From Morganella morganii (lineage in GTDB: Bacteria > Pseudomonadota > Gammaproteobacteria > Enterobacterales > Enterobacteriaceae): a stretch of 64,000 nt of DNA. Below the pieces are notes generated by a model. That model was not told the origin of the DNA, did not search any database, and saw only the letters and a program-made list of their open reading frames with translations. Positions 1 through 64,000 of this stretch are shown one piece after another. Position 1 is the stretch's first letter, and each line of letters opens with the position of its first letter. The stretch is from assembly GCF_019243775.1 (NCBI RefSeq), contig NZ_CP069157.1, positions 3,235,418 through 3,299,417 of the forward strand, written 5' to 3'. A program made the position numbers and the translations under genes.

Positions 1-2
1 CC

Positions 3-539
3 GGAGATAAAGAAGGTGTTAAAACACTGATTAATGAACTGCGAAAAAATACATTCGATCAACTCCGTAAAGTCTATGATAATTTAAAAAAAGGAATTGA
101 TGACCGCGGTGAAATTATTTCATTCTGGAATCCCGGTGAATTTAATCAGGGTTGCCTGAGACCCTGCATGTTTATGCATCATTTCTCCGTTCTTGATGGC
201 ACATTATATTTAAACAGTTATCAGCGCAGTTGTGATTATGCACTGGGTTATGTTTTCAATGCGCCGCAATGTTATTTCCTGCTGGCTATTATGGCTCAGA
301 TAACCGGCCTGAAATGCGGTAAGGTTTATCACAAAGTGGTTAACCTTCATTTATATGAAGATCAGCTGGAATTAATGCGTGATGTCCAGATTGCACGTAA
401 GCCATTTGCATCACCGAAACTGCATATTAACCCTGACATTAAAACGCTGGATGATTTAATGACATGGGTAACCACCGATGACTTCACAGTGACAGATTAT
501 CAGCACCACGACCCGATTAAATATCCGTTCTCTGTCTGA
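3..539 (+). CDS. thyA: Thymidylate synthase, 3' part (5' end outside window)
   Basis: Methylates dUMP to dTMP with methylene-tetrahydrofolate in the cytoplasm. The open frame runs in from the window edge, so an internal ATG at 168 is not the start. Visible are the nucleophile loop 'CLRPCMF', the motif '[10 protein letters not shown]' that binds nucleotide, 'VFN' and 'LHLYEDQ', and a C-terminus ending 'YPFSV'. These match the longer ThyA subclass (about 283 residues) that I recall from Proteus and Vibrio, which has 'DDRGE' where E. coli ThyA has 'DSRR'. It sits next to lgt as in E. coli, but is convergent with it, so the position is standard although the protein subclass differs. About 178 residues are visible. 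Confidence 0.9.
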
Positions 540-562
540 GAAACCATTAAACAGCCGCGCAT

Positions 563-596
563 AAAAAAACTGCATCCGTTACGATGCAGTTTTTTA
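563..596. terminator. Bidirectional terminator between thyA and lgt
   Basis: An 8-bp stem (ACTGCATC at 569-576 with GATGCAGT at 583-590) is flanked by an A run on the left and a T run on the right. It can therefore end both the plus-strand thyA transcript and the minus-strand lgt transcript. Confidence 0.8.
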
Positions 597-615
597 TTAC
601 TCACTAAAGCCTGAT

Positions 616-1512
616 CTATTCCGGTGCGTTCTGTTTTCCGGTATTACTCTGCTTTTTATTACCCGGGCATTTGTATGCCCATACCATCATCAGTACACCA
701 ATAATAATCATCGGCACAGACAAAATCTGCCCCATGCTGATCCCGCCGAATAAACCAAGCTGGGCATCCGGCTGGCGGAAAAATTCCACAATGATACGGA
801 ACAGCCCATAGCCGATCAGGAACAGACCTGACACACTGCCCATCGGGCGGGATTTACGGACAAACACATTCAGAATGATAAAGAGGACGATCCCTTCCAG
901 CAGCATTTCATACAGTTGCGACGGGTGACGCGGCAGAACGCCGTATTGCTCAAGCACCGGCATCAGAGACGGATCAGCAGCAGCCAGTTTCACGTCTTCA
1001 CTGTAAGACGTCGGGAACAGAATGGCCCACGGCGTATCGAGTGTCACACGTCCCCACAGTTCGCCGTTAATAAAGTTACCTATACGCCCCATACCGAGAC
1101 CAAACGGAATCAATGGTGCCACGAAGTCAGCAACCTGCAGGAAATGACGCTTCGTGCGGCGGGCAAACCACCACATAGCAATAATAACGCCCATCAGTCC
1201 GCCGTGGAATGACATACCGCCATCCCAGACTTTGAACAGGTACAGCGGGTTTTCCGCAAACAGCGGGAAGTTATAAAACAGCACATAGCCGATACGGCCG
1301 CCCAGGAAAACCCCCACAAACCCGGCATATAACAGTGTTTCAACTTCACTGCGTTTCCAGCCGCTGCCCGGTTTGTCTGCACGCCGGTTGGCCAGCCACA
1401 TGGCAAACACAAACCCGACAAGATACATCAGCCCGTACCAGCGTAACGCCACCGGCCCCACAGAAAAAATAACAGGATCAAAATCCGGAAATGCCAGATA
1501 AGTGTTACTCAT
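616..1512 (-). CDS. lgt: Phosphatidylglycerol-prolipoprotein diacylglyceryl transferase
   Basis: Inner-membrane enzyme that moves a diacylglyceryl group from phosphatidylglycerol to the lipobox cysteine, the first step of lipoprotein maturation. The 298-residue polytopic protein shows HGGLMG (103-108, with His103), [10 protein letters not shown] (142-151, with Arg143), RHPSQLYE (195-202) and Arg239, which are the residues known to be essential in E. coli Lgt. It lies 106 bases after ptsP on the same strand, the usual ptsP-lgt order. Later steps of the same pathway need LspA, which is also in this window (60798-61319). The start codon 1512 gives the usual N-terminus before the first membrane segment. 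Confidence 0.97.
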
Positions 1513-1618
1513 CGTACCTCACACTGTGTGTTGTATCCGGCTGCGGTTACAGCTCTGCCTGCCGCAGACCGGGATATATGACTGTAAGGACAGAACGGCC
1601 TCATCTCCGGAGTGCCGG

Positions 1619-3865
1619 TCAGGCACTGCCCCGGATAAGCTGTCCCAGTCCCTTGTTCTCAATAAACAGTTCCGCTTTTTCACGGATCTCAGCCGCTGTC
1701 TGCGCATCCAGCAATGATGCCAGCAGCGGCTCCAGTACTCCGGCATCCAGATGCCGCAGCAGATACTTAATACGCGGGATACTCCGCCCGTTCATACTCA
1801 GCTGACGGTATCCTAAACCAATCAGTATCATTGCACCTAACGGATTTGCCGCCATTTCCCCGCAAACCGAGACCGGGATCCCCAGCCGGGTGGTTTCAGT
1901 CCGGACAAAATTCAGCATACGCAGGACCGCCGGATGGAGCGAGTCATATAATGGTGCAACATGTGTATTATTCCGGTCAACCGCCAGCAGATACTGGGTT
2001 AAATCATTCGTACCGACAGAAATAAAATCAATATATTGTTTCAGCTCCGGCAGCATAAACAACAATGACGGCACTTCCAGCATCACACCTACCGGCGGAC
2101 GTTCCACCCGTTCCCCGGTCAGTACCGATACTTCCTCACAGGCACGATCAAGCAGGCGGATGGCCTCTTCAACCTCCGCAAGCCCGGAAATCATCGGGAA
2201 TAATATCTTCAGATTATTCAGCCCGATATTGGCCCGCAGCATGGCCCGCAACTGGATAAGAAAAATCTCCGGCTGATCCAGCATCACACGGATACCGCGC
2301 CAGCCCAGACACGGGTTTTCCTCGCTGATAGGCATATACGGCAGCTGCTTATCAGCACCGATATCCAGTGTCCGCAATACTACCGGTTTCCCGGCAAAGA
2401 GTTGCAGCATATCCTGATAACGGACTTTCTGCTCTTCTTCTGACGGAAAACCATTATGCACAAGAAACGGTATTTCCGTACGGTACAGGCCAATCCCGTC
2501 AATACTTTTGACGATTTTTTGCTCATACTTCAGACTGAGCCCGGCATTCAGCTGAACGGAAACCCGTTCGCCGCTTTTCAGTGCAGCTGAGTGGCTGAGC
2601 TCATCCTCGGCCAGTTGGCTGATAGCCTGCTCCTGCTCAATAATCTGGCTGAATTCCTGTGCTATCAGCGGCTCCGGTTCGATATACACCACGCCCCGGT
2701 AGCCATCGAGGATAAGCAGACGGTTGTGTAACAGCTCCGGCTGAATATCCGCGCCCATGATAACCGGAATACCCATCGCCCTGACCAGAATGGCGGAATG
2801 GGAATGTGTTGCCCCGTCACGCACCACCACACCGGCAAGCTGTTCCTGCGGCAGCTCTGCCAGCAGGCTGGCACTCAGTTCATCAGCCACCAGCACAAAG
2901 CGTTCCGGCCACTGGTTGCTGCCGGTAAAATTATCATCAAGATGGAATAACAGCCGCTGCCCGAGTGCACGCAAATCCGTGGCCCGCTCGCGCATATAGC
3001 TGTCCTGAAGCCCGGCAAACCGGCCCGCAAATTGCTCAATGACCGTTTTGACTGCCCATTCGGCCACAAACCCCTGCTCCACAATACTGTATAACCCTTT
3101 TTTCAGTTGCAGGTCATTCAGCAGATGGGAGTAGAGATCGAAAATAGCGGCACTCTCTTTTTGTGAGGCGGCATTAAAACGCTTGCTGATACGGCGGCAC
3201 TCTGCCGTGGCATCCTCCAGCGCTTTATTCAGGCGGGCACGCTCCTGCACGCGGTCCAGTGCCGAGGCTTCAGAAACATTCTCAAGCACCGGCTGTGAAC
3301 GATCTTCCCAGCCATAGGCCATCACAATCCCGGAAGAAACCGGAATTGCCTGGATCCGGGTCTGGCGGAACTGCCCGAACAACCCTTTGGTCTGAGCCTG
3401 AGCCAGCAGCACGGCAAGCTGCATCGCCAGAGTGACAATAAAAGACTCTTCCGTTTCACTGAACAGGCGTTTTTCTTTCTGCTGAACCACCAGCACGCCC
3501 AGTAACTGGCGGCGGTAAACCACCGGCGCACCGAGAAATGCACGCAGGTTGTCTTCTTTAACCTGGGGGAGATATTTAAAACCGGGGTGTTCGCGGACAT
3601 CCGCGATATTGATAAGCTCGGCGCGGCGGCCGACATGACCGACCACACCTTCGCCGAAAGCAAGGCTGACAGCACGGCCGCGGGGCTTTTTCAGCCCCTG
3701 CGTTGCCATCAGATAAAAACAGTGATGCTGATTATCTGCCAGGTAGATGGAACAGACATCCGTTCCCATCGCCTGACAGGTTTCTTTAACCAGAAGCTCC
3801 AGCGCTTCCGCGAGATCGGCGGCGGCAGCCACTTTTTCAATCACTTCACGTAAACGCGTCAGCAT
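1619..3865 (-). CDS. ptsP: Enzyme I-Ntr of the nitrogen phosphotransferase system
   Basis: Takes phosphate from phosphoenolpyruvate and starts the regulatory relay PtsP-NPr-EIIA-Ntr, which senses nitrogen and controls potassium and envelope functions. The 748-residue protein has an N-terminal GAF domain (about 1-160), which binds glutamine in this family, then the PEP-utilising swivel domain with phospho-accepting His356 in 'GATHSHSAI', and a C-terminal PEP-binding barrel ending near 'CGEMAA' and 'GLGYRQLSMN'. Length equals that of E. coli PtsP. It is 9 bases downstream of rppH, with which it forms an operon in E. coli. Confidence 0.97.
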   Translation of the reverse strand: MLTRLREVIEKVAAAADLAEALELLVKETCQAMGTDVCSIYLADNQHHCFYLMATQGLKKPRGRAVSLAFGEGVVGHVGRRAELINIADVREHPGFKYLPQVKEDNLRAFLGAPVVYRRQLLGVLVVQQKEKRLFSETEESFIVTLAMQLAVLLAQAQTKGLFGQFRQTRIQAIPVSSGIVMAYGWEDRSQPVLENVSEASALDRVQERARLNKALEDATAECRRISKRFNAASQKESAAIFDLYSHLLNDLQLKKGLYSIVEQGFVAEWAVKTVIEQFAGRFAGLQDSYMRERATDLRALGQRLLFHLDDNFTGSNQWPERFVLVADELSASLLAELPQEQLAGVVVRDGATHSHSAILVRAMGIPVIMGADIQPELLHNRLLILDGYRGVVYIEPEPLIAQEFSQIIEQEQAISQLAEDELSHSAALKSGERVSVQLNAGLSLKYEQKIVKSIDGIGLYRTEIPFLVHNGFPSEEEQKVRYQDMLQLFAGKPVVLRTLDIGADKQLPYMPISEENPCLGWRGIRVMLDQPEIFLIQLRAMLRANIGLNNLKILFPMISGLAEVEEAIRLLDRACEEVSVLTGERVERPPVGVMLEVPSLLFMLPELKQYIDFISVGTNDLTQYLLAVDRNNTHVAPLYDSLHPAVLRMLNFVRTETTRLGIPVSVCGEMAANPLGAMILIGLGYRQLSMNGRSIPRIKYLLRHLDAGVLEPLLASLLDAQTAAEIREKAELFIENKGLGQLIRGSA

Positions 3866-3874
3866 CCGTTCCCC

Positions 3875-4408
3875 CTAATTCTGGCGCCGGCGACGGTAGG
3901 GAAACGGTGCCCGCACAGCCGTCGCTTCGCTGTTGGCAGGCATCACAACGGAAGAAAACTCTTTCATTACGCGGCGGTATACATCACGTTTGAAAGAGAC
4001 CACCTGACGAACAGGATACCAATAGGTGACCCAGCGCCAGCCGTCAAATTCCGGCGACTTGCTGCGGGTCACATTGACCTCTTTGTCCTCGCAGAGCAGC
4101 TGAAGTAAAAACCAGCGCTGCTTCTGACCGATACAAACCGGTTTGGTATCCCAACGCACCAAACGTTTGGGTAATTTGTAGCGCAGCCAGTTGCGGGTGA
4201 CCGCCAGGATACGCACATCTTTACGCGTTAAACCAACTTCCTCATACAATTCACGGTACATGGCCTGTTCCGGTGATTCGCCGGGATTGATACCTCCCTG
4301 AGGAAACTGCCACGAGTGCTGTCCGTAGCGGCGGGCCCATAAAACCTGGCCTTCCTTATTACAAATTACAATCCCGACATTCGGGCGGTAGCCATCATCA
4401 TCAATCAC
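3875..4408 (-). CDS. rppH: RNA pyrophosphohydrolase (Nudix)
   Basis: Removes pyrophosphate from the 5' triphosphate end of mRNA, so that RNase E can begin decay. The 177-residue protein carries the complete Nudix box at 38-60 (GG, then E, then 'RELYEEVGL'), and 'WQFPQGGI' just before it is typical of RppH. The C-terminal tail is basic and proline/arginine-rich. It is the promoter-proximal gene of the rppH-ptsP-lgt minus-strand cluster. The gene upstream, thiB, diverges from it. In E. coli the neighbour is mutH, which is absent here, so this is a synteny joint. Confidence 0.96.
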
Positions 4409-4593
4409 TCGACTACCTCAGAAAAAAACTGAAAGATAGCCAATTGTTTCACACTCCCATCATGGGGTAAACCTCTGCACTCAAAATCCTTCAGCCCGCC
4501 GCATTTCCGGCTCTGACAGAAGAAAAACAACACGCCACGTTAACGGTTCCGGACAGTGGCAAATTCCTGAGAAAAACACTACACTATTCCTCT

Positions 4594-4685
4594 CTCAACG
4601 GGGTGCAGCTCCGGCTTTCCGGCCGGTGTTGCTGAGATAACACCCGAGGAACCTGATCCGGTTAATACCGGCGTAGGGATTTGAG
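4594..4685 (+). promoter_or_regulatory. TPP riboswitch (THI element) upstream of thiBPQ
   Basis: Conserved parts are visible in order: GGGGTGC (from 4600), GCTGAGATAACACCC (4631-4645), GAACCTGATCC (4649-4659) and the 3' core CGGCGTAGGGA. The ends CTCAA (4594-4598) and TTGAG (4681-4685) form the closing P1 stem. In E. coli the matching leader is also detected as the small RNA SroA. It lies about 70 bases before the thiB ribosome-binding site. I see no clear intrinsic terminator between them, which favours control of translation start. The rest of the 4409-4766 gap (divergent rppH/thiB promoters upstream, leader downstream) holds no gene I can support. Confidence 0.95.
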
Positions 4686-4766
4686 CCGCCACTGCTGACA
4701 GCACAGCCTGTCGCCATCATGCTGCACTCAGATCCTTTGCCAATCCTTCCCTTACAGGAGCGCAAA

Positions 4767-5777
4767 GTGTTACAGAAACTGACCAGAAATATCATCGCAG
4801 GCGGCCTTGCTGCTCTGTTCTCTTTCCAGGCGGCTGCGGATAACAGCAAGCCGGTTCTGACTGTCTATACCTATGACTCATTTGTTGCTGAGTGGGGACC
4901 GGGGCCGGAAATTAAGAAAAACTTTGAAGCGCAATGCAACTGCGAACTGAAACTCGTCGGTCTGAGTGACGGCGTGACGCTGCTGAACCGTCTGCGGATG
5001 GAAGGTAAAAAATCACAGGCCGATATCATCTTAGGTCTGGATAACAACCTGATGCAGGCGGCTCTGGATACCGGACTGTTTAAAGAAAGCAATGTTGATC
5101 AGTCAAAACTGGTGCTGCCGGTCAAATGGGAAAGCAAAACCTTTATTCCTTATGACTATGGCTGGTTTGCTTTTATCTACAACAAAGACACCCTGCCGAA
5201 CCCGCCGAAAAGCATGAAAGAACTGCTTAACAGTGATCAGAAGCTGACCATTATTTATCAGGATCCGCGCACCAGCACACCGGGACTGGGATTACTGCTG
5301 TGGATGGAAAAACTCTACGGGGATGATGTGGCGGCACAGTGGGCCAAAATGGCGAACAAGACCCTGACGGTCACCAAAGGCTGGAGTGAATCTTACGGCC
5401 TGTTCCTGAAAGGTGAAGCTGACCTGGTACTGAGTTATACCTCTTCGCCTGGTTACCACATGCTGGCAGATAACAAAGATAACTATGCCGCAGCACTGTT
5501 TGAGGAAGGACATTATCTTCAGGTGGAAATGGCAGGTGTACTGGCCTCCTCAAAACACCCGGCACTGGCGGAACAGTTCATGCAGTTTATGCTGACACCG
5601 GATTTCCAGAAAACGCTGCCGACCACCAACTGGATGTATCCTGTGATTGATATGCCGCTGCCGCCGGTTTACGACAAAATGCCGAAACCGGCGAAAACGC
5701 TGGAATTTGATGCAAAAGAAGTGGCGAAAGAGCGCAATCAGTGGATACGGATATGGCAAAACGCAGTCAGCCGTTAA
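4767..5777 (+). CDS. thiB: Thiamine/TPP-binding periplasmic protein
   Basis: Periplasmic receptor of the thiamine, thiamine monophosphate and TPP ABC transporter. I chose the GTG at 4767 because AGGAG (4756-4760) lies 6 bases upstream and the translation then begins with a clean signal peptide (basic start, hydrophobic 'IIAGGLAALFSF', cleavage near 'QAAA'). The mature part matches E. coli ThiB throughout: 'VYTYDSF', 'CNCELKLVGLSDG', 'GLDNNLMQAAL', 'YQDPRTSTPGLGLLLWM', 'VTKGWSESYGLFLKG'. This start gives 336 residues, close to the family length. It is the first gene of thiBPQ behind the TPP riboswitch. Confidence 0.95.
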   Translation: MLQKLTRNIIAGGLAALFSFQAAADNSKPVLTVYTYDSFVAEWGPGPEIKKNFEAQCNCELKLVGLSDGVTLLNRLRMEGKKSQADIILGLDNNLMQAALDTGLFKESNVDQSKLVLPVKWESKTFIPYDYGWFAFIYNKDTLPNPPKSMKELLNSDQKLTIIYQDPRTSTPGLGLLLWMEKLYGDDVAAQWAKMANKTLTVTKGWSESYGLFLKGEADLVLSYTSSPGYHMLADNKDNYAAALFEEGHYLQVEMAGVLASSKHPALAEQFMQFMLTPDFQKTLPTTNWMYPVIDMPLPPVYDKMPKPAKTLEFDAKEVAKERNQWIRIWQNAVSR

Positions 5778-7363
5778 TTGCCGCGTACCTGATACCGGGC
5801 GCACTCGCGTCCGGTCTTCTTCTGGTCGTTGCTGTCAGTGCCTTCGGGGCGCTGTGGTTTAACACACCGGATACAGACTGGCAGCAGATATGGGATGACA
5901 GCTACCTGTGGCATGTCGTCCGCTTTACCTTCTGGCAGGCTTTCTTATCCGCACTCTTTTCCGTTATCCCGGCTGTTTTCCTGGCCCGGGCACTCTGGCG
6001 CCGACGTTTCCCGGGACGGACGGTCTTTCTGCGGTTATGCGCGATGACGCTGGTACTGCCCGTGCTGGTAGCCGTATTCGGTATTCTGTCAGTTTACGGA
6101 CGTAACGGCTGGCTGGCACATATTTCCGGTTTTCTGGATCTGGACTATACCTTCTCCCCGTACGGATTACAGGGCATTCTGCTGGCGCACATCTTCTTCA
6201 ATATGCCGCTTGCCACCCGGATGCTGTATCAGCAGCTCGATAATATTGCCACGGAGCAGAGACAGCTCGCCGCTCAGCTTAATATGAATGAATGGCAGCA
6301 TTTCCGGATTGTGGAGTGGCCTTATCTGCGCCGTCAGTTGCTGCCGACCGCCGCACTGATTTTTATGCTCTGCTTTGCCAGTTTTGCCACGGTGCTGGCA
6401 CTCGGTGGCGGCCCGGCGGCAACTACCATTGAACTGGCGATTTATCAGGCACTGAATTATGACTTTGATATTGGCCGCGCTGCCCTGCTGGCGCTGATCC
6501 AGCTGGTGTGCTGCATCGGGCTGGTGCTCGTCAGCCAGCATTTGTCCGGTCATTTTTCTGTCGGCTTTACCCAGTCACTGCAATGGCGCAACCCGCAGGA
6601 CACGCTGCCGCGCAGACTGGCTGACGGCCTGATCATCCTCTGTGCCCTGCTGTTTCTGCTGCCGCCGTTTTTTGCCATCATCGCGGACGGTCTGAATCCG
6701 GGATTACTGCCGGTCCTGCAGCAACCGGCACTGTGGCGAGCTTTTTTCACCTCGCTCGGAATTGCGCTGGCTTCCGGTTTTATCTGTGTGCTGCTGACCA
6801 TGATGCTGTTATGGAGCAGCCGTGAACTGCGGCTGCGGCAGGCGGTCAGAGCAGGACAGGCCATGGAGCTTTCCGGGCTGGTGATCCTCGCCATGCCGGG
6901 AATTGTACTGGCTACCGGGTTTTTCCTGCTGCTCAACAGCACGACCGGCACCACTGATTTGGGAGCAATTCCATACGGGCTGGTGATCCTGACCAACGCG
7001 CTGATGGCGATTCCGTATGCACTGAAAGTGCTGGATAACCCGATGCGTGACCTGGCTGAACGCTATAACCCGCTCTGTCTCTCGCTGAATATCAGCGGCT
7101 TCAACCGGCTGAAACTGATTGAACTGAAGGCTCTCCGTAACCCGCTGGCACAGGCAGTGGCATTTGCCAGTGTGCTGTCGGTCGGGGATTTTGGTGTGAT
7201 AGCCCTTTTCGGTAATGAAGATTTCCGCACACTGCCGTTCTATCTTTATCAGCAGATCGGCGCTTACCGCAATGCGGATGCCGCGGTCACTGCGCTGCTC
7301 CTGTTTTTACTCTGTTTCGGGCTGTTTACCGTTCTGGAACGTCTGCCGGGGAAACGCCCATGA
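5753..7363 (+). CDS. thiP: Thiamine ABC transporter permease
   Basis: Fused, two-lobed inner-membrane permease of the ThiBPQ thiamine importer. The 536-residue protein has about 12 hydrophobic segments and two EAA-type loops (one near '[20 protein letters not shown]', one near the second-half '[17 protein letters not shown]') that contact the ATPase. It matches E. coli ThiP along its length ('[19 protein letters not shown]', '[20 protein letters not shown]'). I prefer the ATG at 5753 (MAKRSQPL) over the GTG at 5741, because E. coli ThiP begins at the equivalent residue. It overlaps the thiB end by 25 bases and thiQ by 4 (ATGA), so the genes are translationally coupled. Confidence 0.95.
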
Positions 7364-8058
7364 TTAATTTTGATCATATTCTTTACCGCTATCAGCAACA
7401 GACCATGAATTTTCATTTTTCCGTTGCCGCAGGAGAAAAAATTGCCATTCTCGGCCCGAGCGGGGCGGGTAAAAGTACCCTGCTGTCACTGATTGCCGGG
7501 TTTCAGTTTGCCGAAAGCGGTACTATTTTGCTGAATAATGAAGATCACACCCGCACACCGCCCGCTTCACGCCCGGTATCCATGCTGTTTCAGGAAAATA
7601 ACCTGTTTGCTCACCTGACGGCGGAACAGAATATCGCCCTCGGTTTTCATCCCGGTATGAAACTGAATGCGGCGCAAAAAGTGCAGCTGGAACAGATCGC
7701 TGAACAGGTTTCGCTGACACCACTGCTGAAACGGCTGCCATCACAGCTTTCCGGCGGTCAGCGCCAGCGGGTGGCACTGGCACGGTGCCTGGTGCGTTCC
7801 CAGCCGGTTTTGCTGCTGGATGAACCTTTCTCCGCACTGGATCCGGCACTGCGCAATGAAATGCTGGCACTGCTGGAAACCATCTGTGATTCACGGCAGC
7901 TGACACTGATGATGGTCTCCCACAATACAGATGACGCGGCCAGAATCGCGCCCCGCGCGATGGTGGTGGATAACGGTACCATTGCCTTTGACGGCAGTAC
8001 CGCCGCCCTGGTCAGCGGTGAGGTTCCCCAGGCTCAGATCCTCGGTATCCGTCCGTAA
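7360..8058 (+). CDS. thiQ: Thiamine ABC transporter ATP-binding protein
   Basis: Cytoplasmic ATPase of the ThiBPQ importer. The 232-residue protein has Walker [10 protein letters not shown] (32-40), the signature LSGGQ (130-134) followed by RQRVALAR, Walker B LLLDEP (151-156) and a switch histidine in 'MMVSHNTDD'. The start ATG overlaps the thiP stop. The transcript probably ends before polB, since a LexA-regulated promoter follows at once. In E. coli the thi operon also lies close to polB, but next to sgrR and the ara genes, which are missing here. Confidence 0.96.
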
Positions 8059-8071
8059 ACCGCACCTTAAA

Positions 8072-8091
8072 TACTGTATATATCCACACCA
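8072..8091 (+). promoter_or_regulatory. LexA (SOS) box of polB
   Basis: The 20-base site TACTGTATATATCCACACCA agrees with the LexA consensus TACTGTATATATATACAGTA at 16 of 20 positions. The left CTG half is intact and the right CAG is CAC. The E. coli polB box as I recall it shares the same 'CCACA' right half. A -10 hexamer TATAGT (8098-8103) follows, so bound LexA would cover the -35 region. The polB start is 40 bases downstream. Confidence 0.75.
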
Positions 8092-8130
8092 CTCTGCTAT
8101 AGTTATTTTTTCATCAGCAGAACGGACAAA

Positions 8131-10506
8131 ATGATGGCAGGGCACAACAGTTTTCCCTCCCGTCAGGTGGCAGCACCGGCGGAAGCCGGTTTTATTCTGA
8201 CCCGTCACTGGTCTGATACCCCGCGCGGTATTGAGGTCCGTTACTGGCTGGCGACAGATAACGGGCCACGGCATGTTTCTGTTCCGCTGCAGCAGGCTGT
8301 CGGCTTTGTCCCGCACCGGGAGCTGGCGGAAAGCCGTCCCTTCATTAACAACATTCCCGGCGCCACACTGACAGCACCTCCGCTAAAGGATTTTCATCAG
8401 GATGATGTCAGTGCCGTTTACTGCCGCCAGTACCGCCAGTTACAGCAGCTGGAAAAACAGCTCGGCGAACAGCATCTGCACCTTTATGAAGCGGATATCC
8501 GCCCCTGCGAGCGCTATCTGATGGAGCGTTTTATCACCGCCGCTGTCTGGGTGCAGCCACAGCCGGATGGTCATGTGCTGATGAAACCGCATCCGGATTA
8601 CCGCCCGGCGCTGAAAATCGTTTCTCTGGATATCGAAACCACGGAGTTCGGTGATCTTTACTCCATCGGGCTCTCCGGTTGCGGTGCTGATACTGTTTTT
8701 ATGCTCGGCCCGGAGAACGGCACACCGCTGACCAATCCTGATTTCACGCTGGAGTATGTCCCGCGCCGCCCGGATCTGCTTCACCGTCTGAACCAGTGGC
8801 TGGCGGAACATGATCCGGACATGATAATCGGCTGGAGCCTGATCCAGTTTGATCTGCGCATTCTGCAGCGCCATGCGGAAAAATATCAGATCCCGCTGAT
8901 TTTCGGCCGTAATAATGCCCCGCTTTCCTGGCGGGAGCACGGCTTCAAACCCGGACAATTTTTTGCCGGTGCTCCGGGGCGGCTGATTATTGACGGTATC
9001 GATGCCCTGAAAGCCGCGACCTGGCAGTTCCCGTCTTTCAGTCTGGAGGCCGTGTCTCAGACACTGCTCGGCGAGGGCAAAGACAGCGATTCCCCGTATG
9101 ACCGCATGGATGAAATCAACCGCCGTTTCCGTGAGGATAAACCGGCGCTGGCACGGTATAACCTTCAGGACTGCCGTCTGGTCACCCGGATTTTTGAGCA
9201 CACCCATCTGACAGAATTTTTACTGGCGCGGGCTGCCGTAACCGGCCTGGCACCGGATCGCATGGGGGGTTCTGTCGCCGCCTTCACCCATCTTTATCTG
9301 CCGCCGATGCACCGTAAAGGCTATGTCGCACCCGACCCCGGCGAGAAACCCGGTGAGCCGATACCGGGCGGCTTTGTGATGGATTCTGCCCCGGGATTAT
9401 ATGACTCGGTGGTGGTGCTGGATTTTAAAAGCCTGTACCCCTCCATTATCCGCACTTTTCTCATCGACCCGATTGGTATGGTAGAAGGTCTTGCCGCACC
9501 GGAACAGGCGGTTCCCGGGTTTAAGGGGGCGTATTTTTCCAGGGAAACCAACTGCCTGCCGGATATCGTCAACCGAATCTGGCATGAGCGGGATATGGCA
9601 AAACTGGCAGGGGATAAGCCGCTGTCGCAGGCACTGAAAATTATTATGAATGCGTTTTGTGGTGTTCTGGGTGCCGCCGGATGCCGTTTTTATGATCCGC
9701 GCCTGACCTCCTCCGTCACCATGCGCGGACATGACATCATGCGCAAAACCCGCACTATTATTGAGTCTCTGGGTTATCAGGTCATTTACGGCGACACCGA
9801 TTCCACCTTTGTCTGGCTGAAAAATGCGCACAGTGAAGCCGGTGCGGAACGTATCGGACGCTGGCTGGTGGAAGAGATCAATCAGTGGTGGCAGACACAT
9901 TTAAAGGATGAATACGGGCTGACCTCTGCCCTGGAAATTGAGTATGAAACCCACTACCGGCGTTTTCTGATGCCGACAATCCGCGGAACTGACCTCGGCA
10001 GCAAGAAACGGTATGCGGGGCTTTCGGGGGATAACATGGTCTTTCGCGGGCTGGAGACGGTCCGCAGTGACTGGACACCGCTGGCACAGCATTTCCAGCA
10101 AACCCTGTACCGGCTGATTTTCGATAAAATGCCGTATCAGCAGTTTATCCGTGATTATGTCCGTGACACACTCGCGGGACGCTACGATGACCGGCTGGTG
10201 TACCGCAAGCGTCTGCGCCGTCCGCTGGCGGATTATCAGCGTAATGTGCCGCCTCATGTCAAAGCGGCCAGAATGGCGGATGAGTATAATGTCCGCATGA
10301 ATCGTCCGCCGCAGTACCAGCGCGGTGCGGGGATAAGCTATATTATTACCCGCTCCGGGCCGCAGCCGCTGGAGATTCTGACGGCACCGCCGGACTATGA
10401 GCATTACATTAATAAACAACTGATGCCGATAGCCGACGCCATTCTGCCTTTCCTGGAGGATAACTTCACCACATTGTTAACCGGGCAATTATTGATGCCA
10501 TTTTAA
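8131..10506 (+). CDS. polB: DNA polymerase II (family B, SOS-induced)
   Basis: Family B polymerase that restarts stalled forks and bypasses lesions, with 3'-5' proofreading. The exonuclease domain shows ExoI DIETT (167-171) and the ExoII segment '[12 protein letters not shown]'. The polymerase domain shows DFKSLYPSI (from 431, motif A) and YGDTDST (from 553, motif C), with '[13 protein letters not shown]' as motif B between them. It has 791 residues from the first ATG; the second ATG, one codon on, is equally possible. E. coli Pol II has 783. Upstream is a LexA box, which fits DNA-damage induction. A strong hairpin follows before rapA. Confidence 0.97.
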
Positions 10507-10571
10507 TTTTGCCATTTTACAGGTGACGATGCGGATCTTATGGATTAACATAGCGCCCCTTTACTGCTTTT

Positions 10572-10627
10572 AACACCGGAGCAGAGTGATGCAGCTGACG
10601 CTGCTGTTCTGACTGTCGGTGTTTTTT
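10572..10627 (+). terminator. Probable terminator or attenuator hairpin between polB and rapA
   Basis: AACACCG (10572-10578) pairs with CGGTGTT (10617-10623), followed by a run of six T. A second stem, GCAGC (10591-10595) with GCTGC (10600-10604), sits inside. It fits a Rho-independent terminator for polB. The loop region also contains a seven-codon ORF with a GGAG site (see findings), so a leader function for rapA is possible. The rest of the 213-base gap has no other gene. Confidence 0.6.
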
Positions 10628-10719
10628 CCCGGTGAATACAATGCCGTTTTTGTATCACCGGTAATGATGTCCACAGCATTTTTCTAATTAGCCCTGAATA
10701 ACAGAATCGAGCCAAAAAT

Positions 10720-13626
10720 ATGCCGTTTACTCTTGGTCAACGCTGGATAAGCGATACTGAAAGCGAGCTGGGATTAGGTACAGTTGTATCTGTCGACGCC
10801 CGGATGATCACCCTTCTTTTCCCTGCCACCGGTGAAAACCGTCTCTATGCCGCAGCCGATGCCCCTATCACCCGTGTGATGTTCAACGAAGGGGATACCG
10901 TTACCAGTCACGAAGGCTGGCAGCTCAGTGTGACCGCCGTTGAAGAGAGCGACGGATTATTAACCTATACCGGGCAGCGTACCGATACCGGTGAGGAAAA
11001 TGTCCGCCTGCGCGAAGTGTTTCTCGACAGTAAACTGACATTTAATAAACCTCAGGATCGCCTGTTTGCCGGTCAGATTGACCGTATGGATCGCTTTGCG
11101 CTGCGCTACCGTGCCCGCAAATTCCTGAGTGAAGAGTACCGCCGCGCCACCAGCGGCCTGCGCGGCATCCGCGCCAGCCTGATCCCGCATCAGCTGTTTA
11201 TCGCCAATGAAGTCGGTAAACGCCACGCGCCGCGTGTTCTGCTGGCGGACGAAGTGGGCCTGGGTAAAACCATTGAAGCCGGGATGATTATCCACCAGCA
11301 GTTAATGGCCGGACGCGCCGAGCGTGTGCTGATTATCGTACCGGAAAGCCTTCAGTACCAATGGCTGGTGGAAATGCTGCGCCGTTTCAATCTGCGGTTT
11401 TCTCTGTTCGATGACAGCCGCTACACCGAAGCACAGCACGAGAGTGACAACCCGTTTGAGACCGAACAGCTGGTATTATGCTCGCTGGATTTTGTCCGCA
11501 AGAGCAAGCCGCGTTTTGAACACCTGGCTGAAGCCGGCTGGGATATGCTGGTGGTGGATGAAGCACACCATCTGGTCTGGAGCGAAGAAGCGCCAAGCCG
11601 TGAGTATCAGGTGATTGAAACCCTGGCAGAAAGCATTCCGTCTGTACTCCTGCTGACCGCCACTCCGGAACAGCTGGGCATGGAGAGCCACTTTGCGCGT
11701 CTGCGCCTGCTGGACCCGAACCGTTTCCATGATTTCGAAACCTTTGTTGCCGAACAGCAAAAATATCAGCCGGTTGCCGATGCGGTCACTCTGCTGCTCG
11801 ACCGCGCACCGCTGACCAAAGATCAGCAAAATGCCATTCATGACCTGATCGCCGAACAGGATATTGAGCCGCTGCTGAAAGCCGCCAATACCGACAGTGA
11901 AGACGGCGAAAATGCCCGTCGCGAGCTTATCAGCATGCTGATGGACAGACACGGCACCAGCCGCCTGCTGTTCCGCAACACCCGCAACGGTGTGAAAGGC
12001 TTCCCACGCCGCGAACTGAAAGCGATTAAGATGCCTCTGCCGGCACAGTATCAGACCGCGATTAAAGTCGCCGGGATCATGGGCAGCAAAAAAACCACTG
12101 AAATCAAAGCCCGTGAAATGCTCTATCCGGAGCAAATTTATCAGGAATTTGAAGGCGAAAACGCCACCTGGTGGAACTTCGATCCGCGTGTTGAATGGCT
12201 GCTCGGCTTCCTGCTGGCAAACCGCAATGAAAAAGTGCTGGTAATTTGTGCCCAGGCCGCAACCGCTCTGCAGCTGGAGCAGGTTCTGCGCGAGCGCGAA
12301 GGCATCCACGCTGCGGTTTTCCATGAGAATATGTCCCTGCTGGAACGCGACCGGGCGGCGGCCTACTTTGCCTCCGAAGAGGAAGGCGCACAGGTGCTGC
12401 TCTGCTCTGAAATCGGTTCTGAAGGGCGTAACTTCCAGTTTGCCAATCAGCTGGTGATGTTCGATCTGCCGTTTAACCCGGATCTGCTGGAGCAGCGTAT
12501 CGGGCGCCTCGACCGTATCGGTCAGAAACGCGATATTCAGATCAGTATTCCGTATCTGGAAAATACCGCACAGGCCGTGCTGCTGCGCTGGTTCCACGAA
12601 GGTCTGGAAGCCTTTGAATATACCTGTCCGACCGGCCGCACCATCTATGACCGCTATTACGACAGACTGATTAACCTGATGGCAAACCCGGCGGATCTCA
12701 GTGGTTTTGATGAATTTATCGCGGAATGCCGGAAGACTCATGATGTCCTGAAACAACAGCTGGAACAGGGCCGTGACCGCCTTCTGGAAATGCATTCCAA
12801 CGGCGGCGAAGCCGGTAATGAGCTGGCCGCTGAAATTGCGGATCAGGATGAAGATACCGAACTGGTCACCTTTGCCCTGAATCTGTTTGATATTGTCGGC
12901 ATCAATCAGGATGACCGCAGCGATAACATGATAGCCCTGACTCCGTCTGACCACATGCTGGTGCCGGATTTTCCGGGTCTGCCGGAAGACGGCTGCACCA
13001 TCACCTTTAAGCGTGAACAGGCATTGTCCCGCGAAGACACACAGTTTATCAGCTGGGAACACCCGATTATCCGCAACGGTCTGGATCTGGTCCTGTCCGG
13101 TGATACCGGCAGCTGTGCGGTCTCCGTGCTGAAAAACAAAGCCCTGCCGGTCGGCACACTGCTGACAGAGCTGATTTATGTGGTGGAAGCACAGGCTCCG
13201 AAGAATCTGCAGCTGACCCGCTTCCTGCCGCCGACACCGGTGCGTCTGCTGATGGATGTGAAAGGCAATAATCTGGCATCTCAGGTGGAGTTTGAAAGCT
13301 TTAACCGCCAGCTGAATGCCGTAAACCGCCATACCGGCAGTAAGTTTGTCAATGCGGTGCAAAATGAGGTGCATCAGGTGCTGCGTCTGTCTGAAGACGT
13401 GGTTGCCGGTCAGGCCCGTGAGCTGATTACCGCAGCGAAAGCAATGGCAGATCAGCACCTTACTCTGGAACACGACCGCCTGCTGGCACTGAAATCGGTT
13501 AACCCGAACATCCGTGATGACGAGCTTGATGCCATTGAAGAAGAACGTCAGCAAATCCTGTCACATCTGGATGATGCCAACTGGCGCCTGGATGCTATCC
13601 GGCTGATTGTCGTTTCGCATCAGTAA
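10720..13626 (+). CDS. rapA: RNA polymerase-associated SWI2/SNF2 ATPase
   Basis: Swi2/Snf2-type translocase that binds RNA polymerase core and recycles it from stalled or post-termination complexes. The 968-residue protein has the same length as E. coli RapA. An N-terminal Tudor-like region ('[19 protein letters not shown]') comes first, then motif I DEVGLGKT (from residue 177), motif II DEAH, '[20 protein letters not shown]' as motif III, and a second RecA lobe with '[19 protein letters not shown]' and '[11 protein letters not shown]' (motifs V and VI). The C-terminal half is RapA-specific. It follows polB and precedes rluA as in E. coli. Confidence 0.97.
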
Positions 13627-13633
13627 CCTGTAT

Positions 13634-13656
13634 CCCGGCAGAGAATATCTGCCGGG
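13634..13656 (+). terminator. Hairpin after rapA, weak T tract
   Basis: CCCGGCAGA and TCTGCCGGG form a 9-bp stem with a 5-base loop directly after the rapA stop. No real T run follows, so it may stabilise the 3' end or only partly terminate before rluA. Confidence 0.45.
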
Positions 13657-13675
13657 TCTCTGATTTGGTGATCCC

Positions 13676-14333
13676 ATGCTAATGGAACCCTATAACCCGC
13701 CTGCCGCTCCCTGGCTGAACATCCTCTGGCAGGATGAAAGTATCATTGTGGTGAATAAACCAAGCGGACTGCTTTCCGTACCCGGCCGTGCGCCCGAACA
13801 TAAAGACAGTGTGATGACACGAATTCAGCGTGATTATCCTGCCGCAGAATCTGTTCATCGTCTGGATATGGCAACCAGCGGTATTATTGTGGTTGCGCTG
13901 ACCAAAGCCGCCGAGCGGGAGCTTAAACGGCAGTTCCGCGAACGGGAACCGAAAAAAAACCTATGTTGCCCGTATCTGGGGACGCCTGGAGCCGGAAACC
14001 GGCATGGTGGATTTACCGCTGATTTGTGACTGGCCGAACCGGCCGAAACAGAAAGTGTGTTTTGAAACCGGCAAACCGGCTCAGACAGGTTATGAAGTGC
14101 TGGAATATGAGGAAAATGCCACGCGGGTAAGACTGTTTCCGGTTACCGGGCGTTCGCATCAGTTGCGGGTGCATATGCTGGCACTGGGACACCCGATTCT
14201 GGGGGACCGTTTTTATGCACACGATGAAGCAAGAGCCGCAGCGCCCCGGCTGCAGCTTCATGCAGAGGCGCTGTCTGTCACACATCCGGCAAACGGCAAG
14301 CCGATGCATTTTACTTGTAAATCAGATTTTTAG
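13676..14333 (+). pseudogene. rluA: Dual-specificity rRNA/tRNA pseudouridine synthase, frameshifted
   Basis: RluA makes pseudouridine at 23S rRNA position 746 and tRNA position 32. The first frame (13676-14029) matches E. coli RluA from 'YNPP' through the catalytic loop HRLDMATSG to 'REREPKK', then turns to nonsense. A second frame (from about 13960 to 14333) continues with 'MVDLPLICDWPNRPKQK' and 'TGRSHQLRVHMLALGHPIL' to the normal C-terminus. The break is a run of eight A (13952-13959). With seven A the codons read Lys-Lys-Thr-Tyr-Val-Ala-Arg and the gene is whole at about 218 residues. All catalytic residues are upstream, but the fold would be incomplete. A sequencing error or a recent slippage event are both possible. 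Confidence 0.9.
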
Positions 14334-14422
14334 TGGATTAACACGGTCACCGAATTCATTGAGGCAAGAATCAGGCAAAGTGCTAATCCCGCTACTCCGA
14401 TAAGAACACGGGTATTGGCCAT
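14330..14422 (-). CDS. Candidate 30-residue hydrophobic peptide
   Basis: A small ORF begins at an ATG with AAGGA 8 bases upstream and encodes 30 residues: polar 'MANTR', a hydrophobic core 'VLIGVAGLALCLILA' long enough for one membrane span, then 'SMNSVTVLIH'. It overlaps the rluA stop tail-to-tail by 4 bases. An AT-rich upstream region (14423-14560) could hold its promoter. I do not recognise the family. The hydrophobic pattern and the ribosome-binding site support it, but so short an ORF can occur by chance. Confidence 0.5.
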   Translation of the reverse strand: MANTRVLIGVAGLALCLILASMNSVTVLIH

Positions 14423-14569
14423 GGATCATATCCTTAACATATTTAATAAAATATTTACGTAATTTTTCAACTGCATTTATATTTTATAGCAATTATATGA
14501 AAAGAATATGATCCGCCCTGCACTTTCCCGGCAACATGTTTTACACCTTTAAAACGGTATTAAACGGGA

Positions 14570-15391
14570 TTATTTAAAGCCTTTCTCTTTTTTAATGAGA
14601 TCATATGCTGCCTGGATAGATTGCGCTTTCTCTTTCGCCAGCTCCATCATTTCCGGTGGTAATCCCTTCGCCACCAGTTTATCCGGGTGATGTTCACTCA
14701 TCAGCTTGCGGTAGGCGCGTTTGATGACAGTACTGTCGTCGCTTTCTTTCACGCCCAGCACCCGGTAAGCGGCGGCAAGGTCTGCGGTCTGATCGCGGTA
14801 ATAACCCTGCTGAGACTGCTGCTGCCAATTACCGCTCTGTGCCCCGCCGTGCATCTGCGCCTGCATCATTGCCAGTACATTTTCAAACTGATGACGCGGG
14901 ATCCCCAGCTCTTCGGCGATCACCAGGAGTACCTGGCGTTCATTCGGATGCAGCTCCCCGTCACCAAACGCCGCCTGGATCTGGATTTCCAGAAACATGC
15001 GCAGTAAATCCGCCCGCCCGTAACAGGCGCGGCGTAACTGGCGCAGTGCATCGCGCAGCGGGAAACCGGCCGCTTTACCTTCACGGAAAGCATTCTGAGC
15101 CTGAGTCCGTGCACTGCCGTGCAACTGCATGCGATCCATCAGGGCGGTGGCCAGATAAATGTCTGACTCCGTTACCCGGCCTTTTGATTTGGTCAGATGC
15201 CCCAGAATCTGAAAGGTTGTACTGAAAAAGAGTGCCTGTCTGGACTGATTGTTGCTGAATGAGCCACCCAATTGCTGACTGCGGACTTTATCAATCGCAT
15301 GACCAATAAGAAAGCCGAGAAAAATACCCCAAAAACCGGCCCCTGACGCCATGCCTAATAAAATTCCGATGATTTTTCCCAAATAGTGCAT
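14570..15391 (-). CDS. djlA: Membrane-anchored DnaJ-like co-chaperone
   Basis: Type III J-domain protein that stimulates DnaK from the inner membrane and in E. coli boosts the Rcs capsule pathway. The 273-residue protein starts with one glycine-rich transmembrane segment ('[20 protein letters not shown]', a dimerising type in DjlA), followed by a TerB-like central region (about 55-175), a Gln/Gly-rich linker and a C-terminal J domain (about 205-273) with '[18 protein letters not shown]' holding the HPD triad. GAGGAG lies just before the ATG. Divergent from lptD, as in E. coli. Confidence 0.95.
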
Positions 15392-15570
15392 ATACTCCTC
15401 AATTCAACAATGCCCTTGGCGCAATTTTGCATTATCATACTACCCATTCTGTACGATGCCTAACGCCATTTGGATACGTGAACCTGTTTCACGCGCGCTC
15501 TTTTTTCGTGTAAATTAGGCTTTTGGCGTTCGGGCAATGTGCTACCGAGGACGGAATTGCAGACATACTT

Positions 15571-17940
15571 ATGAAGAAGAGTTATCCAACCCTGCTGGCC
15601 ACCATTATCTGGGCAGCGTTATACAGTCAGGCTGCACAAGCCGCCACACTTGCCGAGCAATGTATGCTGGGTGTTCCGGTGTATGACGAACCGGTTGTTG
15701 ACGGTAAACCCGGCGATTTTCCGGTCAATATCACTGCACAAGGTGTGTCAGGCGAATATCCGCACGCGGTAAAATATGATGGTGGCGTTGATATCCGCTC
15801 AGGTAACCAGAATCTGAAAGCGGATGAAGTCGAAGTTACCCAGAGCGGTGAAGAAACTAACCCTGTCCGTATTGCGACAGCGACCGGTGATGTCCGCTAT
15901 TCTGATCCGCAAATCCGTCTGAAAGGGCCGAAAGCGTGGCTGAATCTCAATAACAATGATGCTGATGTTGAGAAAGGTGATTACCAGATGGTCGGCCGTC
16001 AGGGCCGCGGTGATGCCGACAAAATGAAGCTTCGCGGCGAAAACCGTTATACCATCCTCGAAAACGGGGTCTTTACCTCCTGCCTGCCGGGCAATGACAG
16101 CTGGAGCGTCAAAGGCTCTGAGGTCATTATTGACCAGGAAGAGCAGGTTGCGGAAATCTGGAACGCCCGTTTCCGTGTCGCCAATGTCCCGATCTTCTAC
16201 AGCCCGTACCTCCAGTTACCGATCGGTGATAAACGCCGCTCCGGTTTTCTGATCCCGAACGGCAGCTATTCCAAATCATCCGGCCTGGAATTTACCCTGC
16301 CGTATTACTGGAATATTGCCCCGAATTACGATGCCACTATCACGCCGCACTATTTCAGTAAACGCGGCCTGAAAATGGATAATGAATTCCGTTACCTGAC
16401 ACAATTCGGTACAGGCACACTGGCCTTTGATTTCCTGCTGGATGATGAGCAGTATAAGAAGGACAAAGAAGCTGCCGGTGATGCAGAGTGGGCGAAACGT
16501 GATTCCAATGACCGCTGGTTATTCTACTGGGGTCACAGCGGGTCATTTGCCCAGGACTGGTGGTTCTCCTCTGACTACACCAAAGTCAGTGACTCGCGCT
16601 ATTTTACCGATTTCACTTCCGCTTACGGTAACTCCACTGACGGCTACGCCACACAAAAACTGGCTGTGGGTATCCGAAAATCGAACTGGAACGCCACCGT
16701 AACCGCCAAACAGTTCCAGATTCTGACCAACAATGATAACGCGACATCCTACCGTGCTGAGCCGCAGTTAGATCTCAATTATTATAAAAATGACCTCGGA
16801 GTGTTTGATTTCCGTGCCTACGGTCAGGTCTCCCGCTTTACCAGCGTAGGTAAAAATAATCCGGATGCCGTCCGTATTCATGCGGAACCGACACTCAGCA
16901 TGCCGCTGTCTAACGGCTGGGCCAGCTTCAATACTGAAGCGAAACTGATGGCAACCCATTATGATCAGGATATTCCTGAAGTACTGAAGAACTCCGAACT
17001 TGAAAAAAATGTTACCCGGGTGCTGCCGCAGTTTAAAGCTGATGCGAAGATGATCTTCGAGCGGCCGATGTTCTTTAATGACAGCTTCACCCAGACATTA
17101 GAGCCGCGCGCACAATACCTGTATGTCCCGTATAAAAACCAGGACAATATCAATAACTTTGACTCCACACTGATGCAGTCCAGCTACAGCGGTCTGTTCC
17201 GTGACCGCATGTACAGTGGTCTGGATCGCATTGCATCCGCCAACCAGGTCACCACCGGGGTAACCAGCCGGATTTATGATGATGAATTAGTTGAACGATT
17301 TAACGTTTCTGTGGGTCAAATCTACTACTTTGAACGTCCGCGTACCGGTGACTCTCAAAATACTGTCGTGGATGAAAAAGATGAAACCGGTTCGATGGTC
17401 TGGGCAGGTGATTCCATGTGGCGTTATAACGACAACTGGGGCCTGAAAGGCGGTATTCAGTATGACCGCCGTCTGGGCAGTGTCTCCATGTCCAACGCCA
17501 CTCTGGAATACCGTCAGGATGCCGAGCGTCTGATTCAGCTGAATTACCGCTATGTGGACCGGGACTATATTCAGGCGATGCGTCAGCATACCCGGTATGG
17601 CGAAAAATACGTTTCACCGCGGAACCAGCAAGGTATCTCTCAGGTCGGTATTGTGGCCAGCTGGCCGGTTGCAGAGCAGTGGGCCTTTGTCGGTCAGTAT
17701 TACTATGACACCAAAGAGAGCCAGCCGGCCAGCCAGTTAGTCGGTCTGCAATACAATACCTGCTGCTGGGCGGCAAACGTCGGTTACGAGCGTAAGATTA
17801 TCGACTGGAAAAATGACGCCAGTGAGTACGACAATAAAATCACGTTTAATATCGAATTACGCGGTATGAGCAGCAATTACAGTCTGGGCAGCCAGAAAAT
17901 GCTTGAGCGCGGTATTCTGCCGTATGTTCCGGCATTTTAA
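15571..17940 (+). CDS. lptD: LPS-assembly outer-membrane protein LptD
   Basis: Outer-membrane barrel that, with LptE, places lipopolysaccharide in the outer leaflet. From the ATG at 15571 it has a signal peptide ([20 protein letters not shown], cleavage near 'AQA'), a periplasmic beta-jellyroll, then a 26-strand barrel domain, 789 residues in all. The cysteines needed for the two long-range disulfides are present: 'EQCMLG', 'TSCLPG' and the adjacent pair in 'NTCCWA'. '[20 protein letters not shown]' and '[12 protein letters not shown]' are typical. An earlier in-frame ATG at 15523 would put 16 polar residues before the signal peptide, so I reject it. SurA, encoded next, helps it fold. Confidence 0.96.
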
Positions 17941-18010
17941 CCGCCTGAGCTGACACAATTTTCACATGCCGTACCGGCGGTACGGCGATACGAAACATGA
18001 TGGGATACTT

Positions 18011-19309
18011 ATGAAAAACTGGAGAACACTCATTCTCGGCCTGATGTTCACGGCAAGCACAACCTCATTTGCAGCACCGCAGCAGCTTGATAAAGTTGCG
18101 GCAGTCGTGAATAACGGTGTGGTTCTGGAGAGTGATGTCAATAATATGCTTCAGACTGTCACCATGAATGCCCGCAATGCCGGTCAGCAGATTCCGGATC
18201 AGGCAACATTACGTCAGCAGATTCTTGAACGTCTTATCATGGACAATATCGTGATGCAGATGGCCGGACAGATGCAGATCTCTATCCCTGACCAGGCGGT
18301 TGACGGCGCTATCGAAGATATCGCCCGTCAGAACAACATGACCCTTGCCCAGATGAAAGATCGTCTGAAACGCGACGGTATGAGCTATGACAAATACCGC
18401 AGCGATATCCGCAAAGAAATGATGATGGCGGAAGTCCGTAACAACGAAGTCCGCCGCCGTGTGGTGATCCTGCCGCAGGAAGTTGATTCTCTGGCAAACC
18501 TTATCAGCACGCAAAACGCTGCGGATACTGAACTGAACATCAGCCACATCCTGATCCCGCTGCCGGAAAACCCGACAGAAGAGCAGATGAATGCAGCAAA
18601 AGAAAAAGTCACCACCATTATGAATGAACTTCAGCATGGTGCCGATTTCGGTAAACTGGCGATCACCTATTCTGCGGATCCGCAGGCGCTGAAAGGCGGT
18701 AATATGGGCTGGAGCCGTTTACAGGAGCTGCCGGGTCTGTTTGCCGAGCGCCTTCAGACAGCCAAAAGCGGTGAGATTGTCGGGCCGGTTCGCTCCGGTG
18801 TCGGCTTCCATATTCTGCGCGTGAATGAAGTCCGCGGAAACAGCCAGCCGATTTCTGTGACTGAAGTGAAAGCCCGTCACATTCTGATCAAACCGTCACC
18901 GGTGATGACCGATGACCAGGCCCGCAGCAAACTGCAGCAGATTGCCGCTGATGTGAAAAGCGGTAAAACCTCCTTTGATGCTGCGGCAAAACAATTCTCA
19001 GAAGATCCGGGCTCTGCCCTGCGTGGTGGTGAGTTAGGCTGGTCAATGCCTGATATCTACGACCCGGCTTTCCGCGACGCACTGATGAAACTGAAAAAAG
19101 GCGAACTGAGTCAGCCTGTCCGCTCCTCTTTCGGCTGGCACCTGATCCAGCTTGAAGATACCCGCAACGTGGATAAGACCGAAGCGGCTCAGAAAGATCG
19201 CGCTTACCGTATGCTGTTTAACCGTAAATTCAGCGAAGAATTACAGAGCTGGATGCAGGAACAGCGCGCCGGCGCTTACGTGGAAATTTTAGATGGCAGT
19301 AACAAATAA
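18011..19309 (+). CDS. surA: Periplasmic chaperone and peptidyl-prolyl isomerase
   Basis: Escorts outer-membrane proteins, including LptD, through the periplasm. The start at 18011 gives a signal peptide ([16 protein letters not shown], cleavage after 'SFA') and 432 residues; E. coli SurA has 428. The order is an N-terminal chaperone domain ('[16 protein letters not shown]'), parvulin domain 1 (from about '[12 protein letters not shown]'), parvulin domain 2 (from '[13 protein letters not shown]', with '[10 protein letters not shown]') and a short C-terminal helix. It is 70 bases after lptD and overlaps pdxA by 17 bases, the same operon order as in E. coli. Confidence 0.96.
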
Positions 19310-20291
19310 GCTGAAACCTGTCGTTATTACCCCCGGCGAACCTGCCGGGGTTGGTCCTGACCTGACAGTCGCGCTGGCACAGCGCGACTGGCCGGTAAAA
19401 CTGGTGGTCTGTGCTGACCCGCAACTGATGCAGCAACGCGCACACGCCCTGTCACTGCCGCTCACCCTTGAACCTTATTCACCGGATACCGCCTGTCAGC
19501 CACAGCGCGCCGGTACACTGACGATTCTGCCTGTTGAACTGAAAGTGCCGGCTGTCGCCGGTGAGCTTAACGTGGCAAATGCCGCCTATGTGACCGAAAC
19601 ACTGGCCCGTGCCTGTGACGGCTGTTTACAGGGTGAATTTGGTGCTTTGATTACAGGCCCGGTGCACAAAGGCATCATTAACGATGCCGGGATCCCGTTT
19701 ATCGGCCACACAGAATTTTTCGCTGACCGCAGTCACTGCAAGCGTGTGGTGATGATGCTGGCCACCGAAGAGATGCGGGTGGCGCTGGCGACCACGCATC
19801 TGCCGATTTTACAGGTGCCTGCAGCCGTTGACCGCACCTGCCTGCATGAAGTGATCACTATCCTCAATCATGACCTGCGCACCAAATTCGGTATCGCGCA
19901 GCCACATATCATCGTCTGCGGTCTGAACCCGCATGCGGGGGAAGGCGGCCATATGGGGCATGAAGAGATAGACACCATTATCCCGGCACTCGATGAGCTG
20001 CGGGCACAGGGCATTTCCCTGGAAGGTCCGCTGCCGGCAGACACCCTGTTCCAGCCGAAATACCTGGAGCGTGCGGATGCCGTGCTCGCCATGTATCACG
20101 ATCAGGGCCTGCCTGTGCTAAAATATCAGGGATTCGGCCGTGCCGTGAATATCACGCTGGGACTGCCGTTTATCCGGACCTCTGTCGACCACGGCACAGC
20201 CCTGGAACTGGCAGGTACCGGCAAAGCAGATGTGGGTAGCTTTATCACCGCATTAAATTTAGCGATTACAATGATTAAAAACAGTCAATGA
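19293..20291 (+). CDS. pdxA: 4-hydroxythreonine-4-phosphate dehydrogenase
   Basis: Oxidises 4-phosphohydroxy-L-threonine, the substrate then condensed by PdxJ in pyridoxal phosphate synthesis. The 332 residues match E. coli PdxA (329). Metal-binding histidines sit in 'GHTEFF', '[11 protein letters not shown]' and 'MYHDQG', and '[13 protein letters not shown]' closes the active site. Translation starts inside the surA end and the stop overlaps rsmA as ATGA, so the three are translationally coupled. Confidence 0.97.
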
Positions 20292-21100
20292 ATACACGAG
20301 TCCATCAGGGGCATTTTGCCCGTAAACGTTTCGGGCAGAACTTCTTAACCGATCAATTTATTATCGACAGCATTGTTGCGTCGATTAACCCGCAACCCGG
20401 CCAGGCGATTGTTGAAATCGGGCCGGGACTGGCTGCACTGACTGAGCCGGTCGCCGATCGCATGGACAAAATGACGGTCATTGAAATTGACCGTGATCTG
20501 GCCGCCCGTCTGGCCAGCCATCCGTTTTTACAAAGCAAACTGACCATTATTCAGCAGGATGCCATGACCGTGGATTTCACGGCACTGGCACAGGAACGCG
20601 GCCAGCCGCTGCGGGTGTTCGGTAACCTGCCGTACAATATCTCCACGCCGCTGATGTTCCATCTGTTCACGTTCACTAACGCAATCAGTGACATGAACTT
20701 TATGCTGCAAAAAGAAGTGGTTAACCGTCTGGTTGCCGGTCCGGGCAGCAAAACATACGGCCGTCTGAGTGTCATGGCACAGTATTACTGCCAGGTCGTT
20801 CCGGTTCTGGATGTGCCGCCGACGGCATTCCGCCCGGCACCAAAAGTGGATTCAGCGGTTGTCCGTCTGATCCCGCACCGCGAAAATCCGTATGTACTGA
20901 AAGACGTCGCGCTGCTCAGCCGTGTAACCACGCAGGCCTTTAACCAGCGCCGCAAAACGATCCGCAACAGCTTAGGTGATCTGTTCAGTCCGGAAACCCT
21001 GACTGAGCTGGGTATTGATCCGGCCACCCGTGCAGAAAATATCAGTGTTGCGCAATACTGTCTGATGGCCAATTACCTGGCGGAACATCCCGCCTCATAG
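20288..21100 (+). CDS. rsmA: 16S rRNA dimethyladenosine transferase (kasugamycin susceptibility)
   Basis: Dimethylates A1518 and A1519 near the 3' end of 16S rRNA, a late checkpoint of 30S assembly; loss gives kasugamycin resistance. The 270-residue protein shows 'KRFGQNFL' at the start, the SAM site '[14 protein letters not shown]', the acidic 'VIEIDRDLA' and the catalytic NLPYNIS. Length agrees with E. coli KsgA (273). It is coupled to pdxA upstream, with apaG 10 bases downstream. Confidence 0.97.
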
Positions 21101-21110
21101 GGGATTCATC

Positions 21111-21488
21111 ATGAATAACGACCCGAGAATTTGTATTCAGGTTCAGAGTGTTTATATCGAAAGTCAGTCTGAACCGGATGCGGAACGCTATGTTTTCGCG
21201 TATACCGTTTCTATCCGTAACCTGGGTCGTGATCCTGTGCAGCTTATCAGCCGCTACTGGCGCATCACCAACAGTGAAGGCCGCCAGACAGAAGTTCAGG
21301 GGGAAGGTGTCATCGGTGAACAGCCGGTGATCCGGCCCGGTGAAGAGTATCGTTATACCAGCGGCACAGTTCTGGAAACACCGCTGGGCACCATGGAAGG
21401 TTATTACACTATGGTGGATCACGAGGGTGCGGATTTCATCAGTGAGATCCCTGTTTTCCGGCTCGCAATACCAACCTTTATTCACTGA
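21111..21488 (+). CDS. apaG: ApaG, Fn3-fold protein
   Basis: Small cytoplasmic protein with a fibronectin type III-like fold, linked to Co2+/Mg2+ homeostasis; the biochemical role is unsettled. It has 125 residues, the same size as E. coli ApaG, with the conserved '[11 protein letters not shown]' and '[15 protein letters not shown]' segments and 'GTMEGYY'. A GGGGATT site precedes the ATG. It lies between rsmA and apaH with only 10 and 6 bases of spacing, so it is co-transcribed. Confidence 0.95.
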
Positions 21489-21494
21489 TTTTCT

Positions 21495-22328
21495 ATGGCA
21501 ACCTATCTTATCGGCGATGTTCATGGCTGTTACCATGAACTTCGCGCATTACTGGCTCAGGCTGATTTTGATCCCCATGCAGATACCCTGTGGCTGACCG
21601 GCGATCTGGTCGCCCGCGGCCCGGATTCACTGGATGTCCTCCGCTATGTCAAAAGCCTGGGTGACTGCGTCAGGCTGGTGCTCGGCAATCATGATCTGCA
21701 TCTGCTGGGGATCTACGCGGGGATCAGCCGTAACAAACCGCGCGATCATCTGAACAAACTGCTCAGCGCACCGGATCTGGATGAGCTGATCAACTGGCTG
21801 CGCCGTCAGCCGATGTTGCAGGTTGATCATGAGAAAAAACTGGTCATGGCACACGCGGGGATCACCCCGCAGTGGGATCTGGATACCGCTATTATATGTG
21901 CCCGTGAAGTGGAAGCGGTTCTCAGCAGTGATACCTATCCGCTGTTTATTAATGCGATGTATGGTGACCTGCCGAATGACTGGTCACCTTCCCTCACCGG
22001 CCTGCCGCGTCTGCGCTTTTCCACCAATGCCCTGACACGGATGCGTTACTGTTTCCCGGGCGGGCAGTTGGATATGGTCTGCAAAGATAAACCGGATCAG
22101 GTTTCCGCGCCGCTGAAACCTTGGTTTGCCCTGCCGTCAAAACTGCCGGAAGGCTACAGTGTGGCCTTTGGTCACTGGGCGTCACTGGAAGGTAAAGGGG
22201 CACCGCGTGGTATCTATGCACTGGATACCGGCTGCTGCTGGGGCGGACAGCTCACCATGCTGCGCTGGGAAGATCGCTGCTATTTCTGGCAGGAATCTTT
22301 TGCGGTGCGGGATGAGGATAATGACTGA
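21495..22328 (+). CDS. apaH: Diadenosine tetraphosphatase (symmetrical)
   Basis: Splits Ap4A into two ADP. In E. coli it also removes Np4 caps from RNA, a step that links to RppH, encoded earlier in this window. The 277 residues have the PPP-family phosphatase motifs in order: GDVHGC (N-terminus), [10 protein letters not shown] and GNHD, then further metal histidines in 'MAHAG' and 'FGHWASLEG'. Last gene of the lptD-surA-pdxA-rsmA-apaG-apaH run; a strong terminator follows. Confidence 0.97.
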
Positions 22329-22350
22329 CCGGCCACCGGTAACAGACAAG

Positions 22351-22383
22351 AAAAAAGCAGAGCCGGTGGCTCTGCTTTTTTTA
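22351..22383. terminator. Bidirectional terminator between apaH and folA
   Basis: GCAGAGCC and GGCTCTGC form an 8-bp stem around a 2-base centre that opens to a tetraloop (GGTG). A run of six A precedes and a T run follows, so both convergent transcripts can end here. Confidence 0.85.
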
Positions 22384-22424
22384 TATCAGCATTATTTATG
22401 AAATAATACGAATCAACTGATTAA

Positions 22425-22919
22425 TCAGCTCTTACGGCGCTCTAAGATTTCAAAGCAGAAACCGTGAGAGTTTGCTTCATCCGCGTCATGATATTCCATA
22501 AAAGTAGAGTCCCACTCATCCGGCTCATAGTCAGGGAAGTAAGTATCCCCGCTGACTTCCGCATCAACGTGTGTCAGATATAAACGATCCGCCAGCGGCA
22601 GGAATTGTCCGTAGACTTTACCGCCGCCCATTACCATGATCTCACCGTCTGTTTCTTTCTGTGCAATCGCCAGTGCTTCTTCCACAGACTTCGCCCAGAC
22701 CACGCGATCATCGTTGCCCGGCGTACGGCTGAGCACGATATTGAGGCGATCCGGCAGAGGACGGCCGATAGATTCATAAGTCACACGACCCATGATCACC
22801 GGTTTATTCACCGTATTACGTTTAAACCATGCCAGGTCTTCCGGCAGTGTCCATGGCATCGCATTTTCCATGCCAATAACCCGATCCATAGCTAAAGCAG
22901 CGATCAAGCTAATGTTCAT
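22425..22919 (-). CDS. folA: Dihydrofolate reductase
   Basis: Reduces dihydrofolate to tetrahydrofolate with NADPH; it is the target of trimethoprim and refills the folate pool used by ThyA. The 164-residue chromosomal-type enzyme shows '[17 protein letters not shown]' (Met20-loop region with the catalytic Asp equivalent), '[16 protein letters not shown]' and '[15 protein letters not shown]'. It is 5 residues longer than E. coli FolA, with a lysine/arginine-rich end. No resistance mutation can be called with confidence from sequence alone. Confidence 0.96.
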
Positions 22920-23090
22920 TCATTTCACCTTAGGGCTGAGAGAAATTTTGCCGTCACTATACGTAAACTACTCAATGCCGTCGACTGAATTCAGTGTTTC
23001 ATCAATACAAATAATTTATTTGTCTTCACACTTGAAGGTGAGTCATACTTTTACTCTGCATTCAGGTCTTTTTCAGCAAGGATATACCAC

Positions 23091-23705
23091 ATGTATGACG
23101 CCACTCTGATGGTCACCACCATCGCTGCGCTCGGTATGATCTCCCCGGGCCCGGACTTCTTTCTGATTGTGAAAAACGCAGCCCGTTACCAGCGTGCCGC
23201 CGCCATGATGACCGCATTGGGCGTGCTGTCCGCGATCGCCATTCACATGACCTACTGCGTGGCCGGGCTTGCTGTGATCATCACCACCACACCGTGGCTG
23301 TTTATGATCCTCAAATATGCCGGGGCGGCTTACCTTATCTGGATAGGGATCAACAGCCTGCTGGCACGTGCCGGGCATACCCTTGATACCGGGGACGGCT
23401 CACATCAGCGCATTTCTTATAAGAAAGCCTTTATGCAGGGATTTCTCTGCAACCTGCTGAACCCGAAAGCCACACTCTTTTTCCTTGCTATTTTTACCCA
23501 GGTACTGGATATCAATTCCGGATTTGGTGAAAAACTCTGGTATGCTGCTATTGTGATGGGACTGGCAGTGGTTTACTGGCCATCGCTGGTACTGCTGATT
23601 CAGAGTGCTCCGGTACGCCACGGATTGGCGAAAATTCAGAAATATATCGATAAGGTCCTTGGCGTCGTCCTGATTGGCTTTGGCGTCCGGGTCGCAATGA
23701 GCTGA
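23091..23705 (+). CDS. LysE/RhtB-family amino acid exporter
   Basis: A 204-residue inner-membrane protein with about six hydrophobic segments and the family mark 'GMISPGPDFFLIVKNAARY' near the N-terminus, plus 'NLLNPKATLFFLAIFTQ' in the middle, both typical of LysE/RhtB exporters that pump out amino acids or related small molecules. The substrate cannot be read from the sequence. The stop codon overlaps the start of the nucleotidyltransferase gene by one base, so the two are probably co-expressed. Not part of the folA neighbourhood in E. coli. Confidence 0.88.
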   Translation: MYDATLMVTTIAALGMISPGPDFFLIVKNAARYQRAAAMMTALGVLSAIAIHMTYCVAGLAVIITTTPWLFMILKYAGAAYLIWIGINSLLARAGHTLDTGDGSHQRISYKKAFMQGFLCNLLNPKATLFFLAIFTQVLDINSGFGEKLWYAAIVMGLAVVYWPSLVLLIQSAPVRHGLAKIQKYIDKVLGVVLIGFGVRVAMS

Positions 23706-24469
23706 TGATTATGATAATGAAAACAGATAAATACACTTTTCAGCCGGAATTTCAGAATGTGATACAGGATGCAGTACAGTCCCTGTGTACTGCACTGCCG
23801 GGTATTCTGCACAGCATCTATGTTTACGGCAGTGTGGCAGAAGGCCGCGCTGTCCCGGGCCGCTCTGATCTGGATCTGACCCTGGTTTTGCACCGGCCGC
23901 TCAGTGCGGCGGAAAAAACCATTCTCCGTTGTCTGGACAAAGCACTGACCGCGCGTCACAGCAGTGTGTCAAAAATCGGGTTTGATACCGGCCTGCTGTC
24001 AGAAGTGACCTCTGCGGAAGAACAGCCGGTCTGGGCTTACTGGCTGGCACACTTTTGCCTGCCGGTCTGGGGTGATGACCTGACACTGAAACTGCCTGTC
24101 GTGACACTGAACCGTGAGATTATACACGGCATTAACGGTGATTTTCCGGTACTCGTCCGTACCAACCTGATGCAGTTACAGAAAAGCCCGCCGCTGACTG
24201 AGATCCGGCGGATAAAACGGGAAACCGCGCGGCGTCTGCTGCGTGCCACCGCCCTGGTGTGGAATGACTATGAGACCTGCACTTACCCGCTGCCGCTGCC
24301 GCAGATGGCCGGAAAAGCGATTGCGCTGTATCCGGAAAAGCGCCACGCGATCACCTTCCTGCTGGGGCAGACCGAAGAACCGGATACCGGCATCATTCAG
24401 TTTATCGCAGTAGCAGGGACATTCTCCCGCTGGCTGCGGGATGAGGAAAAACGGCTGCTGAGCCGCTGA
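23705..24469 (+). CDS. Uncharacterised nucleotidyltransferase (aminoglycoside-adenylyltransferase-like)
   Basis: A 254-residue protein with a polymerase-beta-type nucleotidyltransferase core: 'YGSVAEGRAVPGRSDLDL' at 41-58 holds the GS motif and two metal aspartates (Asp55 and Asp57). 'LPVWGDDL' near 117 and a helical C-terminal half with 'LVRTNLMQLQ' recall the layout of ANT-type antibiotic adenylyltransferases, but I do not recognise a named resistance gene and the substrate is unknown. Three in-frame ATG codons (23705, 23711, 23717) are possible starts; none has a strong ribosome-binding site, which fits coupling to the exporter stop. Confidence 0.75.
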   Translation: MIMIMKTDKYTFQPEFQNVIQDAVQSLCTALPGILHSIYVYGSVAEGRAVPGRSDLDLTLVLHRPLSAAEKTILRCLDKALTARHSSVSKIGFDTGLLSEVTSAEEQPVWAYWLAHFCLPVWGDDLTLKLPVVTLNREIIHGINGDFPVLVRTNLMQLQKSPPLTEIRRIKRETARRLLRATALVWNDYETCTYPLPLPQMAGKAIALYPEKRHAITFLLGQTEEPDTGIIQFIAVAGTFSRWLRDEEKRLLSR

Positions 24470-24477
24470 GAAAACCA

Positions 24478-24512
24478 TAAAAAGACCGCTGATTATTCAG
24501 CGGTTTTTTTAT
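24478..24512. terminator. Bidirectional terminator between nucleotidyltransferase gene and ftsP
   Basis: ACCGCTGA and TCAGCGGT form an 8-bp stem with a 4-base loop (TTAT), A-rich on the left and followed by seven T. Confidence 0.85.
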
Positions 24513-24522
24513 ATCCGGTATT

Positions 24523-25950
24523 TTAATACTGGGAAGAAGGTTCGATTTCCAGCTGCCCGGTAACCCCTCTGTCAGCCTGCTCCAGGAACTGGCTGTAATA
24601 GAAGAACGGGAAGTGGGAATACGACGACTGCATCATCTGCACCAGCAATTCACTGCGCCCGTCAATCCAGACAGTATCTTTCCAGCCGTAATCCTGCGGC
24701 TGCGGGGACTGACCGTTATGGTTGATCACCTTAAAGCGGACACCGCTGATATGGAACGGCTGCGGGGTATCGGTTGTGACAACCCAGCGCTCCCAGTTGC
24801 CCTGCTGTGTGCGGATATCAGTGCGGCTCATATCCCACATCGCGCCGTTAATCCCCGGCGGTGACAGACTGAGTGACACATCGCGGTTACGGACACCGGT
24901 CGTGATTTGTGTCGGATCCTGAATCAGGGTGGTTGGTAAATTATCCGTTACCAGCGAGATCAGGCCGGTTGCGCGGATAGTCAGCACATTGGTATTCACC
25001 AGTGTGTTTGATGTCTCAAACAGACTTTTAAAACGCTCTGTCAGAGTAGCAGATTCCCCGGCCGTGATAGTCAGTGTTTCTGTTTTTGACATATCGATCA
25101 GCACTTCACGCCGTTCACCCGGTGACAGGGACAGCACCTCAACCGCCACTGGTGACGGCAGCAGCCCCTGATCAGAGGCAATCATATAGAACGGACGGCC
25201 GTCACTGAGTTTCAGTTCAAAGCGGCGGGCGTTTGCGGCATTAACCATGCGCAGCCGGATCCAGCCTTTCGACACTTCCAGATACGGATCTTCCGCACCG
25301 TTGACGATCAGCCGGTCACCGATAAACATACCGTCACTTTCTGTGCGGTACTCCGGTGAACCGAAGGAATCCAGGCGTTTATCCTGAATGATCAGCGGGA
25401 AATCATTGACGCCGTACTCTTTCGGCAACGGCAGATTACGGCTTTCCTCATCATCCACAATCCACATGCCGGCGAGCCCGTTATAAACGTGCGGCGCCAT
25501 CCGGTTCGGGGTATTGGCATGATACCAGCAGGTTGCAGCCGGCTGGCGCACCGGGATCACCGGCGACCACTCGGTATTCGGTGAAATCAGACGGGCAGCG
25601 CCCCCTGCGACAGTACCGGGCACCAGCAGCCCGCTGACATTGACCGCAACCGGCTCTGACAGGCGGTTGCTGTAAATCATTTTGATGTCATCGCCGTTAC
25701 GGACGCGGACAGTCGGCCCGAGATAACGGCCGTTAAAGCCCCAGACACTGGCCTGAGTTTTACCGTTAAATGACCAGTGTGTACGCTGCATCGTCAGAAA
25801 TAACGGCTGTCCGTTGCGGCTTTCCAGCAATGGCGGAACAGGTAACGGCTGACTGCCGCCCTCATCTGCCGCGCGGACAGACAGAGGCAGTGAGCCTAAA
25901 CACACAGCTAAGCCGGATGCTTGAATAAACCGGCGCCGACTCAGGGTCAT
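24523..25950 (-). CDS. ftsP: Cell division protein FtsP (SufI), Tat-exported cupredoxin-fold protein
   Basis: Periplasmic multicopper-oxidase-like protein without copper that protects the divisome under stress in E. coli. The start at 25950 has GGAG upstream and gives 475 residues beginning with a twin-arginine signal (SRRRFIQASG) and cleavage near 'VRA'. Three cupredoxin domains follow. Conserved segments include 'PPLLESRNGQPLF', 'NGRYLGPTVRV' and 'WYHANTPNRMAPHVYNGLAG'. The canonical His-Cys-His copper motif near the C-terminus is missing, as in E. coli SufI. An in-frame ATG at 26001 would bury the Tat signal. Neighbour plsC matches E. coli order. Confidence 0.95.
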   Translation of the reverse strand: MTLSRRRFIQASGLAVCLGSLPLSVRAADEGGSQPLPVPPLLESRNGQPLFLTMQRTHWSFNGKTQASVWGFNGRYLGPTVRVRNGDDIKMIYSNRLSEPVAVNVSGLLVPGTVAGGAARLISPNTEWSPVIPVRQPAATCWYHANTPNRMAPHVYNGLAGMWIVDDEESRNLPLPKEYGVNDFPLIIQDKRLDSFGSPEYRTESDGMFIGDRLIVNGAEDPYLEVSKGWIRLRMVNAANARRFELKLSDGRPFYMIASDQGLLPSPVAVEVLSLSPGERREVLIDMSKTETLTITAGESATLTERFKSLFETSNTLVNTNVLTIRATGLISLVTDNLPTTLIQDPTQITTGVRNRDVSLSLSPPGINGAMWDMSRTDIRTQQGNWERWVVTTDTPQPFHISGVRFKVINHNGQSPQPQDYGWKDTVWIDGRSELLVQMMQSSYSHFPFFYYSQFLEQADRGVTGQLEIEPSSQY

Positions 25951-26178
25951 AGCATCTCCGAAAAAAACGTTTCCATGATTTTTATGATTTGTGCCGAACA
26001 CCCGTATGCCGGTGAGCAGACAGAGACATCCGTGTTATCGTTTCATGAAGGGCATACGCTTAACAACGGAGTGTTAAGCGTATGATATAGCGGATGAAGA
26101 GCAATTCCTAAACTTATCTATGATAAGTTGCAAAATAATAAGGCTGGTATTGTATAACCAGCGTGACAGTCACGGAAA

Positions 26179-26925
26179 TTAAGCGTCTTTACGACCCTTT
26201 TGTTTTTCCATTTCAATCACTTCCTTATCCAGCTCCGCGATACGTTTGATCATCATCTGGCGGCAATCTTCGGCCAGTTCACGCACCTGTTCACGGGTAT
26301 ATTTTGAGGTATCAACCGGCGGCAGCATTTCCACAATCACCACACCATTATCCCAGCGGTTCAGTTTAATACGCCCCTGAGTGGTGGACACACATACCGG
26401 CACCACCGGCACACCGGCGGCCATTGCCGCGTGGAAAGCACCGGTTTTAAACGGCAGCATACCGCGGCCCCGGCTGCGCGTGCCTTCCGGGAACATCCAG
26501 ACAGAGATATTGCGTTTTTTGATCTGATCCGCCACCTGGGTAATGGTGTTATGGGCCTTGCTGCGGTTGCTCCGGTCAATCAGGATATTCCCCGAAATCC
26601 AGTACAGCTGCCCGAAAAACGGGATCCAAATCAGACTGCGTTTACCGACAGTCACTGTACGCGGCTGCACCGCATTCGACATAGTGATCATGTCATAGTT
26701 GTTCTGGTGGTTGCCCACATACACACAGGAACCGTAGTGTTTCGCTTCTTCCGGAATGCGGTACACCATTTTGATGCCGAAAACATGAGAGAGCTTGCCG
26801 TACATGCGGCCGAAAGTCATCACATGCTTCGGGTTACGCGGGCTGGTCAGGCAGATAAGAATGCCGGCCAGACTACCGAAAATACAATAAAAAATAACGA
26901 TGATGATACGTAAAATGGCTAACAT
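26179..26925 (-). CDS. plsC: 1-acylglycerol-3-phosphate O-acyltransferase
   Basis: Adds the second acyl chain to make phosphatidic acid, the precursor of all membrane phospholipids. The 248-residue protein has an N-terminal membrane segment (about 3-25), the catalytic NHQNNYD motif (72-78, NHx4D) and FPEGTRSRG (145-153) for substrate binding, then a charged C-terminal helix. Length is close to E. coli PlsC (245). It follows parC on the minus strand, as in E. coli. Confidence 0.96.
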   Translation of the reverse strand: MLAILRIIIVIFYCIFGSLAGILICLTSPRNPKHVMTFGRMYGKLSHVFGIKMVYRIPEEAKHYGSCVYVGNHQNNYDMITMSNAVQPRTVTVGKRSLIWIPFFGQLYWISGNILIDRSNRSKAHNTITQVADQIKKRNISVWMFPEGTRSRGRGMLPFKTGAFHAAMAAGVPVVPVCVSTTQGRIKLNRWDNGVVIVEMLPPVDTSKYTREQVRELAEDCRQMMIKRIAELDKEVIEMEKQKGRKDA

Positions 26926-26949
26926 GCGTCCCCCGCAAAATGGCCTTTT

Positions 26950-26976
26950 AAGAAAAGCGGGGCAATCATTGCCCCG
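26950..26976 (-). terminator. Terminator after parC
   Basis: On the minus strand CGGGGCAA and TTGCCCCG form an 8-bp stem, then CTTTTCTTAAAA. It lies 29 bases beyond the parC stop and before the plsC start, suggesting that plsC also has its own promoter. Confidence 0.65.
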
Positions 26977-27004
26977 TGAATAGTATCGCTGTTAATACCG
27001 GATA

Positions 27005-29266
27005 TTACGCCTTCGGCTCCGGTACAGAAATATCAATCCGTTCGATCTTTTTCTGCATGCCGCGCGGCAGTGCCGTACCACGGCGTCCGCGCTCAGCACG
27101 GAATTTCTGCAGATCTTCCGGACGCAGCATCAGTTTACGCTTACCGAAATGCAGTGTCACACTGGCATCCGGGCGGATCACAAACAGATGTGCCAGACCG
27201 TCTTCCCCGGCTACGGCCGCCGCAGAGGTAATGGAGATAATTTTGTTCCCCTTCCCTTTTGACAGCTGCGGCAGGTCACCGACAGGGAACAGCAGCATCC
27301 GCCCTTCCTGCGATACTGCCAGCAGAAGGTCGTTTTCCTCGTCATTCACCTCAATCGGCGTCATGACTTTCGCGTTATCCGGCAGCGTGATCAGTACTTT
27401 CCCGGCTTTGTTTTTCGCGACCAGGTCACTGAATGTACAGATAAAGCCGTAACCAGCATCCGAGGCCATCAGGTACTTCTGATTTTCATCGTTCATCAGT
27501 ACCTGTTCAAACACGGCACCCGGCGGCGGTGTCAGTTTGCCGGTCAGCGGCTCGCCCTGACCACGGGCACCCGGCAGTTCCAGCGGATCGAGCGAATAAC
27601 TGCGCCCGGTGGAATCAAGGAATACCACCGGCTGATTACTTTTGCCCCGTGCCGCGCCAAGGAAGGTATCACCCGCTTTGTAGTTCATGCCGGACGGGTC
27701 GATATCATGGCCTTTGGCGCTGCGCACCCAGCCCATCTGTGACAGCACAATCGTCACCGGTTCGGACGGCAGAATGTCATGCTCGCTCATGGCTTTCGCC
27801 TCTTCGCGCTCGTTGAGCGGGGAGCGGCGATCGTCACCGTACTGTTTAGCGTCTTCCTCAAGCTCTTTTTTCAGCAGCGTGTTCATACGCCGCTCAGAGC
27901 CGAGAATAGCCTGTAATTTATCACGCTCTTTGGCCAGCTCATCCTGCTCGCCACGGATTTTCATCTCTTCGAGTTTGGCTAAATGGCGTAATTTCAGTTC
28001 GAGGATGGCTTCCGCCTGAGTATCACTCAGCCCGAAACGATCCATCAGTACCGGTTTCGGCTCATCTTCCGAACGGATGATTTCAATCACTTCATCAATG
28101 TTGAGATACGCGAGCAGCAAACCGTCAAGAATATGCAGACGGCGCAGTACTTTTTCCAGCCGGTGATTCAGGCGGCGGCGCACCGTTTCGCGGCGGTAAA
28201 CCAGCCACTCATTGAGGATCTCAACCAGCCCTTTAACCGCCGGACGTCCGTCCAGACCGATCATATTCAGGTTGATACGGTAGCTTCTTTCCAGATCCGT
28301 GGTCGCGAACAGGTGAGTCATCACCTGATCAAGATCGATCCGGTTACTGCGCGGCACAACCACCAGCCGGGTCGGGTTTTCATGATCCGACTCATCGCGC
28401 AGATCTTCCACCATCGGCAGTTTTTTCGCCCGCATCTGTGCAGCTATCTGCTCCAGCACTTTCGCGCCGGAAACCTGATGCGGCAGCGCGGTGATCACCG
28501 CATTACCGTCCTCAGTTGTCCACACCGCGCGCATACGCACAGAGCCACGGCCGGATTTATAGATTTTACGGATATCCTCCGGTCCGGTGATGATTTCCGC
28601 TTCTGTCGGATAATCAGGGCCGGGGATAAACGCCATCACCTCTTCGAGAGACAGAGACGGCTTGTCAATCAGCGCCAGCAGTGCACCGGTCACTTCACGG
28701 GCATTGTGCGGCGGAATATCCGTCGCCATACCGACCGCAATCCCGGTGGTGCCGTTGAGCAGAATGTTCGGCAGACGCGCCGGTAACATTTTCGGCTCCT
28801 GCATGGTGCCGTCAAAGTTCGGCACCCAGTCTGCGGTGCCGTGTCCCAGTTCACTGAGCAGCACTTCCGCATATTTTGACAGGCGCGATTCGGTATAACG
28901 CATGGCGGCGAAGGATTTCGGATCATCCGGTGCCCCCCAGTTCCCCTGACCGTCCACCAGCGGGTAGCGGTAAGAGAACGGCTGCGCCATCAGTACCATC
29001 GCCTCATAGCAGGCGCTGTCGCCGTGCGGATGGTATTTACCCAGCACGTCACCGACGGTACGGGCAGATTTTTTGTATTTGGCGGAGTTGCTTAACCCCA
29101 GTTCAGACATGGCATACACGATACGCCGCTGAACTGGTTTTAACCCGTCGCCGATAAAAGGGAGTGCCCTGTCCATGATGACGTACATGGAATAGTTGAG
29201 GTAGGCATTCTCTGTAAAATTATGAAGCGCCTGGCGCTCCACACCGTCATGAGTTATTTCACTCAT
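27005..29266 (-). CDS. parC: DNA topoisomerase IV subunit A
   Basis: Cleavage/rejoining subunit of topoisomerase IV, which unlinks daughter chromosomes. The 753 residues begin with the winged-helix region ('[13 protein letters not shown]') and the catalytic tyrosine in '[11 protein letters not shown]' (Tyr124, matching E. coli Tyr120). The coiled-coil gate and C-terminal beta-pinwheel follow. In the quinolone-resistance region '[12 protein letters not shown]' the residues matching E. coli Ser80 and Glu84 are unmutated (Ser84 and Glu88 here, from a 4-residue longer start). parE lies just upstream on the same strand. Confidence 0.97.
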
Positions 29267-29308
29267 TCACTCTGTTCCTCTGACCTTTTGTGCCGTCACG
29301 GGGTGACA

Positions 29309-31210
<1,902 letters not shown>

Positions 31211-31299
31211 TTATCGGTTTTTCGCTAAAAAATAAACAAAATACGTGAATGATACTGGCGATAATACCAGTCCCTGATAAATTTAAATACGATTTTTCA

Positions 31300-31878
31300 T
31301 TAATGGCCGAGGCCGAGGAACTCAATTATCTGCGGAAAATAGCGCTGAAATCCGGTAAAGGCATGGTTTCCGCCGGGTTCAATCGTCTGTTTGCATGCCA
31401 CCAGATGGGTGACCGCCTGGCGGTAATCCAGCACTTCATCGCCGGTCTGCTGCAATAACCAGATCAAATCCGGTGATTCGACAGGATCGGCAAAAATCGC
31501 CCGTAAATCCTGCATATGATGCGGTTCGAGTGTGTAACGCTCGCCGGTGTAGGGGTTTTGATTTTCCCCGAGATAATCCTGAAGCAGATCAAACGGATAT
31601 ACTGCCGGATTGACCACCACAGCGGGGACATCAAACGCCTGTGACAGCCAGAGGGCAAAATACCCGCCCAGCGATGACCCGACAATTCCGGTGGTCTCAC
31701 CGGCCAGCGAGTTCATCAGATCTTCCAGAAACAGTGCAGCTTCATCCGGATAACAGGGGAGCTGCGGCTGTAACATCCGGATCGCCGGATGGTGCTCAGC
31801 CAGCCACGCTTTCAGCATCGTCCCTTTCTCTGACAACGGGGAACTGTTGAAGCCGTGCAGATAAAGGAGCGTCGCCAT
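31300..31878 (-). CDS. yqiA: Esterase YqiA
   Basis: Small alpha/beta-hydrolase with esterase activity on acyl-CoA and short esters in E. coli; the natural substrate is unknown. The 192-residue protein shows '[11 protein letters not shown]' (oxyanion region) at the start, the nucleophile elbow 'GSSLGGYFA' and the final histidine in 'GGNHAFTGF'. It overlaps the stop of cpdA by one base and precedes parE, the E. coli order. Confidence 0.94.
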
Positions 31879-32711
31879 CAGTAACCGTCCGAACCCAGGT
31901 CGGGGCTGAATTCATCCGTATCCAGCCGGAACAGCTGTGTGGTCAGCGACGGATTATCACCGGTGGTCAGCTCCAGATAACGCCAGCCCGGAGCGGCGGT
32001 ATCCAGCGTAAAATTGGTGCAGTGCGGTTTGAACTGGACACAGGTCGACGGCGTGGCCAGCATGCGGATACCGTTCCACATCACATCCAGATCCTGATGA
32101 ATATGCCCGCACAAAATACCTTCAATATTCTGATAGCGGGTCAGAACCTCAGCCAGCATATGCGAGTTGCGCAGACTGTGCTGATCGAGCCAGGTACAGC
32201 CGGATGCCAGCGGATGGTGATGCAGCATAACAACAGTATGGCGGTCAGGCTGCTGCGCCAGGCAGTTATCCAGCCAGATAAGCTGATCATCACTCAGTTC
32301 GCCGTGCGGCACACTCTGAACCTGACTGTCGAGCAGCAGGATCTGCCACTGATCCCCGAGCAGCACCTGCTTGGAGGGAGAGATACCGGCGGCGGCCAGC
32401 TCCTGCGCCATGGACGGCTGGTAATCATGATTCCCCGGCAGCCAGACACACGGCGCCGGTAAACGGGCAATACCGTCCGTAAACCGCTGATAAGCCCGGG
32501 TGCTCTGATCCTGAACCAGATCACCGGTGGCAACAATCAGGTCGGCCGGTAACTGCTGTTTTACGATAGCATCCAGCACGGCATGGTAACTGTGCAGGGT
32601 ATTAATGCCCAGCAGCGTGTCGGTTTCGCCGGCAAAAAGATGCGTATCAGTAATCTGTAAAATTCTGACCGCAGCGCCGTCAGCCACGGGCAAGTGCAAC
32701 GGGGTTTCCAA
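31878..32711 (-). CDS. cpdA: 3',5'-cyclic AMP phosphodiesterase
   Basis: Hydrolyses cAMP and so tunes CRP signalling. The 277-residue class III phosphodiesterase carries the metallophosphoesterase motifs in order: 'ITDTHLF', 'GDLVQD', 'GNHD', 'VMLHHHPL' and 'GHIHQD'. It matches E. coli CpdA (275 residues). The gene yqiB, which sits between nudF and cpdA in E. coli, is absent; the gap to nudF is only 108 bases. Confidence 0.96.
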
Positions 32712-32819
32712 TCGATGTCCTTGTTATTTTAACAACTAACATATAATGATAACGTGTTTCGGCGGAGAAGATCTGCAATCCCGCACACAATTCCCCGGAT
32801 GCGTATAAAAAAATCCGGA

Positions 32820-33458
32820 TTATTTATCCCGCCACGTTGTGCGTATACGTTCATAGTGCAGTGTAAGCCACTGAATTGCAATGACAGTTGCTGCGTTATC
32901 GATCACACCTTTTTCAACCCATTCATACGCCTGTTCCCGGCTGACCACATGAACACGGATGTCCTCATTCTCCTGCGCCAGCCCGTGAACCCCGCCCGCC
33001 GCTGTGGTATCTGCCTCGCCGATATACACATACATCCGCTCGGACGTCCCGCCCGGGCTTGAAAGATAACTCAGTGCAAAGGTACAGCGGCCGATTTTCA
33101 GCCCCGCTTCCTCTTCCGCTTCACGCCGTACCACATCTTCAGCGGATTCCCCGCTTTTATCGATCATCCCGGCCACGGCTTCCAGCAGCCAGGGCGTCTG
33201 ACTGCTTTCGATGGCCGGCAGACGAATCTGTTCAATCAGCACAATTTCATCACGAACCGGGTCATACGGCAAAATCACTCCGGCATTGCCCCGTTCGAAG
33301 ACCTCGCGGCGGATTTCCGGGCTCCAGCCGCCCTCAAATAACCGGTGACGGAAACGGTATTCATTAATCTTAAAGAATCCTGAAAACAGGGTTTTCTTAC
33401 TGATTATCTCCACGTCATCGCTGCTGAACTCAAAAGGTAATCCTGATGTGTGTTTCAT
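32820..33458 (-). CDS. nudF: ADP-ribose diphosphatase (Nudix)
   Basis: Splits ADP-ribose to AMP and ribose 5-phosphate; in E. coli it also affects glycogen synthesis through ADP-glucose. The 212 residues include the Nudix box 'SGESAEDVVRREAEEEAGL' and the preceding 'WLLEAVAGMID' typical of ADP-ribose pyrophosphatases. Divergent from tolC, as in E. coli, with a 219-base shared regulatory region. Confidence 0.95.
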   Translation of the reverse strand: MKHTSGLPFEFSSDDVEIISKKTLFSGFFKINEYRFRHRLFEGGWSPEIRREVFERGNAGVILPYDPVRDEIVLIEQIRLPAIESSQTPWLLEAVAGMIDKSGESAEDVVRREAEEEAGLKIGRCTFALSYLSSPGGTSERMYVYIGEADTTAAGGVHGLAQENEDIRVHVVSREQAYEWVEKGVIDNAATVIAIQWLTLHYERIRTTWRDK

Positions 33459-33567
33459 ACTATTTTCTCCGCCAATACATCAATTATCAGTGATAATGGC
33501 CTTTTTCCTCTGCTGAGATAAAGAAATTTTCATCCCGTTGAGGTAAAGTTAAGCTAATTTAACGCAG

Positions 33568-33613
33568 AAGGCACAAACGGCTACCTTTATTAGCGAGCGG
33601 ACTCTGCTAGAAT
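33568..33613 (+). promoter_or_regulatory. tolC promoter with mar/sox/rob-like box
   Basis: The sequence at 33568-33587 contains GCAC, then five bases, then GCTACC, which resembles the marbox consensus (GCAC, gap, RYYAAAY) with two mismatches in the right half. The E. coli tolC marbox occupies the same place, just upstream of CTGCTAGAAT. Here CTGCTAGAAT is also present, with the -10 TAGAAT at 33608-33613. This supports MarA/SoxS/Rob control of tolC, by position and similarity only. Confidence 0.6.
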
Positions 33614-33677
33614 TAGAGCCATTTGGTGCTTCCCGTGAGGCAACTGACAGATTAGCGCTGTGCAAAAAGGAATCCTA

Positions 33678-35042
33678 ATGAAGAAACTGCTTTCTCTTCT
33701 CATTGCTGTGAGTGTGGCAGGTTTCAGCTCTGTCACCCAGGCTGAAGACCTCCTGCAGGTTTATCAAAAAGCGAAAGAGACCAACCCGACCCTCCGTCAG
33801 ACTCAGGCTGAACGTAACCAGGCTTTCGAAAAAATTAACGAAGCCCGCAGTCCGTTACTGCCGCAGTTAGGTTTAAGCGGGGGTTATGACTATAACACCG
33901 GTTACCGTGATAACAGTAACCAGAGCAATAATGCACTGAATGCACAGCTGAAACTGACTCAGACAATTTTTGACATGAGCAAATGGCGTCAGCTGAACCT
34001 GCAGGAACAAACTGCCGGGATCAGCGATATCACATTCCAGAGTGCCCAACAGCAGCTGATTGTGGATACCGCCGTTGCTTACTTTAATGTTCTGCGCGCG
34101 CTGGATACCCTGTCTTTCGTACAGGCACAGAAAGAAGCCGTCTACCGCCAGCTGGATCAGACCACTCAGCGTTTCAATGTGGGTCTGGTAGCCATTACTG
34201 ACGTACAAAACGCCCGCGCTAACTACGACAGTGTTCTGGCTCAGGAAGTCGCCGGCCGTAATGATGTCGAAAACGCCATTGAAGCACTGCGTCAGGTGAG
34301 CGGTATTTATTACAGCGAATTAGCCTCCCTGGATGTGAACCGCTTTAAAACCAATGCCCCGGATGCCATCGAAGCCCTGCTGAAAGAAGCACAGGAACGT
34401 AACCTGAACCTGCTGGGTGCCACACTGAGCCGTAATCTGGCGAAAGAGCAAATCAGCCTGGCGGAATCCGGTCACTATCCGACTGTAAACCTGAGTGCCG
34501 GCACAGGCGTAACCAACACCGATTACAGCGGCAACGGCTACCCTAACGGCCGCCCAAATAACAGCTACGCCGGTCAGAGCACCATCGGCGTGAACGTCAG
34601 TATCCCGCTGTACACCGGTGGTGCCGTGTCATCACAGGTTGATCAGGCTCAGTACGGCTATACCGCTGCCAGCGAAAAACTGGAAGCGACACTGCGTCAG
34701 GTTGTTCAGACCACCCGCTCTTCTTACAACAATATCAACGCCTCAATCAGCAGCGTGAACGCCTACAAACAGGTTGTGACCTCTGCGGAAAGCTCACTCG
34801 ATGCAACCGAAGCCGGTTATCAGGTGGGTACGCGTACGATTGTGGATGTGCTGAACGCCACCACTACCCTGTATGAAGCGAAGAAAAGTCTGTCCAACGC
34901 CCGTTATGACTATCTGATTAACCAGCTTTATATCGGTCAGGCACGCGGTACGCTGAATGAAGACGATATCCTGCGCCTCAACCAGGTGCTGGGTAAAACT
35001 ATTTCCACATCACCGGCTTCCGTGGCACCGACCACCCGCTGA
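33678..35042 (+). CDS. tolC: Outer-membrane efflux channel TolC
   Basis: Trimeric outer-membrane tunnel used by AcrAB-type drug pumps and type I secretion. The ATG at 33678 (GGAATCCT upstream) gives a signal peptide (MKKLLSLLIAVSVAGFSSV, cleavage after 'TQA') and 454 residues. The two structural repeats of outer-membrane efflux proteins are visible, with 'YDYNTGYRDNSNQSNNALNA' in the first and 'PNNSYAGQSTIGVNVSIPLY' in the second, followed by long coiled-coil helices ('VNAYKQVVTSAESSLDATEA'). The C-terminal tail is shorter than in E. coli. It stands upstream of ygiBC as in E. coli. Confidence 0.96.
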   Translation: MKKLLSLLIAVSVAGFSSVTQAEDLLQVYQKAKETNPTLRQTQAERNQAFEKINEARSPLLPQLGLSGGYDYNTGYRDNSNQSNNALNAQLKLTQTIFDMSKWRQLNLQEQTAGISDITFQSAQQQLIVDTAVAYFNVLRALDTLSFVQAQKEAVYRQLDQTTQRFNVGLVAITDVQNARANYDSVLAQEVAGRNDVENAIEALRQVSGIYYSELASLDVNRFKTNAPDAIEALLKEAQERNLNLLGATLSRNLAKEQISLAESGHYPTVNLSAGTGVTNTDYSGNGYPNGRPNNSYAGQSTIGVNVSIPLYTGGAVSSQVDQAQYGYTAASEKLEATLRQVVQTTRSSYNNINASISSVNAYKQVVTSAESSLDATEAGYQVGTRTIVDVLNATTTLYEAKKSLSNARYDYLINQLYIGQARGTLNEDDILRLNQVLGKTISTSPASVAPTTR

Positions 35043-35061
35043 TCCTGATGTTTGTATGATA

Positions 35062-35089
35062 AGAACCCGCCTTCCGGCGGGTTTTTTTA
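35062..35089 (+). terminator. tolC terminator
   Basis: ACCCGCC and GGCGGGT form a 7-bp GC-rich stem with loop TTCC, followed by eight T. Confidence 0.9.
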
Positions 35090-35348
35090 TACTTTTGCTG
35101 TTTTTGCGGATAATACTTCTGCCGGGCAGTGAAATATCAGGTTATATACCGGAGGCCGCAATATAATTACACCGGCCGGGCGTATTCCCCCCCGTAAAAA
35201 TACCGCGATACCGGTATCTTTTTTTTCTGTTAATCTGATTTAATTCACATCAGATGCAAAAAGCAGATTATTGCTTTAATTTCACACAGTTTTCCCCTAT
35301 CCTAGACAGTAATTACCTCCCATAAAACCGTTTCCGGATATAACGACG
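35090..35348. other. Intergenic region tolC-ygiB
   Basis: No gene is supported here. A perfect 12-base palindrome GATACCGGTATC (35207-35218) followed by eight T could form only a 4-bp stem, so it is at best a weak second terminator or a protein-binding site. The AT-rich segment 35228-35330 probably contains the ygiB promoter, and TTACCTCC just before the start region is the last notable element. Confidence 0.5.
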
Positions 35349-36026
35349 ATGACAATGAAACGCACCAAGAATATTAACCGCGACGCTTTCCGCAAAACCT
35401 GGCGTCAGTACCGCCTGGCACCTGTTGCGGCTGCTGTCGGCGCTGTTCTGATGTTAACCGCCTGCGATGAAGCCGATGAAACCGTTGCGCTCTACACCAC
35501 CGCAGAGCAGTGCTCCGCCGCGAACCCGTCACAGGCCGGTGAATGTACCACTGCCTATAACAACGCACTGGAAGAAGCAGCAAAAACCGCACCGAAATAT
35601 GCCACCCGCGAAGACTGCGTGGCGGAATTCGGTGAAGCCCAGTGTACTCAGGCACCAACAGAGCTGGCGAATAACAGCCAGCAGCAGCAACCTGCCCAGG
35701 CATCCGGCAGCTTCTGGATGCCGCTGATGGCCGGTTATATGATGGGCCGTATGATGGGCGGCGGTGCCGCTGCTTCTCAGCCGCTGTTCACTTCCCGTAA
35801 CCCGGCAAGCCCGGCTAACGGCAAGTTTGTTGATGCCACCGGTAAAAACTACGGTTCTGCCACCGGCGGACGCAGCATGACAGTACCGAAAACCGCCATG
35901 GCACCAAAACCGGCCACCACAACCACCACAACACGCGGTGGCTTCGGTGACAGCGTGGCGAAACAGAACACCATGCAGCGCTCATCCGGCAGCAGCAATT
36001 CATCTTCCCGTTCAATGGGCGGCTGA
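35349..36026 (+). CDS. ygiB: YgiB family (DUF1190) protein
   Basis: Conserved enterobacterial envelope-associated protein of unknown function. The 225 residues match E. coli YgiB: an N-terminal basic stretch and a hydrophobic segment ending '[11 protein letters not shown]' that resembles a lipoprotein signal, '[20 protein letters not shown]', '[13 protein letters not shown]', a glycine/methionine-rich segment '[15 protein letters not shown]', and a low-complexity Thr/Ser-rich tail ending 'SSRSMGG'. Either ATG 35349 or 35355 could start it. It is 5 bases upstream of ygiC; the pair is conserved and is linked to TolC in E. coli. Confidence 0.93.
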
Positions 36027-36031
36027 TTTAC

Positions 36032-37192
36032 ATGAAACGCGTAGCGATTAGCGAGCGCCCTGACTGGCGCGGGAAAGCCGAGGAATTCGGCTTCCATTTT
36101 CATACTATGTACGGCGAGCCGTACTGGTCAGAAGATGCCTGTTATCAGTTTTCTATGGCACAAATCGATGAAATCGAGGAAGTGACCAGCGAACTGCATC
36201 AGATGTGTCTTCAGGTGGTGGATAAAGTCACACAAAGTGACGAGCTGATGGCCCGTTTTCAAATCCCGAAACACTGCTGGGATTTCGTGCGTGAGTCATG
36301 GGCAACCCGCCAGCCGTCGCTTTATTCACGCCTGGATCTGGCCTATGACGGCGTGAATCCGCCGAAGTTACTGGAAAATAATGCGGATACACCGACATCG
36401 CTGTATGAATCCGCTTTCTTCCAGTGGATCTGGCTGGAAGACCAGATTGCCGCCGGTAACCTGCCGGAAAATGCCGATCAGTTCAACGGCATCCAGGAAA
36501 AGCTGATTGAGCGTTTCGGGGTGCTGGCGGAAGAGTACGGGTTCCGTTATCTGCACATGGCCTGCTGTCAGGATTCCGTGGAAGATCGCGGTACTATCCA
36601 GTATTTGCAGGATTGTGCACAGGAAGCCGGTGTCACCACTGATTTTCTGTTTATCGAAGATATCGGGCTGGGCGATCGCGGTGAGTTTACTGATCTTCAG
36701 GATCAGATTATCAGCAACATGTTTAAACTCTATCCGTGGGAATTTATGATGCGGGAGATTTTCTCCACCAAGCTGACAGACGCCGGTGTTCGCTGGCTGG
36801 AACCGGCCTGGAAGAGCATTATCTCCAACAAAGCCCTGCTGCCAATGCTGTGGGAAATGTTCCCGGATCACCCGAACCTGCTGCCTGCCTATTTTGCGGA
36901 TAAACCGTATCCGGAAATGGAGAGCTACGTCATCAAGCCGCTGTTCTCCCGCGAAGGTGCCAATATCCGTATTATCGAAAACGGCAAAGAAATCGCCGCA
37001 GCGGACGGCCCTTACGGCGAAGAAGGCATGATTGTCCAGCAGTTCCATTCCCTGCCGAAATTCGGCGACAGCTATACCCTCGTAGGCAGTTGGCTGGTAA
37101 ATGATGAATCTGCCGGGATCTGCATCCGTGAAGATAAAGAGCTTATCACCCAGGATCTCTCCCGTTTCTATCCGCATGTCATTATTGACTGA
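36032..37192 (+). CDS. ygiC: ATP-grasp ligase of the glutathionylspermidine synthase family
   Basis: 386-residue homologue of the C-terminal amide-ligase half of glutathionylspermidine synthase. E. coli YgiC has this fold, but the true substrate is unknown. The ATP-grasp core is suggested by '[14 protein letters not shown]' and the late acidic/Asn segment '[18 protein letters not shown]'. The family start '[18 protein letters not shown]' is present. It is the second gene of ygiBC; a strong terminator follows. Confidence 0.92.
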
Positions 37193-37213
37193 CGAATAGT
37201 CTCTGGCTGATAC

Positions 37214-37250
37214 AAAAATCCCCGGGACATCAGATGTCCCGGGGATTTTT
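37214..37250. terminator. Bidirectional terminator between ygiC and ygiD
   Basis: AAAAATCCCCGGGACAT pairs perfectly with ATGTCCCCGGGATTTTT-type sequence across a 3-base loop (CAG): a 17-bp near-perfect inverted repeat with A and T runs at its ends, serving both convergent genes. Confidence 0.9.
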
Positions 37251-37267
37251 TATGACAAAAGAAATCG

Positions 37268-38047
37268 TCAGCCGACTTTGACTGTCAGCATACTCAGTGA
37301 GCCGGATTCAATACCATCCACCGGTACGGTGACCGGCTCGCTGCCCTGCCGCATACCGAGAATATAGAGCAGCGGCAGATAGTGTTCCGGCGACGGATTC
37401 GACCGTTTGCCGTCTTCGCGCTCAAGTGCATTCACCAGCGGATGCGGCCGGGCGTCGCTCTCCAGGTTATCACGCACGAAATTATTAAAGCTCACTGCCC
37501 ACGGATACGGTTCGGCCTGTGCATTCTGCCAGTCCATTTCTCGCAGATTATGCACCACATTACCACTGCCGAGCACCAGCACACCTTCATCGCGCAGTGC
37601 CGCCAGTTTACGGCCGGTATCATAATGCCATTGCGCCGGTTTGCTGCCGTCGAGGCTGAGCTGCACCACCGGGATATCCGCATCCGGATACATTTTCACT
37701 AAGATCCCCCAGCTGCCGTGATCTAACCCCCACTCGCCGTGATCTTCCCCGATATTATCATCACTGAGCAGATCTTTTACCCGCGCCACCAGCGCAGATG
37801 ATCCGGGAGCCGGATATTCCGTTTCATGCAGCGCAGGCGGAAAACCGCGAAAATCATGGATAGTGCGCGGGTGTGCGGCAGATGTCAGCCACGCCCCCTG
37901 TGTATACCAGTGCGCGGAAATCACCAGAATGGCGGACGGGCGTGGCATCTGTTCTCCCAGCTGCCGCCAGGTTTCGGTATAACGGTTGGTTTCCAGGACA
38001 TTCATCGGGCTGCCGTGACCCGCAAACAGAACCGGTAATCGTTTCAT
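37268..38047 (-). CDS. ygiD: 4,5-DOPA dioxygenase extradiol-type protein
   Basis: LigB-superfamily ring-cleavage dioxygenase; E. coli YgiD cleaves L-DOPA at the 4,5 bond in vitro. With the ATG at 38047 (GAGG upstream) it has 259 residues and begins 'MKRLPVLFAGHGSPMN'. Metal-site histidines lie in 'GHGSP', 'SAHWYTQG' and 'DHGSWG', with a further histidine in 'GNVVHNLR'. An in-frame GTG at 38074 is possible but would add an unrelated extension. Position after ygiC is conserved; zupT, which follows in E. coli, is absent. Confidence 0.93.
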   Translation of the reverse strand: MKRLPVLFAGHGSPMNVLETNRYTETWRQLGEQMPRPSAILVISAHWYTQGAWLTSAAHPRTIHDFRGFPPALHETEYPAPGSSALVARVKDLLSDDNIGEDHGEWGLDHGSWGILVKMYPDADIPVVQLSLDGSKPAQWHYDTGRKLAALRDEGVLVLGSGNVVHNLREMDWQNAQAEPYPWAVSFNNFVRDNLESDARPHPLVNALEREDGKRSNPSPEHYLPLLYILGMRQGSEPVTVPVDGIESGSLSMLTVKVG

Positions 38048-38158
38048 TGCTGACCTCACACAAAAATTGTTCACTGAGATCAGTGTATGCCATTCCGGGA
38101 TTTATCACGCAGGGTAATCATGATGAAGTTATTCAAAAAATATGACAGGAGTGCGGAT

Positions 38159-38191
38159 ACAAAAATGCCGCTGTGTCAGCAGCGGCATTCT
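38159..38191 (-). terminator. ribB terminator
   Basis: On the minus strand AATGCCGCTG and its near-complement AGCGGCATT form a strong stem followed by TTTTTG, about 45 bases after the ribB stop. Confidence 0.7.
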
Positions 38192-38233
38192 CAGGATTTC
38201 AGTCTTGTTCAGTTACTGACCCTGTCAGTGATG

Positions 38234-38887
38234 TCAGCCCGCTTTCGCCATTAACTGCTCACGGTACTGCACCAGGTCATCAATAGTCACAACCGGCATA
38301 TCATGGGCTTTTGCAAACACAATCACTTCCGGTGCACGGGCCATTGAGCCGTCATCGTTGGTCAGTTCACACAGCACACCGTACGGCTTCAGACCGGCGA
38401 GTGTCGCCAGGTCAACAGAGGCTTCGGTATGACCGCGGCGGGTTAACACACCACCATTCTGCGCGCGCAGCGGGAATACGTGGCCGGGACGGTTCAGATC
38501 CGCCGGAACAGCGCCATCAGCCACCGCAGCGCGGATGGTGGTGACGCGGTCAGCCGCAGATACCCCGGTGGTCACACCGTGAGCGGCTTCAATCGTGACG
38601 GTAAAGCCGGTTTTGAACTGGCTGGAGTTGTTCTCCACCATCATCGGCAGCTCAAGCTGCTGACGGCGTTCGTCAGTCAGGCACAGGCACACGATACCGC
38701 TGCCGTGACGGATGGTCAGTGCCATCTGCTCAACGGTGATGGTTTCGGCGGCGAACACCATGTCGCCTTCGTTTTCGCGGTTTTCATCATCGAGTACCAT
38801 TACCCCCCGTCCCTGACGGATAGCTTCAATGGCACGTTCTGCACGTTCAATCGGATTGCCGTAATCTGATAACAGCGTCTGATTCAT
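38234..38887 (-). CDS. ribB: 3,4-dihydroxy-2-butanone 4-phosphate synthase
   Basis: Converts ribulose 5-phosphate to the four-carbon precursor of riboflavin plus formate. The 217 residues have the signature acidic cluster '[20 protein letters not shown]', 'RHGSGIVCL', '[14 protein letters not shown]', '[20 protein letters not shown]' and 'HTEASVDLA'. It is the stand-alone form (not fused to RibA), same length as in E. coli. A long leader with an FMN riboswitch stands upstream. GATGAGG lies before the ATG. Confidence 0.97.
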
Positions 38888-39054
38888 GGTAAATAAACCT
38901 CATCGTAATTAAAAATGATTACCAGAACCAGGGCATCTTAGGAGTTGCATACATATCATAACGCCATGTCATAAAACCATGCCGCAACAGGTTTTTACCT
39001 GTGCAGATAATTGATGATATGCGATCGGACGGGCGGATATTGCCCGGCTGATGC

Positions 39055-39195
39055 TGACTCTCTCCCATCCGGACTATAACCGTCGGCCCCGGAATTACAC
39101 CGGATCTGCTGACCTTCACCGTAGTGAAGCGCTCGCGGGCTTCATTCGCAATGGAATGTTTACCGCCGGTGGGGACTTTCACCCCGCCCTGAGAT
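39055..39195 (-). promoter_or_regulatory. FMN riboswitch (RFN element) of ribB
   Basis: Read on the minus strand, the RFN core is complete: the GGGCGGGGTGAAAGTCCCC start, ACCGGCGGTAAA, GAAGCCCGCGAGCG, then GATCCGGTGTAATTCCGGGGCC, GACGGTTATAGTCCGGATGG and GAGAGAG. It starts about 308 bases and ends 167 bases before the ribB ATG. In E. coli the equivalent leader is known as SroG. I see no strong terminator between aptamer and gene, only a small ACAGGT/ACCTGT hairpin, so translational control is likely. The remaining part of the 38888-39341 gap has no gene. Confidence 0.95.
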
Positions 39196-39341
39196 AGCAG
39201 AGTTACTATACCCCCAACGAGTGAGCCCGGCCAGTGGTTATTTTTACCGGGGGCTCAAAATGAGAACTCAGACTGGTTCAGAATCCCGTAACAGGTTACT
39301 ATTTGCGGCATAACGATCCTCCGGCTCAGAAAGGAAAAATC

Positions 39342-39602
39342 ATGATTGACCCGAAAAAAATTGAACAGATTGCCACACAGCTGCAAAGCGCGCTGCCGAA
39401 AGGTGTGCGGGAGATCGGAGCGGATATCGATAAAAAGATGCGTGCCATTTTACAGTCACAGCTCGGCAAGCTGGATTTAGTCAACCGCGAAGAGTTTGAT
39501 GTGCAGACTCAGGTGCTGCTGCGCACCCGCGAAAAACTGTCGCAGATGGAAAAACGTCTGGCAGAGCTGGAAGCGCGCCTGGCGGAAAAAGGCGGCGAGT
39601 AA
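39342..39602 (+). CDS. ubiK: Ubiquinone biosynthesis accessory factor UbiK
   Basis: Small helical protein (BMFP/YqiC family) that helps assemble the ubiquinone (UbiJ-UbiK) complex in E. coli. The start at 39342 (AAAGGA upstream) gives 86 residues beginning '[15 protein letters not shown]', with the strongly conserved '[20 protein letters not shown]' and a C-terminal leucine-repeat coiled coil ('[17 protein letters not shown]'). It is about 10 residues shorter than E. coli YqiC. The position next to ribB agrees with E. coli. Confidence 0.94.
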
Positions 39603-39607
39603 TGACA

Positions 39608-39635
39608 ACAGGAGATACGCCGTGCGTATCTCCTG
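39608..39635. terminator. Hairpin between convergent ubiK and hldE
   Basis: CAGGAGATACGC pairs perfectly with GCGTATCTCCTG around CGT. There is no T tract, so it is either a 3'-end stabilising hairpin or a weak terminator for both genes. Confidence 0.5.
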
Positions 39636-39648
39636 CATAATCAGCCGG

Positions 39649-41076
39649 TTACTTTGATTTATTGATCGTATTGATGATATTGGTGGTGGAAATGCCATCC
39701 TCAAAATTGAGGACTTTCACTTCCCCGCCTGCGGCCCACACTTCCTCACTGCCGGCGATCTCTTCCGGACGGTAATCCCCGCCCTTAACCAGCACATCCG
39801 GCAGAACAGAAGCGATCAGACGCTGCGGCGTATCTTCCTCAAACGGCACCACCCAGTCCACGGCACCCAGCGCACCGAGTACAATCATCCGCTGATCCAG
39901 CGGGTTGACCGGACGGCTTTCGCCTTTCAGACGTTTGGTGGAAGCATCACTGTTTACCGCCACAATCAGGCGGTCACCCAGTTTGCGGGCGTTGGCAAGA
40001 TAAGAGACGTGTCCGGCGTGCAGAATGTCGAAACAGCCGTTGGTCATCACCACTTTCTCGCCGCGCTGACGGGCATCCGCCACCGCCTGATGCAGCTCTG
40101 CTTCGGTCATCACACCAAAGCCGTTATCGCTGCGGCCGCGTACGGCATTTTCCAGTTCAACCGGCGATACGGTGGATGTCCCCAGCTTACCGACCACCAC
40201 ACCTGCAGCGGCATTGGCCAGCGCACAGGATTCGTCCAGGGTTTTCCCGGCGGCCAGCGAGGTTGCCAGCACACCGATTACCGTGTCCCCGGCACCGGTC
40301 ACATCAAACACTTCCTGCGCCTGTGTCGGCAGATGCAGGGCAGGCTGTCCCGGACGCAGCAGGCTCATGCCCTGCTCGGAGCGGGTCACCAGCAGTGCCT
40401 GCAAATCGAAATCACGGATAACTTTCAGGCCTTTTTCTTCGATATCCGCATTATCGGTGCATTTCCCGGCCACAGCCTCAAACTCTGACATATTCGGCGT
40501 CAGTAAGGTTGCGCCGCGATAACGGGCAAAATCGGTGCCTTTCGGGTCGATCAGAATCGGTACACCGGATTTGCGGGCCAGCGCGATCATCTCTTCCACA
40601 TGCGCCAGTGCGCCTTTGGCGTAATCAGACAGCACCAGCGCGCCGATGTGCGGCAGCGCCTGTGCGATACGCTCAAGCATCGGCTGCGGATCTACATCCG
40701 AAAAACCTTCTTCAAAATCCAGGCGGATCAGCTGCTGGCTGCGGGATAACACGCGCAGCTTGGTGATCGTCGGGTGTGTCGGCAGGCCGACAAAATCACA
40801 GCGGACTTTCACATCATTCAGGCGCTCGGTCAGTGCACGGGCGGCGTCATCAATACCGGTCAGCCCCACGAGGCGGGAATTTGCCCCCAGAGACGCGATA
40901 TTCATGGCCACGTTTGCCGCACCGCCGGGACGCTCTTCAATTTCAGTGACTTTCACCACCGGTACCGGGGCTTCCGGGGAGATCCGGCTGGTCGGCCCGT
41001 GCCAGTAACGGTCTAACATCACATCACCGACGACTAAAACTGCGGCATTCTGAAAATCCGGGAGTGTTACTTTCAT
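39649..41076 (-). CDS. hldE: Bifunctional heptose 7-phosphate kinase / heptose 1-phosphate adenylyltransferase
   Basis: Makes ADP-heptose for the LPS inner core. The 475-residue protein joins a ribokinase-type domain (about 1-320; '[17 protein letters not shown]' and anion hole '[11 protein letters not shown]') to a cytidylyltransferase-type domain (about 340-475; '[19 protein letters not shown]' with the HxGH motif, and '[10 protein letters not shown]'). I start at 41076 (MKVTLPDF), which matches E. coli HldE, instead of 41088. It is next to glnE, as in E. coli. Confidence 0.96.
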
Positions 41077-41166
41077 TCCCTGCTCCACCTTATGAATAAC
41101 GAAATTATTGCTGATAATATCACAAACTGGCCGCCGGACAGAAAATCCGCGTGCGGCAACCGGTGC

Positions 41167-43995
41167 TTATTCCCCGAGCCAGTGCTGCCAGCGGGCGCGG
41201 ACAAATTCGCGCTCAGCGGCAAATTCCGTCAGCGGCACCACGCCGGATTTATCCTGCAAAGAAAGATGATGCAGCCTGTCGCGCATCATAATATAGGCCG
41301 CAGTCAGCCGCAGTGACTCCTCTTCCGGCATCACATCATAATTAGCCATCAGCTCAAAAATCCGGACATTATCAGACCAGCGGATCAGCGCTTTATTCTC
41401 CGGTGCAAAACGCAGTACCAGATACTGAGCGATAAATTCAATGTCCGTGATCCCGCCCGGATCAGTTTTGATGTTAAACACGCTGTCATCACGGCTGCCG
41501 AGATGCTGATACATTTTTTCGCGCATCTCACGGACATCCAGTTTCAACTGTGCGTTATCACGCTGACGGCACAGAATATCGCGGCGGATGCTGTCAAAAC
41601 GGGCAGCAATCGCCTCATCTCCGTACACCTGACGGGCACGGATCAGCGCCTGATGCTCCCAGGTCCAGGCGCTGTTCTGCTGGTAATCCGCAAATGCCTC
41701 CAGCGTGCTGACCAGCATCCCGGCTTCCCCGGATGGCCGCAGACGGGCATCCACCTCATACAGCACGCCGGATGATGTGCGGGTGCTGAACAGATGCATA
41801 ATGCGCTGCGCCAGCCGCAGATAGAACTGCCGCGCGTCGATTTCACGCGGGCCGGTGGTTTGTGTGCCTTCCGGGCAATCCAGCAAAAACACCAGGTCGA
41901 GATCAGAACTGTAGCCCAGCTCCCAGCCGCCCAGCTTGCCGTAGCCGATCACCGCAAAGCCTTTGTCCCCGTCGCGGGTCAGATGTGCAGGTTCACCATA
42001 ACGTCTGACCATCTGCCCCCACGCCTGCTGCACCACAGCACCGATCATCGCTTCTGCCAGCCAGGTAAGGTGATCACTCACTTTCATTACCGGCAGCACG
42101 CCGGTGATATCTTCCGCCGCGATCCGCAACAACTGCGCCTGCTTAAACTGACGCAGTGCCTCAAGCTGCTGCTCCTCATCGTCTTCCGGAACCCGCATCA
42201 GATACTGACGCAGCTCATCGCGGTACGCATTCAGTGGCAGCGGCTGGTAGAGTGAGGCCGGATCCAGCAGCTCATCAAGCAGCAGCGGATGGCGTGCCAG
42301 TTGCACGGCAATCATCGGGGATGCCGCACACAACCGCACCACATGGGTCAGTACCACATCGGATTCCAGCAGCAGCTCCAGATAGGTGGTCCGGCTGACA
42401 ATGCTGAGCAGCAGCGGTGTCAGGCGCTGCAACACCCGCTGTGCATCCGGTTGTGATACCAGTTTCGCCAGCAGTTTGGGCAGCAGGTGGTCCAGCACAT
42501 CCCGTCCGCGCGGCCCGATGGTCCGTTTGCCGAGATCCTGCCGGAACCCCTGTAAGCCGGTAAGAAACTGTGCGGCATCATCTTCATTCAGGGAAAACAG
42601 TGACGTGATATCAGTCAGTTCCGGCTCACTCTCCCACAGCGAGATAAACGGCTGTAAGGCGGTTTCATCCTCACTTTCCTCATCATCCTCACCGATAAGA
42701 TCGGTAAAAATCTGGTGCACTGCCACCATTTTACTGTTCAGCACCGTTTCCAGATCCACCCACAAGGCGGCATCCATCCCCTGCGCCAGCCGCGCCTGAT
42801 CCAGCGGTGAATCCGGCAGCGTCTGTGTCTGGCTGTCATTAATGGCCTGCAGCAGATTTTCCAGCCGCCGCAGATACGCGTAAGCATCCAGCAACTGCGC
42901 GACCTGCTCCTCACCGAGCAGCCCCAGACGGGCAATTTCCGCCAGTGCCGCATGCAGGGATTGTGTCTGTAATCCCGGCTCACGTCCGCCGCGGATCAGC
43001 TGAAAGACCTGAGTGATAAATTCCACTTCCCGGATGCCCCCGGCACCGAGTTTAATATTGTTGGTCAGCCCGCGCCGCCGGACTTCGCGGCCAATCATAC
43101 CTTTCATATTGCGCAGAGACTGGATCACACTGAAATCGATATAGCGGCGGTAAACAAACGGACGCAGCATCCGGCGCAGCGTCTCACTGTAAGCAGAATC
43201 ATCACGACCGAGGATACGCGCTTTGACCATCGCATAACGCTCCCAGTCGCGTCCCTGCTCCTGATAATAATCTTCCAGGGCGGAGAAGCTGAACACCAGC
43301 GGCCCGCTGTCGCCGAACGGCCGCAGGCGCATATCCACGCGGTAGACGAAACCGTCCGCCGTGGCGTGATCCAGCATTCTGATAATTTTTTGTCCCAGGC
43401 GGGTAAAGAACTGCGCGTTTTCCAGCTCGCGGCGGCCACCTTGTGTGACACCGTTTTCCGGATAAGCAAAAATAAGATCGATATCGGAGGAGAAATTCAG
43501 CTCGCCGCCGCCCAGTTTCCCCATCCCGAGGATCAGAAGCGGCATTGCGCTGCCGTCTGCCGAGCAGGGTGTGCCCCAGTCCGCACAACAGCGCTGATAA
43601 AGCCAGTCACGGGCGGCGATAATCAGCACTTCCGCCAGTTCACTGAGCTGACGCAGCGTCTCTTCTGTCGTGCTCCGGCGCAGGATCTGCATGACGGCAA
43701 TGCGCATCAGCATCTGATAACGGAACAGGCGCAGCACCCGCATCACATCCTCTTCCTGTGCGGCATCCGCCATCATCTCCGTCAGGCGGGCGGCATAATC
43801 CTGCCATTCATCCGGCTGCGGTGGTGTATTGCGGAGGGCGGAGAGCCAGTCCGGGTGGCGGATACACTGCTCTGCCACAAAATCACTGCCGGCAAAAATC
43901 AGCGCTTCCTGTTCAGAGTAAGGCACCAGTCCGGTATCAAGCCGGGCGGTTACCCGCTCAGCAGCTTGCCGGAGTATCGGGGTCAGCGGCAGCAT
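41167..43995 (-). CDS. glnE: Glutamine synthetase adenylyltransferase / adenylyl-removing enzyme
   Basis: Switches glutamine synthetase off and on by adding or removing AMP in response to PII and glutamine. The start at 43995 (AAAGGA upstream) gives 942 residues; E. coli has 946. The two nucleotidyltransferase cores are clear: '[20 protein letters not shown]' in the N-terminal removing half and '[20 protein letters not shown]' in the C-terminal transferring half, each followed by a helical domain. An in-frame extension to 44193 has unlike composition and overlaps ygiF, so I exclude it. Confidence 0.96.
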
Positions 43996-44041
43996 CAATG
44001 TTCCTTTTGTTATCAGATTCACATAACAGCTCAACACCCGG

Positions 44042-45016
44042 TTACGGCATGGCAGGCGCCGCCATCCACAGTGCGAAAACCCATTGCGTGAAAGCCAGTT
44101 TACACTGCAACCATACCGGACTGAAACAGACATCCGCAGATTTTGCATCCGCTTCCGCCAGTGACGATGCCACCTCCGGCAGCGGACAGTCACGGACGAA
44201 ATCAGGCACCGCGCCGGGATAGTGGTCTGCCAGTGTCAGCAGCAGAGAAAGGGTTTGCTGCAATGCCGGTAATGCACCGTCCGCATCCAGCAGCCAGGCT
44301 TCTTCCAGGCTCTGCCACTGTTTGATCAGACGGACAACCACATCGGTCAGCGGGGTCTGCGGATCCCACGCTGTGAACAGTTCAGGCAGTTTCGGTACCG
44401 GTGCGCCCTGTGCCAGCCAGTAGCCGCGTGCCGCTTTGCTGCGCCCGGCAAGGCGCAGCCCCGGCAATTCCGCCAGAGCTTTGGCAGCTGTCAGCAAATC
44501 AGCGGCTGTACCTTCTTTCAGTTCCATCTCAAATTCGCAAATCGGACATTCTGCCTCACCGGCAACCACACTGCCCTGATCCAGCACCGCTTCCACCACA
44601 CTGTGATTGACTGTCAGCAGCCACTTTTCACGGGCGAAATCCGTGGTAAAACGAGCCTGCAGTGATGATTGCAGCGCCGCGACATCCGTTTCCGGCGGCC
44701 AGACATCAGCAGGCAGTGCCGCTAAATCCAGTTCCGGGCGGGAGAGCGGAATATTATATTCAGGACGCTGATGTAAACCGCCGATATCATTTCCGGCCGT
44801 TTTCAGGGTCATTTCATATTCGGTATCACATCCCCGGATCCGCAACCCCATATCCCACTGCCGCAGTGTGTCGTCAGCTGTTTCAAAATAGCTGTTGGTC
44901 AGGCGGACAGCACGGAAATGCTGATGAGGAAAGGCGGTCAGCGCGGCGATCACCGCCGTGATGGCTTCCGGTTTTACCGCAAATTTCAGTTCTGTTTCGT
45001 AATCGCTCATAGACAT
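44042..45016 (-). CDS. ygiF: Inorganic triphosphatase (CYTH domain), CHAD domain truncated
   Basis: E. coli YgiF hydrolyses inorganic triphosphate through its CYTH domain. Here the CYTH part (about 1-205) is intact: 'ETELKFAV' (ExExK motif), 'LRIRG', '[10 protein letters not shown]', 'DFAREKWLL' and 'EFEMELKEG'. The following CHAD helical domain begins ('[17 protein letters not shown]') but the protein stops at 324 residues, at the point matching 'KLALTEWL' in E. coli; about 110 residues are missing. Only 46 bases separate it from glnE, so the lost part is not present in another frame. The enzymatic half should still work. Confidence 0.88.
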
Positions 45017-45232
45017 TCCCGTAATCTTATACCGTTATTTATCGTCAGTCTGACCCTGCATTCGTGATAAAGATGACACTAATTTGTTATAAACAGCCGG
45101 ATTTTTCGCTGTTTATCCACTTTATCCCGTCATTTATTCCGTTGTTAAGAGTAATCTCATGGCTGTTTAACGTTTGCACCCGCACACTTAACTCATTAGT
45201 ATGCTATTCATAACCAACGATTGATAAAGCTT

Positions 45233-45856
45233 ATGACGATGAAAAAACTCGCCTTACTCCCTTTGCTGTTTGCAGCAACCGTCAGCATTACCGCCCATGC
45301 TGAAGAAATCCGTTATGTCTCTGATGACCTCTCCACCTATGTTCACAGCGGCCCGAGCAACCGCTATCGCATTGCCGGTTCACTCAATTCCGGAGAAAAA
45401 GTCACCGTTCTTGATGTGAATAATGAGAGCGGTTTTGTCCGTGTCCGTGACAGCAAAAACCGTGATGTCTGGTTACCGAAAGAGCTGCTGAGCACCACGC
45501 CGAGCCTGAAAGAACGCGTACCGGCCATGGAAGAAGAAATTAAAACCCTGCGCGGCAAACTCGCCAATATCGACGGCACCTGGAACGACAAAACGGCGGA
45601 CATGCAAAACCGTGTGGCCGCCAGTGATGATATCATCAATAACCTGAAAAAAGAGAATGACAGCCTGCGTAATCAGGTTGTGGTCGCAAAGAAAAAACTG
45701 GATGCCATCAGTGTGCAGCTGGATGACAAACAACGCGATATTATCCTGCAATGGTTTATGTACGGCGGCGGTGTAGCCGGTGCCGGTCTGCTGCTGGGTC
45801 TGCTGCTCCCGCATATGATCCCGCGCCGCAAGAAAAAAGATCGCTGGATGAACTGA
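45233..45856 (+). CDS. ygiM: SH3-domain envelope protein YgiM
   Basis: Membrane protein with a periplasmic bacterial SH3 domain; function not established. From the ATG at 45233 it has a signal-like start ('[20 protein letters not shown]'), an SH3b domain (about 25-90; '[20 protein letters not shown]'), a long coiled coil ('[19 protein letters not shown]' onward), and one C-terminal membrane segment ('[20 protein letters not shown]') with a basic cytoplasmic end '[11 protein letters not shown]' shared with E. coli YgiM. ATG 45239 and TTG 45221 are other in-frame starts. It precedes cca as in E. coli. Confidence 0.92.
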
Positions 45857-45887
45857 GCCTCACAGTAACCGCAGTACGGAGAAAAGC

Positions 45888-47069
45888 GTGGATATTTATC
45901 TGGTCGGCGGCGCAGTCCGCGATGCCCTGCTGGGTCTGCCTGTCTCGGACAGAGACTGGGTGGTTGTCGGTGCCACCCCGGAAATGATGCTGGCGCGCGG
46001 CTATCAGCAGGTCGGGCGTGATTTCCCGGTATTTCTCCATCCGGATACCCGGGAGGAGTATGCGCTGGCCCGGACAGAGCGGAAAACCGGGGCCGGATAT
46101 ACCGGGTTTGCCTGTTACAGTGCGCCGGATGTCACGCTGGAAGATGATTTACAGCGCCGGGATCTGACCATCAATGCCATTGCCCAATCAGTTGATGGCA
46201 CACTGCATGACCCGTATCACGGGGCGGATGACCTGAAAAACCGGGTGCTCCGCCATGTTTCTGCGGCGTTTACGGAAGATCCGCTGCGCGTGCTGCGCGT
46301 GGCACGCTTTGCTGCCCGTTTCGCCCCGCAGGGATTTGTTATTGCACCGGAAACCCTGGCGCTGATGTCTGCTATCACGCAGCAGGGAGAGCTTGCCCAT
46401 CTGACGGCGGAGCGGGTCTGGAAAGAGACAGAAAAAGCCCTGAACAGCCCGTGCCCGGATATCTATTTTGCGGTACTGCGTGATTGCGGTGCGCTGGCAG
46501 TGCTGTTTCCGGAGCTGGAAGCCCTGTTCAGCGCCACTGACGGGCAGACAGGCTATGACATCCTGTCCGCCGCACTCCTGCGCCGGACAGTGCTTCTGAC
46601 TGACAGTACAGATATCCGCTTTGCTGCGCTGTGTCTTTACCTGAGCTGTCACAGTACCGCAGAGGGAACCGCCGCAATTCAGAAGATGTCTGAGCGCCTG
46701 CGGGTGCCGAACCCGGCACGGGATCTGGCTCTGCTTGCCACCCGTGATTACCGGACTGTTCATGACATCAGCCATCTGGCCGCAGACGATATCATTGCCC
46801 TGTTTGATTCACTGGATGCCTGGCGCAAGCCGGAGCGCATCACTCAGTTGGCTATCCTTTGTGAAGCGGATTACCGCAGCCGGATAGCACCGGATGCAGC
46901 AGATTATCCGCAGGGGCAGTTACTGGCTGAGGCCTTCGCGCTTGCACAGCTGGTTGCCGTCAAACCGGTGATTGAGGCCGGTTTTAAAGGCGCGGACATC
47001 AAAGCGGAACTCACCCGCCGCCGCGCTGAGGCCATCAGAGTGTGGCAACAAAAAAGCCGTTCATCATGA
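45888..47069 (+). CDS. cca: CCA-adding tRNA nucleotidyltransferase, HD motif lost
   Basis: Adds or repairs the CCA end of tRNA. The 393-residue class II enzyme has the complete synthetic core: 'LVGGAVRD', catalytic 'SDRDW' (Asp21, Asp23), the base-recognition '[15 protein letters not shown]' and '[16 protein letters not shown]'. In E. coli the C-terminal part has an HD phosphohydrolase with 'CHDLGKG' and a later 'HHGHG'. Here the matching place reads '[12 protein letters not shown]' (from 249) and the histidine-rich stretch is deleted, so phosphatase and 2',3'-cyclic phosphodiesterase activity should be gone, while CCA addition should remain. It is 19 residues shorter than E. coli Cca. The stop codon lies within the terminator hairpin. 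Confidence 0.93.
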
Positions 47070-47080
47070 ACGGCTTTTTT
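47050..47080. terminator. Bidirectional terminator overlapping the end of cca
   Basis: AAAAAAGCCGTTCA pairs with TGAACGGCTTTTTT around a 3-base loop, a 14-bp inverted repeat. It includes the cca stop codon (47067-47069) and the last codons, and also serves exbD from the other side. Confidence 0.9.
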
Positions 47081-47099
47081 CATTTCAGGCTGCGGATGA

Positions 47100-47522
47100 T
47101 TATTTCTCCGCCGACTCCATACCCACTAACCCGACTTTCAGATATCCCGCTTTGCGCAGAGCATCCATAATGCCCATCAGCGTTTCATAATCGACTGTTT
47201 TATCTGCCTGGAAGAAGATCGTGGTTTCCTTATTGGATTCCGTGGTCTGATCCAGGATCTGAGCCAGTGTTTCTTTTGTGACTTCCTGCTCGCCCACCAG
47301 CAGCTGGTTATCTGCTTTCACCGTCAGGAAGACCGGTTTTTCCGGACGCGGCTGTGGTTTTGCCGTTGAGGCCGGCAGATTCACTTTAATATCAACGGTC
47401 GCCAGCGGTGCGGCCACCATAAAGATGATCAGCAGAACCAACATCACATCAATAAAAGGTGTGACGTTAATTTCATGCAATTCGCCGCTGTCATCCGACT
47501 CTTCGTTAAGACGCATTGCCAT
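47100..47522 (-). CDS. exbD: TonB-complex energy-transducing protein ExbD
   Basis: With ExbB uses the proton gradient to energise TonB for uptake of iron siderophores and vitamin B12. The 140-residue protein has one membrane segment with the key aspartate in 'NVTPFIDVMLVLLIIFMV', then a periplasmic domain ('LPASTAKPQPRPEKPVFLTV'). It is 6 bases after exbB on the same strand. Expected to be iron-regulated through the site upstream of exbB. Confidence 0.96.
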   Translation of the reverse strand: MAMRLNEESDDSGELHEINVTPFIDVMLVLLIIFMVAAPLATVDIKVNLPASTAKPQPRPEKPVFLTVKADNQLLVGEQEVTKETLAQILDQTTESNKETTIFFQADKTVDYETLMGIMDALRKAGYLKVGLVGMESAEK

Positions 47523-47528
47523 CAGATA

Positions 47529-48437
47529 TTACCCTGCTTTGCTGTCTGCCAGGTCGAGATCACGGCCCAGCCATAAAATAGTGTGTGCTGCGGTATCACC
47601 CAGGTCACCACGGTAAGCGGAAATCATACGGGCAAAGATGTTGTAGATAACGACCGCAGGAATTGCCGCGACCAGACCCAGTGCCGTTGCCAGCAGTGCT
47701 TCTGCAATCCCGGGGGCCACAACCGCGAGGTTGGTGGTCTGTGAGTGAGCGATACCGATAAAGCTGTTCATGATACCCCATACGGTACCAAACAGGCCGA
47801 CAAACGGTGAAATAGCCCCGATAGTGGCCAGATAGCCGTTACCGCGTCCCATATGACGGGCAACACCGGCAACGATACGCTCCTGACGGAATGTCACACG
47901 GTCTTTGATGCCGCTCAGATCACGGCTTTTTTCTGATGCAGTCCGCTCATTGACGGCATCAAGCACCAACATCCGGGTGACGCTCTTTTTCCCGAATGTA
48001 TCGGCGATGGCAGCTGCTTCATCCAGCGAGCGGGCATCTTTGATTGCTGCCGCTTCACGGCGGATACGGCGGCGGGAAGCGATAAGATCCGCGCCCTTGG
48101 CAAAGAAAATGGACCAGGTAATCACTGAGGCGATAATAAGGCCGATCATAACCGACTTAACGATAACATCCGCGCCCTGATACATGGAAATCACGGACAA
48201 TTCCGCCGCAAAGCCACGGTTACCGTCTGCCGGTGCTGCGCTGATTTCCTGAACAGGAACCTCTGTCGCGGATACCGGGGCCGCCGGTTGTTCAGGCGTC
48301 TGAGCAGGCTGACCGGCGGTTGCTGCCGGCGCGGTGACAGGTGTTGTTGTCGCTGGTGTGACAGCTGCAGTGTTATCTGCGAATGCACTGCCGGTTAAAC
48401 ATAATGCCAATAGCACAGAAACGGTCAAATTACGCAT
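47529..48437 (-). CDS. exbB: TonB-complex proton channel protein ExbB, with N-terminal extension
   Basis: Pentameric channel of the TonB energising complex. The 302-residue form is longer than the 244 residues of E. coli ExbB because of a signal peptide (MRNLTVSVLLALCLTGSAFA) and a Pro/Ala/Thr-rich linker (about 21-75), an arrangement I recall from Pseudomonas and Morganellaceae. The core keeps three membrane helices ('VKSVMIGLIIASVITWSIFF', 'GAISPFVGLFGTVWGIMNSF' and 'ALLATALGLVAAIPAVVIYN') with the conserved threonines and prolines. First gene of exbBD behind a Fur-like box; metC, found beside it in E. coli, is absent. Confidence 0.95.
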   Translation of the reverse strand: MRNLTVSVLLALCLTGSAFADNTAAVTPATTTPVTAPAATAGQPAQTPEQPAAPVSATEVPVQEISAAPADGNRGFAAELSVISMYQGADVIVKSVMIGLIIASVITWSIFFAKGADLIASRRRIRREAAAIKDARSLDEAAAIADTFGKKSVTRMLVLDAVNERTASEKSRDLSGIKDRVTFRQERIVAGVARHMGRGNGYLATIGAISPFVGLFGTVWGIMNSFIGIAHSQTTNLAVVAPGIAEALLATALGLVAAIPAVVIYNIFARMISAYRGDLGDTAAHTILWLGRDLDLADSKAG

Positions 48438-48553
48438 CAGTTGGCCTTCAACTCTCTTTTGTTATGAACTCTTTCTCAGCAAAAAATAAATCGTGTTATT
48501 CATCGCTACCCAAAAAACGAAACCCGCTGATCATACCAAACCCTGAGCAATTT

Positions 48554-48572
48554 GATAGTAATTATCATTACC
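48554..48572 (-). promoter_or_regulatory. Fur-like iron box upstream of exbB
   Basis: GATAGTAATTATCATTACC agrees with the 19-base Fur consensus at about 15 positions and lies 117 bases before the exbB start, where its promoter is expected. The match is by eye. The rest of the 48438-48814 gap between divergent exbB and yghB is AT-rich promoter DNA with no gene I can support. Confidence 0.65.
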
Positions 48573-48814
48573 GTTTACCAAAAAAATGCGATTCCGGCGG
48601 AAAATTTCACACGGAATGCTAAGGGTTTTCAGTCATCCGTCCGGGATCACCACAGATAAAACGCACAAAAAATGCCCACAGAGACATGATTCACCAACCT
48701 CCCTTTATACCGTCAGTGAATCGGAAGAAAAACCCGATCAAATCAAACGGGTGAGCAATTTTTGCGATACACTGTCTGTACCGTTGTTCCGGATCTCGTT
48801 TTACAGGAAATCTA

Positions 48815-49513
48815 ATGTCTAGTTTATCAGAGATTGTGAGTGCGCTCTGGTCTCACGATTTTGCCACACTCTCTAATCCCGAAGTCCTCTGGCTGGTTTA
48901 CGCTATCCTCTTCACCGTTATTGTGCTGGAGAACGGCATTCTGCCCACCGCGTTTCTGCCCGGGGATACCCTGCTTATTTTGTCAGGCGCACTGATTGCG
49001 AAGGGCGTGATGGATTTCCTGCCGACACTGGCTATTCTGACCGCCGCCGCCGGTATCGGCAGCTGGCTGGGTTTTGTTCAGGGGCGCTGGCTGAGTGATA
49101 CCAAAACCGTCAGGCGCTGGATGACGCAGATCCCGAAAAATTACCATCAGAAAGCCGAAGTGCTGTTTAACCGCCACGGCCTGTATGCCCTGCTGATCGG
49201 TCGTTTTCTCGGTTTTGTCCGTACTCTGCTGCCGATGCTGGCAGGTCTCTCCTCGCTGCCGAACCGCCGTTTCCAGTTCTTTAACTGGCTGAGCGGATTC
49301 CTCTGGGTGGCGATTATTACCACCTTCGGTTATGTGCTCAATCAGATCCCGTTTGTCAAAGCACACGAAAAAACGGTAATGACCGCACTGCTGCTGATCC
49401 CGGTCTTTTTCCTGATTGTCGGTATCGTGGCATCCCTGTATCTGCTCATCCGACACTACCGCAGACGCCGCGCCCTGCTTAACCGCAGACGCCACCGCGT
49501 CCATAAGAAATAA
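48815..49513 (+). CDS. yghB: DedA-family inner-membrane protein YghB
   Basis: DedA proteins help recycle lipid carriers and keep the membrane potential; E. coli needs YghB or YqjA for cell division and temperature tolerance. The 232 residues show '[15 protein letters not shown]'-type motif ('[18 protein letters not shown]'), '[16 protein letters not shown]' with the essential arginine, and a basic tail. Identity is higher to YghB ('[16 protein letters not shown]', '[18 protein letters not shown]', 'IPFVK') than to YqjA, and the neighbours exbB and yqhD support YghB. Confidence 0.9.
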
Positions 49514-49516
49514 GAT

Positions 49517-49540
49517 AAGGGCTCCTGCGGGAGCCTTTTT
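49517..49540 (+). terminator. yghB terminator
   Basis: GGCTCC and GGGAGCC pair around TGC and are followed by TTTTTG, a few bases after the yghB stop. Confidence 0.85.
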
Positions 49541-49650
49541 GCTGCCGGTGTGCCGGAAAGCACAATCCGGTTCGCCACCACGCCTGCCCTGATTTACACT
49601 ACACTTAATGGTTATCCGCTTCATTTTTCCTAATCTTACCCGGAGAAATA

Positions 49651-50808
49651 ATGAACAACTTCACTCTTTTCACCCCGACAAAAATTCGTTTCGGCAAAGG
49701 CCAAATCGCCAAACTCAGCAGTGAAATCCCGAAAGATGCCAAAGTACTGATGCTGTACGGCGGCGGCAGTATTAAGCGTAACGGTGTTTACGAGCAGGTA
49801 CTGGCTGCCCTGGACGGTTATGATGTTCATGAATTTTCAGGTATCGAACCGAACCCGGCCTATGAAACGCTGGTAAAAGCGATTGCGTATATCCGTGAGC
49901 ATGACATCAGCTATCTGCTGGCGGTCGGCGGCGGGTCTGTTATCGACGGTACCAAGTTTATTGCCGCTGCGGTGGATTATCCGGGCGATCCGTGGGATAT
50001 CATCACCACCGGAGGCCGCAATATCCGCAGTGCACTGCCGATTGCCTGTGTGCTGACACTTCCGGCCACCGGTTCTGAAACCAACTGTTTTTCTGTGGTC
50101 AGCCGCCGTGAAACCGGAGATAAGCAATCATTCGGTCACCCGCTGGTGCATCCGAAGTGTGCCATTCTTGATCCGCAGACCACTTACACCCTGCCGCCGC
50201 GCCAGACAGCCAACGGTGTGGTCGATGCCTTTATTCACACCCTCGAGCAGTATCTGACGTATCCGGTGAATGCCAAAATTCAGGACCGGTTTGCAGAAGG
50301 TATTCTGCTGACACTGATTGAGGAAGGCCCGAAAGTACTGGCAAACCCGGAGGATTATGACAGCCGTGCCAATGTGATGTGGGCCGCCACCCAGGCGCTG
50401 AGCGGGCTGATTGGTGCCGGTGTGCCGCAGGACTGGGCAACCCACGCACTGGGCCATGAAATTACTGCGCTGTACGGACTGGATCACGCGCAGACACTGG
50501 CGATTGTGTTACCGGCACTGCTGCGGGAAAAACGCAAAACCAAGCGCGAAAAATTATTACAGTACGCTGAGCGTGTCTGGCATCTGACAGACGGTTCTGA
50601 AGAGAGCCGGATTGAGTGCGCCATTGAAGCAACCCGCGTTTTCTTTGAAGAGCTGGGCATAAAAACCCGTTTCTCTGATTATCAGATTGATGACAGCGGC
50701 ATTCCCAAACTGGTTGCCAAGCTTACTGAACACGGCCAGACTGCCCTGGGTGAACACCAGGACATCACACCGGAAGTCAGTGAACGGATCTACCGGGCTG
50801 CCGTCTGA
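49651..50808 (+). CDS. yqhD: NADPH-dependent alcohol/aldehyde dehydrogenase YqhD
   Basis: Iron/zinc-type dehydrogenase that reduces reactive short aldehydes such as methylglyoxal, acrolein and those from lipid peroxidation. The 385 residues match E. coli YqhD (387): NADPH loop 'LLAVGGGSVIDGTKFIAAA', 'LTLPATGSETN', metal residues in 'NGVVDAFIHTLEQ' and 'THALGHEITALYGLDHAQ'. A CGGAGAAATA site precedes the ATG. It is followed by dkgA after 28 bases, as in E. coli. The AraC-type activator gene yqhC, normally upstream, is missing from this locus. Confidence 0.95.
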   Translation: MNNFTLFTPTKIRFGKGQIAKLSSEIPKDAKVLMLYGGGSIKRNGVYEQVLAALDGYDVHEFSGIEPNPAYETLVKAIAYIREHDISYLLAVGGGSVIDGTKFIAAAVDYPGDPWDIITTGGRNIRSALPIACVLTLPATGSETNCFSVVSRRETGDKQSFGHPLVHPKCAILDPQTTYTLPPRQTANGVVDAFIHTLEQYLTYPVNAKIQDRFAEGILLTLIEEGPKVLANPEDYDSRANVMWAATQALSGLIGAGVPQDWATHALGHEITALYGLDHAQTLAIVLPALLREKRKTKREKLLQYAERVWHLTDGSEESRIECAIEATRVFFEELGIKTRFSDYQIDDSGIPKLVAKLTEHGQTALGEHQDITPEVSERIYRAAV

Positions 50809-50836
50809 TACACCATAAACACTGATTGGAGGCCAC

Positions 50837-51661
50837 ATGAACAAACCTGCATTAGTTACCTTATCTGACGGACACTTAATGCCGCAACTGGGGCTGGGTG
50901 TCTGGAAAGCCGGGAACGACGTGGTCGGCTCTGCTGTGCAGACCGCACTCGAAACCGGTTACCGGCTGATTGATACTGCCGCGATTTATCAGAACGAGGA
51001 AGGTGTCGGTGAAGGACTGAAAGCGACCACCGTTCCCCGAGACGAGTTGTTTATCACCACCAAACTGTGGAACAGCGATCAGCAACATGCCGGTAAGGCG
51101 CTGGAAGCGAGCCTGAAAAAGTTACAGCTCGATTATGTGGATTTGTATCTGATCCACTGGCCCGCACCGGCAGAAGACCATTATGTCTCCGCCTGGGAGC
51201 AGTTGATTGAATTACAGAAATCCGGACTGACCCGCAGTATCGGTGTCTGTAATTTTGATATCGGCCATTTGCAGCGCATTATCCACAAAACCGGCGTGGC
51301 ACCGGTACTCAATCAGATAGAACTGCATCCTCTGCTGCAACAGCGCGAGCTTCAGGCCTGGAATGCGACCCATTCCATTCACACTGAATCCTGGAGTCCG
51401 CTGGCACAGGGCGGCGAAGGCGTTTTTGATACTGATATCATTCAGGCATTAGCGGCGAAATACCAGAAAACACCAGCACAGATAGTGATTCGCTGGCATC
51501 TGGATCGCGGGCTGATTGTGATACCGAAATCAGTCACCCCTTCGCGGATTCATGAAAACTTTGATGTCTTTGATTTCCGTCTGGAGAAAGAAGAACTCTC
51601 ACAGATTCAGTCTCTCGATTCAGGTACCCGCTTAGGGCCGGATCCAAAAGAATTTAATTAA
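50837..51661 (+). CDS. dkgA: 2,5-diketo-D-gluconate reductase A (aldo-keto reductase)
   Basis: Aldo-keto reductase that reduces 2,5-diketo-gluconate and methylglyoxal with NADPH. The 274 residues show the AKR signature 'GYRLIDTAAIYQNEEGVG' with catalytic Asp and Tyr, the lysine in 'FITTKLW', 'YLIHWP' and the coenzyme-binding 'VIPKSVTPSRIHENFDVF'. TTGGAGG precedes the ATG. Second gene of the yqhD-dkgA aldehyde detoxification pair. Confidence 0.95.
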   Translation: MNKPALVTLSDGHLMPQLGLGVWKAGNDVVGSAVQTALETGYRLIDTAAIYQNEEGVGEGLKATTVPRDELFITTKLWNSDQQHAGKALEASLKKLQLDYVDLYLIHWPAPAEDHYVSAWEQLIELQKSGLTRSIGVCNFDIGHLQRIIHKTGVAPVLNQIELHPLLQQRELQAWNATHSIHTESWSPLAQGGEGVFDTDIIQALAAKYQKTPAQIVIRWHLDRGLIVIPKSVTPSRIHENFDVFDFRLEKEELSQIQSLDSGTRLGPDPKEFN

Positions 51662-51680
51662 GTTAGTTACTGTCTAAAAG

Positions 51681-51712
51681 CCATCTGTATAAATTATACA
51701 GGTGGTTTTTAT
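51681..51712 (+). terminator. dkgA terminator
   Basis: CCATCTGTAT pairs with ATACAGGTGG (one G-T pair) around AAATT, followed by five T. Confidence 0.85.
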
Positions 51713-51767
51713 TTATTTTATAACTGCTTTTCAAATGACCATTCAATAAACAAATAATTCATAAATA

Positions 51768-51805
51768 AAAAAGGGGAAATACACGAACGCAATATGTATT
51801 TCCCA
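51768..51805 (-). terminator. Probable terminator of the adhesin transcript
   Basis: On the minus strand GGGAAATAC and GTATTTCCC form a 9-bp stem with a 13-base loop, then CTTTTTTATTT. It lies about 150 bases beyond the adhesin stop. The stretch between (51806-51956) is AT-rich and contains only the small plus-strand ORF start described below. Confidence 0.65.
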
Positions 51806-51921
51806 AAGCATGGCAAATATAGCAGGATTAATTATCCAAATTTCAGCCTTGCTGTCATCAATATAATTAATTCACTATTTATTAAAAATAAATTCAAACG
51901 CCAATATGAAAGGAGGAGTAT

Positions 51922-52053
51922 ATGAAACATGACCTTTCAGTCACCATAACACAGCATTACCATTCAAGGTTAAAAGCCATGTTGTACATCACATCGTTCG
52001 AACCGGTGTATGCAACACCAGTCTTCACAGCGATGTTCTCGTTGAACCGGTAA
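51922..52053 (+). CDS. Candidate 43-residue ORF antisense to the adhesin 3' end
   Basis: An ATG with an unusually strong ribosome-binding site (AGGAGGAG, 51911-51918) opens a 43-residue frame beginning 'MKHDLSVTITQHYHSRLKAM'. Most of it is antisense to the conserved anchor of the autotransporter, so the amino-acid sequence after residue 12 may be meaningless. It could be a remnant of a gene cut off when the adhesin region arrived, or chance. I do not recognise a family. Confidence 0.3.
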   Translation: MKHDLSVTITQHYHSRLKAMLYITSFEPVYATPVFTAMFSLNR

Positions 52054-53201
52054 CCGGTTCCCACTGCGACTGCCTGAGTGGACTGGTATCCGCCCATCGC
52101 CGCAGTGATATTCAGTTTACCGACACCGTACGGCTGGAACAGACCGTTCAGTGCGGCACTGGCCGCCAGACCGTTATCAAGGCGCTCGTTGGTTTCACGT
52201 AAATCATTTTCCAGTGAACGCAGATCCTGGCGGTTCTTCAGGATATCGAGGGTATTTTTATCAATTTTGGTCGCGTGTTTATCAATATCTCTTCTGTTAG
52301 CATTAGCCACATTGGTTGTCGTATTACTCTTTTTGCGAACATCTTTTAAATCTGTTGTCAGCTTGTCTGAACCGGCTTTCAGTTCAGAGATCATTTTTCC
52401 CTGCTGCTGAATTTCGTTACCCTGTGAAAAATTCACTTCATCTGTCAGTTCGATAGCTGATTCCAGATTATTAATTTCCTGCTCATTCTTCTTACTATCT
52501 TGTTTTAACTGATAAATTGCATTATCGGCAGGGATCGCTCGTTCAATCAGAGAATTGATATTATTTCTTATGTTTTTATTTTCCGAATGAAGTTCTTCGA
52601 GTTGATCATCCTGTTCTTTATTCACAGTCTGAACGGCTGAGATATCCGTATGCAGTTCACCCACAGATAAAATGACAGATTCACTCTGTATTTTGATACT
52701 GTCTGCATCCTGTTTTAACTGAGATATCTCATTGAATACCGGTGATATTGTCTCATTTATCTCATTGATTTTAACTTCAGCAGACAGGGCTGCCGCCCCC
52801 AGTTTCTCCAGCTTAGTATCCTGTTTTTCATTAGCATCCTGTATATTTTTCATGTCACTATTAAATTCATCAATAGTTTGAGATAATGACTGATTATAAA
52901 CAGGGGAATTACTCTGTATCTCCGTAACACTGTTCAGTGTATGATTAATTTTGTCATTTAAGTAATTATATGTTTGAATAACTTCTGAAATACCCGCACT
53001 GCGGTCATACTCATTTTTAATTTCAGATGTAATCAATGGCTGATAATTATTTTCTACAAAATATAATTTAGTACTGGTTTCCGGTACTAATACCGGAATC
53101 TCGTCTTCAGTAACTTTTTTATATTCAGATAAATCAACAAGTGTTCTTGCATAATAGTAGTTGCTGTTATCATCAGCGTTCGCATATGAAAAAGGCAGCA
53201 T
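51957..53201 (-). CDS. YadA-like trimeric autotransporter adhesin, signal peptide out of frame
   Basis: Surface adhesin of the type V(c) secretion class. The last ~75 residues are a YadA anchor ('LAASAALNGLFQPYGVGKLN', 'AVAVGTGYRFNENIAVKTGV', final aromatic in 'NLEW'). Before it is a long coiled-coil stalk with heptad-like repeats ('KEQDDQLEELHSENKNIRNN', 'DKHATKIDKNTLDILKNRQD'). YadA-type head repeats are not seen, so residues 10-80 may form a small unknown head. The readable ORF begins 'MLPFSYANADD', only the end of a signal peptide. With eight instead of nine A at 53221-53229 the frame starts at ATG 53232 as MKKNLISLLIMLPFSYANA, a normal signal. The gene is clearly more AT-rich than its neighbours, suggesting transfer. 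Confidence 0.85.
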   Translation of the reverse strand: MLPFSYANADDNSNYYYARTLVDLSEYKKVTEDEIPVLVPETSTKLYFVENNYQPLITSEIKNEYDRSAGISEVIQTYNYLNDKINHTLNSVTEIQSNSPVYNQSLSQTIDEFNSDMKNIQDANEKQDTKLEKLGAAALSAEVKINEINETISPVFNEISQLKQDADSIKIQSESVILSVGELHTDISAVQTVNKEQDDQLEELHSENKNIRNNINSLIERAIPADNAIYQLKQDSKKNEQEINNLESAIELTDEVNFSQGNEIQQQGKMISELKAGSDKLTTDLKDVRKKSNTTTNVANANRRDIDKHATKIDKNTLDILKNRQDLRSLENDLRETNERLDNGLAASAALNGLFQPYGVGKLNITAAMGGYQSTQAVAVGTGYRFNENIAVKTGVAYTGSNDVMYNMAFNLEW

Positions 53202-53220
53202 GATAAGCAGGGAAATTAAA

Positions 53221-53229
53221 TTTTTTTTT
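53221..53229 (-). repeat. Poly-A (nine) tract at the adhesin start
   Basis: Nine T on the plus strand, read as nine A directly after the ATG at 53232. In the present length the ATG at 53232 and the one at 53236 both lead to early stops. Eight A would join ATG 53232 to the adhesin frame; ten A would join ATG 53236. This is the layout of a translational slipped-strand switch. Confidence 0.7.
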
Positions 53230-53388
53230 CATTCATTAACTCTCAATATAGATAAAACAGGATTTGAAAAAATATACCTGCATTACCGCAGAGAAAGAAT
53301 AAACAAAACATAAACACAAAAAAAAGCCAAAAAATATAGTTAGGTAATTATTTTAACAGAAGAGAATCGAATCGTTTTTCCGGAGAAA

Positions 53389-53417
53389 TAAAAAATCCGC
53401 CGCAGCGGATTTTTTAT
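53389..53417 (-). terminator. carAB terminator
   Basis: AAAAAATCCGC and GCGGATTTTTT pair around CGCA, 14 bases past the carB stop. A and T runs on both sides make it work in both directions. Confidence 0.85.
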
Positions 53418-53431
53418 TTTAACAAACGTGA

Positions 53432-56400
53432 TTATTTATCTTTAATCAGGCTGTGCATTTCCTGTACTGAAATCACTCTCTCTGTCGGATCCATATTCAG
53501 AGACAGTGTGGTGGCAAAGCCGCCGTTCATGGTGGTGTCGTAATGCACTTTATATTGCAGGGCGCTGCGGCGGATCACTTTGGAATCCTCAATCGCCTGA
53601 CGACCGGCGGTGGTATTCACAATGTAATCGTATTCGCCGTTTTTAATTCTGTCCTGAATGTGAGGGCGACCTTCGTGCACCTTATTCACCAGGCGCGGGT
53701 TAATACCCGCCTCACCCAGCACAATCGCAGTACCGTGTGTCGCATCCAGCTCAAAACCCTGTTTCAGCAGTTTTGCCGCCAGATCCACCACCCGCGCTTT
53801 ATCACCTTCGCGGACAGAGAGCAGCGCACGGCCTTTCTTCTTCAGTGAGGAAGAGCTGCCGAGCATGGCTTTGGCAAAGGCTTCCGCAAAGGTGCGTCCC
53901 ACGCCCATCACTTCCCCGGTAGAGCGCATTTCCGGCCCTAAAATCGGGTCAACGCCCGGGAATTTGTTGAATGGCAGCACCACTTCTTTCACCGAGTAGT
54001 ACGGCGGGATGACTTCTTTTGTCACACCCTGCTGCGTCAGTGTCTGACCGGCCATCACGCGCGCTGCGACTTTCGCCAGCGGCACCCCGGTGGCTTTGGA
54101 GACAAACGGCACCGTACGCGCCGCACGCGGGTTAACTTCAATCAGATACACTTCGTTGTCTTTGACCGCAAACTGGGTGTTCATCAGACCGCGCACACGC
54201 AGTTCCATCGCCAGTTTTCTCACCTGGTCGCGCATCACATCCTGGATTTCCTGACTCAGCGTGTAAGCCGGTAACGAGCAGGCAGAATCCCCGGAGTGAA
54301 CCCCCGCCTGTTCGATGTGCTCCATAATGCCGCCAATCAGCACCTGTTCGCCGTCGCAGATAGCATCGACATCCACCTCAATCGCATCGTCGAGGAAGCG
54401 GTCAAGCAGTACCGGCGCGTCATTGGAGACACTGACTGCATTCTGGAAGTAACGGCGCAGGTCGGTTTCGTCGCAGACGATTTCCATCGCGCGACCGCCC
54501 AGCACATAAGAAGGACGCACCACCAGCGGATAACCAATTTCTTTTGCCCGCTCAACCGCCTGCTCAATATTAGAGACGGTGGCGTTTGCCGGTTGTTTCA
54601 GGCCGAGGCGGACGACCGCCTGCTGGAAACGCTCGCGGTCTTCCGCGCGGTCAATCGCATCCGGGCTGGTACCGATAACCGGCACACCGGCCGCTTCCAG
54701 GCTGCGCGCCAGTTTCAGCGGAGTCTGGCCGCCGTACTGAACAATCACACCCGCCGGTTTTTCGACACGCACGATTTCCAGCACATCTTCCAGCGTCACC
54801 GGCTCGAAATAGAGGCGGTCAGAAGTGTCGTAGTCAGTGGAAACCGTTTCCGGGTTGCAGTTGACCATGATGGTTTCGTAGCCGTCTTCACGCAGCGCCA
54901 TCGCCGCGTGTACGCAGCAGTAGTCAAACTCAATGCCCTGGCCGATACGGTTCGGCCCGCCGCCGAGTACCATAATTTTCGGTTTGTCGTTGTTCGGCTG
55001 CGCTTCACACTCTTCTTCATAGGTGGAGTAGAGATAGGCGGTGTCAGTGGCAAATTCCGCCGCGCAGGTATCCACACGCTTATAAACCGGCCACAGCTGA
55101 TAGCTGTCACGCAGTTTGCGGATTTCAGCTTCCGCCACACCGACCAGTTTTGCCAGCCGCGCATCCGCAAAACCTTTGCGTTTCAGGTGACGCAGGAATT
55201 CGGGGGTCAGGCCGTTAATCCCGACTTCTGCCACCTGCTCTTCCAGACGCACCAGCTCTTCAATCTGTACCAGGAACCAGCGGTCAACGTTGGTCAGGTT
55301 AAATACGCCGTCAACTGACAGTCCGGCGCGGAATGCGTCCGCGATATACCAGATCCGCTCGCCGCCCGCTTCTTTCAGCTCACGGCGGATGCGGGTCAGT
55401 GCATCCGGGTCGTCCAGGTTCACTTTCGGATCAAAACCGGTCGCGCCCACTTCGAGGCCGCGCAGCGCTTTTTGCAGGGATTCCTGCTGAGTGCGGCCGA
55501 TAGCCATCACTTCACCGACGGATTTCATCTGTGTGGTCAGACGGTCATTGGTGCCGGCAAATTTTTCAAAGTTAAAGCGCGGGATTTTTGTCACAACATA
55601 GTCGATGGACGGCTCAAAGGAGGCCGGTGTCAGGCCGCCGGTGATGTCGTTTGACAGTTCATCCAGCGTGTAGCCGACTGCCAGTTTGGCCGCGATTTTG
55701 GCAATCGGGAAGCCGGTCGCTTTGGAGGCCAGCGCGGAGGAGCGCGATACACGCGGGTTCATCTCGATAACAATCAGACGACCGGTTTTCGGGTTCACCG
55801 AGAACTGCACGTTGGAGCCGCCGGTTTCCACGCCGATTTCACGCAGCACCGCCATCGAGGCGTTACGCATGATTTGGTATTCTTTGTCGGTCAGGGTCTG
55901 TGCAGGGGCAACAGTGATAGAGTCACCGGTGTGGATCCCCATCGCGTCGAAGTTTTCGATGGAGCAGACAATGATGCAGTTATCATTTTTGTCCCGCACC
56001 ACTTCCATTTCATACTCTTTCCAGCCAATCAGTGATTCATCAATCAGCAGTTCGTTGGTCGGGGAGAGATCCAGGCCGCGGGTACAGATTTCCTCGAATT
56101 CTTCACGGTTATACGCAATACCGCCGCCGGTGCCGCCCATGGTGAATGACGGGCGGATAATGCACGGGAAACCGACATCATCGGCGACCGCAAACGCTTC
56201 TTCCATGGTGTGTGCGATACCGGAACGCGCTGTATCCAGACCGATTTTTTTCATCGCGATATCGAAACGGCGGCGATCTTCGGCTTTATCAATCGCATCT
56301 GCTGTCGCGCCAATCATTTCGACGCCGAACTCTGCCAGCACGCCGTGACGTTCCAGATCCAGCGCACAGTTCAGCGCGGTTTGTCCGCCCATGGTCGGCA

Positions 56401-56659
56401 GAACGGCATCCGGGCGCTCTTTTTCGATGATTTTGCGCACCACTTCCCAGTGAATCGGCTCGATGTAAGTCGCATCCGCCATTTCCGGGTCGGTCATAAT
56501 GGTTGCCGGGTTCGAGTTAACGAGGATAACGCGGTAGCCCTCTTCGCGCAGGGCTTTACACGCCTGGGCGCCGGAGTAGTCAAATTCACAGGCCTGGCCG
56601 ATAACAATCGGACCGGCGCCTAAAATCAGGATGCTGCTGATATCTGTACGTTTTGCCAT
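53432..56659 (-). CDS. carB: Carbamoyl-phosphate synthase large subunit
   Basis: Makes carbamoyl phosphate, shared by arginine and pyrimidine synthesis, from bicarbonate, ATP and ammonia channelled from CarA. The 1075 residues hold two homologous ATP-grasp halves: '[20 protein letters not shown]' near the start and '[20 protein letters not shown]' in the second half, each with the matching '[11 protein letters not shown]' and '[20 protein letters not shown]' loops. The C-terminal allosteric domain (about 935-1075), which binds UMP and ornithine in E. coli, ends the protein. Length agrees with E. coli (1073). It is 14 bases after carA. Confidence 0.97.
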
Positions 56660-56673
56660 TTTTCTGCTCCTGA

Positions 56674-57813
56674 TCAGTGACGGGCGTTTTTCATCAGTTC
56701 AATAAAGTGGTCGAACAGCGGGGCGGCGTCGTGCGGGCCCGGGCTGGCTTCAGGGTGACCCTGGAAGCTGAATGCAGGCTTATCATTACGGTGAATACCC
56801 TGCAGTGTGCCGTCAAACAATGATTTATGCGTGACGCGCAGTGTCGCGGGCAGCGTCGCCTCATCCACCGCAAAACCGTGGTTCTGCGCGGTAATCATCA
56901 CCACATTATTTTCAATGTCTTTAACCGGGTGGTTGCCGCCGTGGTGACCAAATTTCATTTTGATGGTCTTTGCACCGCTGGCGAGTGCCAGTAACTGGTG
57001 CCCCAGGCAGATGCCGAACAACGGAATATCGGTTTCCAGGAAACGGGTGATAGCCTCAATCGCATAATCACACGGTGCCGGATCACCCGGGCCGTTGGAG
57101 AGGAAAATACCGTCCGGTGCCATTTTCAGCACCTCTTCCGCCGGGGTCTGTGCCGGTACGACGGTCAGGCGGCAGCCGCGATCCACCAGCATACGCAGAA
57201 TATTGCGTTTAGCACCGAAGTCATACGCCACCACATGAAACGGCAGCTCTTCCGCTGTTTTATCCGCCGGTAAGCCGCTGTCCAGTGTCCAGGAGCCCTG
57301 TGTCCAGCTGTATGGCTGCGCGGTGGTGACTTCTTTCGCCAGATCCAGCCCGTTAAGCCCGCTGAAGCTCTGTGCATTTTTCAGCGCCAGTGCCGCATCC
57401 GGGTGTTCACCGGCGATGATGCAGCCGTTCTGAGCGCCTTTCTCGCGCAGTAATCGGGTCAGTTTGCGGGTATCAATATCGGCGATAGCCACGACGTTGC
57501 GGTGTTTCAGGTATTCGGAGAGGCTTTCTTCACTGCGGAAATTACTGGTGGTCAGCGGCAGGTCGCGGATAACGAGGCCTTGTGCATAAACATCCGGGGA
57601 TTCTTCATCAGCACTGTTAGTGCCGGTATTACCAATATGGGGATAAGTGAGAGTGACTATCTGGCGGGAATAAGAGGGGTCGGTGAGAATTTCCTGATAC
57701 CCCGTCATCGAGGTATTAAAAACAACTTCGCCGGTAACGGCACCCTCTGCGCCGATGGCGCGTCCGTGAAATGTGGTTCCGTCTTGCAGAACCAGGATTG
57801 CTGACTTAAACAA
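56674..57813 (-). CDS. carA: Carbamoyl-phosphate synthase small subunit
   Basis: Glutaminase subunit that feeds ammonia to CarB. The 379 residues contain the class I amidotransferase triad: nucleophile in '[13 protein letters not shown]', with the His and Glu near '[20 protein letters not shown]'. It starts with TTG at 57813 preceded by GGAGGG; E. coli carA also uses TTG. Two ARG boxes and a good sigma-70 promoter lie upstream. Confidence 0.96.
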
Positions 57814-57825
57814 AACACCCTCCGG

Positions 57826-57863
57826 AGGAATAATAAATCACAATTAGTGCATATTAATTCAGA
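57826..57863 (-). promoter_or_regulatory. Tandem ARG boxes (ArgR operator) of carAB
   Basis: Read on the minus strand: TCTGAATTAATATGCACT (57846-57863) and TTGTGATTTATTATTCCT (57826-57843), both near the ArgR consensus TNTGAATWWWWATTCANW and separated by 2 bases. E. coli carAB has the same TGAATTAATATGCA element in its downstream, arginine-controlled promoter. The second box ends near the GGAGGG ribosome-binding site. Confidence 0.7.
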
Positions 57864-57924
57864 TTTGGGGCTATAAAGCAATGCCAAAATAGAAATTTAA
57901 CCAAATTTTGACAAATTGCGGCGC

Positions 57925-57953
57925 ATTCTAAAGATCGAACGGGCAGTTGTCCA
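57925..57953 (-). promoter_or_regulatory. Putative upstream carA promoter
   Basis: On the minus strand -35 TGGACA (57948-57953), a 17-base spacer and -10 TAGAAT (57925-57930) form a near-consensus sigma-70 promoter 112 bases before carA. It fits the pyrimidine-controlled P1 of E. coli carAB. The rest of the gap up to dapB (57954-58190) is very AT-rich, with long A/T runs, and has no gene I can support. Confidence 0.6.
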
Positions 57954-58191
57954 GAGAAAATCGACTTTTTTATATTTTTTTACTCATCATGATCAAAACA
58001 GGCTGGCTGACAGGGATAAAACAGTATCATTATTAGCTTTATGCTGAATTTTTGATGAGATGACTGAAAAAAAGGCTAACGGCCGGAAAAAGAGGTGAGA
58101 AAGGCAAAAACAGCAATAAAAAAGAGAGTAACAACGATGATAATGATAAAAAACATAGGTCAGATAAAGAATTATAAAAAAAAGAATAGTT

Positions 58192-58223
58192 AAAGCAGTG
58201 ATAAATCAAAATATCACTGCTTT
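58192..58223 (-). terminator. dapB terminator
   Basis: On the minus strand AAAGCAGTGATA and TATCACTGCTTT form a 12-bp stem with an 8-base loop, followed shortly by a run of T. Confidence 0.65.
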
Positions 58224-58249
58224 ATCAATCTGTTGTAATTTATACTTTA

Positions 58250-59095
<846 letters not shown>

Positions 59096-59206
59096 TCAGC
59101 AGATTAACGGCTGTCCGGCCGGATTACCAGTTACCCGCCGCTATCATCAGAAAATCACAATACAGCCCGCCGATTATCAGTAAAACTGTATTTACCGGAC
59201 TGCAGA

Positions 59207-59234
59207 CAAAAAAAAGCAGAACCTGCGTTCTGCT
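59207..59234 (-). terminator. ispH operon terminator
   Basis: On the minus strand AGCAGAAC and GTTCTGCT pair around a 4-base loop and are followed by eight T. The stem overlaps the position just beyond the ispH stop. Confidence 0.85.
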
Positions 59235-59242
59235 TTGCTGTG

Positions 59243-60193
59243 TCAGACTTCTTTGATATCCACCCGTAACTCTTTCGGGACTTCAAAGATAATATTTTCC
59301 TCACGCCCCTCGAGCTGACTGATTTCATCCGCCCCCAGTTCCTGAAGACGGCTGATCACCTGCTGTACCAGCACATCCGGTGCGGATGCCCCGGCCGTCA
59401 GGCCGATAGTATCCACATCACGTAGCCAGGCGGGATTAATATCATCCGCAGAATCAATCAGATAAGACGGTTTTCCGACCCGCTGCGCCAGCTCCGCCAG
59501 CCGGTTGGAGTTTGATGAGTTTTTAGAGCCAACCACCAGCACCAGATCTGCCTGACCCGCCAGATCCCGCACTGCTTCCTGGCGGTTGGTGGTGGCATAG
59601 CAGATATCGTCTTTGCGCGGCCCGATGATTTTCGGGAAACGGGCATTCAGCGCATCAATAACTTCGGAGGTATCATCGACAGACAGAGTGGTCTGCGTCA
59701 TAAAGCTGAGGTTTTCCTCATCTTTGACGTTCAGTTTCCACACATCTTCCGGGGATTCCACCAGATACATGCCGCCTTCCGGGTTGTTGTACTGTCCCAT
59801 CGTCCCTTCCACTTCCGGATGCCCGGCGTGGCCGATCAAAATCGCCTCTTTGCCTTTGCGGCTGGCACGGGCCACTTCCATATGCACTTTGGTAACCAGC
59901 GGACAGGTGGCATCAAACAGCATGGTGAGATTACGGGAACGCGCTTCCTGGCGGATTGCCTGCGAGACACCGTGGGCGGAGAAGATCAGAATGGCGTTAT
60001 CCGGTACTTCAGCGATTTCCTCAATAAAAATCGCGCCGCGCTCACGCAGATCATTGACCACATAGCGGTTGTGCACGACTTCATGACGGACATAGATAGG
60101 CGCACCATATAACTCCAGCGCCCGCTCCACAATACTGATTGCCCGGTCAACACCTGCACAGAACCCCCGCGGGTTAGCCAGTAAAATACGCAC
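59243..60193 (-). CDS. ispH: 4-hydroxy-3-methylbut-2-enyl diphosphate reductase
   Basis: Last enzyme of the MEP pathway; makes IPP and DMAPP with a [4Fe-4S] cluster. The 316-residue protein carries the three cluster cysteines in '[12 protein letters not shown]' (Cys12), '[13 protein letters not shown]' and '[12 protein letters not shown]', plus '[15 protein letters not shown]' and '[12 protein letters not shown]'. Same length as E. coli IspH. Last gene of ileS-lspA-fkpB-ispH. Confidence 0.97.
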
Positions 60194-60305
60194 GTTCAGC
60201 CTCCAAACGATCGCCCGGACGGGCAGTAAAACAAAAATTCAACATTTGCGCGCTACTATACCAGAGCCGTCCCCCGGACCGTAATGCTAATTATTGCTCT
60301 GTGTC

Positions 60306-60737
60306 TTATGCAGTGACGTCACGGACACTGATATCAAACGTCACATCCTGTCCGCACAGCGGATGGTTGAAATCCACCTCGACAGAATCTTCAGTAACGG
60401 ATTTGATAATCCCCGGCATTTCGCTGCCGTTCATGGCGGTAAACAGCATGATCGTGCCGGTTTCCGGCAGACCCGCTTCCAGGAAATCGGCGGCAGAGAA
60501 AAACTGAATCAGATCCGGGCTCGGCTTGCCGAACACCGCCTCACCGGGCAGTGTGAAGGTTTTTTTATCCCCGGCGGATAAGCCCAATAATTGCTGCTCC
60601 AGTGCATCAGACAAACTGCCGTCACCGAGGCGGAACAGTGCCGGTTTGCCTTGTGCTTCTGTGGAATCCGCCACCGAGCCGTCAGACAGTTTCAGGGTGT
60701 AATCCAGTAATACGCTGTGATGTTCTGCAACCTGCAT
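60306..60737 (-). CDS. fkpB: FKBP-type peptidyl-prolyl isomerase FkpB (SlpA)
   Basis: Cytoplasmic SlpA-type FKBP with an inserted IF (chaperone) domain. The 143 residues show '[18 protein letters not shown]', '[20 protein letters not shown]' and '[17 protein letters not shown]'-type ending ('[17 protein letters not shown]'), the usual split of the FKBP barrel around the IF insert. E. coli FkpB has 149. Lies between lspA and ispH as in E. coli. Confidence 0.94.
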
Positions 60738-60762
60738 ATAATTATTACTCTCTGTATCAGAT

Positions 60763-60790
60763 AAAAAATATCCGCCTGGCGGCGGATATT
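60763..60790 (-). terminator. Hairpin between lspA and fkpB
   Basis: On the minus strand AATATCCGCC and GGCGGATATT form a 10-bp stem around GCCA, followed by TTTTATC. It sits inside the otherwise continuous ileS-lspA-fkpB-ispH cluster and may reduce readthrough into fkpB. Confidence 0.7.
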
Positions 60791-60797
60791 CGGGTCA

Positions 60798-61319
60798 TCA
60801 GTCTGATGATGTCTTGTTCTCTGGTTTGTCGCTTTTCTTACCGTCAGGGATAAAGCTTTCAATAATGATAAGCCCCGCCCCGATGATGATCCAGCTGTCC
60901 GCCAGGTTGAACGTCGGCCAGTGCCAGTCACCGACATAAAAGTCGATGTAATCCACCACAAAACCGTGCATCAGGCGATCAAGCAGGTTGCCGATCGCCC
61001 CGCCGATAATCAGTGCATAGGCAATATTACTGAGTTTATTGCGCGCACTGGTGCGGTACATCATCACCAGTAATGTCACGGAGATACCGATAGCCACCGC
61101 TGTGAAGAACCAGCGCTGCCAGCCGCCCTGAGATGCGAGGAAGCTGAATGCGGCACCGTAATTCCGCACATAGGTCAGATTAAAGTACGGTATCAGTGAT
61201 GTGGATTCATGCAGCCCGTAATTGGCTAAAATCAGCTGCTTTGAAATCGCATCCAGTACCAGTACCAGGACCGCCAGCCACAGCCAGCGCAATCCGGTCG
61301 AACACAGTGGTTTTTTCAT
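60798..61319 (-). CDS. lspA: Lipoprotein signal peptidase (signal peptidase II)
   Basis: Inner-membrane aspartic protease that removes the signal peptide from lipid-modified prolipoproteins, after Lgt. The 173-residue protein has four membrane segments and both conserved boxes: '[13 protein letters not shown]' and '[20 protein letters not shown]' with the two catalytic aspartates. The acidic/lysine tail is hydrophilic. It follows ileS with 3 bases of spacing, the classic ileS-lspA operon. Confidence 0.97.
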
Positions 61320-61322
61320 TTA

Positions 61323-64000
61323 TCAGGCAAACTTACGTTCTTCACCGTTTCCGGCTACGTTTGTCACACAGCGGCCGCACAGTTCAGGATGTTCACTGTC
61401 CTGACCGATGTCGGTCGCATAATGCCAGCAACGCGGACACTTACTGCCTTCCGCTTTGCCGAAGCCGATGCGCAGGCCGTCCAGCTCACTGTTTACTGCA
61501 CTTTCCGGTGCCGCAGACAGCGGTTTCACATCTGCCTGAGAGGTCAGCAGCACGAAACGCAGTTCATTACCCAGGCGGTTCAGCTGTGCCGCCAGAGCAT
61601 CATCCGCATACAGGGTCACCGCTGCTTCCAGCGAACCGCCGATCAGTTTGTCGGCACGTGCCTGCTCCAGCACTTTGTTGACTTCACCACGCACCGCCAG
61701 CAGCGTTGCCCAGTAATCATCGTTCATGCTGTCCTGTGCATTCAGTCCGAACAGGCCGTCATACCACTCTTCAGTGAAGACGTACTGAGGACGTTTGCCC
61801 GGCATCACATTCCAGATTTCATCAGCGGTGAAGGACATGATCGGCGCCATCCAGCGAACCAGAGCTTCCGCGATGTGGAACAGTGCGGTCTGACAGCTGC
61901 GGCGTGCCAGGCCATCGCTTTTCGCGGTGTACTGACGATCTTTGATGATATCCAGGTAGAAAGAGCCCATTTCCACCGAGCAGAACTGCATCAGACGCTG
62001 TACCACTTCATGGAAATCATAGGCTTCATACGATTTCAGAATATCAGCCTGTGCCGCCAGTGCGCGGCCGACAGCCCAGCGGTCTGCCACAATCATCTCT
62101 TCCGGTTTCACCATATCGGTTTCCGGATTGAAACCATTGAGGTTCGCCAGCAGGAAACGCGCAGTGTTACGGATACGGCGGTAAGAATCTGCAGAACGTT
62201 TCAGGATTTCATCCGAAACCGCAATTTCACCGGAGTAGTCAGTAGAAGCAACCCACAGACGCAGGATATCCGCGCCGAGTTTGTTCATCACATCCTGCGG
62301 GCTGATGGTGTTGCCCAGCGATTTGGACATTTTGCGTCCCTGACCATCGACGGTAAAACCGTGAGTCAGTACTTCGCGGTAAGGCGCTTTGCCTTTCATC
62401 GCGGTGGACAGCATCAGTGAGGACATAAACCAGCCGCGGTGCTGGTCAGAACCTTCCAGATACATGTCCGCAGAATTGCCATGGAACTCCGGACGGGCAT
62501 CGACAACAGCAAAGTGGGTGGATCCGGAGTCAAACCAGACATCCAGGGTATCCGGTACTTTTTCATAGATATCGGCATCATCACCCAGCAGGTCGCGCGG
62601 ATCGAGATCCCACCATGCCTGAATACCGTGCTCTTCCACACGTTTGGCGACGTCTTCCATCAGTTCCAGGGTACGCGGATGCAGTTCCTGGGTCTCTTTA
62701 TGGACAAACAGAGACATCGGTGTGCCCCAGGTGCGCTGACGGGAGATACACCAGTCCGGACGGTTTTCCACCATCGCGGTGATACGCGCTTCGCCCCAGC
62801 CCGGGATCCACTTCACGCCTTTGATTTCATTCAGAGACTGCGGACGCAGACCGTTCACATCCATCCCGATAAACCACTGTGGTGTGGCACGGAAAATAAC
62901 CGGTGTTTTGTGACGCCAGCAGCACGGATAGCTGTGCGAAATATTTTCACTGTGCAGCAGTGCGCCTTTCTCTTTCAGCAGGTCCAGAATGATGTCATTG
63001 GCTTTCAGCACAAACACACCGTCCAGTGACGGATAAGTGCCGCTGACATAACAGCCGTTCGGGCCGACCGGGTTGGCGGTTTCCAGGCCGTATTTCTGGC
63101 CGATTACATAGTCGTCAGGACCGTGGCCCGGCGCAGTATGCACAGCACCGGTACCCGCATCCAGGGTGACGTGATCGCCGAGGATAGCCGGAACGTCAAA
63201 GCCCATAAACGGATGATTAAACCGCAGCAGTTCCAGGTCGCTGCCTTTGCAGCCCGCTTCAACAGTCCAGCTGGTGATACCGGCGCGTTTCATCACGCTT
63301 TCCACCAGGTCAGCGGCCAGAATCAGGCGTTCGTCGTTCACGCGGACTAACTGATAATCAAATTCCGGGTTCAGGGAAATCGCGCGGTTCGCCGGTAAAG
63401 TCCACGGGGTGGTGGTCCAGATAACCAGAGAAACCGGCAGCCCGTCATTTTTCACGCCGAATTTGCTGTAAACCGCATCCGCGTCCGCAGCGGTGAAACG
63501 CACGTCAATGGACGGGGAGGTTTTGTCGTAATATTCCACTTCCGCTTCCGCCAGGGAAGAGGCACAGGAGGTACACCAGTGAACCGGTTTTGCCCCTTTG
63601 ACCAGATGGCCGTTGGCAATCACTTTTGCCAGTGCGCGGATAATGTGAGCTTCGGTTTTGAAGTCCATGGTCAGGTACGGATGATCCCAGTCACCCAGCA
63701 CGCCCAGACGGATAAAGTCTTCCTTCTGGCCTTCAATCTGCTCTTTTGCGTATTCACGGCAGGCAGCACGAAACTCAGCCGGTGTGACTTTATCACCCGG
63801 CTTGCCAATCACCTGTTCGACTTTGTGTTCAATCGGTAAGCCGTGGCAGTCCCAGCCCGGAATATACGGGGAGTCGAAACCGGCCATGCCTTTGGATTTA
63901 ATAATAATATCTTTGAGAATTTTATTGACTGAGTGACCAATGTGAATGCTGCCGTTTGCATACGGAGGGCCGTCATGCAGGATAAATGTTTTTTTACCGG
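61323..64000 (-). CDS. ileS: Isoleucyl-tRNA synthetase, 3' part (5' end outside window)
   Basis: Charges tRNA-Ile and edits valine. The frame continues past the window edge; an internal ATG at 63887 is not the start. Visible from the edge: '[19 protein letters not shown]' with the HIGH motif, '[14 protein letters not shown]', the CP1 editing domain ('[15 protein letters not shown]'), the KMSKS loop in '[14 protein letters not shown]', the anticodon-binding domain, and a C-terminal zinc finger ('[12 protein letters not shown]', then '[10 protein letters not shown]'). About 890 residues are present out of roughly 940. First gene of the ileS-lspA-fkpB-ispH set. Confidence 0.97.

What the first reader, a model, noticed from the sequence alone, without database searches (positions are those of the whole stretch)
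53199..53236. Nine-A tract at the start codon puts a trimeric autotransporter out of frame: possible phase switch
The adhesin ORF lacks a full signal peptide in the sequence as given. Removing one A from the A9 tract next to ATG 53232 yields MKKNLISLLIMLPFSYANA, a good signal; adding one A links ATG 53236 instead. A TGA lies directly upstream in the adhesin frame, so there is no other good start. Surface adhesins are classic targets for slipped-strand phase variation, and two nested ATG codons that are ON at different tract lengths would be unusual. The alternative is a homopolymer sequencing error or a decayed gene.
Basis: partly seen in the sequence, partly recalled or inferred. Interest (0 to 1): 0.8.

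Follow-up and report, generated by a model that had tools for sequence, protein, structure and literature searches.

The report
Off-frame A-run at adhesin start
A gene for a surface-sticking protein in a Morganella genome is out of step with its start codon at a run of nine As, but similar slips also hit housekeeping genes in the same genome, so a miscount or a chance slip is likelier than a special on-off switch.

Summary
In detail: a nine-A run (53221-53229, minus strand) follows ATG 53232, which opens only 19 codons, while the YadA-type adhesin ORF (51957-53201) lies in another frame closed by a TGA just upstream. The gene sits between carB and dkgA in all six Morganella genomes held. All six carry 7-9 As within 17 bases of the start; in the five relatives the start opens 305-424 codons. 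The nearest, Mm1, has the same run length and is open, and lacks the upstream ATG, so run length alone does not set the frame. The coding sequence is constrained (dN/dS 0.155). The lesion is not special to the adhesin: in this genome runs of seven or more tend to be longer than in a complete relative (16 longer, 5 shorter), and argA and rluA are split at A-runs. I read it as an ordinary 5' homopolymer whose printed length does not fit the frame, a miscount somewhat likelier than a real slip. A dedicated switch is possible but unsupported; no second isolate of the species and no reads were available.

The parts
51957..53201 (-). Adhesin ORF from its first in-frame ATG (414 aa) to the stop; trimeric autotransporter type
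51960..52139 (-). YadA-like membrane anchor (residues 355-414)
   Evidence: PF03895, E 1.6e-14; 2lme over residues 322-414, E 3e-34
53221..53229 (-). Nine-A run between the likely start codon and the adhesin frame
53230..53232 (-). ATG that aligns with the start codon of the open Mm1 orthologue; opens 19 codons here
53234..53236 (-). Upstream overlapping ATG, not seen in the five relatives
53229..53231 (-). TGA that closes the adhesin frame upstream
53240..53244 (-). GAGAG, weak ribosome-binding-like site, the same in Mm1
   Evidence: sequence, alignment; function inferred
53298..53325 (-). Upstream block with a T-run (8 here) and GTTTATT, alike in 6 of 6 genus genomes; possible promoter region
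   Evidence: function inferred. The sigma-70 scan found no minus-strand promoter-like site
53390..53419 (.). Inverted repeat with flanking A and T runs between carB and the adhesin, probably the carB terminator
   Evidence: sequence, alignment; function inferred. The terminator scan did not list it

Best explanation
This is an ordinary start-proximal A-run whose printed length does not fit the adhesin frame in this one record; it is not a dedicated switch. The mechanism I commit to is a homopolymer miscount in the assembly (about 0.45): runs of seven or more in this genome tend to be recorded longer than in relatives, and similar conflicts split housekeeping genes. The close second, within the same explanation (about 0.35), is a real and recent replication slip in this strain that silences the gene or leaves it weakly expressed. 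Shown: the frame conflict, the open orthologues, the constrained coding sequence, similar lesions in unrelated genes. Inferred: whether the slip at this tract happened on the sequencer or in the DNA.
For: Run lengths, three-way over 364 kb, among runs that could be matched: where the common length is 7 or 8 (48 runs) this genome differs alone at 9, all longer (two-sided sign test 0.004). Two-way over 764 kb against the complete genome G004: at shorter length 7 or more, 16 longer and 5 shorter (p 0.027); at 4 to 6, 22 longer and 26 shorter (p 0.67). Genes split inside the frame at runs of 8 or 9 here: argA (both parts match PRK05279), rluA (both parts match NF007543), a ferredoxin-like gene at C8, an agcS-type carrier gene at T9. 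Starts out of frame at a run here: HlyD-type gene L077 (open in 4 of 5 relatives), DUF7424 lipoprotein-like L043, enterochelin-esterase-like gene. The adhesin carries no other stop over 414 codons and has dN/dS 0.155 against Mm1. Relatives' starts are open in 5 of 5.
Against: The excess of split genes is small. In one search, 12 of 469 G004 proteins look split here: 4 inside the gene and 2 near the start at runs of 8 or 9, 6 without a run. In the other direction 10 of 471: 2 inside the gene at runs, 1 near the start, 1 the rluA event seen from its fragment, 6 without a run. Mm1 has few long runs (37 nine-A positions against 145 and 132), which weakens the 9-to-0 count. Two coding runs are longer in G004 than here. 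Two relatives also have starts out of frame at such runs, so real slips may occur in the genus. No read data.
Confidence: 0.8

Rival explanations
1. A contingency locus: the A-run slips reversibly during replication and turns the adhesin on and off in a population, as with the 5' poly-A tracts of inlA and swrA.
For: Start-codon position, slippage-prone length, surface protein, intact and constrained coding sequence. A run of 7-9 As within 17 bases of the start is kept in 6 of 6 genomes. Precedents in PMC2831843 (sections read): inlA, swrA, vaa, p78.
Against: argA and rluA are split at A-runs in the same genome, which no contingency model needs. The open Mm1 copy has the same run length, and all 5 relatives are open from the start. 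mutS and mutL are open in 6 of 6 genomes. Variation within one species could not be looked at.
Confidence: 0.13
2. A 'pseudo-pseudogene': the DNA is truly out of frame, but RNA polymerase slips on the nine-A run, so a share of transcripts reads in the adhesin frame and some protein is made. This overlaps with the real-slip half of the best explanation.
For: [quoted passage not shown]
Against: Needs the printed length to be real. No RNA or protein data. The open Mm1 copy has the same run and would lose some product by the same route.
Confidence: 0.15
3. Two nested start codons, each ON at a different tract length.
For: Both ATGs exist, at 53232 and 53236.
Against: The upstream ATG is absent, as aligned, from the five relatives; one substitution could have made it.
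Confidence: 0.02
4. Long-standing decay of trimeric autotransporters in this lineage.
For: A second autotransporter in this genome is a 123-aa anchor remnant; the like frame is 451 aa in G004. The M. psychrotolerans DSM 17886 orthologue is split inside the gene.
Against: dN/dS 0.155, no stop in 414 codons, anchor part 0.030: not the pattern of an old pseudogene. The value is an average over the whole divergence from Mm1 (dS 0.71), so a recent loss would not show.
Confidence: 0.05

Closest known systems
Listeria inlA 5' poly-A homopolymeric tract (PMC2831843, abstract and two sections read)
   Same: Start-proximal A-run in a surface-protein gene; the out-of-frame form yields a very short peptide.
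   Different: There, variants among isolates and slip frequencies were measured; here neither. Run length alone does not explain the frame state across the Morganella orthologues.
Bacillus subtilis swrA 5' poly-A tract (as summarised in PMC2831843)
   Same: A 5' run of 8 or 9 As that slips both ways.
   Different: Not an adhesin; switching was measured there, not here.
'Pseudo-pseudogenes' with nine-A runs (PMC1088944, passages read)
   Same: Nine-A run at the break of an otherwise intact frame, with homologues in one frame.
   Different: Expression not tested here.
Moraxella catarrhalis uspA1, uspA2 and mid/hag (PMC7302503, passages read)
   Same: Surface adhesins controlled by simple repeats (that these are trimeric autotransporters is recalled).
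   Different: For uspA1 a G-run upstream of the ORF and for uspA2 AGAT repeats change transcript level; mid/hag has a G-run. Here an A-run in the coding start.
Bartonella henselae badA frameshifts (PMC8859334, passages read)
   Same: A trimeric autotransporter adhesin lost by frameshift in 2 of 8 strains of that study.
   Different: Those shifts lie 584 and 5,266 bp into the gene and the loss of protein was verified.

Membership tests
Trimeric autotransporter adhesin (YadA type) | C-terminal YadA-like membrane anchor | tested here: met
   PF03895 over its cut-off; 2lme match
Trimeric autotransporter adhesin (YadA type) | Signal peptide in frame with the passenger | tested here: not met
   In this record the start ATG opens 19 codons; the first in-frame ATG leaves no basic N-region. 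In the five relatives the start opens 305-424 codons. No signal-peptide program was run
Trimeric autotransporter adhesin (YadA type) | Trimer formation and surface display | not testable with these tools
   Needs protein work; no fold was predicted
Phase-variable contingency locus (simple repeat) | Repeat tract whose length sets the reading frame | tested here: inconclusive
   Frame conflict at the tract in this record, but an open orthologue has the same run length
Phase-variable contingency locus (simple repeat) | Tract length varies among isolates of one species or within a culture | not testable with these tools
   One genome per species held (6 in the genus); no reads. One viral-contig scan with 33 bases found 0
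Phase-variable contingency locus (simple repeat) | Frame-breaking runs concentrated in contingency-type genes, not in housekeeping genes (my own criterion) | tested here: not met
   argA and rluA are split at A-runs in the same genome
Pseudo-pseudogene by transcriptional slippage | Nine-A or nine-T run at the frame break, with intact homologues | tested here: met
Pseudo-pseudogene by transcriptional slippage | Heterogeneous transcripts and full-length product | not testable with these tools
   No RNA or protein data

The most novel reading that the evidence does not exclude
Morganella uses start-proximal A-runs as a genus-wide set of contingency switches for exported proteins (this adhesin, PhoC acid phosphatase, a filamentous-haemagglutinin-type protein, a fimbrial protein, lipoprotein-like proteins). 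My searches found no report of this for the genus (listings, and passages of one paper).
Probability: 0.1. Interest if true: 0.6.

Novelty: new member of a known kind. Interest (0 to 1): 0.22.

Why it matters
If the run is a true switch, it adds an enterobacterial trimeric adhesin to the adhesins controlled by simple repeats, with a 5' poly-A run as the repeat. More probably it is a caution: three Morganella genomes of similar size hold 145, 132 and 37 nine-A positions, so tract lengths read from single assemblies of this genus should not be taken as phase states.

Tried and rejected
Hypermutator strain: the mutS and mutL models match nearly full length without inner stops in 6 of 6 genomes; subtle defects are not excluded. 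Another in-frame start: between TGA 53231 and ATG 53201 the adhesin frame holds only AAA, AAA, AAT, TTA, ATT, TCC, CTG, CTT and ATC. Ribosomal -1 frameshifting on the run: the adhesin frame is not the -1 frame of ATG 53232. Old pseudogene: against it dN/dS 0.155. Same-species isolates: none held; the viral-contig scan found none.

Rows dropped or rough. Start census: all 36 sites of ATG plus nine or more As (one has ten): 8 in frame, 6 off, 1 internal, 21 without a long frame. ATG plus eight As: 40 of 130 sites (13 of 13 in G000, 18 of 18 in G004, 9 of 18 in G001, none of the other three genomes): 12, 6, 4 and 18. Of the 12 'off' rows, L055, L081, L088 and L101 look to me like non-genes. So off-frame starts are not clearly commoner at nine As than at eight; of the listed splits I used those seen against both other genomes: 4 of 10 in G000, 0 of 6 in G003, 2 of 6 in G004; many of the rest look like wrongly extended starts; 11 run pairs whose shorter run is 3 were left out, because only G000 was scanned for runs of 4 or more. 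The test, with exact flanks, gave 3 longer and 0 shorter for G000 at length 7 or more, on 20 runs.

Full report
What is there. The window is part of a 3.81-Mb single-contig genome. The finding lies between a carbamoyl-phosphate-synthase gene (53432-56659, minus; carB) and an aldo/keto-reductase gene (50837-51661, plus; dkgA) (the gene names carB and dkgA are recalled). The ORF 51957-53201 (minus, 414 aa) ends in a YadA-like anchor, and its best solved match is adhesin YadA. A run of nine As sits at 53221-53229. ATG 53232 opens 19 codons; the adhesin frame is closed upstream by the TGA at 53231.

Chance. One A9 run in the window is what shuffles give, 0.90 on average. ATG plus nine As occurs 36 times in six genomes against 9 for the pattern read backwards. 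A 5' excess of poly-A runs is general in prokaryotes (PMC2831843; abstract and sections 9 and 11 read).

Orthologues. The gene stands between carB and dkgA in 6 of 6 genus genomes. All six have a run of 7 to 9 As within 17 bases of the start; the relatives are open from that start for 305 to 424 codons, the window's for 19. DSM 17886 opens 305 codons but is split later, at another A-run. The nearest, Mm1 (79% identity over 414 residues), has a run of the window's length and is open for 424 codons. The upstream ATG 53236 is absent, as aligned, from all five. So the two-ATG idea has no support outside this record, and run length alone does not tell the frame. Intact copies exist.

Constraint. 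Over 414 codons against Mm1 dN/dS is 0.155 (NG86), against 0.016 to 0.136 for 12 neighbour genes; by part 0.122, 0.305 and 0.030. The adhesin's dS, 0.71, exceeds the neighbours' 0.16 to 0.43. The gene was kept until recently or still is; a recent loss would not show in this average.

Not special to the adhesin. In the window itself rluA is split (ORFs 13676-14029 and 14004-14333) at an A8 run, 13952-13959, where Mm1 has seven; both parts match the same RluA model. Over 364 kb, compared with G003 and G004, the genes split here but in neither relative are a ferredoxin-like gene at C8, argA at A8, rluA at A8 and, near its start, a gene at G8; none is split in G003 alone and two in G004 alone (names). 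Over 764 kb, 12 of 469 G004 proteins appear split in G000: four inside the gene at runs of 8 or 9 (C8, A8, A8 and an agcS-type carrier at T9), two near the start by a run of 8, six without a run. In the other direction 10 of 471 appear split: two inside the gene at runs (C7; A6/A8), one near the start (T7), one the rluA event seen from its fragment, six without a run. The excess is modest.

Run lengths. In the three-way set, where the common length is 7 or 8 (48 runs), this genome differs alone nine times, always longer (sign test 0.004). Against G004 over 764 kb, at shorter length 7 or more: 16 longer, 5 shorter (p 0.027); at 4 to 6: 22 longer, 26 shorter (p 0.67). At shorter length 7, the longer-here fraction is 4 of 41 in coding and 7 of 42 in non-coding runs, so coding runs are not clearly spared; two coding runs are longer in G004. 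This points to a miscount or to very recent slips. Caveat: Mm1 has 37 nine-A positions against 145 and 132, so its own long runs may be undercounted.

Other starts. In the census the long frame begins at the run but not in the start's frame for a DUF7424 lipoprotein-like gene (L043) and a HlyD-type gene (L077) here; for phoC (L067), a fimbrial gene (L109) and a lipoprotein-like gene (L115) in G001; and for a transporter-like (L065) and a filamentous-haemagglutinin-type gene (L057) in G005. Families for L043, L057, L109 and relatives of L067 and L077 are; the others are recalled. The HlyD-type gene is open in 4 of 5 relatives and out of frame in G005; the transporter-like gene is in frame in G001 (L112). 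The fraction of off-frame starts is not clearly higher at nine As (6 of 36) than at eight (6 of 40 examined of 130). So such starts recur in the genus; that can be real slippage or assembly noise.

How it most likely works. The A-run encodes lysines at the start of the presumed signal peptide, as in the relatives. In this record its printed length disagrees with the downstream frame. I think a miscount in the assembly likeliest (about 0.45), a real recent slip next (about 0.35), a selected reversible switch about 0.13. If the printed length is real, transcription on a nine-A run could still give some full-length product (PMC1088944, passages).

Known relatives. 5' poly-A frame slips are established for inlA and swrA (PMC2831843). 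Repeat-controlled adhesins are known in Moraxella catarrhalis (PMC7302503, passages). Frameshift loss is known for BadA (PMC8859334, passages). Two putative trimeric-autotransporter genes are listed for M. morganii KT (PMC3521468, passages), where 'phase variation' occurs 0 times. 'Morganella morganii' with 'phase variation' gave 14 papers; in the 10 listed neither term is in title or abstract (listing only). 'Trimeric autotransporter', 'phase variation' and 'poly-A' together gave 0.

Verdict. True observation, ordinary kind, undecided between sequencer and DNA; the switch reading is open but unsupported.

Noticed in passing
window 13676-14333: rluA split into two ORFs at an A8 run (13952-13959); both parts match RluA NF007543; unbroken in G003 and G004.
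   Followed up: yes
L140 4144-5503 (G000 near 3219799): argA split at an A8 run; the two parts match amino-acid N-acetyltransferase PRK05279. If real, an arginine-synthesis lesion.
   Followed up: partly
L041 5669-6040 (G000 2081755-2082036): Second trimeric-autotransporter frame, a 123-aa anchor remnant; like frames are 451 aa in G004 and 427 aa in G001.
   Followed up: partly
L040 (M. psychrotolerans DSM 17886): Adhesin orthologue split inside the gene (322- and 133-aa frames) at an A-run other than the start run.
   Followed up: partly
L067 and L058: phoC-type acid phosphatase with its start out of frame at a nine-A run in G001 and G005, and broken again in G005 (family of the G004 copy).
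   Followed up: partly
L077: HlyD-type gene, start out of frame at the run in G000 and G005, open in the other four.
   Followed up: partly
L065 and L112: Transporter-like gene out of frame at its start in G005, in frame in G001 (name recalled).
   Followed up: no
window 53298-53325: Upstream block with a T-run and GTTTATT alike in 6 of 6 genus genomes; the T-run is 8 in five and 9 in DSM 17886. Possible promoter or regulator site.
   Followed up: no
G000, G004 and G003, whole genomes: Nine-A positions (overlaps counted) number 145, 132 and 37; Mm1 seems poor in long runs, perhaps an assembly effect.
   Followed up: partly
L144 17623-19197 (G000 near 3378608): Enterochelin-esterase-like gene whose GTG start is followed by an A8 run and is out of frame, by the ORF bounds; the run is shorter in G003 and G004.
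   Followed up: partly
window 51960-53201: Adhesin dS against Mm1 is 0.71, the 12 neighbour genes' 0.16 to 0.43: perhaps recombination or fast change at this locus.
   Followed up: no
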